Source of the DNA: Pirellula sp.
Lineage (GTDB): Bacteria; Planctomycetota; Planctomycetia; Pirellulales; PNKZ01
DNA: 64,000 nt
NCBI GenBank assembly: GCA_013822735.1
Contig: PNKZ01000002.1
Coordinates: forward strand, 372,001-436,000
Direction of reading: 5' to 3'
Under the pieces are notes generated by a model, which had not been told where the DNA came from, ran no database searches, and saw nothing but the letters and a program-made list of their open reading frames with translations. A program made the position numbers and the translations under genes. Shown here piece after piece: positions 1-64,000 of the stretch (position 1 is the stretch's first letter; every line of letters begins with the position of its first letter).

Positions 1-670
1 CTTCGTTGCGAATCGCCGTGACGTCGGCTTCCGAGAGCTGCCACGAACGAAGCGTTCGTTCGCCGTTCTGGGCGCTAATCAGCGCTCCTTCGTAGGTGCG
101 CTGGGCGTCGCGCATCACATGGTCGGAAACTTCCCCCGGCCGGAGCGTCTTCAATTTGTCGAGCGTCGCTTTCGCCAAGCTCAATTGCGAATACGCGTCG
201 AGCAATTCGCTCTTCTTCTGGCCGATCTCCTTGCTCCAGACCACGGCCAGGGTTTGGTCTTTCTTCACCTTGTCGCCGAAGCGCAATGCGCGGGGCTTCT
301 CGCCCGGCGGCGAAATGGTGCCGAGCGTCATCACGATCCCTTCGAATCGCGAATGGATGCGCGCCAGGCGGTTCGAGTCGAGCATCAGCGACCCGGGAAG
401 TTTCAAAGGCCGAGACTTCGGCGCGGGCTCAACTTGCGCGACGCGCACGCCTAGACGTTTCATCACGTCCGTCGGCAGCACTAACGTATCGGGGCGCCCT
501 TCGGCGAGGCAGGCTTCGCACTTCGGTTCGACCGTGTGCGAGGCAACGGGCCGAATCTGTTCGGAACCCGGCGGCACGGCCTTTTGCCGCATGAAATAGC
601 CGCCTGCCGCGGCGCCGAGAATCAGACCTGTAAGCGCCGCAGCGCATACTATTCCGCGCATCGACGTCAT
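1..670 (-). CDS. Efflux RND periplasmic adaptor subunit, 3' part outside the window
   Basis: The reading frame starts at 670 and runs off the left edge, so only about 223 residues are visible. The N-terminus has a hydrophobic anchor or signal (around residues 6-24), followed by a Cys pair (CEACLAEG) like the short metal-binding head of CusB-type adaptors. A membrane-fusion-protein core follows, with the barrel strand IHSRFEGIVMTLG and the start of a coiled hairpin (KKSELLDAYSQLSLAKATLDKL). Proteins of this family bridge an inner-membrane RND pump and a TolC channel in the periplasm. The TolC-type gene directly upstream on the same strand supports a tripartite exporter. A heavy-metal substrate is inference from the Cys pair. 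The pump gene would lie beyond the left edge. Confidence 0.85.
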   Translation of the reverse strand, partial: MTSMRGIVCAAALTGLILGAAAGGYFMRQKAVPPGSEQIRPVASHTVEPKCEACLAEGRPDTLVLPTDVMKRLGVRVAQVEPAPKSRPLKLPGSLMLDSNRLARIHSRFEGIVMTLGTISPPGEKPRALRFGDKVKKDQTLAVVWSKEIGQKKSELLDAYSQLSLAKATLDKLKTLRPGEVSDHVMRDAQRTYEGALISAQNGERTLRSWQLSEADVTAIRNE

Positions 671-892
671 ATCTCACTCAAACCTAGGGCAAGGGCCGGG
701 GCGGTTAGCGTCTAGCGAATTCTAGAACTATCTAATCGCCTGCGAAGGCCGAATGAAGAGACTTGCGGAGTCTTAATCGATCTTCATTCATGCTAACTGA
801 ATCGTTAGCCCCTGAGCAAGAAATGCTTGCGGAAAACACATCGGAGCGGTGTGGCACGGCACGAACGTGCACCGTCGTGTCCCGACGGTCGA

Positions 893-2242
893 CTACGGAA
901 ACTGCTCGACTTGCAACAGCCCGGCGATTTCGGCGGCCGCCGTCCAACGCGATTCCTGAGCCTCGATGTAGCCGAGATCGGCTTCGATCAACGTCCGTTG
1001 CGCTTGGAGCAAGCGAAGGAAGTCGGTCTGCCCTTGCTCGAAAAGGCTGCGGTTCACCCGAAACACTTCCTGCGCCTTGGGCAGGATTTTCTCTTGGTAA
1101 ATCTTGGCTCGCTCGCCGGCCGCCAGATAGACGCCCAGCGCCTGCGCCGCTTGTTGTGAGAGTTCGTTTTCCGTGCGCTGCAAGGCCGCCGAGGCGCGAG
1201 CAATATCGGAACGGGCCGCGCGAATACCGCCCTGATTGCGATTGTAGAGCGGAATGGTCGTCAAGAACTGCGCGTAACCTTGATCATGCAGCGGAGCTTC
1301 CGTCGCGTATTGATAACCGGCCTGAATGTTGAAGTTCGGCCACGGTTCGGCGCGTGCGCGGCGCAAGGCGTACTGCGTCTTCTGAATCTCCACCGCGGCC
1401 GCTTGCGCCACCGCGTTACGATCGACGACTCCCTGCCGGACCGCTTCCAATTCGTAGTCGGGCAGCGGCAGCGTGAAGTCAAATTTCAAACGCCCGATTT
1501 CCATTTCCGGCACGCCGATCGCGGCCGCTAGTTCCTTTCGCGCGGCCGCCACCGTCGCTTGAGCGTTGGCATGCGCAACGCTCGCCTTGTCGTATTCGAT
1601 CTCCAGTTGCACGGCGTCGGCCCGATTCGTTTCGCCGGCCTGCAAGAGTTTCTGTCCGACGTCGCGCGAGCGACCGGAAACGTTCATCAACTCCGAGAGC
1701 ACCTCGACGCGTCTCTGTGTCGCCGCCGCCGTGTAATACGTCTTGCGAACGTTCGTCAGCACTTCGAAGCGCGTACGCGTGAAATCAAGCTGCGCTTGTT
1801 CCACCGAGCGATAGGCGACGGCCCGATTGAGCCCGAGCTTGTGCGCGGTGATGAAGTCTTGCGCGAACACCCAGTTGTATTGGCTGATGCTGCCGGTCCA
1901 TTGCGGTGAGCTCGTGAAGAACGTCGGGTTCGGAATGATGCCGACCTGCACGGCTTGGCCTTGGGCGACGCCGACCTTCGCCGAAGCCTCGCGCAGCGCG
2001 GGGTTCGCGGTTTGGGCGAGGAACTGGCATTCATCGAGCGTCATGCCGACGTCGTCGTGCGGCTGCGGCGCGATCGGCTCGGGCGACGTGGCCGAATCCA
2101 TCGGGCTCACCACCTTCGGCACCGACGGCGGCAGCGTGTCGGTCGAGAGCGCCTCGGGGCGCTGTTGCGCGGTCGCCATGTCGACAACGGCCGTGTTCAG
2201 CAACAGGGCCGTCGAAAGTTTCCACCAGATTGATCGACGCAT
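893..2242 (-). CDS. TolC family outer-membrane efflux protein
   Basis: This 449-residue protein is an outer-membrane/periplasmic channel of the OEP family. The start at 2242 (MRRSIWWKLSTALLLNTAVV) is preferred over a longer in-frame option because it gives a signal peptide and has a GGGAAG ribosome site just upstream. After a low-complexity linker come two repeated OEP units with long amphipathic helices (e.g. LTNVRKTYYTAAATQRRVEV; QAAQALGVYLAAGERAKIYQ). The motif TTIPLYNRNQGGIRAARSDI is typical of CusC/CzcC-like members. It precedes the adaptor gene on the same strand with a 222-bp gap and probably works with it in export of metals or other small compounds. The substrate cannot be told from this sequence. 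Confidence 0.88.
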   Translation of the reverse strand: MRRSIWWKLSTALLLNTAVVDMATAQQRPEALSTDTLPPSVPKVVSPMDSATSPEPIAPQPHDDVGMTLDECQFLAQTANPALREASAKVGVAQGQAVQVGIIPNPTFFTSSPQWTGSISQYNWVFAQDFITAHKLGLNRAVAYRSVEQAQLDFTRTRFEVLTNVRKTYYTAAATQRRVEVLSELMNVSGRSRDVGQKLLQAGETNRADAVQLEIEYDKASVAHANAQATVAAARKELAAAIGVPEMEIGRLKFDFTLPLPDYELEAVRQGVVDRNAVAQAAAVEIQKTQYALRRARAEPWPNFNIQAGYQYATEAPLHDQGYAQFLTTIPLYNRNQGGIRAARSDIARASAALQRTENELSQQAAQALGVYLAAGERAKIYQEKILPKAQEVFRVNRSLFEQGQTDFLRLLQAQRTLIEADLGYIEAQESRWTAAAEIAGLLQVEQFP

Positions 2243-2484
2243 ACAAAACTTCCCTGAAGTTGGTGCCCTGGCCGACCGTCGCCGCCGCGACGCCCAACGG
2301 GCTTCATTCCGTTCGAAAAGGACCATGTTGCCACGACTACGACTGCTCTACGCCTCTCTATCGAAACATTCCGCAATTCAGGTGAAACCGGCGTTGCCGG
2401 CACGTTGCATACTACCGGTGCGCTGCAACTGGCATTGCCGCTACAATCGGGCCTGACAATTCGTTTCCGCTCGTATATGCGCGC

Positions 2485-3141
2485 ATGACCGCTACGTTCG
2501 TTACCGTTTATCAAGACGATCGGTTGCTAGTGCTGGATAAACCCTCCGGATTGCTGGCCGTACCCGGCCGTGGACCCGATTTGCAAGATTGTTTGAGCGC
2601 CCGGGTGCAACAGGCTTACCCCTCGGCGTTGGTGGTGCATCGTCTCGATCGCGACACCTCGGGACTGCTGGTCATGGCGCTCACCCCGGAAGTGCAGCGG
2701 CAACTCAACCGGCAATTCGCAACTCGCAGCGTGCGGAAGCGTTACGCGGCCGTGGTGGCCGGCAACATCGCGGCCGATGCGGGGCTCGTCGACCTCGCCC
2801 TGCGGAAAGACTTCGACCATCCGCCCCGGCACATGGTCGACCCCGAACTGGGCAAGCCTGCCCAAACGCGTTGGCGCGTCATCGGGCGGTCGTCCGATCG
2901 AACGCGCGTCGAATTGGAGCCGATCACGGGTCGTTCGCATCAGTTGCGAATCCATCTAGCATCGCTCGGGCACCCGATCTTGGGCGACCCGCTGTACGCG
3001 TCGCCGGAAGTCGCGGCGATGGCCCCGCGCTTGCTGTTGCACGCGGAACGTTTGGCGTTTACGTACCCCGACGAAGACGCTCGGGACCCGCGCGTTGACT
3101 GCGGGAGAACCGTCGAATTCACGGCAGAGTGTCCGTTCTAA
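2485..3141 (+). CDS. RluA-family RNA pseudouridine synthase
   Basis: A 218-residue enzyme that would isomerise uridine to pseudouridine in rRNA or tRNA. The catalytic motif HRLDRDTSG is intact, with the conserved Asp at about residue 55. The N-terminal strand LLVLDKPSGLLAVPGRG and the C-terminal GRSHQLRIHLASLGHPILGD block are standard for the RluA/RluC/RluD group. There is no S4 domain, so it is a short stand-alone catalytic form; which base it modifies cannot be predicted. Its stop overlaps the stop of the convergent flippase gene by three bases. Confidence 0.9.
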   Translation: MTATFVTVYQDDRLLVLDKPSGLLAVPGRGPDLQDCLSARVQQAYPSALVVHRLDRDTSGLLVMALTPEVQRQLNRQFATRSVRKRYAAVVAGNIAADAGLVDLALRKDFDHPPRHMVDPELGKPAQTRWRVIGRSSDRTRVELEPITGRSHQLRIHLASLGHPILGDPLYASPEVAAMAPRLLLHAERLAFTYPDEDARDPRVDCGRTVEFTAECPF

Positions 3142-4673
3142 ACGTTCGCGCGGGCCACGCGCGATCGGACGCGATCAAGCAATTTGCCGGCGGCATTCGC
3201 CAGTGTCGCTCGCTCTTCCGCGCTGAAGATGCTAATTGCCGGCACGATTCCCGAAGCGACGACGACCGTGCCGACCAACGCCCACCAGGGCCCTAGGATC
3301 AAGAGTGCCGGGAGCAGCGAAACAAGCACCAGTCGGCGATCGACGGGCATCTTGAGCAGCCGGCACATCGTCCAGAGCAGCGCCAACGAGAGAAACTTCG
3401 ACGCGGCCGAAGCCACGACGACGCCGTTGAGACCGTAACCCGGCAGCAATACGAGATTCAGGCCGACGTTGGTAATTAGCCCGACGAAGAGCCCGACCGT
3501 GGCGAGCCGCGAACGTTCGGCACACCAGAGCCAGTTGTTGCTGATCATCGCCAGGCCCGTCCAAAGGGCACAGGCCAACGTCCACGGAAAGATCGCCTGC
3601 CCGAAGCCGAACTTATCGGCCAAGGCGGTGTGAAAGAAGAGCGGTGCTCCGGCCAGCATCACAATAGAAATGCCGAGGAATGCGAGCAGGAACACCTTGA
3701 GAATGAACGCCAATCGGGCTCCGACCGCCTCGCGCCGCCCGGCTTCCCAATCACCGATCAGGTGCGGCGTGATCCATGTCGAAAGCATGTCGGCCAGCCC
3801 GAGGAACAGGACCGGCATGACGCGGGCGCTGTGATATTGGCCGACGAGATCGAGCGCCGTGTGGGCGTCGAGACCGCCGAAGTGGACGATCATGTACCGA
3901 TCGGCGAGTTCGAACGAGTTGGAAACCCAGTTCGTCACCCAAACCCAAAAGGCAAACGGCATCAACCGTGACCAGAGTTCGCCGTGCCCAAGCGGCTGTT
4001 CGACGGCGGGCAGCTCGCGCCAGAGGCGAACCATCCATACGAGCGACGCCGCGCCGGAGATGAAGCAAGCAATGCCGAACGCGGCGACGCCCGCCTCGGC
4101 CTTCGCTTGCCAAGTGGTCATGAACACTAAGCTCAACACGGCGAAGATCACCGTGTTGGAAAATTGCATGTACGAAAAAATTCGGCCGGCGCGGAGGGCC
4201 GTGAAGAAGCAGCCGAGGAAATTGAACCCGATCAGTGCGGCCAGTGCGGCCGACATGGTGAGCACGAGCGACGCCTGTTCACGTTCGCCGAAGATCAACT
4301 CCGCCAACCAGGGACTTAGTGCGGCGGCCGCAAGGCAAAACGTAATCGCGGGTACGACGCTGGCCCAAGTGGTGCGCCGCAGGAAGGCACGGAGCCGCCC
4401 GCTTTCGCGATACGTTTCCACATAGCGGCCGAAGCTCCCCGGCAGCCCCAACACGGCGAGCGGCGCGGCGAGCATGAGGAAGTTGAAGGCCAGGTCCCAT
4501 TGGCCGAGCTGTTCGGCATCGAGCCAACGGCAGAACAGAATGCTGCGGAGGAACCCGACCAGCCGCTGCACGACCGTCAGCGCCAGCAAAATCACTACGC
4601 CTTCGGCCAACGAACTGGCCCGAACCGCCGAGGGGGCGGGTGCTGAATGTGCGGATATTGCCGACGATGCCAT
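3138..4673 (-). CDS. Polysaccharide flippase-like multidrug/oligosaccharidyl-lipid family membrane protein
   Basis: About 511 residues with roughly a dozen to fourteen hydrophobic segments spread over the whole length, the pattern of Wzx/MATE-type (MOP superfamily) flippases. The start at 4673 (MASSAISAHSAP) is chosen because the first helix (VVILLALTVVQRLVGFLRSI) follows directly; a longer upstream extension is basic and looks non-coding. The motif LVGFLRSILFCRWLDAEQLG is like the N-terminal segment of O-antigen/teichoic-acid exporters. The likely role is moving lipid-linked sugars across the inner membrane. No glycosyltransferase lies next to it, so its substrate is unknown. Confidence 0.75.
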   Translation of the reverse strand: MASSAISAHSAPAPSAVRASSLAEGVVILLALTVVQRLVGFLRSILFCRWLDAEQLGQWDLAFNFLMLAAPLAVLGLPGSFGRYVETYRESGRLRAFLRRTTWASVVPAITFCLAAAALSPWLAELIFGEREQASLVLTMSAALAALIGFNFLGCFFTALRAGRIFSYMQFSNTVIFAVLSLVFMTTWQAKAEAGVAAFGIACFISGAASLVWMVRLWRELPAVEQPLGHGELWSRLMPFAFWVWVTNWVSNSFELADRYMIVHFGGLDAHTALDLVGQYHSARVMPVLFLGLADMLSTWITPHLIGDWEAGRREAVGARLAFILKVFLLAFLGISIVMLAGAPLFFHTALADKFGFGQAIFPWTLACALWTGLAMISNNWLWCAERSRLATVGLFVGLITNVGLNLVLLPGYGLNGVVVASAASKFLSLALLWTMCRLLKMPVDRRLVLVSLLPALLILGPWWALVGTVVVASGIVPAISIFSAEERATLANAAGKLLDRVRSRVARANV

Positions 4674-4763
4674 GACGCCCACGCTGCTAGACCTTCGGCA
4701 AGCCCGCAAAAACGGGCGGCCAAGCAAGCTTAGGTCGCGGAGAGGCAAATGCGGAATGCTGAG

Positions 4764-4860
4764 TGCTGAATGCTGAACAGGTAAGGGGTGCCGCGGAGCC
4801 TCGGTTGTTCAGCATTCAGCATTCGAATGTTCAGCATTCAGCATTCGAATGTTCAGCATT
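4764..4860. repeat. 22-bp tandem repeat with inverted partner
   Basis: Two full units and a partial third of a 22-bp repeat (beginning GTTCAGCATTCAGCATT) lie at 4807-4828, 4829-4850 and 4851-4860. An inverted partner, TGCTGAATGCTGAAC, lies at 4764-4778, so the segment can fold as a long hairpin. It sits between two minus-strand genes, after the GH15-like gene (whose stop lies at 4860) and upstream of the flippase, and could act as a terminator. A related hairpin occurs at 48544-48595. Confidence 0.85.
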
Positions 4861-6164
4861 TACGCCAAGCTCTGCTCCATCATCCTCAGAGCCGTCAGCA
4901 AGTTTCCCTGCGTCCAGAGGAGCGGCGTTTGGTCGACCGGCACGTAACTGCCGTTTTCCAAGTAGTACGACTCCGGGCAGCGCAAGCCGCCGAAGCGTGA
5001 ATCGTCGCTGGTGAGATGGCCCAAGGAGCGGTTGAGATACTCCGTTTGCAACTTGAGATCCGCGGCGGAGCGCGATTGCTCGTACCGCCGGCCGTAGGCG
5101 GCGGAGAGCATCGGATCGAAGATGCACCATTGCGCTTCTTCCCCTTCGCGCAACAGTGCGTCGCGGCCGCTCAGGTCTTCGCTGTAGTCGGCCGAGCGGG
5201 CCTCAGCGGAGGAGATTTTGGTTTTATAGTCGGCGCACCAGTACGAATCGCCCCGATAACGACGGATGCCGATGTCCCCTCGCAGGTCGCGCACGACGAG
5301 GTCGATGATCTTGTCGGCCGCCGCACCATCGACGATTTCCAGCGGATAGATCAAAAACAGGAGAGCGGCATCAGCTTCGCGACGTTTGGTCGGGTCGGGA
5401 TTTGCGCATTCGTGCGGCAACGTTTCGAGCAACGTTTCACGTCCACGCTCGACGAGCTTGCGCAAACGCGTATGTGTCAACGTTTGCTTGCCGAAGGCCG
5501 GCTCGTCGCCGAGGAGCGGCGAATCGTATACAGCTTCGAGCGCGGTAAGCCCGGCCAGCGCGGTGCCGATGCTCGAAGAGCTTTGCTTGCGCGTTTCTTC
5601 CCAATGGCCGGAATCTTCGTCGGTCCAGTATTCGATCTTCTCGAGAAATAGCGCCATACCGGCGAGCACTTCGCGGAGCGTCGCATCGAACGGTAGGGCC
5701 TTTTGAGCCACGAGCTTCGAGGCGATCCAGAGAAAATAGCCGAGCGCGTCGTTCTGAGCATGGGCCCAACGTTCGTCGATCTCGGCGACCTTGTGGCCGT
5801 CGAACCGGATGTGCGGTCGATGCATCGGGTCGCTCGCATCGTTCTCGCCGTCGAGCACGGCCTGGATGCGCTTGCGCTGCGTCGCGAGAAATTTCGCCAA
5901 GCCCGACACCACTGCCGCTGCGGCTTCCGGCCGGCCGTCGATCAGGTGGGCATGCGCGACGTGGGCATTGTCGCGCACCCAAATGCTCGCGTAGCCGGAA
6001 GGGTCGTCATGTGAGACGTGTGCCGCCGGGTGCAGGCCGCTGGCGAGCGCGGGAAAATGAAAGGTGCCCGCCTCGCGCAGAAACGCGGTGAGCCGACGGA
6101 CGTCGTCGAGCGTGTATTGGTAGCGGAGGTAGTCGAGTAGTCGCGGATTATAAATACGGAGCAT
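4860..6164 (-). CDS. Glycoside hydrolase family 15 / phosphorylase-kinase-like (alpha/alpha)6 barrel protein
   Basis: A 434-residue cytosolic protein without signal peptide. The block SIWVRDNAHVAHAHL near residue 60, the central YWTDEDSGHWEETRK and the late YWCADYKTK match the GH15/phosphorylase kinase alpha-subunit fold, in which acidic residues of similar position act in hydrolysis of alpha-glucans. Whether the general acid and base are both present cannot be settled by eye. Family members range from glucoamylases to regulatory subunits, so starch or glycogen hydrolysis is only a hypothesis. The gene stands alone between a tandem repeat and the upstream region of the sigma-factor gene. Confidence 0.72.
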   Translation of the reverse strand: MLRIYNPRLLDYLRYQYTLDDVRRLTAFLREAGTFHFPALASGLHPAAHVSHDDPSGYASIWVRDNAHVAHAHLIDGRPEAAAAVVSGLAKFLATQRKRIQAVLDGENDASDPMHRPHIRFDGHKVAEIDERWAHAQNDALGYFLWIASKLVAQKALPFDATLREVLAGMALFLEKIEYWTDEDSGHWEETRKQSSSSIGTALAGLTALEAVYDSPLLGDEPAFGKQTLTHTRLRKLVERGRETLLETLPHECANPDPTKRREADAALLFLIYPLEIVDGAAADKIIDLVVRDLRGDIGIRRYRGDSYWCADYKTKISSAEARSADYSEDLSGRDALLREGEEAQWCIFDPMLSAAYGRRYEQSRSAADLKLQTEYLNRSLGHLTSDDSRFGGLRCPESYYLENGSYVPVDQTPLLWTQGNLLTALRMMEQSLA

Positions 6165-6369
6165 GAAGGAGTTCGGTGGGAAAGGTTGCGGAACCGGAGT
6201 TTTAAGCCAGAGAGGCGCGGCAAAACTAGCAATTTAGCCCTCCGCCGACAACCCGGCCCCGTGCGAGGGGAAATTTTATGAATCCACGGGATGATTCGCC
6301 GCCGGCGGAGTCTTTAGTATAGGCGCTAGGCCGCAGGCAACTGACCACTCGCCCCTTACACCTACCGCC

Positions 6370-6879
6370 ATGCCCATTGTGCCCGAGCTACTTGCCGCGT
6401 TGGTCACTCGTTATGCGGGCCCATTGGCATTGTATGCGCGGCAATGGTGCGACGAGGCGGAAGGGCAGGGACCCGACGACGTGGTGCAGGAAGCGTTCGT
6501 GCAACTGGCGCGCCAGGGAGTGCCGCCGGACGATCCGCCGGCATGGCTCTATCGCACGGTGCGCAACGGCGCGCTTTCCGCGCGGCGCTCGTTTTGGCGA
6601 CGCCGCAAGCGCGAGCAGGCCGTGGCTTCGGCCAGGCCGGAGTGGTTTCAACCGACGGAAGAATCACAACTCGACGCCGCCACGGCCGCGGCGGCGCTCG
6701 CCGGACTCGACGACGACCTGCGCGAAACCGTGACGGCGCATCTGTGGGGCGGATTAACGTTTGAACAAATTGCCGGCCTGACAGGCGTAACGTCGAGCAC
6801 GGCCCACCGACGCTACAAGCAAGGCCTAGAACAATTACGAGCACGATTGGAGCGAACATGCACGAACACGAACCCCTAA
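6370..6879 (+). CDS. ECF-type RNA polymerase sigma factor
   Basis: A 169-residue sigma-70 family protein of the short extracytoplasmic-function class. Region 2 is seen in DDVVQEAFVQLARQ and the following PPAWLYRTVRNGALSARR. Region 4 is seen at the C-terminus in LTFEQIAGLTGVTSSTAHRR, a helix-turn-helix that contacts the -35 element. It overlaps the next gene by 22 bases, so the two are translationally linked. It presumably drives a small regulon in response to an envelope signal relayed by that downstream membrane protein; this is inference. Confidence 0.9.
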   Translation: MPIVPELLAALVTRYAGPLALYARQWCDEAEGQGPDDVVQEAFVQLARQGVPPDDPPAWLYRTVRNGALSARRSFWRRRKREQAVASARPEWFQPTEESQLDAATAAAALAGLDDDLRETVTAHLWGGLTFEQIAGLTGVTSSTAHRRYKQGLEQLRARLERTCTNTNP

Positions 6880-7298
6880 CGCCGGACCTACAAGCCCTCG
6901 AAGCCCGCTTGGCCGGCCTCGCGCCGACGGCCGGCATCGACCGCGACAAACTCATGTACGAAGCCGGGCGCGCGGCGACGGCCGGTTCGCAGGCGGCCGG
7001 CCGACGCGCGGCGTGGCCCTTGGCGACTTTGCTTGCCGCCGCCTCGGCGCTCGTCGTCGGACGTTGGACGGCGCCACAGGCCTCGATCGATGCGCCTCTC
7101 GTCGCCGTGATCGAATCTTCCACCCAGTCACCCGCGGAAGTTTTCACGAATGAACGTCTCGCCGCGCCCGACAGCTATGCCCAATTGCGCCGGCAGCTGG
7201 GCCCGGGCGCATTGGCGCAGGCCGACCGTGCGGCCAGAAGTGAGTCGCCGCGCTCGTCCCATTCACGCAATGCTTTGCTGCAAGAACTGTTGAATTAA
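6858..7298 (+). CDS. Small single-span membrane protein, probable anti-sigma partner
   Basis: A 146-residue protein starting inside the sigma-factor gene. It has an acidic N-terminal cytosolic part with the sequence IDRDKLMYEAGRAA, one hydrophobic span at about residues 51-68 (AWPLATLLAAASALVVGRW), and an exported Ala/Arg/Ser-rich tail. I do not see the zinc-binding HxxxCxxC motif of classic ZAS anti-sigma factors. Position, overlap with the ECF gene and one-span topology make an anti-sigma or sigma-modulating role the best guess. The name is by context only. Confidence 0.65.
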   Translation: MHEHEPLTPDLQALEARLAGLAPTAGIDRDKLMYEAGRAATAGSQAAGRRAAWPLATLLAAASALVVGRWTAPQASIDAPLVAVIESSTQSPAEVFTNERLAAPDSYAQLRRQLGPGALAQADRAARSESPRSSHSRNALLQELLN

Positions 7299-7337
7299 CT
7301 CGCGCCACACGTCAAACCCAACTCGGGAATCATCGAT

Positions 7338-8810
7338 ATGAAACACTTCCTACTCATCGCCGCAGCTTTGTTGCCTCTTGCCTCCGGGCAGGCTTCAGCC
7401 GAAGACGAGAGCCCCGTTCGGCTGGCGATTACGCCCGCCGTTGAACCATTGCCGGCCTTGAAATATCAGTTGTTGCCCAAGTTTATCGACCGCCGGCCCG
7501 GCAATGCGGCATTGCGTTACACGAAAGCGATGCTCGATTACCGGCCCGAAGCGAAAGTCGATGCGCAGGTCGATGCTTGGCTAAAGCTTCCGTTCGCGGA
7601 GTTTGCCAAGCGCGAAACAATCGACGCGATTCGCAATTCTCACGACACGTATAAGACGTTCGAGGCCGTCCACCAGTCAAACGTCACGTACATCATCGAC
7701 GATCTCCGCGCCGCGGCTCGGCTCGAGTCGTGTGATTGGGAGTTGCCGATTCGCGAGCAGATGGTGTTCGCTATCAAATTGCCCGAAGTGCAGGAGATGC
7801 GGCGCATGTCGCGGTACGTCGCCTTGCGTGCCCGCCTAGAATTGGCGGAGAAGAAGTATGCGGAAGCGGTAGAAACGCTCGGCGTCGGCTATGCGATGGC
7901 GCGGCATGTTTCTCAAGGTGCGACGTTGATCAACGGCCTGGTCGGCGTCGCCGTCGCCGCACAGATGGATCGCGTGTTATTAGATTTCGCCCAAATGCCA
8001 GGTGCCCCGAGTTTGTATTGGGCGCTGACCTTTCAACCGCGACCGCTTGTCGATCCTCGGCCCGGCTTGGAAATGGAAATGACGGCGCTGTTGCTTAGTT
8101 TCCCCGCGCTCCAGACGACGGAACGTTCCGAAGAGGAGTGGAAGATTACGGCGCAACGATTGGCCAAAGAGTTTACGCAGATGTCGGCGTTGCTTTCCAA
8201 CGAAGGACAGCCGGCCGAGTGGTGGTCGAAGGTCTTGGGACAAGTGGCGTTGATGACGCAGGTTGCCGTCAGACGCGACAGTTTGCAAGCGTTCCTCGTG
8301 CGGTGCGGGGCCGATCAGAAGGACGTGGCAGGGCTGAGTGACGCCCAACTCTTCATTGAGTTTAGCCGGCTGAAATATGAAGACCTGCGCGACGATATGT
8401 TCCGCTGGACGATGCTGCCGTATCCCGAAGCGCGTCGGGGCATCGAGGCCGCCGAGCAACGTTTGGCGAAGGCCAAGGCGGGCAACGGCGACGATCAAGA
8501 GATCATTCCGTTTGCTGCGCTCTTGTTGCCCGCCGTGGCGCAGGTGTCGAAAACTTACGCTCGCGGCGAGCGACGTCTCGACGTCTTACGAATTGTCGAA
8601 GGCTTTCGGCTCCACGCCGCCAAGAACGACGGGCGGCTCCCGACGTCGCTCGACGACGTGCAGGTCGTGCCGTTGCCGAAGATCGACGCCGTAACCGGGC
8701 GGCCGTTTGAGTACTCGCTCAAGAACGACACGGCAGTACTCACGCTGCCGGAGGAACGGGGCACGGGCCACAAGGACGCGCTGACGTACGAGATCACGGT
8801 CGCGAAGTAA
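7338..8810 (+). CDS. Secreted protein of unknown function
   Basis: A 490-residue protein with a clear signal peptide (MKHFLLIAAALLPLASGQASA). The mature part is largely helical and charged, with no catalytic motif I can recognise. The C-terminal part (LDVLRIVEGFRLHAAKNDGR, then LPTSLDDVQVVPLPKIDAVT) resembles the end of planctomycete secreted proteins that sit beside ECF sigma genes. It follows the sigma/membrane-protein pair on the same strand with a 39-bp gap and probably belongs to that operon, perhaps as the envelope target or sensor. Function unknown. Confidence 0.7.
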   Translation: MKHFLLIAAALLPLASGQASAEDESPVRLAITPAVEPLPALKYQLLPKFIDRRPGNAALRYTKAMLDYRPEAKVDAQVDAWLKLPFAEFAKRETIDAIRNSHDTYKTFEAVHQSNVTYIIDDLRAAARLESCDWELPIREQMVFAIKLPEVQEMRRMSRYVALRARLELAEKKYAEAVETLGVGYAMARHVSQGATLINGLVGVAVAAQMDRVLLDFAQMPGAPSLYWALTFQPRPLVDPRPGLEMEMTALLLSFPALQTTERSEEEWKITAQRLAKEFTQMSALLSNEGQPAEWWSKVLGQVALMTQVAVRRDSLQAFLVRCGADQKDVAGLSDAQLFIEFSRLKYEDLRDDMFRWTMLPYPEARRGIEAAEQRLAKAKAGNGDDQEIIPFAALLLPAVAQVSKTYARGERRLDVLRIVEGFRLHAAKNDGRLPTSLDDVQVVPLPKIDAVTGRPFEYSLKNDTAVLTLPEERGTGHKDALTYEITVAK

Positions 8811-8833
8811 GCGACGTTGGTTAGAATGGGACG

Positions 8834-9970
8834 ATGCCTTCTCACGACGCCACGCACGAGCTTGTTCGCCGCATTCATGCGTCCCCCGAGCGCGCCGTGA
8901 TCTCGGTGACCGGCGGCGGGAGCTTGGCGATGAGCAGGCTCCTCTGCGTGCCGGGGGCTTCGCAAACGGTGCTCGAGGCCCGCGTGCCTTACTCGGCGGC
9001 GGCGCTGGGCGAATGGCTCGGGCTACCGCCGGAACAGGCTTGCTCCTCCGCAACGGCCCGAGCCATGGCAATGGCCGGGTATCGCCGGGCGGAGCACTTA
9101 CGCGGAACGGAGCCGTTCCCGGTCGTCGGGCTCGGGCTCACGGCGAGTCTGGCGAGCGATCGACCCAAGCGCGGGGCGCATCGCATTCATCTGGCGGCGC
9201 AGACCGCGGCGTGCACTTGGTCGCAATCGGTCGAGCTTGTGAAGGGGGCTCGTTCGCGCGACGAGGAAGAAACGCTCGCCGCCGATTTGTTGCTCGACTT
9301 GTTCGCCGACGCATGCGGGCTACAGCACCGCCCGGAAGTCTTGCTGCGAGCGGATGAGACCTTGGAGCGACGACGAACCGACGCGCCGCAATCGTGGCAA
9401 GAACTCATGGCGGGGCGGTGCGACAAGATTTCGGCCCGTGAGGAGTCTACAGCGGCGCGCGAGGCGGCCGTCGGGATCTTTCCTGGTTCGTTTAATCCGC
9501 CGCACGACGGACATCGCCGGATGCACGCCCTGGCCGAGGCGCGGCTGGGCGGGCCGGTGCACTTTGAAATCTCCATCGAGAATGTCGGTAAGTTGCCGCT
9601 CGATTTCGAAGACATGGCCGGCCGGTCACGCCAGCTCACCGCCGAACTCGATTTCACGCGCGCGCCGCGAATGGTGCAGAAGGCCCGACTATATCCCGGC
9701 CGGACGATCGTCTGCGGGCTCGACACCATCACGCGCGTCGCCGATGTGAAGTTTGCCGAGGGGAGTGAAACCCATCGAGATCGGACGATCGCCGAAATCG
9801 CGTCGCTCGGCTGCCGTTTCTTGGTGTTCGGCCGCGCGACGCCGCAAGGCTTCCAAACGCTCGACGATCTCGAACTGCCGCCGGCGCTGCGAGCGATCTC
9901 CACGGGGGTGACTGAAGCGGAATTCCGTGCGGACATTTCCTCCACTGCCTTGCGGAGGCATGCAGATTAG
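8834..9970 (+). CDS. CinA-C-like / NadD-like nucleotidyltransferase fusion
   Basis: A 378-residue two-domain protein. Residues about 1-165 resemble the CinA C-terminal (PncC) fold, with VPGASQTVLEARVPYS and the following LG-rich helices. The usual ESCTGG start of the motif is altered to VTGGGS, so deamidase activity is doubtful. Residues about 210-375 are a HxGH-superfamily adenylyltransferase with GIFPGSFNPPHDGH at its start and DISSTALRR, the ISSTxxR signature, at the end. CinA-type domains turn NMN into nicotinate mononucleotide and NadD-type domains adenylate it, so a fused NAD salvage enzyme is the simplest reading. A different nucleotide substrate is possible. The gap to the previous gene is 23 bp. 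Confidence 0.75.
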   Translation: MPSHDATHELVRRIHASPERAVISVTGGGSLAMSRLLCVPGASQTVLEARVPYSAAALGEWLGLPPEQACSSATARAMAMAGYRRAEHLRGTEPFPVVGLGLTASLASDRPKRGAHRIHLAAQTAACTWSQSVELVKGARSRDEEETLAADLLLDLFADACGLQHRPEVLLRADETLERRRTDAPQSWQELMAGRCDKISAREESTAAREAAVGIFPGSFNPPHDGHRRMHALAEARLGGPVHFEISIENVGKLPLDFEDMAGRSRQLTAELDFTRAPRMVQKARLYPGRTIVCGLDTITRVADVKFAEGSETHRDRTIAEIASLGCRFLVFGRATPQGFQTLDDLELPPALRAISTGVTEAEFRADISSTALRRHAD

Positions 9971-10048
9971 TTCACCACGGAGGCACGGAGAACACGGAGG
10001 AAATTCAGATATTGCTTACCTCAGTGCCCTCCGTGCCTCCGTGGTGAA
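9971..10048. terminator. Perfect 20-bp inverted repeat between convergent genes
   Basis: TTCACCACGGAGGCACGGAG at 9971-9990 is matched perfectly by its reverse complement at 10029-10048, with a 38-base loop. It sits exactly between the stops of two convergent genes and would form a strong hairpin on either strand, so a bidirectional terminator is likely. There is no long T-tract. It may equally be a copy of a dispersed palindromic repeat. Confidence 0.75.
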
Positions 10049-10065
10049 ATGTCGCTTGGAGTTTT

Positions 10066-11295
10066 TTACTTCCGCGCCGCCAGTTTCTCGCGGACGCCGG
10101 GAATAATCCGCGCCGCGTTTTCGTGGTACACCTTCTTCAACACTTCGTCCGGCAGGTGGATACCGTAGATGTTCCAGAGCCCTTGCGGCGGGAACGGGTT
10201 CTCGGCGTAGGCGAAGTATTCGTCGTCGGTTTCTAGGAAACGCCAGTACGGAAATAGCCGGCCTGCCGCGCGCGGGCCGTCGGTGCCGAAGAGAATTCGG
10301 TCGGCGTACTTCAGAAAGAACTTTCGCGCGGTGTACGGCTGCCGGCCGAGTTCGGAAATGCGCGAAGCGATTTCGACGACGAGATTCGGATACGTGTCGA
10401 GCCAAGAGGCCACGGCGGCCAGGTCCTCCGCGTTGTTCGAAACGTGGGCTCCGATGAAGGTCGTCTGCGGGTGGCGCTCGACGATCTTGAGGTACGCCGC
10501 GAGTAGATCTTCGCGTTTGGGAAAGCCGGGCCCGTGGAAACTCCATTCCGGATGCCGGTGCAGCTCTTCCCAACGTTCGTTCTTCTCGTCGATCGGCAGG
10601 AAGAATGCCGTCGGGTCGCCGCTATGGATGATCACCGGCAGGCCGAGTCTGCCGCAGGCGGCCCAAATCGGGCTCCAGCGCTCGTCGTCGATGCGGATGT
10701 AGGAGCCGTCGGGGTTCTTGAAGACGAGCCCCAGGTCTTTGAACACCTTCAGCCCGCTCACGCCTTTCACCTTGGCCGCTTCCAGGGCGGCGACCATTCG
10801 TCGGGCGAAGTCGGGGCGTTGGCAGTCCCAACTAGCGGGGTCGTCCGCCTTTCCGTCGCCGCGCCAATCGATATTGGCGAAGATCACAAACCGGTCGCGG
10901 TATTTCGTCCAGACGTACGCCAGGTGTTCGTCGAGCGCCGTGCCTAGACCGCCGTCGAGGCTGACGCAGAGCGCGATATTGTGGGCGTCCATCGTGCGAA
11001 CAAAGTCGTCGAGTTGCTCCGGCGAGTGATGCAGCCGGATCCGCGGATGGACGTGCACGTCGACGACGGGAAACTTCGCACGGGGTAAATGATGCACGGG
11101 GACGGCGAGCATCGATTGCGGGCGAAAGTTTTCAAGCGCTAGGTCGCGGCCGTCGCGCCCGTCGAGCGGGGCCGGAGCTGTCGAAGTTGACGGCTTCGCA
11201 GGGTCGTCGCCGCGCGTCATGCTCGCCGTGAGCATCACCGCTACGAGCGGCGCTAAAACGCGCAGCACATGAATTGGGTTTGTGAGAGCGATCAT
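10066..11295 (-). CDS. Secreted amidohydrolase-family (Amidohydro_2-like) protein
   Basis: A 409-residue protein with an N-terminal hydrophobic export signal ending near MTRGDD. The core is a metal-dependent TIM barrel of the ACMSD/amidohydrolase-2 kind: FPVVDVHVHPRIRLHHSPEQ carries the HxH metal motif, VIIHSGDPTAFF and TTFIGAHVSNN supply later His ligands, and RILFGTDGPRA near the C-terminus carries the last Asp. Such enzymes hydrolyse or decarboxylate small carboxylic acids or lactones. The substrate is not predictable here. Export is usual for planctomycete members of this group. It is a single gene, converging on the CinA-NadD fusion. Confidence 0.82.
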   Translation of the reverse strand: MIALTNPIHVLRVLAPLVAVMLTASMTRGDDPAKPSTSTAPAPLDGRDGRDLALENFRPQSMLAVPVHHLPRAKFPVVDVHVHPRIRLHHSPEQLDDFVRTMDAHNIALCVSLDGGLGTALDEHLAYVWTKYRDRFVIFANIDWRGDGKADDPASWDCQRPDFARRMVAALEAAKVKGVSGLKVFKDLGLVFKNPDGSYIRIDDERWSPIWAACGRLGLPVIIHSGDPTAFFLPIDEKNERWEELHRHPEWSFHGPGFPKREDLLAAYLKIVERHPQTTFIGAHVSNNAEDLAAVASWLDTYPNLVVEIASRISELGRQPYTARKFFLKYADRILFGTDGPRAAGRLFPYWRFLETDDEYFAYAENPFPPQGLWNIYGIHLPDEVLKKVYHENAARIIPGVREKLAARK

Positions 11296-11545
11296 GGTTG
11301 TTCTTTGTGCGGATTGCTTGGTCGTCGCTCCGGCATGCGCGGCATAGTCGTTACGACCTGCTCCGCGGCCTGCTGCGAGCGACCGCTTGTAGCGAACCTA
11401 GGTGAAGCGCGGCGGATGCCGGTTCACGCGAATCGTACGGACCTGCCGGCACGCGGGAAAGCGATATATTTCGCGGCCGGTACCCGTCGATATCTGCTTA
11501 GCCTATCTACGGTCCTTCCCCCCGTCTTCCCCGGAGTCGCTCAGG

Positions 11546-11887
11546 ATGTCGCAAGACAAGTTCGTGTATCGTGTCGTCACTCGAGGGACCGACGGCGAGA
11601 TTTCAACGAAGGAGTATCTGCGCATCGACACGTTGGAGAAGTCGCACACGCAGGTGGGCATCGACGATTGCAGCACCGACTTGGCGCTGCGGGGCCTGCC
11701 GGTGTTTCAAGGGCTAATCGGCCCGATTCCCGACGGCAAAGGCTTCGTGCGCTACGAATCGCCGGAAGTGTTTGAGACCCTCACCAAAGAGTGGACCAAC
11801 ACGAAGATTCCGCGCCGTCGCCGCCGTACGGCCAAGCCGGAAGGCTTGCAGGCGCAGCCGGTGCGCGACCCGCTGCTGGACGCGTAG
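11546..11887 (+). CDS. Small conserved hypothetical protein
   Basis: A 113-residue protein. The start at 11546 (MSQDKFVYRVVTRGTDGEIS) is chosen because GGAG lies about ten bases upstream and the longer in-frame extension reads like non-coding sequence. The body is a compact alpha/beta sequence, followed by a basic patch KIPRRRRRTAKPEG near the C-terminus that could bind nucleic acid or act as a tail. No catalytic motif is visible and I do not recognise the family. Confidence 0.65.
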   Translation: MSQDKFVYRVVTRGTDGEISTKEYLRIDTLEKSHTQVGIDDCSTDLALRGLPVFQGLIGPIPDGKGFVRYESPEVFETLTKEWTNTKIPRRRRRTAKPEGLQAQPVRDPLLDA

Positions 11888-11904
11888 GGAATTGAGATTT
11901 GGAG

Positions 11905-12007
11905 TGGGGGAGATTAGGAGACGAGGAGACTAGGAGACTGGGAGATGCGAAAGTGTATTCTCGCGATCCCATATATTTTCTCCCAATCTCCGCGTCTCGA
12001 AGTCTCC
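11905..12007. repeat. GGAGA-rich inverted repeat
   Basis: Several GGAGAC units at about 11916-11945 (GACGAGGAGACTAGGAGACT) face their complement TCTCCCAATCTCCGCGTCTC at about 11979-11998, forming a long imperfect stem. It follows the stop of the small hypothetical gene and may serve as a terminator. A sister element lies at 12757-12828. Confidence 0.7.
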
Positions 12008-12101
12008 CTGGTCCTTCCTCCGCTCCCTGGAAACTCCTCGGCGGGCGGGGTATAACGTGCGAGCGTCCACGCTCGCTGTTTTCCCCGTGCCGACTTGCTC
12101 G

Positions 12102-12362
12102 ATGATCCAACCTGAGTTTTTGCAGATGCTCCGTTGTCCGGAAGACCGCACGCCGTTGGCGGAGGTCGATGCCGCGACGCTCGAGCAAATCAACGCCGCC
12201 GTGGCCGCGGGAACGTTGCGGAATCGCGGCGGCGAACTTGTGAGCCGCAAACTCGAGGGGGGGCTCGTCCGGGCCGACGGCACGTACGTCTACCCGATTT
12301 TCGACGGCATTCCGATCTTGCTGATCGACGAAGGCTTGGCCTTGGCCCAACCCGGTGCGTGA
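12102..12362 (+). CDS. Trm112-family small protein
   Basis: An 86-residue protein. The start at 12102 (MIQPEFLQML) is preferred because it gives the compact domain of the family. The sequence LRCPEDRTPL near the start and YVYPIFDGIPILLIDE near the end are the hallmarks of Trm112/YcaR-like proteins. Only one Cys of the usual zinc-binding set is present, so metal binding is probably lost. Trm112 proteins stabilise methyltransferases in other organisms. In bacteria the role is mostly unknown, so no function is claimed. Confidence 0.8.
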   Translation: MIQPEFLQMLRCPEDRTPLAEVDAATLEQINAAVAAGTLRNRGGELVSRKLEGGLVRADGTYVYPIFDGIPILLIDEGLALAQPGA

Positions 12363-12404
12363 AGGCCGGCACTCTTAGGCCGGTTCTACTAGGAAACCGA
12401 AATC

Positions 12405-12749
12405 GTGGCACAACCGACTATCTTTCAGCGGATCATTGAGCGGGAAATTCCGGCCGACATCGTCTACGAAGACGACGAATGCCTGGCCTTCCGCGACATC
12501 GCGCCGCAGGCTCCCGTGCATGTGCTCGTGATTCCCAAGCGGCCGATCAAATCGTGGGCGACGCTCGACGACGGCGACGCGGCGCTCGTCGCTCATATCG
12601 TGCTGGTGATTCGCAACCTCGCGGTCGAGCTGCAATTGGAAGACGGCTACCGCGTCGTTTGCAACTCAGGGGACGACGGCGGCCAAACGGTCGACCATCT
12701 CCACTTCCACCTGATGGGCGGCCGCCCGATGCGCTGGCCGCCGGGCTAG
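12405..12749 (+). CDS. HIT-domain nucleotide hydrolase/transferase (Hint type)
   Basis: A 114-residue protein starting at a GTG at 12405, with AGGAAA eight bases upstream. It has the HIT fold: VYEDDECLAFRDIAPQAPVH early, KRPIKSWATL in the middle, and the active-site motif VDHLHFHLMGG (His at about 98, 100 and 102) near the end. The last residues RPMRWPPG are typical of Hint/PKCI-like proteins. These hydrolyse phosphoramidate bonds on purine nucleotides such as AMP-lysine. It lies 42 bp after the Trm112-like gene, so the two may be co-transcribed. Confidence 0.92.
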   Translation: MAQPTIFQRIIEREIPADIVYEDDECLAFRDIAPQAPVHVLVIPKRPIKSWATLDDGDAALVAHIVLVIRNLAVELQLEDGYRVVCNSGDDGGQTVDHLHFHLMGGRPMRWPPG

Positions 12750-12756
12750 GGATGAC

Positions 12757-12828
12757 TTGGAGACGAGGAGAGTGGGAGAAGTTTGTCGTCTCCTGGTCTC
12801 CCCCTTCTCTCCTTCTCCTCGTCTATCC
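12757..12828. terminator. GGAGA-rich hairpin between convergent genes
   Basis: GGAGACGAGGAGAGTGGGAG at 12759-12778 is complemented imperfectly by TTCTCTCCTTCTCCTCGTCT at 12805-12824. It sits between the HIT gene and the convergent CHAT gene. It is related in sequence to 11905-12007 and probably acts as a bidirectional terminator. Confidence 0.65.
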
Positions 12829-12832
12829 ATCC

Positions 12833-15800
12833 TCAGCGCCAGTCTCCCGACAAGGCAAACGCGGCCCAATAACGGGCGGCGGTGCGTAAGCGGGGTTCGT
12901 CTTCAGGCGGTTCGGCCCCGCGCACTGCGTCGGGATTGTTGAGCAAATAGAGTTGTGCTTCGCGCAGAGCCGCGAGCCGAGGCATTTCTTTGTCCCACAG
13001 GTTGCGATAGAAGCGTTCCATCAAGAGCCGCGTGGCAAGGTCGTCGACCTTCCAATAGCCGGCGATCGTCGTGCGGGCTCCAGCGACTTGGAACGAGCGT
13101 TGCAAACCAAGCAGCCCTTCGCCGCCCGCCACCTCACCGAGGCCGGTTTCGCAAGCGCTGAGGACTGCCAGGTCGACGTGCCGCAAGTCGAGCGTTTGCA
13201 CTTCTTCGGCGGTGAGGATGCCGTCGGCACGGTCGGGCGCAGAGGGACGATTGGCGCCGGCCAATGCGAGCCCTGAAAGCAAGCCGGGGTGCTGCCCCAC
13301 GAGCGCCGGACCGGCGCCGGCAAGCGACCGGGTGCCGGCGGTCGATGTTGCAGGTTCGTCGCTTGCGGCAGTCAACGCCGAGCGCAATTCCGGCGGCGCG
13401 AAAAACCCGTGCGTCGCCACGTGCAAAAACAAATGCTTGGGAGCTTCTGCTTTAAAACGTTCTTCCTCGGCTGCGGCTTTCTCAAGGCGCGTGAGTCCGG
13501 CATCGCCGAATAGGTCGCGATAGGTTTTTTCGATCACCGCGATCTCGCCGATGGCGCCCGTGAGCGGCTCGAACTTTCGCCACTCGGCGCCGCGCGCCAC
13601 GCGCCGACCGAATGACTTTTTGGGGAGAGCCGCCATTCCGCCTTCGTCGGCGTCGTAGTCGACGGCGCCGACCAACAGCATATTGCCGAGCTGCACCGCG
13701 GGTTCGGCTTTCTCGGCCAGGACGCTCGGCAGCGCCTGGGCGACGGGTACGGTCGCCAGAGCCCAATCTTCCAGGAGATAAGATCCTTCGGCTCGGCCCG
13801 GCAGTGCGGCCAAGGGAAAGCGGCCGAGCACGCCGTCGGGCGAGATCATGACGGTTTGCCCCTTCGCAAGCCGAGCTTCCAGCGGCAGCCAGACGAGCTC
13901 ACGAAGTTTTCGGGCCGCGACTGCGGCCTCGGGCGCGGTGCCGTACGAAGCGCGCCAAAGATCAACCGCCGCTCCAATTTCATCGGCGGCCCCGAGTTCC
14001 ACGAGTTCGATTGGTCCCGAACGCCGCACGATGAACGCCGCTAAGCGACGATCCGGTTCGTCAGGCTTACTTTCGTCCTGATGTCGGGCGTCGGTCGCGG
14101 CCGGCGAGCGCTCGAACTCCAAAATATCGCACAACACAACGTCGTCCGGCAGCACGGCGCGCACGTCTTCGAGCGTCGTCACCTTCCGCGAGGAACGAAA
14201 CGCGGCGCTTTCGGAGGCAAGCCTGCGCTCCAATAATTCCTTTTCCGTGGTGAGTCGCTCCAGTTCGTTGCGCCACGCCTCGCGCTGTTCCGGCTTCGGT
14301 TCGCGCATCGCCTGATCGGCAAGTTGCGACGTTATTCGTTGCAGCGATTCAAACAACGGTGCCGATTTCGGATCGTCGGCCGCCGCGCGGAGCCGGCGCT
14401 GCTGCATCCAGGCGCTTCCTTTATGTCGCAAGGCGAAGCGATAGGCCTGCTCCGTGTAGTCGCGCGCATCGACGGCAATGGCGAGGTAAACGTCGAGGAG
14501 CCGAGCCTGCGCGGCAGCCATCGCCAATTGTCGACGCTCGGCTTGCGACTCCATCACGCGGTCGGTCCAGGCTTGCGAGCGCTCCAAGGCTTCGCGGCCG
14601 AGGATTTCCGCCGCCGGAAAATTGCCGACGGCATGCTCCAGCGACGCTAGTCCGAGCAAGCGACCCGGCAGACCTTGGTAATCGTCCCCTTCGTCGGCAC
14701 GGGTGCGATCGATCAGTTCTCGATATAGCGCTCGCGATTCGTCGACGCGACCTTGCAAAAAGCGGACCGACGCCAGGGTCTGCGTCGTGGTCGCATACTC
14801 CGGGTGCGATTTGCCGACGAGCTTTTCCTGCAACGACCGAGCTTCTTCCAGCAATTGGGATGCTTCGTCGAGGCGATCCAGATGTCGATAGACCGAAGCT
14901 ATCTGACTCAACGAGCGCGCGTATTCGGGATGCTTGTCTCCCACGGCCGCAAGGTAACAGGCGCGCGCTTCTTCCAGAACGTCGCGAGCTTTCAGGTATT
15001 CGCCACGGTGGCCGTAAATGTGGCCGAGGTTGGCCAGCGTCCGGCCATACGGCAGGCTTTCGCGTCCATAGGCCTGCAGGAAGATTTCCAAATTGCGGCG
15101 CTGCAATCGCTCCGCTTCGGCGAAATCGGAAAGGCCGACGAACACCAACGCCAGGTTGCTTTGCGCCGCGGCCACGGAGGTGTGGTCTTTCCCGAAGAGC
15201 GCCGTGTAGATCTCGACGGACTTGCGTTCCGGCTCTTCCGCTTCGAGAAACTTGCCTTGCATCGTGAGAGCGCTGCCGATATTCCCGAGCGTGCGCGCAT
15301 AGCGACCGGTTTTCTCGGCCTTGATATCGCGAAAGATGGCGAGCGCCTCTTCGAACAGGGCGAGCGCCTCGTCGTAGCTGCCTTGCGACCAACGGAGCGC
15401 CCCGAGATAGTTCAAGCCCAAGGCGTGCCCGCCGCTGCGCTCGCCGAAGGCGGCGATGTTCACGGCCAATGCTTCGCGAAAATACGGCTCTGCGGCGGCG
15501 TAGTTTCCCTGCGCGCGATACAGACTGCCGAGACTGAACAGAGCGGAGGCGTATTCGGGGTGTTTATCGCCGAGCATCTCCTTCTGTCCGGTAAGAATTC
15601 GACGGAGCAACGGTTCGGCTTCGGCGTACTTGCCGGTTTCCACCAACATGTCGGCCTGGAGGTTTAACGTGCGCAGCGTTTCGGGGTGGTTCTTCCCCTT
15701 GGAATACTCGTAAACCGCCACAGCTTGTTTGTAATACTCGGCGGCGCGCGGATAGTCGGACTTGCAGTCGTAAAGATACCCGAGATTCGAGAGCACTAGT

Positions 15801-16942
15801 CCGTAGAGTTCCGAGCGCGGGCCCAACGTCCTACGGGCGATTTCCAGCGATTCGCGCAGCAGCGGTTCGGCCTCGCGAAACCGAGCCAAGTTGTTGAGCG
15901 ACGCGCCGGCGTTGTTGATAAACAGCGCGTAGTCGCCATGCTCCTTACCGATCGTCGCTTCGTAAATCCGGGCGGCTTTCTGGAGCAAAGCGAGCGCTTC
16001 GGCGTATCTGTCGAGCGAGAAGTAAAGCGAAGCTAAATCGTTCGTCGCCTGAGCGTACTCCGGATGGTTCTTGCCATACGTTTGTTCCGCCAACGCAATC
16101 GTGCGCCCGAACAAGCGTTCCGCTTCGTCGTAGTTGGCCTGCGAGCGATGGATGAGCGCCAGTTGTTTGATTGCTTCGATATATTCCGAGCTGTCTTGCC
16201 CCATGACGCGCTCGATGCTCGTCGCGGCCTGGGTCACTTGCACGATCGCTTCCCGGTAGCGTCCCTGAGCTTCTAAGCTCTTGCCGGCGAGCAATGCGAA
16301 CATGCCGCCGCTCATTCCGAGCACGGCGCCGAACGTCGCATTTTGACAATCTTTCGCGCCGCGCGCGCTCACGCGGGCGTCGACGCGGCGCCAGTAGTCT
16401 TGTGGATAAGCGCGGCCCAGTTCGACGTCGAGTTGGTTGAAAATTGCGAAGGCGACGTCGTATTGCGTACTGCTTTTGAACATTTCAGCCAGGGTTTCCG
16501 CCTGTTCCACCAGGTCGTCCGTGAGTTCGGGCGCCGATTTTGGAAAGCCGGGGAGTTGCCGCACGGCCGCGGCGAAGAGCTTTTCCGCGACGTCGACACG
16601 CTTGATCAACAGAACGCGACGATCTTCATCGCTCAACTTGTTTGCGCCGGCGGCGAGTTGCTCGTCGAGTTGTTTGCGAAGGGCGAACTCGGGCCGTTTG
16701 AAGAATGTTTCGCGGGCGAGCCGTTCGGCATCGGCGGTTTGAGCGGCGAAGGCAGGATCGGGAACGGATGCGCTCGGCGAAGATGTCGTCGCCGACGCCG
16801 TGTTTGGTACGGTTGCTTCCGGTTCCGCAGCCTGCAGACGAACGACGACGCCCCAAACCGCCGCGCAGGCCGCGAGGTAGGGGAGACCAAACGAAAGTAA
16901 ATTCGCCGTGCGTCGCATGACGGGCTTTCCGAATTCGGACAT
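12833..16942 (-). CDS. TPR-CHAT caspase-like exported protein
   Basis: A 1369-residue protein (start 16942; 16918 also possible). The N-terminus has a hydrophobic export signal (LPYLAACAAVWGVVVRLQAA). Residues about 190-800 form a long array of Kinesin-light-chain-type TPR repeats; units such as EYAQATNDLASLYFSLDRYA recur every 42 residues. The last 350 residues are a CHAT protease domain. Its catalytic His is in HVATHGFF (about residue 1178) and its Cys in VLSACETGLG (about residue 1264); both are intact. CHAT proteases cleave partner proteins after a signal is sensed by the repeat region. No obvious target or nucleic-acid module lies nearby, and the export signal argues against the cytosolic CRISPR-linked type. 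Confidence 0.88.
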   Translation of the reverse strand: MSEFGKPVMRRTANLLSFGLPYLAACAAVWGVVVRLQAAEPEATVPNTASATTSSPSASVPDPAFAAQTADAERLARETFFKRPEFALRKQLDEQLAAGANKLSDEDRRVLLIKRVDVAEKLFAAAVRQLPGFPKSAPELTDDLVEQAETLAEMFKSSTQYDVAFAIFNQLDVELGRAYPQDYWRRVDARVSARGAKDCQNATFGAVLGMSGGMFALLAGKSLEAQGRYREAIVQVTQAATSIERVMGQDSSEYIEAIKQLALIHRSQANYDEAERLFGRTIALAEQTYGKNHPEYAQATNDLASLYFSLDRYAEALALLQKAARIYEATIGKEHGDYALFINNAGASLNNLARFREAEPLLRESLEIARRTLGPRSELYGLVLSNLGYLYDCKSDYPRAAEYYKQAVAVYEYSKGKNHPETLRTLNLQADMLVETGKYAEAEPLLRRILTGQKEMLGDKHPEYASALFSLGSLYRAQGNYAAAEPYFREALAVNIAAFGERSGGHALGLNYLGALRWSQGSYDEALALFEEALAIFRDIKAEKTGRYARTLGNIGSALTMQGKFLEAEEPERKSVEIYTALFGKDHTSVAAAQSNLALVFVGLSDFAEAERLQRRNLEIFLQAYGRESLPYGRTLANLGHIYGHRGEYLKARDVLEEARACYLAAVGDKHPEYARSLSQIASVYRHLDRLDEASQLLEEARSLQEKLVGKSHPEYATTTQTLASVRFLQGRVDESRALYRELIDRTRADEGDDYQGLPGRLLGLASLEHAVGNFPAAEILGREALERSQAWTDRVMESQAERRQLAMAAAQARLLDVYLAIAVDARDYTEQAYRFALRHKGSAWMQQRRLRAAADDPKSAPLFESLQRITSQLADQAMREPKPEQREAWRNELERLTTEKELLERRLASESAAFRSSRKVTTLEDVRAVLPDDVVLCDILEFERSPAATDARHQDESKPDEPDRRLAAFIVRRSGPIELVELGAADEIGAAVDLWRASYGTAPEAAVAARKLRELVWLPLEARLAKGQTVMISPDGVLGRFPLAALPGRAEGSYLLEDWALATVPVAQALPSVLAEKAEPAVQLGNMLLVGAVDYDADEGGMAALPKKSFGRRVARGAEWRKFEPLTGAIGEIAVIEKTYRDLFGDAGLTRLEKAAAEEERFKAEAPKHLFLHVATHGFFAPPELRSALTAASDEPATSTAGTRSLAGAGPALVGQHPGLLSGLALAGANRPSAPDRADGILTAEEVQTLDLRHVDLAVLSACETGLGEVAGGEGLLGLQRSFQVAGARTTIAGYWKVDDLATRLLMERFYRNLWDKEMPRLAALREAQLYLLNNPDAVRGAEPPEDEPRLRTAARYWAAFALSGDWR

Positions 16943-17067
16943 CGGTTCCGCATATTTGACGGAACCTTGTATTAATGTCCCCACTACGTGGCGGGGAATC
17001 AAGTGTCGAGCTCGACTTGCTGGTTGCTGAGGGGACAATTGCCGAGAAAACTCCGGCGAATCGAGCG

Positions 17068-17706
17068 CTAGGCGGCTTGTTGCCAGTGCGCGTCGAAGTC
17101 GTCTCGTTCCATGCCGATTTCGCCCGCCAGGACGACGGCGCGATCGTAGCCGGCCGGGGTTATTAGTCGCGAGAGAAGATAGAGCAACATCGCGAGGTCG
17201 GTTGCGAGCAGTGCTTGGAGCACATGCTGAAGCTTCTTAAACATTTCGCCGCCCAGGCCGTTCGGCCGCAGCACGGAGAGCTCCCAGCCGATCAGCACCG
17301 CTCCGATGATGAGCAACAGCGACTGCACGACGACAAATCGCGTGCCGGGCGTTTTGTAGATCGCGGCATACCAAGCGCCGCAGAGCGCTAGGAACACGGC
17401 AACGGCAAGGGGCGCTTCGCCGCGAGGCACAAAGAATCCGCCGCCGGCGACTCCGGCAACCACCATGGCAATAATGCCGACGGCCGCCGACCAGCCGCGC
17501 AGATATCCGACGAGCACCGACTTCGCATTCCAGCCGATTGGCTTTCCTTGGAACTGCTCGTTCCCCGCCGCGGCTTCCAGCACAACGTACGAGCGCAGCG
17601 GAATGATCGGCACGAAGTTAATGTGCCAGAACATCGTCGACACGTAGAACAGGCCCGGCACGTGGTCGACCTTGCCGTACATCTGTTCGCCGTGAACGCC
17701 CGCCAT
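17068..17706 (-). CDS. Conserved four-span membrane protein
   Basis: A 212-residue protein starting at 17706 with GGAAG upstream. After an N-terminal stretch (VPGLFYVSTMFWHINFVPII) there are four hydrophobic spans near residues 70-96, 100-118, 124-145 and 160-180. I recognise no enzymatic motif. The N-terminal part resembles membrane proteins with a zinc-ribbon-like cap but has no Cys pairs. Function unknown. It is divergent from the oxidoreductase gene at 17841. Confidence 0.65.
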   Translation of the reverse strand: MAGVHGEQMYGKVDHVPGLFYVSTMFWHINFVPIIPLRSYVVLEAAAGNEQFQGKPIGWNAKSVLVGYLRGWSAAVGIIAMVVAGVAGGGFFVPRGEAPLAVAVFLALCGAWYAAIYKTPGTRFVVVQSLLLIIGAVLIGWELSVLRPNGLGGEMFKKLQHVLQALLATDLAMLLYLLSRLITPAGYDRAVVLAGEIGMERDDFDAHWQQAA

Positions 17707-17840
17707 GAGAAAGCTTCCGGTCGCGTGATTTGATTTATTCGCCGCGTCGCCCGCGGTGCTTCACGCGGCTATATTATCGCGTCGAACGGGACGATGCGAA
17801 CTTCGAATCGGGAAATCATGAGCGGCAACGGGGAGCGAGT

Positions 17841-18872
17841 ATGAACGTCGGAATTGTCGGCATCGGCTTCATGGGGATGATCCACTATCTCGCCTATCAA
17901 AAGGTGCGGGGAGCGAAGGTCACGGCTATCGCGACGCGCGATGCGAAGCGTTTGGCCGGCGATTGGCGGGGAATCAAGGGAAACTTTGGGCCGCCCGGCG
18001 AGAAGATGGATCTTGGCGCGATCGGCCGATATGCAGATTGGCGCGAGATGCTTAAGGACCCGAAGGTCGATACGGTCGACATCTGCCTGCCGCCGGCATT
18101 ACATGCCGAAGTGGCGCTGGCCGCTCTGACCGCGGGGAAGCACGTGATCGTCGAAAAGCCGATCTCGCTGGAAACCGCGGATGCGCAGCGCATGGCGAAG
18201 AAGGCCCGCGAGGTGGGGAAGCTGTTGCTGGTGGCGCACGTGTTGCCGTTCTTTCCCGAGTATGCGTTTGCTCGTGAGGCGGTGCAAAGCGGGAAGTACG
18301 GCAAGCTACTCGGCGGACATTTCAAACGCGTGATCAGCGACCCGACCTGGATCAAAGACTTTTACGATCCGCGCGGCACGGGGGGGCCGGTGGTCGACTT
18401 GCACATCCACGACGCCCACTTCATTCGCTTGTTATGCGGCCTGCCGAAGGCCGTGTTTAGCTCCGGTCGGATGCAAGACGACGTCGTGCGGTTCCTTACG
18501 ACGCAATTCATCTTTGACGATCCGAAACTCGCCGTCACGGCTTCGAGCGGCGTGATCGATCAGCAAGGACGCAGCTTCACGCACGCGTTTGAAATCCATT
18601 TGGAGAAGGCGACGCTGATCTACGATTTCTGCGTGCTCGACGGCAAGCCGACCTTGAGCATGCCGCTGACGGTGCTCACGCACGACGGCAAAGTAAAACA
18701 GCCCAAGCTGGGCGAAGTCGACGCCTTCGCGGCGGAGCTAGCAGAGGCGGCGCGGGCCGTGAAAACCGGCAAGCCGTCGGAACTGCTGGCCGGTGAATTG
18801 GCGTTGGATGCATTGAAGCTGTGTCACAAGCAGACGGAAGCGGTGAGGACAGGCAAGCTGGTGAAAGTCTAA
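17841..18872 (+). CDS. Gfo/Idh/MocA family NAD(P)-dependent oxidoreductase
   Basis: A 343-residue enzyme. The start at 17841 has GGGAG upstream and gives the Rossmann motif at the N-terminus (MNVGIVGIGFMGMIHYLAYQ, with GxGxxG). DICLPPALHAEVALAALTAG and HVIVEKPISLETADAQRMAK are the family cofactor-binding and catalytic Lys (EKP) blocks. HIHDAHFIRLLCGLPKAVFS is the usual C-terminal beta-sheet segment. It oxidises or reduces a sugar or inositol-like polyol with NAD(P); the substrate is unknown. It has no signal peptide, unlike many planctomycete paralogues. It is a single gene with a divergent membrane-protein gene upstream. Confidence 0.9.
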   Translation: MNVGIVGIGFMGMIHYLAYQKVRGAKVTAIATRDAKRLAGDWRGIKGNFGPPGEKMDLGAIGRYADWREMLKDPKVDTVDICLPPALHAEVALAALTAGKHVIVEKPISLETADAQRMAKKAREVGKLLLVAHVLPFFPEYAFAREAVQSGKYGKLLGGHFKRVISDPTWIKDFYDPRGTGGPVVDLHIHDAHFIRLLCGLPKAVFSSGRMQDDVVRFLTTQFIFDDPKLAVTASSGVIDQQGRSFTHAFEIHLEKATLIYDFCVLDGKPTLSMPLTVLTHDGKVKQPKLGEVDAFAAELAEAARAVKTGKPSELLAGELALDALKLCHKQTEAVRTGKLVKV

Positions 18873-18890
18873 AGACTGACACATTCAAAA

Positions 18891-19012
18891 TTCCAATGAC
18901 CAAGCACCAAATTGCAAACAAACTCCAAGCACGAATGTTCGAATAGCAGTGCATCGCACATTTGAACCTTGGAATTTGTTCGTTGTTTGGAATTTGGTGC
19001 TTGGGTCATTGG
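18891..19012. repeat. Long imperfect inverted repeat
   Basis: CCAATGACCAAGCACCAAAT begins at 18893 and is complemented by ATTTGGTGCTTGGGTCATTGG at 18992-19012, with one inserted base. Inner arms also pair partly (CCAAGCACG... with ...TTTGGAATTTGG). It lies downstream of the oxidoreductase gene and may be its terminator or a dispersed palindromic element. Confidence 0.7.
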
Positions 19013-19426
19013 TCATTCATCTCGAGCGGTGAACTCCCTAGCCACCCGCATCGTAGTAATCAACACACGGCAGGACTTGCCGCACCACGGCGACGCATCG
19101 TCGTGACGGTCGTGCGGCTCCTGTCGTGGTTGGCTCTCGTAACGGCATTATCGATGATGCCGTCGGCTGCGGGTCGTGCGTAGCGATTATGTCGCGCGTG
19201 CCGCCTGCGGCTTCTGCAAGGGAAGGCGTTTTTTCGCGGTTTCTTTGACCGGTCTGAAAACGTGTCCTATATTCCCTTGGCCTGAATTCTGTTCGCAGAG
19301 TTCGGCCGCGTCGCTTGACGTACCACCATGACGTTACGCCGCGAGACGAGAGTCGCCGACCGCCGGGCTTGCCCTGCAAGCACCTTGGCCGCGGTTGCGC
19401 CGCTCTGCGAGCCCGCTGCGTTCAGG
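19013..19426. other. Intergenic region upstream of the S41 protease
   Basis: About 410 bases between the inverted repeat and the protease start. I see no reading frame that looks real, no RNA gene, and no clear promoter. The long in-frame extension upstream of 19427 (Arg/Ala-rich, no pattern of a protein) is rejected as coding. Confidence 0.5.
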
Positions 19427-21190
19427 ATGTTGAAACGTATGCCGCGTCGGGTTCTAGTCGCCGGATGGATCCTCGTCTCGTTCTGCTGTTGCTTGGCAAC
19501 GGTCGCACCGGCACGAGCCCAACTTTCGTTCGCACCGTCGGCGTCGTCCGGTCAGCCGACGAACTCCGTGCAGCCGCTCGAGGCCGCGCCGCAACTGCAA
19601 GCGCTCCCGACCGGCGCCGGCCAGCCGCAAGCCGGCGTCCCCGCGGAAGTGCATGCCGACGTTGCCGAAGCCATTCGCGTCGGCCGGGAACTCGAGTCGC
19701 AACGTCGTTGGAGCGAAGCGCTCACGTTTTACGAAGAAGCGCTCCGCCGTACGCCGCAGCAGCAAACGCTCGAAGAACGTCTCCACCTCACGCGGATCCA
19801 CTACGATCTCACCGGACGTTACGGTGACCCGACGTACGTCGACAGCCTCCGCACGATGGGGCGCGATAAGACGCTCGAACTTTACGACGAAGTGCTGCTG
19901 AAAATCCAATCGCACTACGTCGATCCGCCGCACTGGCAACAACTCGTCGACAGCGGTACCGCCGCGCTCATGGAAGCGCTGCTCGATCCGCTCTTTCTCG
20001 AAGTCAATCTGCCGAACGTGCCGCAACCCCGGGTCGAGGCGTACCGGCGGGTATTGCGCGAAAAGATGTTCGCCGCGCCGACTCAAGATCGCCAAGCCGC
20101 TTTGAACTTGGCCGCGTTCGCCGCGAAAACCGGCCGCGAGCAAATCGGGCTCAGCGAATCGGCGATCGTTTACGAATATGTCTGCGGTGCGGCCAACGCT
20201 CTCGATCCGTACTCCACTTTTCTTTCGACCGGCAAGCTCAACGAGGTCTATTCGCAGATCGAAGGAAACTTCGTCGGCCTCGGCGTCGAGCTCAAGGCGC
20301 ACGACGGCAGCCTGCTGATCGTCAAGGTGTTCACCGGCGGACCGGCTTATCAGGCCGGCATTCGCCCGGGCGACTTGATCACGGCGGTCGAAGGACGCAC
20401 GACGGAAGAGCTTTCCACGGACCAAGCCGCCAATATGCTGCAGGGCCAGGAAGGGACCAGCGTCGAAGTCACCGTCACGTCGCCGGGAGCCGCGCCCCGC
20501 CGGCTGCGGGTCCGCCGCGAACAGGTCGAAGTGCCGAGCGTTGACGATATCAAGATCATCGACGCCTCGAGCGGCGTCGCCTACCTGCGTCTCACCTGCT
20601 TTCAGAAGACGACGAGCCGCGACTTGGACGCCGCTCTGTGGCGCCTGCATCGCGAAGGGATGAAGAGCCTGATCATCGACTTGCGCGGCAATCCGGGCGG
20701 ACTGCTCAATATCTCGGTCGACGTCGTGGATAAGTTCGTCGACGAAGGGGTGATCGTTTCGACCCGCGGCCGCAACCCGTACGAAGACTACAACTACACG
20801 GCCCATCGCCCCGGCACTTGGCAAGTTCCGCTCGTCGTCCTGATCGACGGAGATAGTGCCAGCGCCAGCGAGATCTTCGCCGGAGCGATTCGCGACCACC
20901 GCCGGGGGACGATCGTCGGGGCCCGCAGCTACGGCAAGGGCTCCGTGCAGGGGATCTATCCGTTGAGCACGATCAACGGCGGCATCCGGCTCACGACGGC
21001 GAAGTTCTACTCCCCCAACGGCCATCCGTTCAGCCGCGTCGGCGTCTCGCCCGACGTGCCGGTTGCCGCCGCCGCGGCCCAACAGGCTGCCCGGCCGACG
21101 AGCGACGGCCAATTCGTGCCGGCGGCGCCCGTAGACGCCGCGCTGGAGACTGCCGTCCACACGGCTCGCCGTCAGATGGCCTCGCGGTAG
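19427..21190 (+). CDS. Carboxy-terminal processing peptidase (S41 family)
   Basis: A 587-residue exported serine protease; start at 19427 or 19439. The N-terminus is a signal peptide (VLVAGWILVSFCCCLATVAP). A TPR-like helical part follows, then a PDZ domain (VGLGVELKAHDGSLLIVKVF, GDLITAVEG). The S41 core has LIIDLRGNPGGLL, then the nucleophile in GDSASASEIF (Ser at about 479) and the general base in YGKGSVQ (Lys at about 504). The Ser-Lys spacing of 25 is that of Tsp/CtpA. It cleaves exported proteins near their C-termini in the periplasm. The Ala/Gln/Pro-rich tail after the catalytic core is unusual. No operon partner. Confidence 0.93.
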   Translation: MLKRMPRRVLVAGWILVSFCCCLATVAPARAQLSFAPSASSGQPTNSVQPLEAAPQLQALPTGAGQPQAGVPAEVHADVAEAIRVGRELESQRRWSEALTFYEEALRRTPQQQTLEERLHLTRIHYDLTGRYGDPTYVDSLRTMGRDKTLELYDEVLLKIQSHYVDPPHWQQLVDSGTAALMEALLDPLFLEVNLPNVPQPRVEAYRRVLREKMFAAPTQDRQAALNLAAFAAKTGREQIGLSESAIVYEYVCGAANALDPYSTFLSTGKLNEVYSQIEGNFVGLGVELKAHDGSLLIVKVFTGGPAYQAGIRPGDLITAVEGRTTEELSTDQAANMLQGQEGTSVEVTVTSPGAAPRRLRVRREQVEVPSVDDIKIIDASSGVAYLRLTCFQKTTSRDLDAALWRLHREGMKSLIIDLRGNPGGLLNISVDVVDKFVDEGVIVSTRGRNPYEDYNYTAHRPGTWQVPLVVLIDGDSASASEIFAGAIRDHRRGTIVGARSYGKGSVQGIYPLSTINGGIRLTTAKFYSPNGHPFSRVGVSPDVPVAAAAAQQAARPTSDGQFVPAAPVDAALETAVHTARRQMASR

Positions 21191-21831
21191 AAGTCCGCCG
21201 TCGTCAGATTTAGCGGGGTGCCCTGGTCGCGCCGGCGTGATCGGGAGATAAACGGCCGGGCCTCGGCGTCGCCAGGCGCACGTGGCCTCGGCGCCAACGC
21301 GGCTTCGCTCCGATCGCGACGTAGAATCGCAGGCGATCCGGACCGAGCGATCCGCCGACTTCCCGTGCCGTCGGACACGGTGCCGGCATCGCCCCGCCGG
21401 TCCCTGCCGGACTCTACAACCGAAATGGTTTCGCTATCTTCACTTGCGCAGACCTGCGCTTATGAAGAATTAGCGCGAATTCAGTCCGATTTTGCCTTGA
21501 TTAGGCAGGCAAACTCTTGGAGCACTGGCGGAAACCTAGTACGATCGAACATTCGTGCACGGTTCTTGAACGCACGGATCGATATTTATTGAGGTTAGCA
21601 AAATATCGAGGTCGGGTTTCGGAGCGCCATTTGCCGCTGTGTTCGTCGCCGTCGGAGTATCTCCGTTCGGCTCTTAGGTTCGCCGCCGGGCCACCTTGGT
21701 AACGAAACACGCGACAGCGGCAGGTTCGGGCCGACCGCGAGAATTCAAGAACCGCCGGAACCGCACGAGCACTAGTCGACGCGAATGGACGCTCGACGAC
21801 AAACTAGCATTATGGTGGACGCACCCCACAA
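21191..21831. other. Intergenic region upstream of the MMPL transporter
   Basis: About 640 bases. Reading frames here are short and lack codon bias or known motifs, and no RNA gene, repeat or convincing promoter was recognised. The region is AT-richer between 21460 and 21610, where a promoter for the transporter could lie. Confidence 0.5.
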
Positions 21832-24420
21832 ATGTATGCATTTCTAGGACGATTCGTCGCTCGCCGCTGGTGGCTGGTCATTCTGGTGTGGATTCTCGCC
21901 GCCGTGGCGATTAATCCCAAATGCCAGCGCTGGGCCGGCTTCAAGCTCACGCCCACGTGGGACGAAGTAACCAAAGACGGCGATCTCGCTTACCTCCCCG
22001 CCCGCATGACGTCGGTTCGCGGCCAAAAGCTTTACGGGGAAGCCTTCCCGGAAAACAAGTCGCGTAGCGAAATCGTCGTCGTGTTGGAGCGCGAAGGTGG
22101 TCTTAAGCAGGAAGACCTCGACTTCGCCCACGAAATCGGCGACTACTTCGACACGGAAAAAGCCGCCACGGCAGGTTGGACGGCCGAGAATAAACGGCCC
22201 GACAATCGCTTGGCAGCCGTGGAAGTGATGCGTCCGGCGCGCAACTTGGAGCCTTCCAAGAGTAACGCGGAAGACTTAGTCGGCGCCAAGCTGATGAGTC
22301 CCGACCATGAAGCCGTGCTCGTGGTCTGTTCCCTCGAACACGAGTTCATCGCCATCGATTCCGCCCACGTGCTCGGCACGGTACGCGGCAAAGTCGGCGA
22401 AATGCAAGCCGAGGCGCAGAAGCGCGCCGAAAATCCGCTTCCAGCCGGTCTCAATTGGGGCCTCAGCGGTTCCGCGGCGGTCGGCGGCGATACGCTCATC
22501 GAATCCGACAAGAGCATCAAGAACGTCCACTTGGCCACCGGCGTGCTGGTGTTGCTCATCTTGCTGGTCGTGTATCGGGCCCCGATTCTCGTTTTCGTTC
22601 CGCTTATCACCATCGGCATCTCGGTGATCGTCGCCAAAGATCTCACCGCCTGGCTCACGCAGCTCGGCACGGTTCCCGGCTTTAGCTGGTTCCACTTCGA
22701 GATCTTCAAGACGTCCGAAATCTTCATTTTCATCATCCTCTTCGGCTCCGGCACCGACTTCTGCCTCTTCCTCATTTCACGCTATAAGGAAGAGCTCGAA
22801 CGGGGGCTCGACAAGTCCAAGGCGCTCGAAGAGGCCCTCGCGCAAGTGGGCGAAGCCCTGACGGGCAGCGCACTCACCGTGGTTTGCGGACTAGGAATGA
22901 TGTTCTTTGCCGACTTCGGCAAGTTCACCTATAGCGGCCCGTCGATCGCCCTCTGCCTTTGCATCGCCCTCTTGGCTTGCATCACCTTCGCTCCCGCCCT
23001 GCTCCGCGGCTGCGGGCAACTCATCTTCTGGCCGTTCGGCCTGCGGATGCATACGACCCCGCAAGCGACCAACGAAATTCTGGAAGAGCACAACCACACG
23101 CTCATCGGCCGCTTTTGGAATTGGACGAGCGACCACATCATGGCCTACCCCGGCCTGATTCTGCTGGTGAGCCTCGTCGTGATGACGCCGTTCGCCTTCG
23201 CCGGTTGGGAAACGAAGATCAGCTACGATCTCCTTGCCGACTTGCCGAAGGAGTCGTTCGATCGCGCGGGAAACCCCGTCAAGAACAGCGTTTACGGCAC
23301 CGATCTGCTGCGTAAGCATTTCCCCGCCGGGGAAACGGGCCCCATCACGATGCTCGTCGTGAAGCAGGGCGCGCATTTCGAGGATGCCGATTGGCGCAAT
23401 GAGATAACGACGCTCACCAAGCAGCTCTATGCCCTATCCACGGACGAAATCAAAGGTGTGCGCAGCCTGACGGCGCCGCTCGGTGAAGTGCCGAAGAAGC
23501 GAGGCATTCTGGATAAAATCGGCGGCACGACGATCGCCCATCATAAGGTTACCGAGGCGAAGTACGTCGCTCAAAACGGCCCTCGCGCCGGCGAAGTCAC
23601 CCGGTTCGACGTCATTCAGGCATACGACCCCTTCTCGCCGCAAGCCGAGCAAGTGCTCAGCAAGCTGGAAGCGTTTACCGACGGCCTTGCCAAGAACCCC
23701 GATTCGAAGTGGTACCAAGCGACGTTCGACTTCATCGGCACGACCGCCGGAACGCGCGACTTGAAGGCGATCATCACCAGCGACGAACGCCTGATTCAAC
23801 AACTCGTCGTGCTCGGCGTGTTCGCGGTGATCCTCTCGATCCTGCGCCGTCCGATGATTTGCCTCTACCTCATCTTCACGGTCGTCTTCAGCTACTTGGC
23901 GACGATCGGCGCCACGGAACTTGCCTTCGAGTGGATGTACGGCGACGAATTCATGGGGCTCGACTGGAAGGTACCGATCTTCTTGTTCGTGATCCTCGTC
24001 GCGGTCGGTGAAGACTACAACATCTACCTCGCCACACGCGTCTTCGAAGAAGAACGTCGCCTGGGTCGCGAGAAGGGCCTGCGCGAAGCAATCATCAAGA
24101 CGGGCGGCATCATCACCAGCTGCGGCGTCATCATGGCCGGCACGTTCGTGTCGCTCATGACCGGCACGCTCAAGGCGATGCACGCGCTCGGTTTCGCACT
24201 CACGCTCGGTGTGATTCTCGATACCTTCATCGTCCGACCGATCTTGGTGCCGGCCTTTTTGGCATGGCTCTATCGACTGATTCCGGAACGTAAGGCCGTG
24301 CCACACGAAGCGGTCGAAGGCCGTTTGGAGCCGGCTCTGGCGGGATCGATGGCCGAAGCGATTACCATTCCGGCTAAGCCGCACACGGAAATGGCGGTCC
24401 GTCGCTCGGTCAAGGGATAA
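21832..24420 (+). CDS. MMPL/RND-family transporter
   Basis: An 862-residue inner-membrane protein with the two-half RND layout. Half one has a first span (WWLVILVWILAAVAI), an extracytoplasmic domain, then spans 2-6 at about residues 238-400. These contain FIIILFGSGTDFCLFLISRY, where the GTDF/Y pattern with a charged residue is the MMPL proton-relay motif. Half two repeats this with another first span (LILLVSLVVMTPFAFAGW), a second extracytoplasmic domain, and FVILVAVGEDYNIYLATRVF near residue 720. MMPL proteins export lipids or hopanoid-like molecules in a proton-dependent manner. The start has no clear Shine-Dalgarno sequence. The substrate is not predictable. Confidence 0.9.
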   Translation: MYAFLGRFVARRWWLVILVWILAAVAINPKCQRWAGFKLTPTWDEVTKDGDLAYLPARMTSVRGQKLYGEAFPENKSRSEIVVVLEREGGLKQEDLDFAHEIGDYFDTEKAATAGWTAENKRPDNRLAAVEVMRPARNLEPSKSNAEDLVGAKLMSPDHEAVLVVCSLEHEFIAIDSAHVLGTVRGKVGEMQAEAQKRAENPLPAGLNWGLSGSAAVGGDTLIESDKSIKNVHLATGVLVLLILLVVYRAPILVFVPLITIGISVIVAKDLTAWLTQLGTVPGFSWFHFEIFKTSEIFIFIILFGSGTDFCLFLISRYKEELERGLDKSKALEEALAQVGEALTGSALTVVCGLGMMFFADFGKFTYSGPSIALCLCIALLACITFAPALLRGCGQLIFWPFGLRMHTTPQATNEILEEHNHTLIGRFWNWTSDHIMAYPGLILLVSLVVMTPFAFAGWETKISYDLLADLPKESFDRAGNPVKNSVYGTDLLRKHFPAGETGPITMLVVKQGAHFEDADWRNEITTLTKQLYALSTDEIKGVRSLTAPLGEVPKKRGILDKIGGTTIAHHKVTEAKYVAQNGPRAGEVTRFDVIQAYDPFSPQAEQVLSKLEAFTDGLAKNPDSKWYQATFDFIGTTAGTRDLKAIITSDERLIQQLVVLGVFAVILSILRRPMICLYLIFTVVFSYLATIGATELAFEWMYGDEFMGLDWKVPIFLFVILVAVGEDYNIYLATRVFEEERRLGREKGLREAIIKTGGIITSCGVIMAGTFVSLMTGTLKAMHALGFALTLGVILDTFIVRPILVPAFLAWLYRLIPERKAVPHEAVEGRLEPALAGSMAEAITIPAKPHTEMAVRRSVKG

Positions 24421-24784
24421 GCGAGTCGACTGTTTAGCCGCGATGCGCCGCAGAGCGCGTATTGCGTCGCGCCGGCTTCCGCGTTGCCTCCTCGTCGTCA
24501 GGCATTCACGCTCTGCTGCGCACTTGCGCTCTGCTGGGCACTGTGGCGAACACGTGTTATTCCGCAAATCGACACGTCCTCTCGCTACGCTTTCTCCAGT
24601 CTGCGCGACGTGCTCCTGTCAGCGATTTCGACGCTGAAAAAAACGGCAATTTTCCCCTGTCTGCTTGCAACTTCAGCATACGACTCCTACGCTGAGGGCC
24701 ACGTTTGAAGTCGTCGAAGTCAGCTTAAGACCTTTGCCGGTTGACACTTACGTCTTTTTGCCGCGGCACGACGCCAATTCTTGC
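24421..24784. other. Intergenic region upstream of the type III glutamine synthetase
   Basis: No gene seen. The region is mixed in composition and ends in a probable sigma-54 promoter at 24785. A T/A-rich segment around 24635-24660 could hold an upstream activator site, but I see no clear NtrC palindrome. Confidence 0.45.
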
Positions 24785-24798
24785 GGCACGGCCTTTGC
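24785..24798 (+). promoter_or_regulatory. Probable sigma-54 (-24/-12) promoter for glnN
   Basis: The string CGGCACGGCCTTTGCC matches the sigma-54 consensus TGGCACG-N4-TTGCW except at the first and last positions. The invariant GG (24785-24786) and GC (24797-24798) are exactly ten bases apart. A start site near 24810 would leave a short leader before the ribosome site at 24844. Nitrogen control through an NtrC-type activator would fit the gene but is inference. Confidence 0.5.
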
Positions 24799-24843
24799 CT
24801 TACGACCGGCGTCCTTCTGATTCTATTTTTCGCGGGGAGCCCC

Positions 24844-24850
24844 GGAGGAG
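24844..24850 (+). promoter_or_regulatory. Shine-Dalgarno that decides a TTG start for glnN
   Basis: GGAGGAG is followed by seven bases and then TTG at 24858. The nearby ATG at 24851 reads into a stop after four codons, and no other in-frame ATG fits, so translation must begin at the TTG. Confidence 0.8.
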
Positions 24851-24857
24851 ATGTCAC

Positions 24858-27032
24858 TTGAGTAATGCACGTAAAGAGGCGATTGCGGCAGTCACGACGT
24901 TCAAATCGACGGCCCCACCGTTGAATTTCAAGGAAACGCCGACGAACGAGATCTACGGCAGCAACGTGTTCAGCGACGCTCAAATGAAAGAGCGTCTCCC
25001 GAAGGCCGTGTACAAGGCCTTGCAAAAGACGATCAAGCAGTACGAAAAGCTCGATCCGTCGGTGGCCGACGCCGTGGCGCTCGCCATGAAAGATTGGGCC
25101 ATCGAGAAGGGTGCCACGCACTACGCCCACGTCTTCCAACCGCTCACCGGCATCACCGCCGAAAAGCACGACAGCTTTTTGAATCCGACCGGCGACGGCA
25201 AGACCCTCGCCGAATTCGGCGCTAAGGAACTGATCCAAGGCGAGCCGGATGCTTCCAGCTTTCCTTCCGGCGGATTGCGTTCGACGTTCGAAGCCCGCGG
25301 CTACACGGCCTGGGATCCGACGAGCCCCGCTTATATTCTGGAAAACCCCAACGGCACGACGCTCTGCATTCCCACGGCCTACTGCTCGTGGACCGGCGAA
25401 GCGCTCGACAAGAAGACTCCGTTGCTCCGTTCGATGCAAGCGCTGGATAAGCAAGCCACGCGCGTGTTGAAGTTGATGGGCAATTCGAACTTCGGCCCGG
25501 TCACCGCTTCGGCCGGTCCCGAACAAGAATACTTCTTGATCGATCGCAACTTCTTCTTTGCTCGCCCCGACTTGGTGACGACCGGTCGTTCCCTCTTCGG
25601 TTGCAAGCCGCCGAAGGGACAAGAATTCGAAGATCACTACTTCGGCGCTATCCCGGATCGCGTGTTGGCGTGCATGCTCGACGTCGAACGCGAGCTGTAC
25701 AAGCTCGGCGTACCGGTGAAGACCCGGCACAACGAAGTGGCTCCGGCGCAATACGAAATTGCCCCGGTCTACGAAAATGCCAACCTTGCCGCCGACCATC
25801 AACACACCACGATGATGGTTCTGAAGAAGGTCGCTTCCAAGTACGGCATGGAATGTCTGCTCGCCGAAAAGCCGTTCGCCGGCATCAACGGCTCGGGCAA
25901 GCACGTCAACTGGTCGATGGGCTGTGCCTTGGGCAACTTGCTCGATCCGGGCGACAACCCGCACAGCAACATGCAGTTCATCATCTTCTGCGCCGCGGTG
26001 CTTCGCGCCGTGCACAAATACGGCGACTTGATGCGTGCCTCGGTCGCGTTCAGCGGTAACGATCATCGCCTCGGCGCCAACGAAGCTCCGCCGGCGATCA
26101 TCTCCGTGTATCTGGGCAGTCAGCTCGCGGACATCTTCTCGCAAATCGAAGCGGGCGGCGCGACGACGACCAAGAAGGGCGGCACGATGACGATCGGCGT
26201 CGACATTCTTCCGCAGATCAAGAAGGATGCCGGCGACCGTAACCGCACGAGCCCGTTTGCCTTCACCGGCAACCGGTTCGAGTTCCGCGCGGTCGGTTCC
26301 AACCAGTCGATCGCAGGTCCGTTGGTCGTTCTCAATACGATCATGGCCGAAAGCCTGGAACATCTCGGCGACGAGTTGGAAAAGGAACTGGGCGGCGATC
26401 CGAGCAAGCTCCCGGCGGCCGTGCAGAAGGTCGTGTCCGACAGCTACAAAAAGCACAAGGACATCGTCTTCAACGGCAACGGCTATTCGGAAGAATGGCA
26501 CCAGGAAGCCGAGAAGCGCGGCCTACCGAATCTCAAGGATACGGTCGCCGCCATTCCGGCCTTGCTCAATCCGAAGAATATCGAAGTGCTTAGCAAGTAC
26601 GGCGTACTCAGCGAAGGGGAAGTCCACAGCCGCTACGAGATCTACCTCGAACGCTACTGCAAGGACATCAACTCCGAGAGCCTCACCGCCTTGGCCATGG
26701 CCAAGACGATGATCTTGCCGGCCGGCTTCCGCTACCAAGCGGAACTCGCCAACACGGCCGCTTCGTTGAAGGCTTGCGGCAAGAACCCGCACCTCGGCAC
26801 GCTCGACAAAGCGACGGAATTGGTCGCCCAACTGGAATCGGCCATCGACAAGCTCGAAGGCGCGATCAACCATACGGCCTCCGGCGACATTCTCGCTCAC
26901 GCCAAGCACTTCCGCGACGAAGTGATCCCGGCGATGAACGTGGTGCGCTCGATCGCCGACAAGCTGGAGACCATCGTCCCAGACGATATCTGGCCGCTGC
27001 CGACCTACCAGGAAATGTTGTTCATCAAGTAA
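24858..27032 (+). CDS. glnN: Type III glutamine synthetase (GlnN)
   Basis: A 724-residue glutamine synthetase of the large GSIII class, making glutamine from glutamate, ammonia and ATP in the cytosol. The TTG start is set by a perfect GGAGGAG. GSIII-specific blocks are seen: the N-terminal [37 protein letters not shown], the metal/substrate region [30 protein letters not shown], and the C-terminal [20 protein letters not shown]. The length is normal for the class. A sigma-54-like promoter lies upstream and a strong hairpin downstream, before a type I enzyme; having both classes side by side is notable. Confidence 0.95.
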
Positions 27033-27092
27033 AGCAAAATATCCGCGAGCGGACGGCGTCGGCCGGCCGGTCGCGGATCGCTTGAAATCGCT

Positions 27093-27127
27093 GAAAGGCC
27101 CGAGGACTCCGCGTCCTCGGGCCTTTC
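27093..27127 (+). terminator. Strong intrinsic-type hairpin after glnN
   Basis: GAAAGGCCCGAGGAC (27093-27107) and its perfect complement (27113-27127) form a 15-bp stem with a five-base loop (TCCGC). It lies between the two glutamine synthetase genes and could end glnN transcription or attenuate read-through into glnA. The T-tract after it is short. Confidence 0.85.
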
Positions 27128-27255
27128 GCATTTACCCGGCGAAACGTCAATGCCCTAATCGCATTGCCGAAACACGAAGCGAATTTCGTCGGCCGATCGA
27201 TTATGATGGAACGAGTCATCGCCCCGCCCGTCTCGCCCTTCTCGGAGCTCCGCGC

Positions 27256-28668
27256 GTGAAACCGAAGGAAGTCTTGGCCTTTTGCCGCGAAAAGAACGTC
27301 AAAGCCGTCGATCTGCGGTTCATGGATTTCCCCGGCGTTTGGCAACACTTCACGATTCCCGTCGGCAAGCTCAATGAAGACGTTTTTGAAGACGGCCTCG
27401 GCTTCGACGGCTCCAGCATCCGCGGCTGGCAGGCGATCAACGAGAGCGACATGATCGTGGTGCCGCAGGCCGACACGGCCGTGCTCGATCCGTTTGCCGC
27501 CATTCCCACGCTGTCGCTGATCTGCAACATCCAAGACCCGATCACGCGCGAAGACTACTCCCGCGATCCGCGCAACATCGCCCGCAAAGCGGTGAACTAC
27601 CTGAAGAGCACCGGCATCGCCGACACCTGCTACATCGGGCCGGAAGCGGAGTTCTTCATTTTCGACGACGTGCGCTTCGACCAGAACGCGCACGAAGGCT
27701 ACTACCATCTCGATTCGAGCGAAGCCGAATGGAACCGCGGCCGCGACGAGAAGCCGAACCTCGGCTATAAGTTGCGTCACAAGGAAGGTTACTTCCCCGT
27801 GCCGCCGGCCGATCAACTCATGGACGTGCGCAATGAAATGATGCACACCATGATCGAGTGCGGCTTCGACGTCGAAGCCCAGCACCACGAAGTCGCCACC
27901 GGCGGCCAATGCGAGATCGACCTCAAATTCCAAGATCTCGTGCGCATGGCCGACGCGATGTGCCATTACAAGTACATCGTCAAGAACACGGCCCGCAAGT
28001 ACGGTAAGACGGTCACCTTCATGCCGAAGCCGCTCTACGGCGACAACGGCTCCGGCATGCACACGCATCTTTCGCTTTGGAAGAACAACGAGCCGTTGTT
28101 CGCCGGCGGCGGCTATGCCGGCCTTAGCGAGATGGGCCTCTACGCCATCGGCGGCCTCTTACGGCACGCGCCCGCTTTGTGTGCTCTCACCAATCCCACG
28201 ACGAACAGTTACAAGCGCCTCGTGCCGGGCTACGAAGCCCCGGTCAACCTCGCGTACTCGCAGCGAAATCGTTCGGCCGCCTGCCGCATTCCGATGTACA
28301 GCTCGAGCCCGAAAGCGAAACGGGTCGAGTTCCGCTGCCCCGATCCGAGCTGCAACCCGTACCTCGCATTCGCCGCGCTCTTAATGGCCGTGATCGACGG
28401 CATCCAAAACAAATATCACCCCGGCGCGCCGCTCGACAAAGATATTTACGATCTGCCGCCGGAAGAACTTGCAAAAGTTCCCAAGGCGCCCGGCTCCCTC
28501 GACGAGGCCCTGGCGAATCTCGAACGCGATCACGAGTTCCTGCTGCGCGGCGACGTCTTCACGCAAGACGTCATCGGCACGTGGATCGATTACAAGCGGA
28601 AGCGCGAAGTCGACGCGCTGCGTCTCCGCCCGCATCCGTACGAGTTTTGCTTGTACTACGACATCTAG
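27256..28668 (+). CDS. glnA: Type I glutamine synthetase (GlnA)
   Basis: A 470-residue class I enzyme starting at GTG 27256 with GGAG eight bases upstream; this start gives the exact family length. Visible motifs are [13 protein letters not shown] (Asp latch), the metal/glutamate segment [42 protein letters not shown] and [28 protein letters not shown] carries the adenylylation Tyr at residue 398, as in the GlnE-controlled GSI-beta group, so activity is probably tuned by adenylylation. It follows glnN with a hairpin between them. The two enzymes probably serve different nitrogen conditions; that is inference. Confidence 0.96.
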
Positions 28669-29022
28669 GGCGCATCACGCTCTAGTCGCGCCGTCGTAAT
28701 ACTCGTCGCGCTTCCATTCACGTCGCGAGTGATAGCATCGCCGCGCGCCGGGCCGTCGAGAATTCTCGTCGAACCTTTGCGAATGTCGGTTCGTAGAGGA
28801 GCAGATGTCGGCGCATCGGAAACGAACGCGATTGTATGGAATGTTTCCAATCCGCCAGATTCTCGAATGAATCGTGCCGGAATCGCCCTGCTGCAGACGG
28901 GTGTCGTGCCGCGAGGCAGGCGCCCTGTTGCTCGTTTGTCGACCTATGCACTTTGATCGATGATTTGCTCCATGGATAAAGCCCCGAGCAAGTGGTTGCG
29001 TAGGGCCGGCGCGTCTCATAGA
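28669..29022. other. Intergenic region after glnA
   Basis: About 350 bases with no gene. The two possible small reading frames have no protein-like pattern. A candidate promoter begins at 29023. Confidence 0.5.
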
Positions 29023-29051
29023 TTGACCGGCATCGGTCAGTCTTTTACTGC
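29023..29051 (+). promoter_or_regulatory. Weak sigma-70-like promoter with overlapping palindrome
   Basis: TTGACC (29023-29028) is followed after 17 bases by TACTGC, a poor -10. GACCGGCATCGGTC (29025-29038) is a perfect short palindrome that could be an operator. It lies 30-60 bases upstream of the secreted-protein gene at 29082. Low confidence. Confidence 0.25.
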
Positions 29052-29081
29052 ACCCCAGTTGTTCGTTATGGAGAAGAACTT

Positions 29082-29651
29082 ATGAAGAAGTTGTTTGCTT
29101 GCTTGGCCATCGTTGCCATGTCGTGCGTTGCCGTCTCGGCGGAAGAACTGAAGAGCGGTTTGGCTGCCGGCGAAGTCATCGGTGCGTTCCAAGTGGTGAA
29201 GGTTGCCGGAGCTGAAGGGGACGGACTCGCTGAAAAGGGCGACCAACTTTGCTACCGCTGCAAATACGGTCCTCGTCCGCAAGTCATGGTTTTCACCCGC
29301 AAGACCGACGGCCAAGTGGCTTCTCTGACCAAGGAACTGAACACCGCGGTCGGCGCCAACTCGGACAAGAAGCTCGCTGCGTTCGTCAACGTGCTCGGCG
29401 CCGACAAGGACGCCGCTGAAAAGGGCGCCAAGGATTTGGCCGCTCACTCCGACGTCAAGAACGTTCCGGTCGTCGTGCCGGTCGAAAGCGAAAACGGTCC
29501 GGCCAATTACGGCCTGAACCCGGACGCCGAAGTCACCGTGATCATCGCCAACAAGACCAAGGTCGTGGCCAGCATGGGCTTCGCCGCCGGCAAGCTCGAC
29601 GATGCCGCCATCGCCTCGGTGATCAAGCAAGTCAAGTCGGCCATCGAGTAA
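29082..29651 (+). CDS. Secreted thioredoxin-fold-like protein with CxxC
   Basis: A 189-residue protein with a clean signal peptide (MKKLFACLAIVAMSCVAVSA) and GGAG eight bases before the start. The motif LCYRCKYGPRPQVMVFTRK puts a CxxC before a beta strand, and later VPVVVPVESENGPANYGLNP and VTVIIANKTKVVASMGFAAG resemble the end of a thioredoxin fold. A redox or copper-handling role is possible but not shown. It has a good terminator at 29700-29735 and lies next to, but opposite, a TlpA-like gene. Codon use looks optimised, suggesting high expression. Confidence 0.72.
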   Translation: MKKLFACLAIVAMSCVAVSAEELKSGLAAGEVIGAFQVVKVAGAEGDGLAEKGDQLCYRCKYGPRPQVMVFTRKTDGQVASLTKELNTAVGANSDKKLAAFVNVLGADKDAAEKGAKDLAAHSDVKNVPVVVPVESENGPANYGLNPDAEVTVIIANKTKVVASMGFAAGKLDDAAIASVIKQVKSAIE

Positions 29652-29699
29652 CTTCGAGCCCGTCGAAACTTCCGCTTCTCGCGAAGTGTGTAAACGAAG

Positions 29700-29735
29700 A
29701 AACCGTGGTCGAGTCGCAAGGCTCGGCCGCGGTTT
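29700..29735 (+). terminator. Intrinsic terminator
   Basis: AAACCGTGGTCGAG (29700-29713) pairs with CTCGGCCGCGGTTT (29722-29735), followed by TTCTTTT. It is a good rho-independent terminator for the secreted-protein gene. Confidence 0.85.
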
Positions 29736-29796
29736 TTCTTTTGTGCCCGTACGCGTCTCTGTAGGGAACGCCCTCCGCGGCGTTCCGAATGCGTGA

Positions 29797-30378
29797 CTAA
29801 TCCATCAACGGCGTCACAATCTTCTCCACCTCGGCGTAGGTCGTCTCCGTGTTGATGAGCTTCACGAGCTTGCCGTCGCGATCATAAATAAAGATCGCCG
29901 GCACCGACTTGATGTCGAGCTTCTTATTGACGACGGAGTCTTCGTCGGTCGAGAGGATGTTGTCGAACGTCGCCCCTTGCTTGCGCAAGAATTCGATCAC
30001 CGGCTCGATCTCGTCTTCCACTTTGCCCAGGCCGACGTAGTTCATGCAGAACGAAACGCAGGCGATTTTCTCGGGCCCGTACTTCTTGTGCAGACCGACG
30101 AGGCCGGGGAACTCCTTCATACACGGGTCGCAATACGTGCTCCAAGCATCGACGACGACGACCTTCCCCTTCTTCGCGGCGATCAGCTCGCGCAATTGTT
30201 CCACGCTCTTCAGATCGAGCTTGACCTCGGCCGCAGGCTTTGCGGCCGCCGAGGTTTGCGATGCCGAACCGCTACCCGATCCGCCGACTTTTACATATGC
30301 GTCGTGAGTAAACTTGTCTTGCTCGCAGCCGACGCAGGCGATGGCGATGACGGACGACAGGAAATAACGAAGTTGCAT
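29797..30378 (-). CDS. TlpA/ResA-like thioredoxin lipoprotein
   Basis: A 193-residue protein. The start at 30378 gives a signal peptide with a lipobox ending in VGC (MQLRYFLSSVIAIACVGCEQ), so it is probably a membrane-anchored lipoprotein. After a Ser/Gly/Ala-rich linker, the thioredoxin domain shows VVVVDAWSTYCDPCMKEFPG, with the redox pair CDPC at residues 83 and 86, and the cis-Pro segment VPAIFIYDRDGKLVKLI. Such proteins reduce disulphides of apocytochromes c or act in redox stress. It follows a cytochrome c gene by 78 bp on the same strand, which fits that role. Confidence 0.85.
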   Translation of the reverse strand: MQLRYFLSSVIAIACVGCEQDKFTHDAYVKVGGSGSGSASQTSAAAKPAAEVKLDLKSVEQLRELIAAKKGKVVVVDAWSTYCDPCMKEFPGLVGLHKKYGPEKIACVSFCMNYVGLGKVEDEIEPVIEFLRKQGATFDNILSTDEDSVVNKKLDIKSVPAIFIYDRDGKLVKLINTETTYAEVEKIVTPLMD

Positions 30379-30456
30379 ATTCAATCCTTGAGGAATTCCC
30401 GCACCGTGCAATAAGTCCCGGGCAGGCAGGGCGTGAAACGGCAGGCGGACAAACAA

Positions 30457-32310
30457 TCAAAGCGTCTTCAGATAAGCGATGAGGTCGGCCCGTTGTTCGG
30501 CCGTCAGCGAGCCGTTGCCGGTGACCTTCTCGGGATTGTGATCGCCGGTGAGTACGTCGTCGAGCGACTTGGCACGGCCGTCGTGCAGCAGCCGCACCCG
30601 TTGCCAAACGCCGATGAGCGACGGCGTATTGTAGCCGTCGTACTTGTCTTTCTCCGAGCCGAGGCCGACGTCGTGAATCTTGCCGTCGGTGAGATACTCT
30701 CCCTTGTGACAAACGGCGCACCCGGCGACGTTGCCGTGAAACACTTCCCGGCCTCGCTCGACCGACTGCTGCAACTTCGCGTCGCGGGCCGCCGCTTGGG
30801 CAAACGGATTCGGCGGCGGTTGCAATTCGTCGAAATAGGCGAGCATCGCTTCGACGTCCGCCTCCGTCGGTTCAGGCCCGAGCATCGTGTCGTGCAGCGA
30901 CTTCCGCATGGCGGCCCGTAGGTCCGTCTGCCAACCGTGCCAAGTCCAGGGTGCGGTTCGGGTGAGGTTATAGAGGGCCGGCACCGTCTTGTACGTGCGA
31001 TCCGAGCCGTCGTTCCGCGTATCCATCGGCACCGCGTTCGGGCCTCCCTCCCAATGGCAGCTCGCGCAGCTGTACCACTGGTCGAGGCTCCGTCGAGCAT
31101 CGCTAAAAATCGCTTCCCCTTCCCGCGCGAGCGACGGCTTCGCCGGGCCGCCGAGCGAAATGGTTTGCGAGACTTTTCGATCCTGGAGATCGACCGTCTG
31201 CACGCTGTTCGAGAAGGCGTTGGCGACGAAGACCCGGCGTCCGTCTTTCGCGACGCGCAAATTCATCGGCTTACCGCCGAGCGGCACGCGATAAAACTTC
31301 GACGGGTCGCGATACACCTTCGGGTCGGCCACGTCCCCCGGTCCGCCGACGCTCATGAACTCCTGTTCGGCCGTGCGGTAGACGAGCAACTCATGTGTGC
31401 CCGAGGCGCTGCAGACCATCCACTCTTCGTTCGGCGTGAGTGCAAAGCCGTGCGGATCGCCGACCGCAACGCCCGGCACATCGAGCGAGATCGCCTCGCG
31501 GTATTTGTTCTCATGTAAGTTGGCTCGGGCGATGCGCGTCGCCAACACCCAGCCGAGGCGAATGTTCGATACGGTCACGGAAAATTGGCGATAGATGACC
31601 CACGGGAAGTAGATGAACTCGCCGGAGCGGTCGATCTGCAGTTGGCCGATGTTCAGGCCGCCTCCGGTGCGATGTTGGAAGTCGAGCTTGCCGGTCGCAA
31701 GATCGACGACGGATACGGTTTGGTCGCCGCTCGTGCCGACGGCCAAGCGCTTGCCGTCGGGCGAAAGTGCCATTTGCCGCGGCCACCGGCCGACGTCGAT
31801 CGTGCGCAGGACGCGCCGTGCGGCAGGGTCGAATTCCGCGATCTTCGCGTCCGCCGACAGCGCGACGTACGCCCGTTTTCCGTCCGCCGCAGCGGCCAGC
31901 CCGTAGGGATGCATGCCGACATGTACGGCCCCCGTCTTCTTCAAGCCGGCTCGCTCAACGCGATATGTCTCGACATCGCCCGAGTACCGGCAACTCACCA
32001 GCAACGTCCGGCCGTCGGCGAGCAAGCAAAGCGAGGTCGGGTTCTCGCCGCAGGCCGTTTCGGCAATGACGCGCCCCGTCGCCACATCGACGAGCGACAA
32101 CGAGTTGGAAAGCTGATTCGCGGTGACCAGCAATCGCTCGTCGGGCGTGAGCACTAAATCGACCGGGCCACGTTCGGCGTCGTCGGCAATGGCCCACTTG
32201 TCTTGCGGTAAGCTCGTCGACTCTTTCGTCAGGTTTTCCGGCGCGGCGGCAACAGCCAGCGCGGCCGCTGCGAAAAGTACACCGGTGATACAAAGCAGCA
32301 AACGCGGCAT
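30457..32310 (-). CDS. YVTN beta-propeller / di-heme cytochrome c peroxidase-like protein
   Basis: A 617-residue exported protein; start at 32310 with a signal peptide (LLLCITGVLFAAAALAVAAA). Residues about 40-360 are beta-propeller repeats of the YVTN type (e.g. LATGKLDFQH, SPDGKRLAVGTSGDQTVSVV). The C-terminal part has two heme c sites, CASCH (415-419) and CAVCH (531-535), as in MauG/cytochrome c peroxidase relatives. The two-part build is common in Planctomycetota. Electron transfer or peroxide/substrate oxidation in the periplasm is likely, but the real substrate is unknown. It is co-directional with the TlpA-like gene downstream. Confidence 0.88.
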   Translation of the reverse strand: MPRLLLCITGVLFAAAALAVAAAPENLTKESTSLPQDKWAIADDAERGPVDLVLTPDERLLVTANQLSNSLSLVDVATGRVIAETACGENPTSLCLLADGRTLLVSCRYSGDVETYRVERAGLKKTGAVHVGMHPYGLAAAADGKRAYVALSADAKIAEFDPAARRVLRTIDVGRWPRQMALSPDGKRLAVGTSGDQTVSVVDLATGKLDFQHRTGGGLNIGQLQIDRSGEFIYFPWVIYRQFSVTVSNIRLGWVLATRIARANLHENKYREAISLDVPGVAVGDPHGFALTPNEEWMVCSASGTHELLVYRTAEQEFMSVGGPGDVADPKVYRDPSKFYRVPLGGKPMNLRVAKDGRRVFVANAFSNSVQTVDLQDRKVSQTISLGGPAKPSLAREGEAIFSDARRSLDQWYSCASCHWEGGPNAVPMDTRNDGSDRTYKTVPALYNLTRTAPWTWHGWQTDLRAAMRKSLHDTMLGPEPTEADVEAMLAYFDELQPPPNPFAQAAARDAKLQQSVERGREVFHGNVAGCAVCHKGEYLTDGKIHDVGLGSEKDKYDGYNTPSLIGVWQRVRLLHDGRAKSLDDVLTGDHNPEKVTGNGSLTAEQRADLIAYLKTL

Positions 32311-32490
32311 GGCGGGAACCACTCGATTGGTACCACGAGGGGAGGCGAAGGCGGGACGAACGTACCTATCGTACCCCGGCCGCGAACATTCTCGCAAGCA
32401 ATCCCTACGCAACGCCGGCACTATGTTTTAGACTTCCGATACCTGCCGCTCGTAATTCCCGCCTCACGCAATCCCGCGATAGCATCACAC

Positions 32491-33612
32491 ATGACTACAT
32501 CCGCAAACGTCGCGGCGTCCCCTCCGCTTGGTGCCACGGTCGACGAACTCGACACGCCTTGCCTTTGCCTCGATCTCGATGTGATGGAAGCGAACATCCG
32601 CGCCGTGGCCGCGGCGTGCGGTAAGCGCGGCGTGGCCTGGCGTCCTCATGCGAAGGGGCACAAGAGTTCAACGATCGCCCGTGCGGAAGTTGCGGCCGGC
32701 GCGCTGGGCGCCACGTGCGCGAAGCTCGGCGAAGCGGAAGTTCTCGCCGCCGGCGGCGTGCGCGATCTGCTCATCGCCAATATGATCGCCGGCCCTCACA
32801 AAGTGCGCCGCCTCGTCGCGCTGCGCAAGATCGCCGACCCGGTGATCGCCGTCGATTCCCTCGCGCTGGCGGAGCCGGTCGGCAAAGCCATGGCCGAGGC
32901 AGGCCTGCGGGTGCGCGCCATTATCGAAGTCGATATCGGCCTGAATCGCGTCGGCACGCAGCCGGGCGAACCGACGCTTGCGCTCGCCAAGGCCTTGTCA
33001 AAAATGCCGGGCATCGAGTTCGCCGGCATCATGGGCTACGAAGGGCATCTGCTCACCATCGACGATCCGACCGAGAAGCTCGCGAAGATCAACGCCGCGC
33101 TCGACATCCTGAGCGACACGAAGCGGCAGCTTGTGGCCGCGGGGATACCGTGCCCGATCGTCTCGTGTGCGGGCACCGGTTCGTATCTGATTTCCATCGA
33201 GCACGCCGACGTTACCGAAGTGCAGGCCGGCGGCGCGATCTTCATGGACGTGTTCTATCGCGAGAAGTGCCGCGTGCCCGATTTACAATTCGCACTCACG
33301 GTGCCGGTGACCATCGTCAGCCGACCGACTCCGGAACGGGCCATCATCGACGCCGGCCGCAAAACGTTGAACGTCGAAGTCTGCCCGCCGCAGGTCTTGG
33401 GTCGGAGCGATATTCTCGTGAAGCGTCTCTCGGCCGAACATGGCGAACTGGAGTTGGCCCCCAGCGCGCAAGGCCTCAAGGTCGGTGATCGCCTCACGAT
33501 CGTGCCGGGCTACGCCGACCTCACGGTGGCGCTGCACGATAAGTTCCACTGCTTCCGCGGGGGGAAACTTGTGGACGTGTGGGACGTGGAAGCGCGCGGA
33601 CGATTGACGTAG
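32491..33612 (+). CDS. D-threonine aldolase-like PLP enzyme (alanine racemase N-terminal fold)
   Basis: A 373-residue protein. The fold-type III PLP barrel is recognised from ELDTPCLCLDLDVMEANI and from RPHAKGHKSS, where Lys55 binds PLP. The C-terminal beta domain ends with HDKFHCFRGGKLVDVWDVEA, carrying His residues that bind a metal in D-threonine aldolases and D-serine dehydratases. The reaction is cleavage of a D-3-hydroxyamino acid to glycine and an aldehyde, or a related one; family members differ, so substrate is inferred. The gene stands alone, divergent from the cytochrome operon. Confidence 0.88.
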   Translation: MTTSANVAASPPLGATVDELDTPCLCLDLDVMEANIRAVAAACGKRGVAWRPHAKGHKSSTIARAEVAAGALGATCAKLGEAEVLAAGGVRDLLIANMIAGPHKVRRLVALRKIADPVIAVDSLALAEPVGKAMAEAGLRVRAIIEVDIGLNRVGTQPGEPTLALAKALSKMPGIEFAGIMGYEGHLLTIDDPTEKLAKINAALDILSDTKRQLVAAGIPCPIVSCAGTGSYLISIEHADVTEVQAGGAIFMDVFYREKCRVPDLQFALTVPVTIVSRPTPERAIIDAGRKTLNVEVCPPQVLGRSDILVKRLSAEHGELELAPSAQGLKVGDRLTIVPGYADLTVALHDKFHCFRGGKLVDVWDVEARGRLT

Positions 33613-33643
33613 ATGTCGGTAATAGTTGAGTTCCAAACTGTGC

Positions 33644-33958
33644 CTATTGCCTGGGTAGATTCTGTAATTCGGAAGTCGCCCAGATCGCGATCTCGTGAAC
33701 TAAGGATTCCGCCGTGGTCGTTTTTGCGACGATCATGAAGCCCATCCAAACATCCCAGTCCAGGCTGATCACTTGATCGTTCCGGCAAAACTCCCAGAAC
33801 ATCTGATCGATACCGACTAAAGAGGACTCCATCGCGGGTGCGAGTTTGAACGTGTCGGCGATGTTGCGACAAAGTGCGGGATAGTGTTCCGCAGTTACGG
33901 TAGACAAATCGAAAGTCAATCGTCCGCTTGCATCGCGCCACAATCTTTCGTCCAGCAT
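33644..33958 (-). CDS. Small acidic protein of unknown function
   Basis: A 104-residue protein with start at 33958, chosen because GAGG lies six bases before it and the longer upstream extension is a mirror of the LutA-like gene. The sequence is acidic, with VGIDQMFWEFCRNDQVISLD and DVWMGFMIVAKTTTAESLVH. I recognise no family; small acidic proteins of this shape are sometimes immunity proteins, but there is no toxin next to it. It follows the LutA-like gene by 35 bp on the same strand. Confidence 0.6.
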   Translation of the reverse strand: MLDERLWRDASGRLTFDLSTVTAEHYPALCRNIADTFKLAPAMESSLVGIDQMFWEFCRNDQVISLDWDVWMGFMIVAKTTTAESLVHEIAIWATSELQNLPRQ

Positions 33959-33993
33959 GGAAATCCTCGACGGCCTTGCATCGTTGGTGCGAC

Positions 33994-34713
33994 CTAAGCC
34001 TTGCTTTCCAACAATTCCGCCAAGTGCAGCACGCGGATTTCTCGCCCTTCGCGGTGCAGCTTGCCGCCGATGTTCATGAGGCAGCCGGCGTCGGTGCTGA
34101 CCACGGCATCCGCGCCGGTCGCGAGAATGCAGCGGGTTTTGTCGGCGACCATCGCCGTCGAGATCGACGGGTAGCGCACGGAGAACGACCCGCCGAAGCC
34201 GCAGCATTGGTCTTCGTGCGCGGCGGGCACGTAGGTGAGGCCTTGCACGCCGCGAATGAGCTTTTCCGCTTCCGTTTGCAGGCCCAGGCCGCGCAAGTGG
34301 CAAGCGTAGTGATAGGTTACCTTGCCCTCGAACTTCGCGCCCACATCCGTGATGCCGAGCTTGTTGACCAGAAAGTCGCTGAGCTCAAACGTGCGATTGG
34401 CCAGTTCGACGGCTCGACCGTGCCACTCGGAACCTTCTTCGAAGAGGTGCGGGTACTCGACCTTGACCATCGCGGCACAGGAGCCCGACGGTACGACCAC
34501 GGTTCGCTCGCCCGCGAACGCCGCGATGGTATGCTGAGCCTGCGCTCGGGCCAGATCGGAGAACCCGCTGTTGTAGAACGGCTGTCCGCAGCAGGTTTGG
34601 GCCGCGGGGAAGTCGACTTCGTGCCCGAGCCGGCGCAGCAGCCGAACGACGGCCTTGCCGACCTCCGGGCGGACGACGTCTCCCAAACAGGTGATCATCA
34701 GCGACAATTGCAT
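33994..34713 (-). CDS. LutA/YkgE-type Fe-S-binding (CCG-domain) protein
   Basis: A 239-residue protein; start at 34713 (MQLSLMITCLGD), 34722 is an alternative. It has two cysteine-rich CCG modules: QTCCGQPFYNSGFSDLARAQ and later HEDQCCGFGGSFSVRYPSIS, plus GDVVRPEVGKAVVRLLRRLG at the start, all as in LutA, a subunit of the L-lactate-oxidising LutABC complex. The partner genes lutB and lutC are not adjacent here, so the function may differ or the partners may lie elsewhere. Divergent from the PaiB-like gene with about 140 bp between starts. Confidence 0.85.
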   Translation of the reverse strand: MQLSLMITCLGDVVRPEVGKAVVRLLRRLGHEVDFPAAQTCCGQPFYNSGFSDLARAQAQHTIAAFAGERTVVVPSGSCAAMVKVEYPHLFEEGSEWHGRAVELANRTFELSDFLVNKLGITDVGAKFEGKVTYHYACHLRGLGLQTEAEKLIRGVQGLTYVPAAHEDQCCGFGGSFSVRYPSISTAMVADKTRCILATGADAVVSTDAGCLMNIGGKLHREGREIRVLHLAELLESKA

Positions 34714-34855
34714 GGCGAGCATTGTAACGTCGCGAACCTGCGGCCGGGAGAGTCGGTCTTGGGTGAAGTTGCGATGAAATTTCGTAGTTAAGTCTAAGTC
34801 CCCTCGCTGGCGCGTCGGGGCTAGTATGTGATGGTCAGCTTTACCGTGATTTCTT

Positions 34856-35479
34856 ATGTACATTCCAGCCGCGTTTGAAGTATCGGATCAGGCCACGTTG
34901 TTTGCGTTTGCGGAGCGGCACAGCTTTGCGACGCTCGTGACCACGCACGGCGACGCGCCGTTCGCCACGCATCTTCCGCTGCTGCTTGAACGAGATGCCG
35001 GGGCGCACGGGACGATCGTCGGGCACGTGGCGCGGGCCAATCCGCAATGGCGCGACGCGGCGGGTCAGTCGGTGCTCGTCATCTATCAAGGGGCCCATGC
35101 CTACATCAGCCCCACGTGGTACGCCGAGCCGAACACTGTGCCGACGTGGAACTATGAAGCGGTGCACGCCTACGGCACGTTGACGCTGATCGAAGACCCC
35201 GCGGAACTCACGGCGCTCGTGGCCCGCATGGTCGAAGTCTACGAGCGGTCGATGCCCGAGCCGTGGCAGTTTGATTCCACCGCGCCGATGGTGGCGGGCC
35301 TCGTGAAGCAGATCGTCGGCTTTCGGATCGAGGTCGAGCGTTGGGAAGGAAAGGCCAAGCTCAATCAGAATCATTCCGTCGAGCGACGGGAACGAGTCGT
35401 GGCTGCTTTGGAACAACAAGCCGGCGAAAACGAGCTCGCCATTGCGGCACAGATGCGCTCACAGCTCGGCTCAAGCTAA
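34856..35479 (+). CDS. PaiB-like FMN-binding transcriptional regulator family protein
   Basis: A 207-residue protein of the PaiB family. The start MYIPAAFEVSDQATLFAFAE and the middle block AYISPTWYAEPNTVPTWNYE are hallmark sequences, and IVGFRIEVERWEGKAKLNQN is the C-terminal core. The family has a split-barrel flavin-binding fold; PaiB itself is a negative regulator of sporulation and protease genes in Bacillus, but most relatives are uncharacterised and may be flavin oxidoreductases. Its stop is one base from the stop of the convergent barstar-like gene. Confidence 0.88.
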   Translation: MYIPAAFEVSDQATLFAFAERHSFATLVTTHGDAPFATHLPLLLERDAGAHGTIVGHVARANPQWRDAAGQSVLVIYQGAHAYISPTWYAEPNTVPTWNYEAVHAYGTLTLIEDPAELTALVARMVEVYERSMPEPWQFDSTAPMVAGLVKQIVGFRIEVERWEGKAKLNQNHSVERRERVVAALEQQAGENELAIAAQMRSQLGSS

Positions 35480-35480
35480 G

Positions 35481-35861
35481 CTATCCGCCGACGAGCGCTT
35501 GTGCCGACGTCGGAAACACCACGGTGATCTGCAAGTCGTCGGGCTTTGCGCGGCGTAGGGCCATCGCATCGGCCAGGATTTCCAAGTATGTGCGTAGCTG
35601 CGACTCGCGCGGCGAAAACGGCACTCCTTCGTGCACGATCACGACCTGATTCACCTCTTTCAGCCACGAGAGATCGCGCAGGCATTCTTCTAGCGCATCC
35701 CAATTCCAGCCGAAGTATTTGGGAAACCGGAGCGAGCCGGCCAAGACGCCGAGCAATTTCTCTTTGCCGCGCGCCGCGATGGGCACGCGCACGACGAGCG
35801 CCGCCGAGTTGCGATACGCGGCCGGATCGTCGACGAATTGGAAGTAAGGGTCCGTCGACAT
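35481..35861 (-). CDS. Barstar-family RNase inhibitor
   Basis: A 126-residue protein. KYFGWNWDALEECLRDL is the barstar signature; the WDAL helix carries the acidic residues that plug the RNase active site in the barnase-barstar pair. The first part (VVRVPIAARGKEKLLGVLAG) and the end (LQITVVFPTSAQALVGG) are consistent. Its ATG overlaps the stop of the upstream RNase by one base (TAATG), so the two are translationally coupled and the inhibitor should be made in step with the toxin. It should stay in the cytosol and protect it from the nuclease. Function is by family and context. Confidence 0.85.
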   Translation of the reverse strand: MSTDPYFQFVDDPAAYRNSAALVVRVPIAARGKEKLLGVLAGSLRFPKYFGWNWDALEECLRDLSWLKEVNQVVIVHEGVPFSPRESQLRTYLEILADAMALRRAKPDDLQITVVFPTSAQALVGG

Positions 35862-36505
35862 TAGCGCGCACTGGCAGGAGTGGCAGGAAGGCCCGACGGG
35901 ATGCGCTCGAAGTTGCGGTAATGGTCGGGCGTGTACCAGACGTCGCCGTCGGCGCCGACGACCAAGCGTTGCGGGCCGGGTCCGCCTTCGCCGGGAGTCG
36001 GCACGACCCATTCTTCGTAGTAGCCGGGGGCTTTACGCGGCAGCCGACCTTCGCGATTTTGGAAGGTTGTGCCGTCATGCGAAAACCGCAGCTTCCGGCC
36101 TGCCGCGACGCGCTCGAGCGAAGGCCCGAGATCGATCTCACCGCGGTAGATTACTTGGCCGTCTTCGTCGCGCAAGGTGACGTTGCGACGGACGCTCGGC
36201 TTCGCGGCCGCCTTGGTCGAAGCGACCGGCGGTTTCGCAGCAACCGACGGCTTGGCCACGATCGGAGGTTTGGCGACCGTGGTCACCGGCTGTTTCGCCG
36301 TCGGGATCGACGACGGCGTTGACGACGGCGAACTCGGGATCGACGCGGCTGTGCCCGACGCCCAGGGGCGCGGCAGGTCGTCGACCTTCGGCGGCTCGTT
36401 CTTCGCCGTGTAGTACTGGTAGGCGAAGATCGCCAGCGCCATCGCGACCCAGATGATCATCTGTTCGCGACGCATAAACGGCCGGCTCTTGGGATTCGCT
36501 GCCAT
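35861..36505 (-). CDS. Membrane-anchored RNase Sa/barnase-like ribonuclease
   Basis: A 214-residue protein. Residues 17-32 (IIWVAMALAIFAYQYY) form a signal anchor, followed by a Pro/Ala/Ser/Lys-rich linker to about residue 105. The last 80 residues match secreted microbial ribonucleases of the RNase Sa type. FQNRE (148-152) is the guanine-recognition loop, and the catalytic triad is Glu165 in GYYEEWVV, Arg180 in PQRLVVG and His195 in PDHYRNFER. All three are in place, so the enzyme should be active on RNA outside the cell or in the periplasm. It is followed directly by its probable inhibitor and preceded, four bases away, by a prolyl oligopeptidase. Confidence 0.85.
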   Translation of the reverse strand: MAANPKSRPFMRREQMIIWVAMALAIFAYQYYTAKNEPPKVDDLPRPWASGTAASIPSSPSSTPSSIPTAKQPVTTVAKPPIVAKPSVAAKPPVASTKAAAKPSVRRNVTLRDEDGQVIYRGEIDLGPSLERVAAGRKLRFSHDGTTFQNREGRLPRKAPGYYEEWVVPTPGEGGPGPQRLVVGADGDVWYTPDHYRNFERIPSGLPATPASAR

Positions 36506-36509
36506 CGCG

Positions 36510-38624
36510 CTATTTCACATCCATCTTCAGGGCGCGGACAAGAAAGGCGTAAGTGTCGGCGAGTTCCTCGATTTGCTTCGTCGTCGGGGTGCCCGCGCCG
36601 TGCCCGGCGCTGGTCTCGATGCGAATGAGGGTCGGGGCTTCGCCGGCTTGCGCCTTCTGTAAGGCCGCGGTGAACTTAAAGCTGTGGGCCGGCACGACGC
36701 GATCGTCGTGGTCGGCCGTCGTCACGAGCGTGGCGGGATACTTCCCGCCGGCGTGCACGTTGTGCAGCGGCGAGTATTTGAGGAGCGTTTCGAATTGCTT
36801 GGCATCGTCGGCCGAGCCGTATTCGGAAACCCAGGCCCAACCGATGGTGAACTTGTGGAAGCGGAGCATGTCGAGCACGCCGACGTCGGGGAGCGCTGCG
36901 CCGAAGAGCTCGGGGCGTTGCGTGAGGCAGGCGCCGACCAGAAGTCCGCCGTTGCTGCCGCCGCTGATCGCCAAACGGTCGGGACGCGTGTAACCGTCGG
37001 CGATGAGGCGCTCGGCAGCCGCGATGAAGTCGTCGAACACGTTTTGTTTGCGCTCGATCATGCCGGCTTCGTGCCACTCGCGGCCATATTCACCGCCGCC
37101 GCGGAGATTGGGTATGGCGAGTACGCCGCCCATTTCCAACCACGCGAGCCGACCGGCCGAGAAGCTCGGCGTCAGCGAGATGTTGAAGCCGCCGTAGCCG
37201 TAGAGGATCGTCGGGTTCGAGCCGTCGAGCTTGATTCCCTTTTTGTTGGTGACGAACATCGGCACCCGGGTGCCGTCGCGACTCGTGTAAAAGATCTGCT
37301 TCGTTTCATAATCGTTCGGATCGAACGCGACCTGGGCTTGGCGAAAGATCGTTTGCTCGTCGGTGGTCAGGTCGTAGCGGTAGATGATCGGCGGCGTCGT
37401 GAAGCCGGTGAATGAGTAGAACGTTTCCTTCGCGCTGCGGAGACCGGAAAAGCCGCCGACGGTGCCGATGCCGGGGAGCTTGAGTTCACGACGCAGCTTG
37501 CCGTCGAGGCCGAACTCGCTGACCCGATTGTGGGCGTCGGTCATGTAGACGCAGAACATGCGGTCGCCGAAAACGTCGGCGCTTTCCAAAACGCCGGCCC
37601 CTTCGGGAATTACTTCTCGACGTTCTTTCGGCTTCGTTATGTCGATGGCGATCACGCGGTAGCGTGGGGCATCGAGATCGGTCTTGAAGTAGAAGGTCGG
37701 CCCGTCGTTGGCGAGAAATACATACTCGGCGTGATAGCCTTGAATGAGTTCGACGACCGGCGCGTCGGGCTGCTGCAGATCTTGATAGAAGATTTGGTTG
37801 TTGGGATCGGTGCCGCGCCAGACGGCAATGATGAGGTAGCGTCCGTCTTCGGTGACGTAGCCGCCGAAGCCCCATTCCTTTTCGTCTTTGCGCTCATAGA
37901 TGAGCTTGTCATCCGCTTGCGGCTTGCCGAGTTGGTGGAGATACAGCTTCTGGTAATAGTTCGAGTCGGTGAACTCGGCGCCGGTTTTCGGTTCGTCGTA
38001 GCGGCTGTAATAGAAGGCTTTACCGTCGGGAGTCCATGAAGCGCCGGAGAATTTGACCCAACGGATTTCGTCGGGGAGGTCTTTCGCGGTGGCGACGTCG
38101 CGCACGCGCCAGGTTTCCCAATCGCTGCCGGCTTCCGCAAGCCCGTAGGCCATGAGCTTGCCGTCGTCGGTGAGTTCGTAGCCGGCGAGCGCCACGGTGC
38201 CGTCGGCCGAGAGTTTGTTCGGATCGAGCAATACGCGCGGCTCGTCGGTGAGGGAGTCGGCCGTGTAGAGAATCGCCTGGTTCTGCAGGCCGTCGTTGCG
38301 GCTGTAGAAGTAGCGGCCGCCGCGTACTTGCGGTACGCCGTAGCGCACGTAGTTCCAAAGTTCGGTAAGCCGCGACTTGATCCGCGGGCGGGCGGAAACC
38401 TCGGCGAGATACTGTTCCGTAGCTTTGTTTTGCGCGGTGACCCAAGCTTTGGTATCGTCGCTATCAGGCTGTTCGAGCCAACGATACGGATCGGCGATTT
38501 TGCGGCCGTGGTAGTCGTCGACTTGATCCACGGTTTTCGATTCCGGGTATTTCAAGCGTTGGGCCTCCGTGAAGCTGGGGCTTGCGAACAGGCAAAGCGA
38601 GAACAGAACGAGCAGGCGTTTCAT
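36510..38624 (-). CDS. Prolyl oligopeptidase (S9A family), exported
   Basis: A 704-residue serine peptidase that cuts short peptides after proline. A signal peptide is present (MKRLLVLFSLCLFASPSF). A beta-propeller covers the middle, and the C-terminal alpha/beta hydrolase has ISGGSNGGLLVGA (nucleophile Ser), TADHDDRVVPAHSFKF (Asp) and SAGHGAGTPT (His). The propeller start YPESKTVDQVDDYHGRKIAD and the motif DPYRWLEQPDSDDTKAWV are classical for the family. The length is normal. CGGAG precedes the start. It is the first gene of a probable operon with the RNase and barstar genes. Confidence 0.93.
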   Translation of the reverse strand: MKRLLVLFSLCLFASPSFTEAQRLKYPESKTVDQVDDYHGRKIADPYRWLEQPDSDDTKAWVTAQNKATEQYLAEVSARPRIKSRLTELWNYVRYGVPQVRGGRYFYSRNDGLQNQAILYTADSLTDEPRVLLDPNKLSADGTVALAGYELTDDGKLMAYGLAEAGSDWETWRVRDVATAKDLPDEIRWVKFSGASWTPDGKAFYYSRYDEPKTGAEFTDSNYYQKLYLHQLGKPQADDKLIYERKDEKEWGFGGYVTEDGRYLIIAVWRGTDPNNQIFYQDLQQPDAPVVELIQGYHAEYVFLANDGPTFYFKTDLDAPRYRVIAIDITKPKERREVIPEGAGVLESADVFGDRMFCVYMTDAHNRVSEFGLDGKLRRELKLPGIGTVGGFSGLRSAKETFYSFTGFTTPPIIYRYDLTTDEQTIFRQAQVAFDPNDYETKQIFYTSRDGTRVPMFVTNKKGIKLDGSNPTILYGYGGFNISLTPSFSAGRLAWLEMGGVLAIPNLRGGGEYGREWHEAGMIERKQNVFDDFIAAAERLIADGYTRPDRLAISGGSNGGLLVGACLTQRPELFGAALPDVGVLDMLRFHKFTIGWAWVSEYGSADDAKQFETLLKYSPLHNVHAGGKYPATLVTTADHDDRVVPAHSFKFTAALQKAQAGEAPTLIRIETSAGHGAGTPTTKQIEELADTYAFLVRALKMDVK

Positions 38625-38640
38625 GCGCGCTCCGAGATAC

Positions 38641-40404
38641 TTAGTTGCTGGATTCGAGAAGTTCGAGATTCGGCGCGAGTTCGTGCACGCGGCGGCCGAC
38701 GAGCTTGCGGACCTGATCCGTCGTACGCTGGCTCGACACGTCGCTCATTACGGCGGCCGCTTGTTCGAGGGTGATTTGCGCCGCGAGGTCTTTGATCGTG
38801 GGGATCAGCGCAGGGCTCATGCTGAAGGTGCGCAGGCCCATCCCGAGCAGCAGGACGAACGAACGCGGGTCGCCCGCCATTTCGCCGCAGAGGTTCACCG
38901 GCTTCCCGGCGCGATTGCAGGACTGAATGACGCGCTGTAATACGCGGAGAACCGGCGGGCTGAGCGGTTCGCAGAGATGGCTGACCTTGGGGTTATCGCG
39001 ATCGGCGGCCATGAGATACTGCACGAGATCGTTGGAGCCGATGGAAACGAAATCGACTTCGCGCAGCAACGATTCGATGGTGAAGGCCGCGGCGGGAACT
39101 TCGAGCATCAGGCCGAACGGCACGAAGCGATACGGCTTCTTCTCGGCGGCGAGTTGCTTGCCGGCCTTGCGGACCATGGCACGGATGCGACGGATTTCTT
39201 CGAGCGTAGTGATCATCGGGAAGAGGAGCGTGATATCGGCGTCGGCTCCTTCCGGCGCCGCGGCGGCGCGCAACACGGCCCGGATCTGTTCCAAGAAAAA
39301 CTCGGGATGCTCGAACGAAAGGCGAATGGAACGCCAGCCCATGAACGGGTTGGCTTCGCGATCGTGCCCGAGGAAGGGAATGGTTTTGTCGCCGCCGAGA
39401 TCGAGCGTGCGAATGGTGACGCGCTTCCCCGGCGCGGCGGCGATCACTTGGCGGTAGTTGGCGAGTTGCTCTTCTTCACTCGGCACGGCGGGATGCGAAA
39501 GGAAGAGATACTCGGTGCGATACAGACCGACGCCGCCGGCCCCCATCGCCCCGGCGGCTTGCGCATCTTCGACGCCGTTGATATTTGCCAGCAGCGTGAG
39601 TTCGACGCCGTCGGCGGTGCGCGCCGGGCGGTCGCGATTCTCTGCGAGCTTGCCGCGGAGGTCGACGAACTCGCGCTGCAGCTTGCGGTAGGCGCTTTCT
39701 TGCTCGGGGTCGGGATGGACGATGACGGTGCCGTTGCGGCCGTCGACGACGATGAGATCGCCGTTGGCGCAGTGGTCGCACACGCCGCGAGCCGCGGTGA
39801 CGGCCGGAATGCCGCGCCGCCGGGCCAGGATGGCGGCGTGGCTCGTGCGCCCGCCGGTTTGCGTGACGATGCCCGAAAGGGCGAGCCCGCCGATGGCGAC
39901 GATGTGCCAAGGGAGCAACTCTTTGGCCACGAGTACGCGGGGCGTCTCGTCCGGTGCGCCGTCTTCTTTCAACAGCGGCGAGAGTTGGCCGCTCAGGCGA
40001 ATGACGACGTCGTGCAGGTCGAGCAGTCGTTGTTTGAGGTAGGCGTCTTTAGTCTTCGCGCGGAGTTGGTCGTATTCTTTAAACACGATTTCCAGCGCAG
40101 CCGGCGAAGGACGCAAGTAGCGAACGATTTGGTCGCGTACTTTGCCGATGAAGGCCGGATCGCGAAGGATCGCTTCTTGCGATTGGAAGACGCCCACTTG
40201 GTCTTTGCCGACCTGGCGGGAGACCTTTTGTTGCAGGGCCCGAAGTTCGGCCGAGGTCCGCTCGCAGGCTTTTTCAAACCGGCACCACTCGGCGAACACT
40301 TCCTGCTCCGCCAGCTGCGTATGCTCCGGATTGACGAAGATCTCGTCGACGCAGTAGGCCTGCCCGACGGCGACTCCCGGCGATACTCCGATTCCCTTCC
40401 GCAT
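38641..40404 (-). CDS. ptsI: Phosphoenolpyruvate-protein phosphotransferase (PTS enzyme I)
   Basis: A 587-residue enzyme I: it takes phosphate from PEP and passes it to HPr. The phosphorylated His lies in GGRTSHAAILARRRG and is His189 by count, the same number as in well-studied enzyme I. The PEP-binding barrel shows GVGLYRTEYLFL, IRTLDLGGDKTIPFL, SIGSNDLVQYLMAADRDN and VNLCGEMAGDP with its Cys. A strong GGAG ribosome site precedes the start. No HPr or sugar-permease gene is adjacent, so it may feed a regulatory (nitrogen-type) or incomplete PTS; this is inference. Confidence 0.94.
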   Translation of the reverse strand: MRKGIGVSPGVAVGQAYCVDEIFVNPEHTQLAEQEVFAEWCRFEKACERTSAELRALQQKVSRQVGKDQVGVFQSQEAILRDPAFIGKVRDQIVRYLRPSPAALEIVFKEYDQLRAKTKDAYLKQRLLDLHDVVIRLSGQLSPLLKEDGAPDETPRVLVAKELLPWHIVAIGGLALSGIVTQTGGRTSHAAILARRRGIPAVTAARGVCDHCANGDLIVVDGRNGTVIVHPDPEQESAYRKLQREFVDLRGKLAENRDRPARTADGVELTLLANINGVEDAQAAGAMGAGGVGLYRTEYLFLSHPAVPSEEEQLANYRQVIAAAPGKRVTIRTLDLGGDKTIPFLGHDREANPFMGWRSIRLSFEHPEFFLEQIRAVLRAAAAPEGADADITLLFPMITTLEEIRRIRAMVRKAGKQLAAEKKPYRFVPFGLMLEVPAAAFTIESLLREVDFVSIGSNDLVQYLMAADRDNPKVSHLCEPLSPPVLRVLQRVIQSCNRAGKPVNLCGEMAGDPRSFVLLLGMGLRTFSMSPALIPTIKDLAAQITLEQAAAVMSDVSSQRTTDQVRKLVGRRVHELAPNLELLESSN

Positions 40405-40656
40405 GCCTGCTCCGCTCCCCGCTTAGATGAAAGCTGATGGTAGCCGACGCCCGCGACAGGGGATAGTAGACCGGGGAATCTTGCGGAAACGGGCTTCTGT
40501 GTCCCTTCGCTACATGGTGCGGGACCTTGCCTCGCGCCACGGCGGCACGAAGCCGATCGAGTCGCTGTTCGACGATGCCTATCTTCCCTTCGGGCCGGGA
40601 ATGCTTAGAGGGGTAGAGGGCCCTGAGAGATCCTACGAATGAAAGGTGTCCGCGGC

Positions 40657-40885
40657 TCACCACGGCTCGAAGCAGTCGTAGCTTCGTTGGGCGATGACTC
40701 GGCCGTCTCGAAATTCGAGAAACGAGGCGGATTTCGGCTAAATCTCGTCTCGCCCCGTTGGGCATCAGGCGGTTGGGAAACTCCTCCTGAATCACCTCCG
40801 GATGGTACAGGGCGGCAAGGGCCTCGCCCGTGACGCCGCGTTCGAGAGCGGCGAAGTACTGTTGTGTGAGTTCACGAACGTTCAT
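40657..40885 (-). pseudogene. SnoaL/NTF2-like protein, internally deleted and frameshifted
   Basis: The start at 40885 has GAGGAG upstream and reads MNVRELTQQYFAALERGVTG, then LAALYHPEVIQEEFPNRLMP and NGARRDLAEIRL, the usual first half of a SnoaL-like small enzyme. At that point the frame breaks: the next reading frame gives FLEFRDGRVIAQRSYDCFEP and a Trp before a stop (TGA at 40659-40657), the usual end of the same family. About 40-50 residues of the middle are missing. So the gene is a remnant with a deletion plus a frame change. It overlaps the DinB gene by 14 bases, as if it was once its operon partner. Confidence 0.72.
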
Positions 40886-41384
40886 CCGTCGCTCCTCGGC
40901 CGCTGCTCGAATCAGTTTCAAGGAACGGTTCGGTCTCCCGCGCAAACGTGATGAAGTCGGTGTTGATTACCGCTCCGCCGCTTCGGGCGATGATCTTCGC
41001 GATCTGCCCGCGGTGGTAGGGGCCGTGGGTGACTACTTGCGAGAGAATGTCGAGGACGGAGCTGATGAACTCTTGCCCCTGAGCGGTGCGGTAGCAGACC
41101 GACCCCGTCGGTCGGCCGTCGCCGAGTCGCCCGATGAAAGCTTGATAGCCGGCCTCGTTCGCGGCGGACAGCGCGTCACACTCGTCGAGGGTCAACGTCG
41201 GCCAGACCGCGTGAGTGGGGGCGCGTTGCTCAAGGCGCGCCAGCCAGACATGTTCCGCGGCGAGCAGGTGGGCCAACAGCGGCAAAGCCTCGGCGTGGGC
41301 GGCCGGCGCCGCTCGCAAGGCCGCGAGCGATCGCTGGTCGGCCCAAGCCGAATAGTGGAATAGTCGCTGAAAGTAAGCCTTCAC
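40872..41384 (-). CDS. DinB-family protein
   Basis: A 170-residue four-helix-bundle protein of the DinB/YfiT group, starting at GTG 41384 with GGAG eight bases upstream. MKAYFQRLFHYSAWADQRSL holds the first metal His, LAAEHVWLARLEQ the second region, and VVTHGPYHRGQIAKII the last two His (HxxxH), the typical three-His metal site. Family members are metal-dependent S-transferases or of unknown role, often induced by stress. It is followed by a decayed SnoaL-like gene. Confidence 0.88.
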   Translation of the reverse strand: MKAYFQRLFHYSAWADQRSLAALRAAPAAHAEALPLLAHLLAAEHVWLARLEQRAPTHAVWPTLTLDECDALSAANEAGYQAFIGRLGDGRPTGSVCYRTAQGQEFISSVLDILSQVVTHGPYHRGQIAKIIARSGGAVINTDFITFARETEPFLETDSSSGRGATDERS

Positions 41385-41548
41385 ATCACCGCTCCGCCGC
41401 CGAACAAGGAATGAGAAAGAACACAGGGAAAGAACATGGTATTAGGAACCGCTATGCCAAATAAGCTTCCTAACATCAGCGCTCTTCGCTTGATAAATAC
41501 TCTCGCAATGAGCGGACCGTTTCGAGGGGATTGCGAAACGCGTCGCGT

Positions 41549-42139
41549 TCATTTTTGCGCGAAGTTGGGATAGTGCTTTTTAATACATTCAGGGCAGAAA
41601 CTGTGAGTGAACGTGGCCTCTGAACGACTGCTGACGTAGACCTCGAGTCGCTGCCAAACGCCATCGTCATCGCGGATTGCTTTGCAGAATGCACAGATGG
41701 GGAGCAAGCCTCGCAATGTCTGCACTTCGGACAACGCCGCGTCCCTTTCCTTTAAGGTACGTTCCAAAGCTGCTTCCCGTTCGCGCAACAACGTCACATC
41801 CGCAACGTGAACTGAAAATCCACGTACTTCACCATCCGTTATATCAGGCGTATACGTGGCGATGCTCTCGCGAATTTCGCCGCTCGGCAGCGGAATCCGC
41901 CGTTCAAACACCTGCTTCTCCCCGTTTAGGGCCGCCAGGATATACGGAAGGTTCAATTCGTATAACGGCCCCAGCAAATCCTTCAGCAGCATCCCCTTCA
42001 TCTCTGTCGGACTTTTGCCGAACCATTGCCTGTAGGCATCGTTGGAAAACACGCACTTTTGCTGCGCGTCCCAGTAGGCGAGCATCGCTGGAATATGATT
42101 GGCGATGCTTAGCGCAATGTGCGACGGCTCAAGATTCAT
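41549..42139 (-). CDS. PAS-domain protein with C-terminal Cys cluster
   Basis: A 196-residue protein starting at 42139 (MNLEPSHIALSI) with GAGG about eight bases upstream. Residues about 10-120 are a PAS fold (WDAQQKCVFSNDAYRQWFGK, then an FSVHVADVTLLRER PAC-like end). The C-terminal block LRGLLPICAFCKAIRDDDGV, then EVYVSSRSEATFTHSFCPEC, is a Cys-rich module (CxxC twice) often found at the end of PAS or receiver proteins, possibly binding a metal. It is soluble and lacks a kinase or output domain. Likely a small sensor or adaptor in two-component signalling. Confidence 0.85.
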   Translation of the reverse strand: MNLEPSHIALSIANHIPAMLAYWDAQQKCVFSNDAYRQWFGKSPTEMKGMLLKDLLGPLYELNLPYILAALNGEKQVFERRIPLPSGEIRESIATYTPDITDGEVRGFSVHVADVTLLREREAALERTLKERDAALSEVQTLRGLLPICAFCKAIRDDDGVWQRLEVYVSSRSEATFTHSFCPECIKKHYPNFAQK

Positions 42140-42208
42140 ACTGCGGATCCTCGACACGCCGCCGCTTAATCGACTGACTTATCTCGACATGAAGTTCAGC
42201 GGCGCGCC

Positions 42209-42380
42209 GCCGAACTAGAAACTGGACCGAATTCGTCCGTATCGCTCCGGAGCATATTTGCCACGGTAGTCGGACGTCAAGAAATTGCTGGGCCTTACGA
42301 TTCTTAAATGGAGTGCACTTCCGCTCACTTGGCAGACCGATTCCGCAATCTCCGCAACAAACCCGCTTCGTACGTCCGGC
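42209..42380 (-). pseudogene. Decayed zinc-ribbon fragment, copy 1
   Basis: In the minus direction the sequence encodes RVCCGDCGIGLPSERKCTPF and, after a frame change, FLTSDYRGKYAPERYGRIRS, ending in TAG at 42217-42215. The same end occurs, less damaged, at 46697 (FLTSNYRGKYAPEIDGRILS). No start codon with ribosome site is seen. It is read as a remnant of a small Cys-rich protein present twice in this stretch. Confidence 0.5.
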
Positions 42381-42907
42381 GCGCGGGTGTGCAGGTTGTT
42401 TTGCAGAGGGCGTCCGGGAACTCAAACTTGAAAACGCCAGCAATCCGGGGCTTTCAAATCCAAACCAGGCACGACGCGTGAGCTACTCCGTTCCCTCGCG
42501 GCAAACAGCGTTCGTGCGAAAGTCGGTAACGCGCCGAATGATCTCGTCGCCTTCGACGACGGTTAAGTGACGATCGTACTCGACGTCCGTTATCGCATTG
42601 AACGGGCACCATTCGGAAATCGGCCCGCGAAGCTGTGTCGCAGGGCGGAAACGAAGACGCGCCCGGCGCGACGCAAATAGGGGAGAGAGAGGACACGTCG
42701 CGCCGGGGCGATTGGTCCGTCGGTATCGAATATCGAACAGTACCCATAGTAAATTGCGGCAACCGCTTTCGGCCGACGAACTTCCACAACCGAGTTTGAC
42801 TTTCCTTCGGTTATTCGCCCGGTTCGACACTGAGTGATCACCCTGTTTAGTGGAGAACCGCTTAGCGTGGGTGTGTCTCTGGGCGCGCCAGGACTTACGT
42901 CAGGTGC

Positions 42908-42961
42908 CCCGGACAACTCGTTGTCCGGGTCGCGAAGCGACAAGATGCTTGCCGCGGCCAC
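42908..42961. repeat. Palindrome plus flank, solo copy of MITE-like family
   Basis: A perfect palindrome with 10-base arms CCCGGACAAC and GTTGTCCGGG around TC (42908-42929) is followed by GTCGCGAAGCGACAAGATGC and TTGCCGCGGC. The same order occurs at 45471-45521. There is no matching right end here, so it looks like a truncated copy. Confidence 0.75.
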
Positions 42962-43005
42962 CCCGCGGCTTCGCACCCTAGTTGCGGGCAAAACAATGCG
43001 CATGA

Positions 43006-43233
43006 TCACGCATCTTGCCCACCCGAAGTTTCCGTAGCCCCTGCTGCTTCCGATAGCCGCTTGTTGATCGAGACGCATTCGCGAAAGATCATCATCAGTG
43101 CCGCCGTCGTCATGAAGGCGCCTGGAACGCTGATGAGCATTCCATAGGCAAACCCGCCACGATTCGGAAACGTGCATCCCATCGCAACAAACAGCGGCCC
43201 AAAACTTGCGCACGCAGGGAACAAATTCGACAT
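43006..43233 (-). CDS. Small two-span membrane protein
   Basis: A 75-residue protein, start at 43233 (MSNLFPACASFGPLFVAMGC). Two hydrophobic stretches, about residues 5-18 and 27-48 (FAYGMLISVPGAFMTTAALM), suggest a small membrane protein, followed by a charged tail. No family recognised; ribosome site weak. It is reported because the hydrophobic pattern is protein-like in an otherwise sparse region. Confidence 0.45.
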   Translation of the reverse strand: MSNLFPACASFGPLFVAMGCTFPNRGGFAYGMLISVPGAFMTTAALMMIFRECVSINKRLSEAAGATETSGGQDA

Positions 43234-43448
43234 GACAGATTCTCGCAATTGGTGAGCGCTTGGAATGGCGGACGCATCCGTCGGGTTGGTTCGCAAATTG
43301 TCCGGTGGAAAGAGGTCGCGGCTAACGTGTTTGGTCAGTTGCCTGCCCGAAGTCGAGCGGTGCTGCGAATCATACTAACGCATTCGAAGCTATCGAGCCA
43401 AACTGCCCGTGGGCCTGTTGGATAAGTTGATTCTTTATTGATACCGGC

Positions 43449-43982
43449 TTACTTCGCAGCGTCTTGTTTGGTGGTGGCGATTCTTTGCGTGAGCGGGAAA
43501 ATCAATGGTCGGGCCTCCGGATAAAGGTCTTCATCGTCCACTGGTCTGCGCATCCCTTTTTCATCCGTGTGGACAAAGCTTTTTTCCAGTGATTTGAGGC
43601 CATCCTCCCGCCCGAGAGTCAATAAGTTTCCCTCGTTCAAGATGCGTAAACGAGGCCACCTTTGATCGGCAAACGAGAGCTCGATTCCGTTGTTTTCGGT
43701 GAACGCGTAGGTCCCGGGATAGTTCGAAAATCCATTGCCCCAAGTATAAAGATGAACCTTAGCATCCGCGAAGAAATGCAAGCTCAAAATGGCTCCGTCC
43801 AGGGAAGCTCCCAGCTGTGAGCTGTCGATAAACACGAGTTCCTTATTTCGGTTGATCTCCTTCTCAAACTGATTTACCAAGTTCGCATTTTGGGGTTGCG
43901 CACGGCTGCACGCGTCGAACATGCATACAAAGCCGACCAACACCACAGTTGCCGTTGCTTGGGTTGTTCTCGCTGCTCTCAT
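43449..43982 (-). CDS. Secreted or lipoprotein hypothetical protein
   Basis: A 177-residue protein starting at 43982. A hydrophobic signal (TATVVLVGFVCMFDACSRAQ) ends at a Cys that could be a lipid site. The mature part (GAILSLHFFADAKVHLYTWG, then SNYPGTYAFTENNGIELSFA) has the alternating pattern of a beta-rich domain that replaces or scores a value, as in lipocalin-like or secreted stress proteins. No family assigned. An inverted repeat lies directly upstream (44028-44077). Confidence 0.6.
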   Translation of the reverse strand: MRAARTTQATATVVLVGFVCMFDACSRAQPQNANLVNQFEKEINRNKELVFIDSSQLGASLDGAILSLHFFADAKVHLYTWGNGFSNYPGTYAFTENNGIELSFADQRWPRLRILNEGNLLTLGREDGLKSLEKSFVHTDEKGMRRPVDDEDLYPEARPLIFPLTQRIATTKQDAAK

Positions 43983-44027
43983 ACAAGATTCGCTAAGTCC
44001 ACCGAACGGATCGACGTTGGAGTCAAT

Positions 44028-44102
44028 AAAGGTGTCAGGAACCTTTAATTCTTGGCAAAAAGGTTCCTGACACCTTTGACCGTCTTTACATCTGACACCT
44101 TT
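44028..44102. repeat. Inverted repeat of the AAGGTGTCAGG family
   Basis: AAAGGTGTCAGGAACCTTT (44028-44046) is mirrored exactly at 44059-44077 with a 12-base loop. A shorter variant TCTGACACCTTT follows at 44091-44102. Related sequences are at 46926-46988. Copies with this core are known as a widespread palindromic repeat in bacteria; the source and mobility are not clear from this window. Confidence 0.85.
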
Positions 44103-44128
44103 ACTTCGCTTCATTTGATGCAGGAGCT

Positions 44129-45409
44129 CTAAAGCATGTTGCACCGGCGCGCTTTCCAATACGCGGCGAGGTGGTAGAGGATGCCGCAGCTCGAGTTGTG
44201 TAAATAGTCGGATTGCAGAATCACCTCTCGCAGCCGCTGCTTTTGTTCCGCTGTCATCGAAGGCGTATCCACCATCAGCGGAACGAGCGCGGACTCTCCA
44301 GCTTCGCGAGTGAGATGCCAAATCTCGCGATACGGCCCCCATTGCGGATTCAAATAGCCCTTCTGGTCTTTCCAATCTTTCACCTGACGCCAGTCCGGTC
44401 CCAGCATGCGCATTTCCTCCGGGCTCTTTTTAGCGATCCCTTTCAAGGTGGATGTCAATCGCCGTTCGGCGAGAGAGCTCACGTGATTCATCGTCGCGGA
44501 AATTGTATTTTTCAGGTCCTTGTCAGGCTCGAGCGCGTAAAGCAGTTCTAAGGAGCATTGCATCTGCAACAGGGCATACGCCGGCTTGGTCTCGACCGGC
44601 GACGCCGATTGCGCCACGGCTTCGGCGACATACCTGCGCCATTGCTGCCGGTAGCGATCATCACCGGTCATGTCCCACGCGGCGGCATAGATCATCGGCA
44701 GGCGTGCGGCCTCGTGAGCTTGCACGTTCCACATGCGACAGATGCCCAACGGACATCGCTGCCCGTCGGCCCGACAAAAGTCATAGTCGTTTTCGGGAGT
44801 GACCAACGCGATCATGCGGTCGGCCACGGCGGCGAGAATGGTGCGAATCTCCGTCTTCGTCGTCGGGGTCGCGAGGGGGCTGTGATAGTATTTCCAAAGT
44901 CCGTGAACGAAATGAGTGTATTGATCGCGGGACGAGCTGATGTAGATACTTTTTCGGTCTTCCGGGCAGACGTTTCTAGCGATGAATCCCGACACTCCAT
45001 GCACCGTAGCGCAGCGACGCATGCCGCCGAAGACCTGGGCGGCGCCGTCGCGCAAACTCTCCTCACCCGTTACGGCAAAGCGATCACACATCAGGCTCAG
45101 CATGGCGCCGCCGAGGATCATGCCGTCCTCCATGCCAGTGCTGTAGCCGCAAGGATTGGGATACTGTCGGCCGACTTCTTCGGCCGTGGGCAGGTGCGTC
45201 AACTCCTTCCCCTTTTCGTAACTACTTAAGTAGTCCATGAACGTCTGGACGTCCTTTTGGAAAAAGCGATCCCAAGCGACTTGCCAGGCTTGGTCCATCT
45301 TTTCGTCGAGGGCAGCAGCGGGCGCCTCCGTACTGACGACGCTGGAGACTGTCGTCAAGAATGCGAACAGCATTGCAAAAACGGCTTTCATAAATCTGAC
45401 AGTCATCAT
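44129..45409 (-). CDS. Secreted helical-barrel hypothetical protein
   Basis: A 426-residue protein with a signal peptide (KAVFAMLFAFLTTVSSVVST); start at 45409 or at 45391. The sequence is mostly alpha-helical, with Trp/Tyr-rich blocks such as FVHGLWKYYHSPLATPTTKT and a Cys set (CPEDRKS, CRADGQRCPLGICRMW). The pattern of paired helices is like an (alpha/alpha)6 barrel of the sort found in glycan lyases or hydrolases, but no catalytic motif can be fixed. It lies alone in the accessory stretch. Function unknown. Confidence 0.7.
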   Translation of the reverse strand: MMTVRFMKAVFAMLFAFLTTVSSVVSTEAPAAALDEKMDQAWQVAWDRFFQKDVQTFMDYLSSYEKGKELTHLPTAEEVGRQYPNPCGYSTGMEDGMILGGAMLSLMCDRFAVTGEESLRDGAAQVFGGMRRCATVHGVSGFIARNVCPEDRKSIYISSSRDQYTHFVHGLWKYYHSPLATPTTKTEIRTILAAVADRMIALVTPENDYDFCRADGQRCPLGICRMWNVQAHEAARLPMIYAAAWDMTGDDRYRQQWRRYVAEAVAQSASPVETKPAYALLQMQCSLELLYALEPDKDLKNTISATMNHVSSLAERRLTSTLKGIAKKSPEEMRMLGPDWRQVKDWKDQKGYLNPQWGPYREIWHLTREAGESALVPLMVDTPSMTAEQKQRLREVILQSDYLHNSSCGILYHLAAYWKARRCNML

Positions 45410-45464
45410 TTAAGGGAGTTGCTCAGGGGGCTGCAATTCGCGCGTGACAGGTTAGGCATCCGCA

Positions 45465-45597
45465 GGGTGGCCCGGACACTTCGTTGTCCGGGTCGCGAAG
45501 CGAGAAGATGCTTGCCGCAGCGGTCCCATCTTATGTGAGCATCCGAAAAAACCTCCTGCGCCTGCGGCGCACGGACAACGAGTTGTCCGTGCCACCC
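45465..45597. mobile_element. MITE-like element with palindromic inverted ends
   Basis: A 133-bp element. Its ends are GGGTGGC and GCCACCC. Just inside are two inverted copies of the same palindrome: CCCGGACACT/TCGTTGTCCGGG-like at 45471-45492 and CACGGACAAC-GA-GTTGTCCGTG at 45570-45591. No coding sequence lies inside. The left part repeats at 42908-42961. The structure, short, non-coding and with inverted ends, suggests a miniature element mobilised in trans; no target-site duplication was confirmed. Confidence 0.55.
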
Positions 45598-45618
45598 CGC
45601 GATTAGGCGACGTCGGAT

Positions 45619-46089
45619 TCACGGGGAGTTCGTTGCGACGCGAATCCATTGGGATGCCGCAGTACGAAAATTTGCGGGCATTTCCGCCACAATATTAGCG
45701 GGAACAGGACTGTTGCCGTAAATCAAGTTGCCATGATCGGAAAAGTCCTTGGGAGTTTCCGACGGTAGTCGGACAAAGTTTACGTAACCGACTACTTCTT
45801 GCGAGGCGACCCAGAGGCGCTTCGTAGACAATTCCCAGCAAAATACGAACGGCTGACCGGAAGCCGCGAGCGGACTATGGCCGGTTTCGGAGGAGGTTTG
45901 GTCGGGATATTTGCGAGCGACGGTCCAGCGAATGGGAGCATCTCCGCGATCTTCGATAACTAGGCGGAGCCCATCGGCAAGGATGTGCTCTCCCGCGGAT
46001 CTGATCAGAGGCGTTGGCTCGGCCGCAAACGTGGAGATGCTCAGTGTGGAGATGCTCAGTGTGATGAAAGCGGCTATGAAGTGTTTCAT
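45619..46089 (-). CDS. Small secreted hypothetical protein
   Basis: A 156-residue protein with a signal peptide (MKHFIAAFITLSISTLSIST). The signal contains a nine-base-pair-type internal duplication (ISTLSISTLS-like), coded by two near-identical segments around 46036-46063. The mature part has FVFCWELSTKRLWVASQEVV and GYVNFVRLPSETPKDFSDHG, beta-rich in style. No family is recognised. Confidence 0.6.
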   Translation of the reverse strand: MKHFIAAFITLSISTLSISTFAAEPTPLIRSAGEHILADGLRLVIEDRGDAPIRWTVARKYPDQTSSETGHSPLAASGQPFVFCWELSTKRLWVASQEVVGYVNFVRLPSETPKDFSDHGNLIYGNSPVPANIVAEMPANFRTAASQWIRVATNSP

Positions 46090-46180
46090 GTTGATTGCGT
46101 GGAGAAAGCTCGCGTTGTTCGCCTAACGTTGAAGATCACCTGCCGAGGCGGCGGGTGATGATGTTGAACTCGGGACAATT

Positions 46181-46681
46181 CTAATCGCCGCTTCGGTGAG
46201 GTGGAGCGTCTTGTTCGCCTTCGTTTTTCACGGCGCGGTCATACTCCGCTAGCGGCCCTTCCTGCCACTCCTGCGTCTTCCGATACAGAGCCTGCAATGA
46301 TTCAAAGTCGTAATCGCCAAAGAAGTCGCGAACGAATTCACCGATCGTAGTTGCGCGAATCCGACTATGAATGTGAATTCCGATCTGTTCCTCCCGCCGG
46401 ACTACTTCTCGAGGAACGTCCTTAGGGTCCACGTCTAGCCTGATGAGGATCTTAAACGCGTACGCAGCAAGTCGGGGATCTGGATTGGACAACTGATCGA
46501 TTAAGAGTGGCTTTGCATCCGGATAGTGTTCCGCGAACTCGAGGCAAAGTTGATGCTGAATTGGCGTTCTCCAAGTCGCGCCGACCTCACCAGAAAGCAC
46601 TTGGTCAGACTGCCGCCAGATGTTGCATAATTCAGGCCAGTCTTTTGCTGGGTCTCCCGAGAACTGAAAAGAGTCGTTCAT
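46181..46681 (-). CDS. Hypothetical cytosolic protein
   Basis: A 166-residue soluble protein with no signal. MNDSFQFSGDPAKDWPELCN starts it; LLIDQLSNPDPRLAAYAFKI resembles one HEAT-like helix pair, and the tail is acidic. The general style resembles bacterial immunity or HEAT-repeat-type proteins, but no family can be named. A zinc-ribbon remnant lies just upstream on the same strand (46697-46860). Confidence 0.6.
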   Translation of the reverse strand: MNDSFQFSGDPAKDWPELCNIWRQSDQVLSGEVGATWRTPIQHQLCLEFAEHYPDAKPLLIDQLSNPDPRLAAYAFKILIRLDVDPKDVPREVVRREEQIGIHIHSRIRATTIGEFVRDFFGDYDFESLQALYRKTQEWQEGPLAEYDRAVKNEGEQDAPPHRSGD

Positions 46682-46690
46682 TTTTTCTTA

Positions 46691-46860
46691 GGCGAACTAG
46701 TTATTGGACAGAATTCGCCCGTCTATCTCCGGAGCATATTTGCCACGGTAGTTGGAAGTCAAGAATTTGCTTGATGTTGCGATTTGCGGATTGGTGCACG
46801 CATGCGCGCTAAGCAGACCGATTCCGCAATGTGTGCAACGAACTGCTTCGTTCGTCTGGC
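46691..46860 (-). pseudogene. Zinc-ribbon remnant, copy 2
   Basis: In the minus direction an open frame reads EAVRCTHCGIGLLSAHACTN and then FLTSNYRGKYAPEIDGRILS, ending in TAG at 46699-46697. An in-frame stop lies a little upstream and there is no start codon, so the first part of the gene is gone. The match to 42209-42380 covers about 170 bases, including non-coding ends. Confidence 0.5.
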
Positions 46861-46925
46861 AGTCCCGGCCCGCCGGGCCGGGCTATGGAAACTGGGCCCG
46901 TCGGGCCGACGCACATCGCCGCCTA

Positions 46926-46988
46926 CAAAAAAGGTTCCTGACACCTTATCTCTGACATGACACCTTATCTCTGACACCTTATCTCTTT
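46926..46988. repeat. AAGGTTCCTGACACC repeat with three short tandem units
   Basis: AAAAAAGGTTCCTGACACCT is followed by TGACACCTTATCTC three times (46939, 46958, 46972). It belongs with the inverted repeat at 44028-44102 but has degenerated. Flanking GC-rich palindromic sequence (about 46865-46910) precedes it. Confidence 0.75.
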
Positions 46989-47159
46989 CAACCCCAGAGA
47001 TCCAACACCGTAGATTCGATAGTAGTGATTCAAGGGATTATGACGGCGTAGCAAAAAGCAAATCTCATAGCCGGCATTTCGTGCAATACTAGTTCGGCAT
47101 CTTGAAAATGGTTTGGCGGCCCGATAGATGCTCCCATCGAATATTTCATGTGTAATTCA
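46989..47159. other. Upstream region of the chemoreceptor-like gene
   Basis: About 170 bases, AT-richer than average. No gene is seen. It ends in the ribosome-binding site at 47160. Confidence 0.4.
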
Positions 47160-47166
47160 GGGAGAG
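47160..47166 (+). promoter_or_regulatory. Shine-Dalgarno that decides a GTG start
   Basis: GGGAGAG lies six bases before GTG 47173. An ATG at 47128 in the same frame has no such signal, so the GTG is preferred as the start. Confidence 0.65.
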
Positions 47167-47172
47167 CTGGCC

Positions 47173-48222
47173 GTGGGATCAACTTCTATTGAACCGATCG
47201 TCAACAGCATTCTGTGCCGAGTCCAGGCTTTTGCCACGAGCAACGAGCGGATCGCTTCGCAAACGCGCCTCCTGGCACTAAATGCCACCATTGAAGCGGC
47301 TCGGGCCGGCGACTCGGGACGCGGCTTCAGCGTCGTGGCGCATGAAGTCAAGCAGTTGGCTCAGTCCTCAAGCGAAATCTCCAATCAGCTTCGCACGACA
47401 ATCCTCGAAGAAATTCGATCGCAAACCACGCAACTTCAGCAGCAGTTCGACGGTAATGATCGACAACGGTTGTCGGAAATGGCTCAGTCGCTCGTACAAC
47501 TTATCGTTCGCAATCTTTACGAGCGAACCGCGGACGTCCGTTGGTGGGCAACAGATTCGGCGGCAGTCCGCTGTCTCGAAACCGGCAAGGAAGATGATTT
47601 TCAGACCGCACAGCAGCGACTCGCCCTGATCAATCGCTTTTATTCCGTGTATCTGAATTTGGTTTTGGTTGATCTCAAGGGCCGAGTCGTGGCCTGCTCT
47701 CGGCCGGATGCCTATCCCAGGCTTAAGGGAAGCGATCTCTCGGCCTGCAACTGGGTTAGAAAGGCACTGAGCACCGCAAGCGGTGACGAGTACGTCGCCG
47801 ACGAAGTTCGTCACGACGCCGAACATCAGCGTTTGGTTGCGGTCTACGCTACCGCGGTTCGCGAAAGCGGTCGCGTTGACGGCAAGCCGATCGGCGCGCT
47901 CGGCGTCTACTTCCACTGGGAGGAGCAAGCCCGTGTCATCGTTTGTGACGAACCAAATCTCACCGCCGCCGAGTGGCCCGTCTGTCGCGTGATGTTGCTC
48001 GACCAACAACATCGAATCATCGCGGCATCCGACGGCGCGAACCTTCTTGAGAAGTTCCCGCTGAAGTGCAACGGCGATTTCAAAGGAACCTACGAGGCAA
48101 ATGGCGAGTTGATCGCGTTCGCCCGGACAATTGGATATCAGGAGTACGACGGCCTGGGCTGGTACGCGGTGATCGTTCGCCGAAACGGAAGTCAACTGCC
48201 GTCGGCGGAAAGAACAACTTAG
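47173..48222 (+). CDS. Soluble chemoreceptor-like protein with reversed domain order
   Basis: A 349-residue protein starting at GTG. The first 70 residues are the tip of a methyl-accepting chemotaxis hairpin ([20 protein letters not shown], then [16 protein letters not shown]), the part that binds CheA/CheW. After a helical link comes a Cache-like sensor part ([60 protein letters not shown]). No membrane span is present. In normal receptors the sensor precedes the signalling hairpin and the hairpin is much longer; here the order is reversed and the hairpin is short, so it is a cytosolic sensor or a remnant. Confidence 0.78.
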
Positions 48223-48765
48223 AATTGATTGTCGCGGGAGGAAACGCCGCTTCGTCCGACGAGCGCGCTTTTTGAGCGCACAAGGCAGACCAAGAGCCAG
48301 GCATGAAACTCCTCGATCAAGTGCGCCACGCCATCCGTGTGAGGCATTTTTCTTAGCGAACCGAGCAAACCTACGCCCACGGGATCGAACGCTTCATCCG
48401 CTTTCACGGCAGCCGAGAACAGAACTTGCCACGACGTCCCCGACAGGAATCTGTTTGGTTCCCTCGCCCCGACGAACACCGCGACGATTGACGCCGAGAT
48501 GCATTCGGGGAGAGGGGCAGGAAATGCTGACTGCTGACTGCGGAATGCTGAACAAGCCGACGCCGATTCAAAGTTTGTTCAGCATTCAGCATTCGCCTTT
48601 CTTCATTCGCCCTCGCCCCTCACCCTAGCCCTCTCCCCGCATCGCGTCGTGACGTGACGGATGCGAAGTCGAGCGCGGGGCGAGGGGACCAAACCGGTTT
48701 TATATTGATTGCGGAGGAGATCGCGGTATCGAGCCGGCCCGCTTCGAACCGGAGGCGCATGAAAA
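48223..48765. other. Repeat-bearing intergenic region
   Basis: About 540 bases without a gene. It holds a GAATGCTGAAC/GTTCAGCATTC hairpin (48544-48595) of the family at 4764-4860, and a stretch of CCTCACCCTAGCCCTCTCCC-type sequence (about 48612-48640) with a partly complementary GGGGCGAGGGG near 48677. Both are repeat-like, not coding. Confidence 0.6.
48544..48595. repeat. Hairpin related to the 22-bp repeat
   Basis: GAATGCTGAAC (48544-48554) and GTTCAGCATTCAGCATTC (48578-48595) are inverted relative to each other. It matches the core of the unit at 4807-4850, so the family is dispersed in this genome. Confidence 0.75.
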
Positions 48766-48792
48766 CGGCCCGACCGTGGGGCGGTCGGGCCG
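48766..48792 (-). terminator. Intrinsic terminator of the Hsp20 gene
   Basis: An 11-bp perfect stem (CGGCCCGACCG with CGGTCGGGCCG) and a short loop; read on the minus strand it is followed by TTTTC. It lies about 90 bases after the Hsp20 stop. Confidence 0.75.
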
Positions 48793-48879
48793 CTTTAGGT
48801 TATCTATGAGAGAAGTCGAACGGCTGGGGCAGCACGTTGTTCTGCCCCAGGCACCCGTAAAACTTTCCTGCGACCCAAG

Positions 48880-49314
48880 CTACGCCGTGCGGACGGTGAC
48901 GCGGCGCGGTTGCAGGGCTTCAACCTTCGGGAGGTGGAGCGTGAGGACGCCCGCGTGGTAGTTTGCCGAGATGCGCGAGGCGTCGATCGACTTGCCGAGT
49001 TGGAACACGCGGCGGTAGCTGCCGACGGCGTATTCCTCGAGCAGGTAGCGGCCGGCTTCCGCCTTGCGCGGCGCGACCGGCGCGTGGAGGCGAAGTTCGC
49101 CGTCGACGTAATCGACGTCGATGGCGCCGGCGGCGGCGCCGGGGAGATCGGCCGTGAGGACGAACTCTTGCGGAAGTTCGACCACATCGACTTGCGGCAC
49201 GAAATGACGAGGGGCTTGGGTGGGCTGCGCCGCGGGAGTCGGTTGCGCCGGGCGGCAAGCTTGTTGCGAAGTGTGTGGAGTGGTCTGTTGAGTGGTTTGT
49301 TGTTCGCAGAGCAT
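48880..49314 (-). CDS. Hsp20 / alpha-crystallin small heat-shock protein, copy 1
   Basis: A 144-residue small chaperone; start at 49314 (MLCEQQTTQQTTPHTSQQAC), with GAGGAA about ten bases before it. A Gln/Thr/Pro/Ala-rich arm (residues 1-40) precedes the alpha-crystallin domain, seen in VDVVELPQEFVLTADLPGAA and, at the end, ISANYHAGVLTLHLPKVEAL; the GVLTLHLP-type motif is the family mark. It holds unfolding proteins in oligomers. A second copy lies 229 bp upstream on the same strand; the two probably share control, with the terminator at 48766. Confidence 0.9.
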   Translation of the reverse strand: MLCEQQTTQQTTPHTSQQACRPAQPTPAAQPTQAPRHFVPQVDVVELPQEFVLTADLPGAAAGAIDVDYVDGELRLHAPVAPRKAEAGRYLLEEYAVGSYRRVFQLGKSIDASRISANYHAGVLTLHLPKVEALQPRRVTVRTA

Positions 49315-49543
49315 AGGAGAATTCCTCGAAACGGAGTGTTGATGAGTTAGGTCGCGTACGCGAGGACAAATTCGAATTAGGGAGAGCCGGGGCCGAGCGA
49401 GGCCGGCCAGCGACAGTATTGCGTTCAACGGAGTTTCCGGTTTCGCTGCGCATCCTGCATCAAGCAGGCCGCGCTCCGCCACGGCTGTTCCCTAGGCGCC
49501 GCACGCGACATGATGCGCGTGCGGCGCTTCTCAACTACGAGTA

Positions 49544-50035
49544 CTACGATTGCTGCTCGGCTTCGTTCACGGCTGGGTTCACACTGACGGACTGGTTCAC
49601 GTTGATCTTGCGCGGCTTGGCGGCCGCAGACTTCGGCAACGTGAGATTCAGTACGCCGTCGACGAGCGAGGCTTCGACCTTATCGGCGTCGACTTCGTAC
49701 GGGAGCACGACCGTGCGCGAGAACTCGCCGACGGCGCGCTCGCGGCGATGGTACGTGCCGGTCTCGGGCGCGGCCGGAGCGCGGCGGCCCTTGAGCGTGA
49801 GCTGATTACCGACGACGGTGAGGTCGAGATCTTCCTGCTTGACGCCGGGGAGCTCGGCTTCGGCGTAGAGGACGTCGGACTCTTCCCAAATGTTCAGGCT
49901 GGGAAAACCGGCGACGCCGAAGCGCTGCCAAGCCGCTTGCGCGGGACCGAAGAACTCATCGACGACGCGATCGAACTCGCGACGAACCTGACCGACCTGC
50001 TGGGGACGAAACCAATCGCGAATGACGTACGACAT
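49544..50035 (-). CDS. Hsp20 / alpha-crystallin small heat-shock protein, copy 2
   Basis: A 163-residue small heat-shock protein. The start at 50035 (MSYVIRDWFRPQQVGQVRRE) has AGGAGG upstream, a very strong ribosome site. The alpha-crystallin domain shows PSLNIWEESDVLYAEAELPG and, at the end, VEASLVDGVLNLTLPKSAAA with the GVLNLTLP motif. The N-terminal arm is typical of the Class A type (DRVVDEFFGPAQAAWQRFG). It is more ordinary than its downstream neighbour, which has a Gln-rich arm instead. The upstream region 50036-50373 may hold its promoter. Confidence 0.92.
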   Translation of the reverse strand: MSYVIRDWFRPQQVGQVRREFDRVVDEFFGPAQAAWQRFGVAGFPSLNIWEESDVLYAEAELPGVKQEDLDLTVVGNQLTLKGRRAPAAPETGTYHRRERAVGEFSRTVVLPYEVDADKVEASLVDGVLNLTLPKSAAAKPRKINVNQSVSVNPAVNEAEQQS

Positions 50036-50373
50036 GAGAACGAGCCTCCTGAAAAGACACCCGAACTGAAACAACCCGCCGGCGAATGGAACTCGACGCG
50101 GCGAGACGAATTTCGAACCGTTGACAGGCGGCAGATCGGGCAGATGCCGATTTGCCGCGAACGGAAGGGGTGTAATGCAGGATGCGTGCCGAATGCGGTC
50201 AGTCGATCGTAAGTTGTTTTATTTTAGTTACTTACGGATTTTTTGAACGATGTGGCTCAAGCCCCGGCATTGCCGAAATGGCAGGGAGTGCGAGTGCTCC
50301 AATTAAAGAGAGCACTCGGAGAGAACGCGGATGCCGATTTGGCAGTTACCGCGAAGTCGCGAGCTGACGCATA
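50036..50373. other. Upstream region of the Hsp20 pair
   Basis: About 340 bases without a gene. It has a T/A-rich patch (50210-50250) that could hold a promoter on the minus strand, and a perfect inverted repeat at 50291-50318. Confidence 0.5.
50291..50318. promoter_or_regulatory. Perfect 9-bp inverted repeat
   Basis: CGAGTGCTC (50291-50299) and GAGCACTCG (50310-50318) are separated by 10 bases. The half-sites use the same letters as CIRCE (GAGTGC/GCACTC), but in the opposite order, so it is not a normal CIRCE. It may be a regulator site for the Hsp20 genes or the terminator of the aldolase gene (stop at 50374). Confidence 0.4.
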
Positions 50374-51675
50374 TCAGGATGACTTGCGTAGAAAGGCGGC
50401 CGTGAGCTCTTCGATGACTGCGGCGGACATGGGGACGACGTCGCCGAGCGGCCGACTATTGATGATGGCTTCGGCCGTCGTCTCGAGGACTTCGAGCCGG
50501 TCGAACGCATCGAGAACGCTCGTGCCGCAAACGAGTACGCCGTCGTTCTCCAGGATTGCCACAGGGTTCTCGGGCGAGAGTCGCTCGGCGATTTCGAGGC
50601 CGTCGCCGAACTGTTCGCCGTAGGGAATGCGGAGGACGTCTTTGAGGAAGATGTAGCTTTCGGGGATGGTTCGGCTATCGAGTGGAGCCGAGGTCGCGCT
50701 GAAGGCGGTGGCGTTCACGGGGCAGGCACTCACGACGGCCCGAAACTCGGGATGCCTGCGATAGATCGCACGGTGGAGCCGCGTGGCACGGCTGGGGGAC
50801 TTGCCCGTTTCGCGACGACCGGCGTTCACGAGCACGAAGTCGTCGAGCGTGACCGTGCGGCGATCGAAGCGGGCCGGGGTTACGAGCAGTTGGTCGCCGT
50901 CGACACGCGCCGAGAAGCTTCCTTCGGTGCTGATAAAGAGTCGTTGCTGGTAGCCGCGACGGATGAAGTCGACGAGCTGTCGGCGCAGCTCCTGCTCGGG
51001 TACGGTCGCCGGCTCGGCGGCAAATTCGGGGAGCGCGGGGATACGCGTCAGCGGGAGCTTGGTTTGTTCGACGTCGAGGTAGCGGATTTCACCGAGCATC
51101 GACGCTTTGACGATTGTCTTGGCGCTGAACTCCAGCGTTTCGAAGCGGGCAAAGGCCTCGGCGAGGTTTGCGCCGCCGACGACCACGCCGTGGTTTTCCA
51201 AGACGACGCAATCGTGCCCGGCGCGGAATGTGGAGGCGATGTTGTCGCCGAGTTGCTTGCTACCGGGCAAGGCGTACGGAGCGAAGCCGACTTCCCCGCA
51301 AACGTTGCGGGCCTGCGGGAAAAGTCGGGTATCGGGGATGCGCCGGCAGACGCTGAAAGCGACGAGCGCCACGGGGTGTGCGTGGACGATGGCCTGTAAC
51401 TCAGGCCGGGCATCGTAGATGGCGCGGTGGAAGGGAAACTCGCTCGACGGCCGATGCGGCCCTTCGACGGAGCCGTCGGCGCGAACGCAGATCATATCTT
51501 CGCGTCGCAGGCTTCCCTTATCCACGCGAGCCGGCGTGATCCAAATATTTCCTTCCGCATCGCGAAGGGAAACGTTGCCGCCGGAGGTCGTGGTCATACG
51601 AAATCGGTAGATCCGCTCGATGACATCGAGGATTTGATCGCGAGGGTGGACGAGCTGACGTTTGGAGTCAGGCAT
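50374..51675 (-). CDS. Tandem class II aldolase-type protein with degenerate second domain
   Basis: A 433-residue protein of two class II aldolase/adducin domains. The first (residues about 10-210) has [10 protein letters not shown], the catalytic Glu in [10 protein letters not shown], the metal motif HAHP (His98 and His100) and ENHG (His162). In the second (about 225-425) HAHP becomes SACP, ENHG becomes ENDG, and the SSEF Glu is lost, so it cannot bind the metal and is likely regulatory or structural. Such enzymes split or form C-C bonds of phosphorylated sugars or act as epimerases. Upstream of it on the same strand is a large Asn/Pro-rich protein. Confidence 0.85.
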
Positions 51676-51681
51676 GCTGCG

Positions 51682-52986
51682 CTAGTATGTTGTGCGGTCG
51701 GAGAGGATCATCCGATACCGCTCGCGGAGATGGTAGGTCGTCCAGCCAAGGTAAAAGTTCGCCCCCAGTGACGCGAATAACGCTACGAGCGAGAAAGTCA
51801 ACGAAGCCCACTGCGATTGGGAATCGGTGTTCGGAACGTTGCCGATCTTGGCCGTCGTGGAAGCGCTGTGCAGATTGGGGTCGGTGGCCGCACGCGGGTC
51901 CGCCGTGTTGGCAAATCGCGGATCGTTCTGGCCCTGCTGGAGCGGGCCCTGCTGCGGTTGGCTGTTGTTGGCAAACGGTTGGGTGTTCGGGGGGAAGCCG
52001 TTGGGGTTTTGTCCGGCGTACTGCGTGCCGTAACCGGGCGTGCCGGTGGGAGCCGGCATCTCGATGCTCGGCTTGGCGGTCTGCATGCCGTACGACTGCG
52101 GATCACCGAGACGAGGACCTTGGCCGTAGTAATTCGGATCGGTCGGCAGGTTCGGATTTGCGCCGTTTGGATTCGCGGCCATGTATTGCGGAGCGCCGTT
52201 CAGCGGATAGCCGTTGGGGCCGTAGCCGGGCTGTACGTAACCGTTGGGGTTGTAGCCGGTCGGCGTGTAGTTCGGTGCGCCGTATTGCGGACTATTGTAG
52301 GGCGGAGCACCGTAGTTCGGCTGTTGCCCGTTGTTGTTCGTGTAGCCGGTATTCGTCGTGGGCGGGTTACCGTAACCGGCCGGCGGCGCATAGACGTTGG
52401 GCACATAGTTGCCCGTGTTGGTCGGCACATAGGGCGTCGACGTACCATTTTGCATGGGGAATCCGCTGGTCGACACGCCGCTGTTCGTCGGATTCGTGCC
52501 CGCGTAGTATTGCGGACCCGTTCCGCTGGGAGCCGGATTCGGAAACTGATTCGTGCCGGAGCGCCCGGGAAGCGAGGAGTTTACGAAGCCGCTATTGTTG
52601 TTCGCGTAGCCCGTGTTATTGGTTGTTGTGTTCGGCGGATACGTCGACTGCGTCGTGCCTGTCGGCTGATAGTTGTTGGGTTGTGTTCCGTTTCCCCAAG
52701 CCGTTGTGGCGGGAGCCGGATTGATTGTGCCCGACGTATTCGACGCGGCTTCCGGCGGGAGAATGTTCTGGTTTGGGAGCCGTTCGCGACCGACGCGGAT
52801 CCGGTAGTTGCGAATGTTGCGGAGTTGCGGCGGCAGGCTGCTGATAAGCTCCGTGCCGGTCTTCATCTCGTCGACCGCTTCCGGCTCGATCTGCACGATA
52901 TACTCAATGGAGTTGTCCGGCTGACGCTCCCAGCCGAAATCCACTCCCAACGCCGTCGGCAGCAACATGAGTACCCAAGCATTCAT
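51682..52986 (-). CDS. Asn/Gly/Pro/Tyr-rich low-complexity protein with terminal membrane span
   Basis: A 434-residue protein. The first 75 residues form a small domain with an export signal (MNAWVLMLLPTALG) and the sequence GWERQPDNSIEYIVQIEPEA. Residues about 85-375 are low complexity, with repeats such as NPNGYVQPGYGPNGYP and NYGAPPYNSPQYG. The last 50 residues hold a membrane span (WASLTFSLVALFASLGANFY) and a basic tail. The repetitive middle is probably disordered or cell-wall-like. It lies six bases from the aldolase gene on the same strand. Function unknown. Confidence 0.8.
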   Translation of the reverse strand: MNAWVLMLLPTALGVDFGWERQPDNSIEYIVQIEPEAVDEMKTGTELISSLPPQLRNIRNYRIRVGRERLPNQNILPPEAASNTSGTINPAPATTAWGNGTQPNNYQPTGTTQSTYPPNTTTNNTGYANNNSGFVNSSLPGRSGTNQFPNPAPSGTGPQYYAGTNPTNSGVSTSGFPMQNGTSTPYVPTNTGNYVPNVYAPPAGYGNPPTTNTGYTNNNGQQPNYGAPPYNSPQYGAPNYTPTGYNPNGYVQPGYGPNGYPLNGAPQYMAANPNGANPNLPTDPNYYGQGPRLGDPQSYGMQTAKPSIEMPAPTGTPGYGTQYAGQNPNGFPPNTQPFANNSQPQQGPLQQGQNDPRFANTADPRAATDPNLHSASTTAKIGNVPNTDSQSQWASLTFSLVALFASLGANFYLGWTTYHLRERYRMILSDRTTY

Positions 52987-53282
52987 AAGAGCAACTCCGA
53001 CCGCAATTGCAGATAGCGCGAACGTATAAGTCCGAAGGGACGACGTCAGCCGACGAGAAGGGCGAGCGCGCTACTTCCGCTTTGGGTGCGAAATCGCGCA
53101 TCACGCAGTGTAGCCAAACTTCGACGGGGGCGTATCTTAGCCCCGTTTCGCGTTTTGCCACAAGCTCGAAATAAGGGGTTAAGAAGCGGTACTTACGCGG
53201 CTTTTGTGAAATCGGAGAGTCGGAGCGGCGACGGGCGGGTTAGCGTTTGCGAAGGGCAAGATAGGCCCCCTGCAGTACGCGA

Positions 53283-54728
53283 CTAGGTTCGCTTTTGTTC
53301 CCAGCTTTTCATTTCACCACGCAGCATCACCAGCAAGGTGTGAAGCAGCGCCAGCACCATCGGGCCGACGAACACACCGATGGGGCCGAGTGCTTGTGCC
53401 CCGCCAAGCACGCTTAGGAGCGCCGGCAACGGATGCAGATTGGATCGTTCTTGCAAGACCAGCGGTTTGATCAAGTTGTCGGCCAACGAAACGACCACAG
53501 CGCAGTAGACGGCAAGTCCGATCGCCGCCCCAGTGCGTTGCTCGATGAAAAACAGCCAGAGGCACGCACCACCCCAAACGAGCGTTGCTCCGACAAGCGG
53601 CACCATGGCGAATAGAATGGTCATGATCGTTAGCAAGAAAACCGATCCGAGGCCGACAAAAAGATATCCGGCGCCCGCAAGCAGACCTTGCGCGAGTGCC
53701 GCGAGCACCATGGAAAGGACGATGGCGCGCGTAAGGTTGCCGAAATCGGCCAGTAGCGTTTCGGTGTGCTTGGGATCGAGAGGGGTAAGTTCGACCAGCG
53801 ATTTCAACATCGATGCGCCGTCGGCGAGAAAGTAGTAGACGCCGAGCAGTACGATTACAAAACCCACGGTGAGCTGCCAGAGTAACCCGCCGACGAATTG
53901 AGTGGTGTCGATTGCCAGCGGAGCGGCGGCAGATCGCGCCTTGGCCAAAATTCCGTCGAGTTGTTCATTGTCGAGCCGTACAAACCGCTTGATCGGCGCT
54001 ACGAGCGGACCGCCGAGTAGCTCCGTTTGAAATTGCTCGAGTTGCGAACGAGCGTTTTGCCAAGCGGCATGATTGGCGTCGGGCTGCGGCGGCTTAGGAG
54101 CTCGAAATGCCGTGAGCCAACTATTCCAAGCGGCTGAGAGCTGGGCCGGGGGCGCGGTAAAGTCGGCGCCCGCGGGAACATTCCCCAAGTGCAATTTCTC
54201 TTCGATGACGCGACTATCCGTTTCGATCTGGCTCTGTAGTTCCTCGATAGGCCTCAGCTTCGCCAAGGCATCCGGTTCTACAAAGGGCCGGTCTTCTAAT
54301 TGGCCGACATTGGCTCGGATTCGTTCGATGGCCGTCATCACGGGGGCGGGCGGCGGCCCGAGCGAAAGCCGATTTCGCAATGTTCCAAACTTGCGAACCA
54401 GCTCTTCACGGTCGAGAGATTCGACGATCGTCGCCGTTTCCGAAACGGCGAGCACGCCGATCAGAATCGACGGAAGCAATACCGAAAGGAGCACGAGGAG
54501 CGTAGTGAGCCCGGCGGCGAGTTGCGAGCGATTTCTCAGCTTCCGCGTAAGCGCGACCTGAATCGGTTGAAACAAGACCGCGAGCATCACCGCTAGGAAT
54601 AGCGGCAAAATAAACGTGGCCATTACCTCGAAGGAGAGTATGCCGATGACGACGACCAGGGCCAGCAAGACGCCTAACGATATCGATCTCGCCAACTTTG
54701 TCGTTTCCCCCTGCAGTGCCGGAGCCAT
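53283..54728 (-). CDS. AI-2E family transporter-like membrane permease
   Basis: A 481-residue polytopic protein. Helix pair one and two are at about residues 15-60 (SLGVLLALVVVIGILSFEVM). A soluble part of about 160 residues follows, and then further helices with LGVYYFLADGASMLKSLVEL and, near the end, PIGVFVGPMVLALLHTLLVM, typical of the PerM/AI-2E exporter family. Members transport small signals or ions across the inner membrane; the substrate is uncertain. The soluble insertion is longer than usual. It is divergent from the cell-surface cluster at 54880. Confidence 0.87.
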   Translation of the reverse strand: MAPALQGETTKLARSISLGVLLALVVVIGILSFEVMATFILPLFLAVMLAVLFQPIQVALTRKLRNRSQLAAGLTTLLVLLSVLLPSILIGVLAVSETATIVESLDREELVRKFGTLRNRLSLGPPPAPVMTAIERIRANVGQLEDRPFVEPDALAKLRPIEELQSQIETDSRVIEEKLHLGNVPAGADFTAPPAQLSAAWNSWLTAFRAPKPPQPDANHAAWQNARSQLEQFQTELLGGPLVAPIKRFVRLDNEQLDGILAKARSAAAPLAIDTTQFVGGLLWQLTVGFVIVLLGVYYFLADGASMLKSLVELTPLDPKHTETLLADFGNLTRAIVLSMVLAALAQGLLAGAGYLFVGLGSVFLLTIMTILFAMVPLVGATLVWGGACLWLFFIEQRTGAAIGLAVYCAVVVSLADNLIKPLVLQERSNLHPLPALLSVLGGAQALGPIGVFVGPMVLALLHTLLVMLRGEMKSWEQKRT

Positions 54729-54879
54729 TCGTCACCTGAGAAATCTGCCGTAACCCATGGAACAGGACGCGACGACGATTCTAGCGAGCCGTCGGCTTTT
54801 CCGCGGCGCGGCTTGTCGGAAATCGGTCGTCACGCGAGAATCACCGGTTTACCACTTCGCCGTTTTCGCCGACTATTCC

Positions 54880-55905
54880 ATGCCCAAATTGCCCGCCGAT
54901 CTGATGAAGCGCGTAAAGCTCGTCGCTCGGCCGGTGATGTTCTTAGTCGTTGTTTGGTTCGTGCAAGGAGCGGCGCGCGAGGGTTGGCGAAAACTTCAAC
55001 TGCGCATCGATGCCGGGGAGTGGAGCCTCGACCAAATGGATTGGGGCTGGCTGGCTGCGGCCGCCTTGATCTATTCGCTGGGGCAACTCCCGTTCGGCCT
55101 TTTCTGGCGCAGAATTCTTGCCGGGCTAGGGCAGCGATTGCCGCTGGGCCCCGTCTTGCGAGCGTTCTACATCGGTCATCTCGGCAAATATGTACCGGGC
55201 AAGGCGATGGTCGTCGTGATGCGAACGAGCATGCTTGTGCGTCAGGGAGCTTCGGCAGGCGCTGCGGCCGTCAGCGTCTTTTACGAAACGCTTTCCATGA
55301 TGGCCGCAGGTGCCGCATTGTCGACGCTCCTTATTCTCGTCAAGTTTTCCGACCAGCGCAACTGGCTCCTCGGATCGATGGCAATGCTCGTCGTCACCGG
55401 CCTGCCGATTCTTCCTCCGGTGTTCGAGCAAATTATACGTCGGCTAAGAATCGGCAAGTCCGACGAGGCCGGCGCATCGCATGCCCTCACGGGAATCGGC
55501 TTTCGCACTTTCGTCGTCGGCTGGGGCTTATTGTTCGTCGGTTGGGCCATGCTAGGAGCGAGCATCGTCGCAACGGTGCGCGCGGGCGGATTTACGAGCC
55601 CGGTCGGTATCGGCGATGAGTGGACCATCGCTACGGCCGCCGCATCCCTTGCCGTCGTCATCGGCTTTTTGTCCTTCATTCCCGGCGGGTTCGGCGTACG
55701 CGATGGAATCCTCTTTACCGTGCTTACTTGGACGTATGACGAAGCCGCGGCGATGGTCACGGCGATTCTCGTCCGCTTGATTTGGTTGGTGGCCGAGCTT
55801 CTCGTTTCGATTATCCTGTACAAATGGGTCGGCAGCCCCAAAGTTGAAGGCACGCTGCCGGGGGCCAATGCCGATTTGTACGATGCGGCCGATGCCGAAG
55901 CCTAG
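54880..55905 (+). CDS. Lysylphosphatidylglycerol synthase TM-type flippase-like protein
   Basis: A 341-residue membrane protein of the MprF N-terminal/UPF0104 family; start at 54880 or a little further in. It shows about eight membrane spans, with the family block FYIGHLGKYVPGKAMVVVMR and, near the end, FIPGGFGVRDGILFTVL. Such proteins flip or bind glycolipids. Six bases after its stop begins a glycosyltransferase, and a further membrane protein follows, so a small cluster for a lipid-linked glycan is likely. Its substrate is inferred. Confidence 0.83.
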   Translation: MPKLPADLMKRVKLVARPVMFLVVVWFVQGAAREGWRKLQLRIDAGEWSLDQMDWGWLAAAALIYSLGQLPFGLFWRRILAGLGQRLPLGPVLRAFYIGHLGKYVPGKAMVVVMRTSMLVRQGASAGAAAVSVFYETLSMMAAGAALSTLLILVKFSDQRNWLLGSMAMLVVTGLPILPPVFEQIIRRLRIGKSDEAGASHALTGIGFRTFVVGWGLLFVGWAMLGASIVATVRAGGFTSPVGIGDEWTIATAAASLAVVIGFLSFIPGGFGVRDGILFTVLTWTYDEAAAMVTAILVRLIWLVAELLVSIILYKWVGSPKVEGTLPGANADLYDAADAEA

Positions 55906-55911
55906 CGTCGA

Positions 55912-56907
55912 GTGTCGAACTCTCTAAGAAACACTGCCTTGAAGATTTCCGCGGTCATCCCGACGTACAACGAAGTCGAAAGCCTGCAGCAGCTCTATGC
56001 CGAGCTGACCGCAGTGGCGACGGAACAGGCGTATGATTTTGAAGTTCTCTTCATCGACGACGGTTCGACCGACGGCTCTTGGGATCTGATCCGCCGACTC
56101 TCGGAAGCTGACCCGCGCGTGCGCGGGATTCGCTTCCGCCGCAACTTTGGAAAAGCCGCCGCCCTGCGCGCCGGCTTCGAGGCTTCGAACGGCGACTTCA
56201 TTATTACCTTGGATGCCGACCTTCAGGACGATCCTCGCGAGATCCCCCGTTTCCTCGCCGAGCTCCGTGAGAAGCGTCTCGACGTCGTAAGCGGCTGGAA
56301 ACAAATTCGCCACGATCCCTGGCACAAGGTTTGGCCGTCCCGTGTGTTCAACCATTTGGTCGGTTACCTGACGGGCGTCAAGCTGCACGATCACAACTGC
56401 GGAATGAAGTTCTATCGGCGTGCCGTTGTCTTTGAGGTGCGGATCTACGGCGAGCTGCATCGGTTCATCCCGGTATTGGCGCATGCCCGAGGGTTTCGCG
56501 TCGGCGAGATCGCCATCAAGCATCGCGCTCGACAATTCGGCTCATCGAAGTACGGCTTCCGCCGATTTTTCAAAGGCTTCCTCGACTTGCTGACGGTGAC
56601 GTTTCTCACCGGTTTCGGCCATCGCCCTCAGCATCTGCTCGGCACGCTCGGGCTGATCAGCTTTTTGCTTGGCGGTCTCGGTATGGTTTACCTGGGAGGG
56701 TATTGGATCAACGCCGAACTTCACGGACATGATCCCAAGCTCCACCAGCGTCCCGCCCTGCTCTATTCCATCGCCGCGCTCTTGATCGGCGGGCAGTTCA
56801 TGTCGATTGGCTTCTTAGCCGAGTTGATCACTTCGCATCTCGGACGCGATCTCGATACCTTCAGCGTGGCCGAACGAACCGAAGAACCTCGTCCGACGGA
56901 AAACTGA
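55912..56907 (+). CDS. Family 2 glycosyltransferase with C-terminal membrane spans
   Basis: A 331-residue enzyme starting at GTG 55912. AVIPTYNEVESLQQLYAELT, FIDDGSTDGSWD and ITLDADLQDDPRE are the nucleotide-sugar and metal (DxD) motifs of GT2, and DHNCGMKFYRRAV is seen in the dolichol-phosphate-mannose synthase/ArnC/GtrB kind. Two membrane spans lie at about residues 235-265 and 282-303. Such enzymes transfer a sugar from a nucleotide sugar to undecaprenyl phosphate. The neighbours, a flippase-like protein before and a polytopic protein after, are the expected partners. Confidence 0.93.
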   Translation: MSNSLRNTALKISAVIPTYNEVESLQQLYAELTAVATEQAYDFEVLFIDDGSTDGSWDLIRRLSEADPRVRGIRFRRNFGKAAALRAGFEASNGDFIITLDADLQDDPREIPRFLAELREKRLDVVSGWKQIRHDPWHKVWPSRVFNHLVGYLTGVKLHDHNCGMKFYRRAVVFEVRIYGELHRFIPVLAHARGFRVGEIAIKHRARQFGSSKYGFRRFFKGFLDLLTVTFLTGFGHRPQHLLGTLGLISFLLGGLGMVYLGGYWINAELHGHDPKLHQRPALLYSIAALLIGGQFMSIGFLAELITSHLGRDLDTFSVAERTEEPRPTEN

Positions 56908-56988
56908 GTTCGGTCGCGGGCGGAATTCGGCTACAATCGGCGCGGCTTCCGTCGAACTCGTGCATCTTTTCGCAGCGCCGACAGTCGT

Positions 56989-58443
56989 ATGCCCAGCAAC
57001 TCCGATTCTTCCGCCGCGCTGCGCCGCATTCTTTACGGGCTCCTGATCGTCGTTGGAGCCGCCGGTATTTCCGGCCGTATCTTGGCCGTCGATGCGGTCG
57101 ACTCTACTCGTTTGGAAGGGTACCTCTTCGGCATCGGCCGCCCCGATTGGCAAAAGAAGCTGCCGTTTCTCAGCGCCAACGACCGCAGTCGTTGGATCAC
57201 GATCCGTTCGCTCGTGGAGCACGGCACCTACGAGATCGACGAGATTATCAAGGAGCCAAATTGGGACTCGATCGACGTCGTCAAGCACGATGACGAAGGA
57301 CGGGCCGCGCCCGAGCCGGGCCAAGGGCACTTCTATTCTTCGAAGCCGCCGCTTCTTTCGACGCTGATCGCCGCCGAGTATTGGTTGATCTATCACGGCC
57401 TGGGCTACTCGCTCGGAGAACATCCGTTCGGCGTCGGCCGCTTCATGCTGCTCACGATTAACGTTCCGACGATCGTCGTTCTCTGGCTGCTGTTGGCCCG
57501 TTATGTGGAACGGTATGGCCGGACCGATTTCGGTCGGGTATTCACCATGGCGTGCGCGATATTCGGCACGTTGCAAACTACCTTCGCCGTTTCACTGAAC
57601 AATCACCTCATCGCCGCGGCGTCGGCGATGGTGCTGCTCGATGCGGTGGTGCGAATCGTCGTTGAAGGGGACTTGCGCCCGCGTCGGTTTGTGCAGGCGG
57701 GGTTCTTTGCCGCGTTCTTGGCCGCGAATGAGTTACCGGCCCTGTCGATCGCCGCGCTTGCCGGAGCAGGCCTGTTGTGGAAGTTTCCGCGACAGACGTT
57801 GCTCGCCGGAGTGCCTGCTGCGGCCCTTGTCTTGGCCGCCGCTTGGGGAACCAACTACGCTGCCCACGGCACGCTGGTTCCCGCCTACGCGCATCGCGAC
57901 CCGGCGAACAACTGGTACATCTACCGCTACGAAAAGAATGGTCGCGTGATTGATAGTTATTGGTCGCACGTCGATCGCCGCAGTGCCATTGATCGAGGCG
58001 AACCGTCACGAGCGACGTACGTCTTCCACGTACTCATCGGCCATCACGGTATCTTTTCGCTCACGCCGATCTGGATACTCACGGTCGCGGGCCTGTGGAT
58101 GCTCTGCCGCGATCGCACGGAACCGCTGCGCGGAATTGCCGCGGTTATCGCGCTGGCATCGCTTGTTTGCTTGGCGTTTTATTTGTCGCGCCCGCAGATC
58201 GATCGCAACTACGGCGGCATGGCTTCCGGTTTCCGTTGGGTATTCTGGTTCATGCCGCTGTGGCTCGCGGGACTGTTGCGGGCAGCGGATGCTTGTGCAT
58301 CGAGTCGTACACGAATCGGATTGTGTTACGCGATGCTGGCAATCTCGGTCGTCACAGTCACTTTTCCGACTTGGAATCCTTGGACGCTCCCATGGCTTAT
58401 GCAACTCTGTGAATTCATGGGCTGGTCGCGTTTGGGGGGCTGA
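56989..58443 (+). CDS. Polytopic membrane protein, possible GT-C-type
   Basis: A 484-residue protein with about ten membrane helices and a large exported loop (residues about 40-130) with the motif HFYSSKPPLLSTLIAAEYWL. This PPLLSTL element with a preceding GQGHFYSS is like the first loop of GT-C glycosyltransferases (ArnT/PMT-type). A dolichol- or undecaprenyl-linked sugar could be the donor, which the gene before makes. The sequence is otherwise not similar to any family I can name, so the role is inferred from the cluster. Confidence 0.68.
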   Translation: MPSNSDSSAALRRILYGLLIVVGAAGISGRILAVDAVDSTRLEGYLFGIGRPDWQKKLPFLSANDRSRWITIRSLVEHGTYEIDEIIKEPNWDSIDVVKHDDEGRAAPEPGQGHFYSSKPPLLSTLIAAEYWLIYHGLGYSLGEHPFGVGRFMLLTINVPTIVVLWLLLARYVERYGRTDFGRVFTMACAIFGTLQTTFAVSLNNHLIAAASAMVLLDAVVRIVVEGDLRPRRFVQAGFFAAFLAANELPALSIAALAGAGLLWKFPRQTLLAGVPAAALVLAAAWGTNYAAHGTLVPAYAHRDPANNWYIYRYEKNGRVIDSYWSHVDRRSAIDRGEPSRATYVFHVLIGHHGIFSLTPIWILTVAGLWMLCRDRTEPLRGIAAVIALASLVCLAFYLSRPQIDRNYGGMASGFRWVFWFMPLWLAGLLRAADACASSRTRIGLCYAMLAISVVTVTFPTWNPWTLPWLMQLCEFMGWSRLGG

Positions 58444-58577
58444 ATTCGGCGCTTGGGAGAAGTTTGCCGCGGCGCAAAATCAGCGGGGAATCCGGCCGTT
58501 GCTCCCCTTGCATGAATTGGCGAAGCGTCTAGGATGATGTGCTTACCTATTCGGCCAAGTGTGTGAGGAGGGAGCGA

Positions 58578-58705
58578 TGGGAACTCGCCCAAAGACCAAA
58601 CTGACCCGTTCGCGGCAAAATTTGCGTTGCCCGAAGTGCGGCTCGGCATATCGTCGGCAATTGAAGCGCTGCAAGCGTTGCGCTAAGGCTCTGCCGAAGA
58701 ACTAG
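58578..58705 (+). pseudogene. Small zinc-ribbon protein broken by one-base frameshift
   Basis: ATG 58578 has GAGGAGGGAG immediately upstream, an excellent ribosome site. It reads MGTRPKTKLTRSRQ and would then go out of frame at the run of A before 58621. The next frame continues at once with LRCPKCGSAYRRQLKRCKRC and AKALPKN before a stop, a basic two-CxxC zinc-ribbon protein of about 42 residues in all. One extra A in that run (AAA to AAAA) would restore a single gene. It is a recent frameshift or a sequencing error. Confidence 0.6.
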
Positions 58706-58957
58706 CCCATTCCAGACATCCGCGGCAAGCGAGCGGCTGTGCACGGCCCTTGCTTGCTCCACGGCCCGCGGCGCGACCGTCCTGAAGGCTCGAACCTTCA
58801 CGATAGTGGCGCGGCGGGCTGCGTCGTTTTTACGACCTGCTTCGTTTCGACACGGCAACGTGCTGTAAAGTCCACAGTCGCCGTCGGCCACGCCGCATGA
58901 AATAATGAAACGGTCTGCGAGTGTCGTTTCCTTACTTTGTTTTCGATCGGCCCCGCC

Positions 58958-60565
58958 ATGCGCGCCTTCGGTCGTCGCTATCTTGTACCGTTTCATCCGA
59001 AGCGAGTTCCGCATCACTTCACCGATGTTTTGATCATCGGCGGAGGATTAGCCGGCCTTCGCGCGGCTTTGGCGATAGATCCGAAACTGCAGACGCTCGT
59101 CATTACGAAGCTTGCCCTGCAGCAGTCGAATAGTCAGTATGCGCAGGGCGGCATCGCCGGCGTAATGGATCCCGAAGACAACTTCGCCAATCATGTGGCC
59201 GATACCATAAGGGCCGGCGGCGATCTTTGCGACGAGGCGATCGTCGAACTGGTCGTGCGCGAAGCGCCGCGGCGGATTCAAGAGCTCATCGGTTGGGGAG
59301 CACGCTTCGATCTTGAATCGGGCTCGCTCGCGCTAGGCCGCGAAGGAGGGCACAGCCACGATCGGATCGTGCATGCCTTGGGTGATGCCACCGGCCGCGA
59401 AGTAATGCGGGCCGTGATCGAGAAGACCGCGGGACTCCGCAATGTCGACAATTGGAGCGACACGTTTACGCTCGACTTGCTCACGCACGAAGGAGTCGTC
59501 CGAGGCGCACTCGTTTGGAATCTCAAGCACGGCAAGACGCTGGTATGGGCGAAGCAGACCATTCTCTGTACGGGCGGGGCCGGACAACTCTATCGAGAAA
59601 CGACGAACCCTGACGTTGCGACCGGCGACGGCCACGCCATGGCGTATCGCGCCGGCGCCGAGTTGCGCGACATGGAGTTCATGCAGTTCCATCCGACGGT
59701 ACTCTACATCGCCGGTTCGAGCCGGAACTTGATCACCGAAGCCATGCGCGGTGAAGGCGCGTACCTGGTCGATCGCGCCGGTAAACGCTTTATGTTCGAG
59801 TACGACGAACGGGGCGAATTGGCTCCTCGCGACGTCGTAAGCCAGTCGATCGTGTTGCAGATGGAAAAGACGCGGCACCCGAATGTATATCTCGATCTTT
59901 CGCATCTCGACGCCGAACGCGTCCGAAAGCGATTTCCCGGCATCGCGGCCTGTTGTGCGGAGTTTGGGATCGATATCACGCGCGATCGCATTCCGGTTCG
60001 TCCTGGTGCGCACTACATGATGGGAGGCGTTACGGTCGACGACCACGGTCGGACGACGCTGCCCGGCCTCTGGGCCGCCGGCGAAGTAACTTCCAGCGGA
60101 CTGCACGGAGCCAATCGATTGGCGTCGAACAGCCTCCTGGAAGGATTGGTGTTCGGCGCTCATGCGGGCGAAGGAGCTTCCGCGGCCGCATTGCAAATTG
60201 ACGATGATTTCCGCGTCCCCCTGATCGAAAATGCCCCGCAAGAACAGGCGGCCGATTTGTTGGACATTGTTGATATTCGCAATTCGCTGAAGAGTTTGAT
60301 GTGGCACAGCGTCGGCGTTCGTCGCGAACTGGCGGGTTTGAGCGACGCGGAGGAAACCATTGGTCGCTGGTGCGGCTATGTGCTCAATCGGCAGCTGACG
60401 ACTTCGGCCGGTTGGGAACTCCAGAACATGCTCACGATCGCCAGGCTCATGGTCGATGCGGCTTTGCGCCGTCAAGAATCGCGCGGTACGCACCTGCGCC
60501 TCGACTTTCCCGAACTCGACAACGCACACTGGCGTAAACACATCGTCTTCCAACGGGAAGGCTAG
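58958..60565 (+). CDS. nadB: L-aspartate oxidase
   Basis: A 535-residue flavoprotein that makes iminoaspartate for quinolinate, the first step of NAD synthesis. The FAD motif VLIIGGGLAGLRAALAI is near the start; the NadB-type SQYAQGGIAGVMDPEDN, GREGGHSHDRIVHALGDATG and HPTVLYIAGSSRNLITEAMR are intact, and HYMMGGVTVDDHGRTTLPGL closes the catalytic part. The start at 58958 (MRAFGRRYLVPFHPK) is chosen over one seven codons upstream. The end shows the helical C-terminal domain. It is followed five bases later by a LigD-type phosphoesterase. No nadA or nadC gene lies near. Confidence 0.9.
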   Translation: MRAFGRRYLVPFHPKRVPHHFTDVLIIGGGLAGLRAALAIDPKLQTLVITKLALQQSNSQYAQGGIAGVMDPEDNFANHVADTIRAGGDLCDEAIVELVVREAPRRIQELIGWGARFDLESGSLALGREGGHSHDRIVHALGDATGREVMRAVIEKTAGLRNVDNWSDTFTLDLLTHEGVVRGALVWNLKHGKTLVWAKQTILCTGGAGQLYRETTNPDVATGDGHAMAYRAGAELRDMEFMQFHPTVLYIAGSSRNLITEAMRGEGAYLVDRAGKRFMFEYDERGELAPRDVVSQSIVLQMEKTRHPNVYLDLSHLDAERVRKRFPGIAACCAEFGIDITRDRIPVRPGAHYMMGGVTVDDHGRTTLPGLWAAGEVTSSGLHGANRLASNSLLEGLVFGAHAGEGASAAALQIDDDFRVPLIENAPQEQAADLLDIVDIRNSLKSLMWHSVGVRRELAGLSDAEETIGRWCGYVLNRQLTTSAGWELQNMLTIARLMVDAALRRQESRGTHLRLDFPELDNAHWRKHIVFQREG

Positions 60566-60570
60566 TCGTC

Positions 60571-60948
60571 ATGCCGCGCTACGTCGTATTGCGCCACGAG
60601 TTGCCGCTCGATTCGGAGCGCCCTTCGCATTGGGACTTCATGCTGGAAAGTGGCGAAGTGCTGCGAACCTGGGCTCTGCTGCAACGGCCGGATACGTCGG
60701 AACCGCAAATTGCGGAAGCGTTGGTCGATCATCGCTTGGCGTATTTAGAATATGAAGGGCCCGTCTCCGGCGACCGGGGGTGCGTTGTCCGCTGGGATGC
60801 CGGAATTTACGAGCCTCTAAATGAAACGGAGATTTCACAACCATCGCTTGCGATTCGCGTAGCGGGAGACCGATTGCGCGGCGACGTAAAGCTCTTGTCC
60901 GCAGCTGATGCGTGGCGATTCGTGTACTCTGCCGACTCTTCCGACTGA
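60571..60948 (+). CDS. Stand-alone LigD-type 3'-phosphoesterase domain
   Basis: A 125-residue protein that matches the N-terminal phosphoesterase domain of LigD. SHWDFMLESGEVLRTWAL parallels the HYDLRLE...LKSWA block of LigD, DHRLAYLEYEGPVSG the DHPLDYxxFEGxIP block, and VVRWDAGIYEP the VxxWDxGTYxP block. In LigD this module removes ribonucleotides or phosphates from 3' ends before ligation in non-homologous end joining. Here there is no ligase or polymerase attached. It follows nadB by five bases, so they are one transcript; the link may be to NAD-dependent repair, or to another phosphoester. Confidence 0.82.
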   Translation: MPRYVVLRHELPLDSERPSHWDFMLESGEVLRTWALLQRPDTSEPQIAEALVDHRLAYLEYEGPVSGDRGCVVRWDAGIYEPLNETEISQPSLAIRVAGDRLRGDVKLLSAADAWRFVYSADSSD

Positions 60949-60952
60949 CAGG

Positions 60953-61654
60953 TTACTGCGTCACTTGCGTCGCAACTTCCGGCGCGGCTTGGGACGTTTG
61001 ACCGGAAACGAACAGCTTTCCCTCGGCGATCTTCAGCTTTGTGAGTTCGAAGTGCAATCCGCTCTTAAACGATTGCGGCAGGCCGACGACCGCGGTCGGA
61101 TCAGAGTCCATCGAGGTCCAGTGCAGCGGTAGCTCCAACTCTTTCGCTACCGCAGTGATCGAGTCCAAAATGGTCGCCAGCGGCAACGGCACGGCTCCGG
61201 CGCGGATTTCCCGAAAGCGCAGGGCGATCTCATGGGTATCGGTCATGCGCGCATCTACATTCATCCAAGCGACCGTTTCGACGCCGCTGACCGTGTAGCG
61301 AACGCCCAATTGCGCATGATCCTCGAGCAACTTCACTCGCGGGTGAGCAAAGTTCGGCGGTAGCAACAGCGGATGCTTTTCCACAAGGTCCGTGGCAAGC
61401 CAGCCATTGATCTGTTCGTCGGTGAAAAGCGCGCTCCAGGATCCTAGCTTTTCGACGTCGTTCGCCAACGCGAATGCTTGATCGGAGAACTGGTCGCTCG
61501 CCTGTTCGGCGACGGCAGGAGGAATCTCCACAGCTTCAGAGTAGAAGTCCGGCACCTGCTGTGCCGCCTTGTAGAGCGAGTAGACGCCGACTCCGACGGC
61601 GAATGCCCCCAACGCGAACACGAACAAGAGTCGCCGTAGCCAAGTCGATACCAT
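60953..61654 (-). CDS. Secreted or membrane-anchored hypothetical protein
   Basis: A 233-residue protein; start at 61654 (MVSTWLRRLLFVFALGAFAV) with AGGAG about eleven bases before. One N-terminal span (FVFALGAFAVGVGVYSLYKA) serves as anchor. The exported part includes ALFTDEQINGWLATDLVEKH and VKLLEDHAQLGVRYTVSGVE, a pattern known from bacterial lipid-binding or structural proteins, but not assigned. It is convergent with the LigD-like gene, with four bases between the stops. Confidence 0.62.
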   Translation of the reverse strand: MVSTWLRRLLFVFALGAFAVGVGVYSLYKAAQQVPDFYSEAVEIPPAVAEQASDQFSDQAFALANDVEKLGSWSALFTDEQINGWLATDLVEKHPLLLPPNFAHPRVKLLEDHAQLGVRYTVSGVETVAWMNVDARMTDTHEIALRFREIRAGAVPLPLATILDSITAVAKELELPLHWTSMDSDPTAVVGLPQSFKSGLHFELTKLKIAEGKLFVSGQTSQAAPEVATQVTQ

Positions 61655-61847
61655 CGCCAATGCACTCCTTCGCGCCAAACGGCGCGGGCTCAGCGCATCG
61701 TTTCGTGCGCAGTATTCGGCCGAGGGAATCGTAGGGACCGAGCGATGAAGGGTCAATTCCGATCGACCGTCGCTTCTCCGCAGGAGCGGAACTTTCGCCG
61801 TGAGCGGCATGGGTTGTGACCGGGCATCAGCCCGTTAAGATGGGTGG

Positions 61848-62687
61848 ATGATTCAGAATCTGCCCGTCAAATCGCTCTCGTTTAAGTCGTTGACCATCGA
61901 AGGCTGGTCGCGTGCCGCCGTACAAACGTATTGGCGGATTCCGGAACTACGGCTTGGTTTCGACCTCGGCGCCCACCCATGGGAATTCATGGGGACCGAG
62001 AATTGGTTTGTCTCGCATACGCATCTCGATCACATCGCGTCGTTGCCGGCGTACGTCGCGCGGCGTCGTATGATGAAAATGGAGCCGCCGCGGATTTATC
62101 TTCCGGAGCATGCGGTCGACACCGTCGACAAGATACTCAAGCTCTTTACGCGCCTCGATCGAGGCCGCATGCCCTGCGAACTGATCGGCGTAAAGCCGGG
62201 AGATGAAATTGAACTCTCTCGCGAGCAAGTCGTCACAGTTTGGGAAACCAAGCACACGGTGCCGAGTGTCGGTTACGTCGTGTGGGAACGCCGCAAGAAG
62301 CTCAAGCAAGAGTACACGGGCCTTTCCGGCGACCAGATTCGCGACCTGCGGCAAAGCGGCGTCGACGTCACCGAAGAGCGGCGTTTGCCGATCGTGGCTT
62401 ACGTCGGCGATAGCGCTCCGGCGGGCTTAGACAACTGCCCGGCCGCTTTCGAAGCGCAGATTCTGATTACCGAAATCACGTTCGTGGCCCCCGGCCATCG
62501 CAAAGAGAAAATTCACAAGTTCGGCCACATGCACTTGGACGATTTTCTTGCTCGGCGCGAACTCTTCAAGAACGAGCTGATCATCGCCGGGCACTTGAGC
62601 ACGCGTTACAGCGTCAAGCAAGCGCGACATATCGTCGAACGTGCCGTGCCCGACATGCTCGGCGGTCGCCTGCATTTGTGGCTGTGA
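61848..62687 (+). CDS. RNase Z-like metallo-beta-lactamase-fold hydrolase
   Basis: A 279-residue protein. FVSHTHLDHIASLPAYVA is the metal-binding HxHxDH motif; AYVGDSAPAGLDNCPAAFEA and LIIAGHLSTRYSVKQ supply the Asp and the later His. The general build (substrate-binding insert, TKHTVPSVGYVVWERR) follows the tRNA 3'-processing endonuclease Z, but the flexible arm of RNase Z is not seen. It may act on tRNA or on another phosphodiester. It lies seven bases before hemW, so they are co-transcribed. Confidence 0.86.
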   Translation: MIQNLPVKSLSFKSLTIEGWSRAAVQTYWRIPELRLGFDLGAHPWEFMGTENWFVSHTHLDHIASLPAYVARRRMMKMEPPRIYLPEHAVDTVDKILKLFTRLDRGRMPCELIGVKPGDEIELSREQVVTVWETKHTVPSVGYVVWERRKKLKQEYTGLSGDQIRDLRQSGVDVTEERRLPIVAYVGDSAPAGLDNCPAAFEAQILITEITFVAPGHRKEKIHKFGHMHLDDFLARRELFKNELIIAGHLSTRYSVKQARHIVERAVPDMLGGRLHLWL

Positions 62688-62694
62688 ACCCGCG

Positions 62695-63861
62695 ATGACC
62701 GGAGCTACGCTGCCATCCCGTCGCCCGCAGCAACCGACGGCCGCCTACGTACACGTACCGTTCTGCCGACATCGGTGCGGCTATTGCAACTTCACGCTGA
62801 TCGCCGGCCGCGACGACCTCATCGCCGGCTATCTGGATGCGCTCGAACGTGAACTGTCGCTCCTTGAAACGCCGCGCGACGTGGAAACGATTTTCCTCGG
62901 CGGCGGCACGCCGTCGCATTTGCCGCCGGCTTCGCTGCGACGGCTCCTGCGCATGGTCGAGCATTGGTTTCCACTCGCCGTCGGAGGCGAGTTTACGGTA
63001 GAGGCAAATCCGCTTGACCTGACGAATGAGCGGCTCGATGAATTCGAATCGTCGGCCGTTACGCGGCTTAGCCTCGGTGTGCAGTCGTTTCAAGCCGACA
63101 AACTGCAGTTGCTGGAGCGCGACCACTGCGGCGCAGACGTTCGGTCCGTGTTGCATGCCGTGGCGGCGCGCTCGCGTTGGAATACCTCGCTCGATCTAAT
63201 CTTTGGTGCTCCCGGCGAATCGCTCGAGGCCTGGAGCCGCGATCTGGACGAAGCCGTCTCGTTGCGGCCAAGCCACGTTTCTCTCTACGGGCTGACCTTC
63301 GAACGCGGCACTTCGTTTTGGTCGCGTCGGATGAAAGGCGAACTACGCTCACAAGAGGAAGAAGCGGAGCGAGCCATGTATATGGCGGCGATCGATCGCC
63401 TCAAGGCTGCGGGCTATGAGCATTACGAAACGTCGAACTTCGCGCTCCCCGGTTTTCGTTGTCGTCATAACGAGACGTATTGGGCGGCTCGTGAGTACTA
63501 CGGTGCAGGGCCGGGGGCGGCGCGATATCTCGACGGCGTGCGGTCGTCGAATCATCGCAGCACCACGACCTGGCTGGCTCGACTCAACGCAGGTCAATCG
63601 CCGATGGACGAATCCGAGTCGCTCGAACCCGAGGACATGGCCCGAGAAGCACTGGTGCTCGGGCTGCGACGGGTGCAAGACGGGGTTGACCGGCAGGCTT
63701 TCGTCGCGGAATTCGGCTACGATGTCGACGTCCTGGGGGGCGCAGAACTGCCGAAGCTCGTCGCTTCCGGTTTGCTGGAAAACGTCGATGATCGGTTACG
63801 TTTGACGCGCGAGGGATTGCTTTTAAGCGATTGGATTTGGTCGAAGTTTTTACGCTGCTAG
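62695..63861 (+). CDS. hemW: HemW-like radical SAM protein
   Basis: A 388-residue protein with the radical SAM cluster motif CRHRCGYCNF near residue 25 (CxxxCxxC). ETIFLGGGTPSHLPPASL and FTVEANPLDLTNERLDEF are blocks of the coproporphyrinogen III oxidase-like group. HemW lacks the first extra Cys of true HemN, and RLSLGVQSFQADKLQLLERD, HVSLYGLTFERGTSF and YEHYETSNFALPGFRCRHNE are typical of it. HemW is a heme chaperone rather than an oxidase. The start at 62695 is taken. Genes on both sides run in the same direction. Confidence 0.9.
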   Translation: MTGATLPSRRPQQPTAAYVHVPFCRHRCGYCNFTLIAGRDDLIAGYLDALERELSLLETPRDVETIFLGGGTPSHLPPASLRRLLRMVEHWFPLAVGGEFTVEANPLDLTNERLDEFESSAVTRLSLGVQSFQADKLQLLERDHCGADVRSVLHAVAARSRWNTSLDLIFGAPGESLEAWSRDLDEAVSLRPSHVSLYGLTFERGTSFWSRRMKGELRSQEEEAERAMYMAAIDRLKAAGYEHYETSNFALPGFRCRHNETYWAAREYYGAGPGAARYLDGVRSSNHRSTTTWLARLNAGQSPMDESESLEPEDMAREALVLGLRRVQDGVDRQAFVAEFGYDVDVLGGAELPKLVASGLLENVDDRLRLTREGLLLSDWIWSKFLRC

Positions 63862-63878
63862 CCTGAGTGAGGCACACC

Positions 63879-64000
63879 ATGCGAATGATTGTGGTATCGC
63901 TGATGGCGCTTGTCATCGCGTCGAATTCGGCTGATGGAGCGGAAGTAGTCACGCGCGAGTGCGATCTATTGGTGGTTGGCGGCGGCGAGTCGGGCGTTGC
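63879..64000 (+). CDS. Secreted FAD-dependent oxidoreductase, cut by the window edge
   Basis: The first 40 residues are visible: a signal peptide (MRMIVVSLMALVIASNSADG) followed by ECDLLVVGGGESGV, a GxGxxG FAD motif. Planctomycetes have many such exported FAD-dependent oxidoreductases. The family cannot be named further because the rest lies beyond the window. Confidence 0.75.
   Translation, partial: MRMIVVSLMALVIASNSADGAEVVTRECDLLVVGGGESGV

Follow-up and report, generated by a model that had tools for sequence, protein, structure and literature searches.

A candidate NMN adenylyltransferase in which a CinA-type domain is fused to a NadD/NMNAT-type nucleotidyltransferase, from planctomycetes, gammaproteobacteria and large phages

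NAD-dependent DNA ligase releases NMN as a by-product, which must be recycled. NMN made by NAMPT is converted to NAD by one adenylyl transfer; the route through NaMN needs NAD synthetase as well. Among the PncC/CinA proteins, TtCinA holds its product NaMN by Arg-377, Tyr-296, and the amides of Gly-284 and Ser-286 (PMC4246079), and in A. tumefaciens PncC either of the substitutions S31A and K63A makes activity undetectable (PMC5384747). CinA is occasionally fused with other domains, cases that were left aside by the authors who mention them (PMC3855486).

Viral NAD salvage is an active field owing to the NAD-depleting defences that are directed against phages. The phage salvage routes described combine NadV with NadM or NadR (PMC9503650), and the phage NARP1 pair consists of Adps and Namat (PMC12774641). 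The main text of the former names only NadM and NadR and does not contain the terms CinA, PncC, and NadD; the main text of the latter does not contain the term CinA. Our search of the literature by subject, which covered titles and abstract openings, brought up no description that we recognised as a CinA-NMNAT fusion. The Arabidopsis protein At2g01220 may combine CinA and NMNAT-type domains in the same architecture; a literature search by that name found nothing. Here we describe a protein of this kind encoded in a 64,000-nucleotide stretch of a Pirellula sp. genome (the window, meaning the whole stretch of DNA analysed), together with its relatives in bacteria and on viral contigs.

Gene, folds, and surroundings

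The features of the fusion gene are collected in Table 1. Its frame contains no internal stop in the window, and the matched stretch is also open in 85/85 loci from other contigs, all of them chosen for a long match along the protein (the best 80 of 502 relatives plus five full-length loci from a separate search; one locus, L055, ends at a contig edge). Chance read-through or a frame artefact is rejected on this count.

Table 1. Coordinates of the fusion gene, its domains, and its site residues in the window, with the COG1058-KH-CinA protein of the same genome
Feature	Residues	Position	Strand	Basis or conservation
Fusion gene, 378 aa + stop	1-378	8834..9970	+	Single open frame, ATG start; long-matching loci open
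CinA/PncC-like domain	5-162	8846..9319	+	Model; 2a9s Z 18.1, rmsd 2.1, 148 aligned
VTGGGS loop in place of ESCTGG; T26 at catalytic Ser	25-30	8906..8923	+	TtCinA register, gap-free count back
PGAS, counterparts of TtCinA phosphate-binding Gly-284 and Ser-286	40-43	8951..8962	+	G41, S43 85/85
Y53, counterpart of TtCinA phosphate-binding Tyr-296	53	8990..8992	+	85/85 cellular, 31/31 viral
L58 at catalytic Lys-301/K63 position	58	9005..9007	+	Gap-free part of TtCinA alignment
T103, counterpart of Thr-340/T105	103	9140..9142	+	hhalign; T78 S7 of 85
R142, counterpart of phosphate-binding Arg-377/R145	142	9257..9259	+	hhalign; 85/85 cellular, 31/31 viral
NadD/NMNAT-like nucleotidyltransferase domain	210-378	9461..9967	+	Structure match and 1kku profile match
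GSFNPPHDGH, HxGH nucleotide-binding motif	218-227	9485..9514	+	G218, P222, H224, H227 85/85
K253, counterpart of PPHK Lys by equal spacing to next Arg	253	9590..9592	+	85/85
GLDT, aligned with GAD of NMNAT	295-298	9716..9727	+	G295, D297, T298 85/85
ISSTALR, aligned with ISSTKIR of NMNAT	368-374	9935..9955	+	S370, R374 85/85
COG1058-KH-CinA protein		L001:1474-2730; genome place G000:C28:61348-61794	-	Degenerate PncC domain

Single-sequence profile scores are weak for both halves, and it is structure that settles the two fold identities. PF02464 (CinA) gives 22.5 bits for the protein against a cut-off of 23.5 and passes with 23.8 bits on the genome frame; PF01467 (CTP_transf_like) gives 22.8 bits against a cut-off of 21 with a single-sequence profile; and the NadD equivalog scores lie far under their cut-offs (14.3 bits against 112.45 for TIGR00482 and 25.8 against 240 for another). 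Pfam profiles found no NUDIX match in the protein. The AlphaFold2 model, made with 85 aligned sequences, has a mean pLDDT of 94.6 and a pTM of 0.92, and ten CinA/PncC entries reach Z 16 or more against residues 5-162 in VIA-align. In the same program residues 210-369 superpose on NadD 5vir with Z 10.8 (rmsd 3.4, 142 aligned); NMNAT3 5z9r scores Z 9.5, CoaD 5o08 Z 7.6, and ATP sulfurylase Z 7.4, so that by fold the C half stands closer to NadD/NMNAT than to either of the latter two.

In sequence, the profile of the C half aligns with human NMNAT 1kku (E 1.5e-5) over two stretches, which take in the GAD and ISST-R regions. For the N half the profile match, to TtCinA 272-327, is weak (E 0.009); its gap-free part, 272-305, contains Gly-284, Ser-286, Tyr-296, and Lys-301. 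A model of a phage relative (L147; pLDDT 85.0) has the same two folds, its transferase half scoring Z 12.4 with NadD, 12.1 with a further NadD/NMNAT entry, 11.7 with human NMNAT, and 8.6 with CoaD. On the predicted structures, the window protein is confirmed as a true two-domain fusion of a CinA/PncC fold with a NadD/NMNAT fold. The first-pass annotation had described it as one uninterrupted 378-residue frame with a CinA/PncC-like first half and a NadD-like second half; the open frame, both here and in the other loci, and the two folds bear this out, the first half matching 2a9s closely despite its weak profile score and the second ranking NadD/NMNAT above CoaD.

The gene starts 23 bases downstream of a 490-aa frame on the same strand (7338-8810, +) for which there is no Pfam match, and no promoter-like site was found at the fusion gene in the window. 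A sigma-70-like factor is encoded at 6370-6879, and at 12836-17038 (-) the window encodes a protein of 1401 aa that has many TPR repeats and, at its C terminus, a CHAT domain. Neighbours were clustered for 81 bacterial loci (80 fetched plus the window), the neighbour frames being mechanical ORFs, some of them spurious. Read by eye, the recurrent clusters printed comprise protein kinases, a GNAT-like family, ROK kinases, LepA, and similar proteins; no NAD gene was recognised by eye among these clusters of the 81 loci, and an operon or neighbour logic in bacteria is rejected on that ground. Membership in a defence system is also rejected, PADLOC matches being absent for the window protein and two phage relatives. 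At four loci of the gammaproteobacterial group (L042, L044, L052, and L056), flavin monooxygenase-like frames of ~330-635 aa flank the fusion on either side.

Residues at the two putative active sites

Cellular residues were compared in an alignment of the window and 84 loci (A2; 85 rows, L055 left out). The register of the CinA half comes from the profile alignment with TtCinA and from hhalign with a CinA alignment, and what it gives is the equivalence of positions. The counterparts of the TtCinA phosphate contacts, G41, S43, Y53, and R142, are present in 85/85 rows, the window included, and S43, Y53, and R142 in 31/31 viral fusions, copies included. The catalytic Ser position is occupied by Thr in 68 of the 85 rows, Ser in nine, Ala in seven, and Asn in one. 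At the catalytic Lys position the cellular rows have Leu (70), Met (nine), Val (three), Ile (two), or Gln (one); Lys is found there in 0/85 of them and in 0/31 viral proteins, copies included.

With the catalytic Lys never kept and the Ser mostly replaced by Thr, the CinA half should not deamidate by the accepted mechanism. Judging from these aligned residues, it probably binds NMN instead of deamidating it. The absence of the usual ESCTGG start had been pointed out in the first-pass annotation and is confirmed, the stretch reading VTGGGS, and the accompanying remark that this half "may sense rather than cut" gains support from the broken Ser/Lys dyad. The suggestion that NMN is deamidated and the resulting NaMN then adenylated, channelled within one protein, is unsupported as it stands, since it needs a working deamidase and the catalytic Lys is missing from every aligned member.

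A version of channelling can nevertheless be framed, in which the CinA half deamidates NMN through Thr26 and a different base, the product NaMN then being adenylated by the C half. Ser or Thr does stand at the nucleophile position in 77/85 rows. Ala or Asn stands there in 8/85, however, and the K63A substitution, which kills detectable activity of A. tumefaciens PncC (PMC5384747), removes the very Lys that is found in none of the 85 cellular rows or 31 viral proteins. The genomic evidence on this reading is taken up below.

In the transferase half, H224, H227, K253, G295, D297, T298, R301, S370, and R374 are invariant in the 85 rows. Most phage members of a further alignment (A7) carry PPHK, with its Lys as far from the next Arg as K253 is, as judged by eye. 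The Trp of NadD stacks on the pyridine ring; in cellular members the position holds Tyr (77) or Phe (eight), and in viral members Tyr (14), Trp (14), Phe (two), or Leu (one). HK and Trp are both at the usual NadD places in 14 phage members.

Tyr or Phe at the Trp position in cellular members, and family scores far below the NadD equivalog cut-offs (25.8 bits against 240), would agree with a transferase half that acts outside NAD metabolism, on pantetheine phosphate or another alcohol phosphate. We regard such a substrate as very unlikely: NadD/NMNAT structures rank above CoaD and ATP sulfurylase for the window model and above CoaD for the phage model, HK and Trp stand where NadD has them in the 14 phage members, NAMPT genes neighbour the fusion in viral loci, and the half is joined to an NMN-type pocket.

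NAD genes in fusion-bearing bacteria and viral contigs

The fusion does have relatives in other genomes, 502 in GTDB and 41 at viral loci. The scan of GTDB species genomes returned 559 pattern matches, of which these 502 encode a relative; for the best 80 of the 502, which were kept, the labels point to planctomycetes, to Pseudomonadales/Porticoccaceae/OM182 and further gammaproteobacteria, and in single cases to Myxococcales and Chloroflexi. Of 392 genomes drawn from the phylum, 131 give a match of some kind, in most cases a weak one to an ordinary CinA or NadD. In 12/392 the match is strong (E below 1e-100) and close to full length, and ten of these 12 belong to the window's own order, which contributes 12 genomes to the draw. 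Partial weak matches to the transferase half (E 1e-11 to 1e-14) in other planctomycetes (L123, L124, and L125, in G130, G020, and G061) possibly represent a sister family.

In seven genomes of the class the strong match falls mainly on the transferase half. In the four of these that were aligned (L012-L015), the listed transferase residues are kept and position 307 is Phe or Tyr, while Y53, R142, and G41, with most of the glycine loop, are missing or fail to align; these class members with a decayed CinA half have a live PncC in the genome. Such sequences indicate that the transferase half is the constant part. The decay agrees with an N half that has given up a deamidase role just as well as with one that captures NMN.

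As to a separate nadD and pncC in the window genome, an ordinary NadD is present (156.3 bits against a cut-off of 112.45), and a CinA is present whose PncC part is degenerate, with EWGTVG, Thr for Tyr, and Ala for Lys. A separate NadD scores over the cut-off in 63/64 genomes tested, which amounts to 61/62 of those with the fusion, the miss being G454. Since NadD is kept, the fusion does not replace it, and the possibility that the fusion is a genome's sole NadD is rejected.

A PncC was counted as live where E-S, Tyr, Lys, and S/T-G are all present. Thirty of the 392 genomes were chosen for comparison: 12 with an intact fusion, seven with the transferase half kept and the CinA half lost or decayed, and 11 with neither. 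A live PncC occurs in 18/18 of the chosen planctomycetes without an intact fusion versus 0/12 with one, a contrast measured within the phylum, where 10/12 fusion genomes belong to one order and independent events are few. The CinA of the 12 is degenerate in ten, and two (G357 and G058) have no CinA match besides the fusion; in G005 the CinA is decayed half-way, with EGCTGG, Tyr, and Lys present and VG for TG. G274 and G353, two order-mates in which the fusion is absent, each have a stand-alone PncC that is live. Across the draw, PF02464 at E <= 1e-25 is found in 1/12 fusion genomes (G005) versus 346/380 others, by a count made by eye. Because the PncC domain has decayed in the CinA of many fusion-bearing planctomycetes, annotation of these proteins as NMN deamidases would be wrong.

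Among 50 of 79 further fusion genomes, a live PncC was found in five (G448, G449, G456, G459, and G472), four of them from one gammaproteobacterial clade and one labelled Myxococcales; these five count against the idea that the fusion replaces PncC. Fourteen of the 50 have no CinA match at the threshold, and 28/50 have a degenerate CinA or weak matches that, where read, are the fusion itself, some weak second CinA matches having been left unread. The best CinA match of G453 ends at a contig edge and has Arg for Lys. The genome sets overlap slightly, G389 and G436 looking like the same genome. In three more of the 50, all of them fusion-bearing gammaproteobacteria (L234, L235, and L236, in G474, G467, and G455), a YdeJ-like CinA protein has Arg in place of the catalytic Lys and LG in place of TG.

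Within the phylum the contrast is strong: the fusion accompanies a lack of the NMN deamidase and not a lack of NadD. It can also be claimed for a CinA half that still deamidates, as the fusion is found in genomes with no live PncC, and genomes whose CinA half has decayed do have a PncC; in 61/62 fusion genomes, however, NaMN is already adenylated by the separate NadD.

The 41 viral loci come from the IMG/VR scan; their contigs measure 11-533 kb, 19 of which reach at least 150 kb. The loci comprise 31 full fusions, five pairs of split overlapping genes, and five transferase halves alone. Phage status follows the IMG/VR and INPHARED labels. Some of the loci are copies (L136/L137, L141/L159, L164/L165, L168/L169, and L171/L172) or nearly so (L139/L140). 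In INPHARED, a relative is present in LR745208.1 (485 kb, labelled uncultured phage), and LR756511.1 (595 kb, uncultured phage) has the transferase half only, adjoined by thymidylate synthase and dihydrofolate reductase-like frames as read by eye. BFVD contains a whole-length match, annotated only as cytidyltransferase-like, from an uncultured Caudovirales phage (389 columns, E 3.2e-25); its rmsd of 17.7 implies that the two domains are differently placed. CinA/PncC-like proteins are predicted in BFVD also for an uncultured marine phage and for giant viruses (Terrestrivirus and Marseillevirus LCMAC101). No PHROGs family was found for the window protein, three phage fusions, or both halves of one split pair. 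In a quick tree the cellular and viral proteins lie on opposite sides of one branch, whose support is 62, and the viral branches are long, so that the tree favours no direction of transfer.

PF04095 (NAMPT/NAPRT) is found in 29/41 viral records and NAD synthetase in 3/41. At 19/41 viral loci, copies counted (15 without near copies), a NAMPT-like frame is found no more than 5 kb away in the same orientation, and at L134 it starts at the last base counted for the fusion. Among 59 chosen neighbour proteins from 16 loci, PF04095 accounts for six, NAMPT_N for four, the NAMPT PHROG for up to seven, and PRPP synthetase for one. Nudix-linked proteins, by BLAST, recur in 13 viral loci. In six of these loci (L134, L136, L137, L144, L164, and L165; four without copies), a NadM-Nudix-like protein lacks HxGH as read and has a Nudix half that looks intact.

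Two of the three NAD-synthetase records, G405 (the record of L147) and G414, combine the fusion with an NAD synthetase match (partial in G414) and have no NAMPT/NAPRT match. This is the pattern expected of the deamidated route; it speaks for a CinA half that deamidates and counts against NMN as the substrate of the transferase. The general scarcity of NAD synthetase beside NAMPT/NAPRT in the viral records points the other way, with the caveat that a host enzyme could serve. Taking residues and genomes together, we consider deamidation by the CinA half improbable, yet deserving of serious attention.

The split loci (L164, L165, L170, L171, and L172; three without copies), in which the halves are two overlapping adjacent genes, imply that covalent channelling is not essential. 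They also favour a regulated adenylyltransferase whose CinA half would sense NMN, NaMN, or some other nucleotide allosterically, with no hand-over of substrate, and the invariance of the phosphate pocket in the absence of the catalytic Lys fits such a sensor too. All four aligned class members, however, have lost pocket residues and kept the transferase residues, so that regulation would be dispensable there, and we think a purely regulatory CinA half unlikely.

Proposed role and comparison with known systems

We propose, with confidence no better than even, that the protein is a pyridine-mononucleotide adenylyltransferase, most likely acting on NMN, in which a CinA-type domain has kept its phosphate pocket and lost the machinery for deamidation. 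The pseudo-deamidase domain would capture or sense NMN, and the C-terminal domain would couple NMN to the AMP moiety of ATP. NAD would thus form in a single step, and an NMN deamidase would no longer be needed. In phages the NMN would be supplied by NAMPT. NadV-type NAMPT is over its cut-off in only 1/50 cellular fusion genomes and is rejected as the NMN source of the bacteria; there, we infer, NMN would come mostly from NAD-dependent DNA ligase and NAD turnover. An NMN-using transferase fits best because the viral records often have NAMPT-type genes and seldom an NAD synthetase, and because PncC is mostly missing and NadD kept in the bacteria.

A broader scheme seems to us attractive but tentative, falling somewhat short of an even chance. 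The fusion would constitute a third class of NMN adenylyltransferase, equipped with an NMN-capturing pseudo-deamidase; it would have displaced PncC in Pirellulales-like planctomycetes and several gammaproteobacteria, and in large phages it would make NAD from the product of NAMPT, presumably as a counter to NAD-depleting defences. The fusion-bearing planctomycetes lack the textbook NMN deamidase or have a broken one, and the fusion is a concrete candidate for its replacement. Beside NAMPT on large phage contigs it would be a viral NAD-salvage adenylyltransferase outside NadM and NadR. It would also be a case of an enzyme fold that keeps its substrate pocket and drops its chemistry, with decayed and split versions at hand for comparison.

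Both folds are known; it is their combination that was unrecognised in the literature searched by title and abstract opening, and its role that is proposed here. With the C-terminal domain of PncC/CinA (PF02464; TtCinA 4CT8-4UUX, A. tumefaciens 2A9S) the N half shares the fold (Z 16-18), the phosphate-binding Gly/Ser, Tyr, and Arg, and the Thr-340 counterpart. It differs in having VTGGGS for ESCTGG, and Leu or another residue for the catalytic Lys in all aligned members, and in being joined to a nucleotidyltransferase, whereas the domain in CinA is joined to COG1058. With NadD/NMNAT the C half shares the fold (Z 9-12), HxGH, the Lys, GxD, and SSTxxR; unlike NadD, the fusion scores below the NadD family cut-offs, has Tyr or Phe for Trp in its cellular members, carries an N-terminal CinA domain, and coexists with an ordinary NadD.

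The phage enzymes NadM-Nudix and NadR, as described together with NadV (PMC9503650), resemble the fusion in their place in the pathway beside NAMPT, in their occurrence on large viral contigs, and in having a HIGH-type transferase within a two-domain protein; the partner domain in the fusion, however, is a CinA pseudo-deamidase and not a Nudix domain or a kinase. COG1058-CinA proteins and the inactive CinA proteins of the YfaY/YdeJ type likewise have a CinA domain in a fusion, and inactive CinA is known from them (PMC3855486), but the partner there is another one, and the present fusion has lost the catalytic dyad yet strictly keeps the phosphate contacts.
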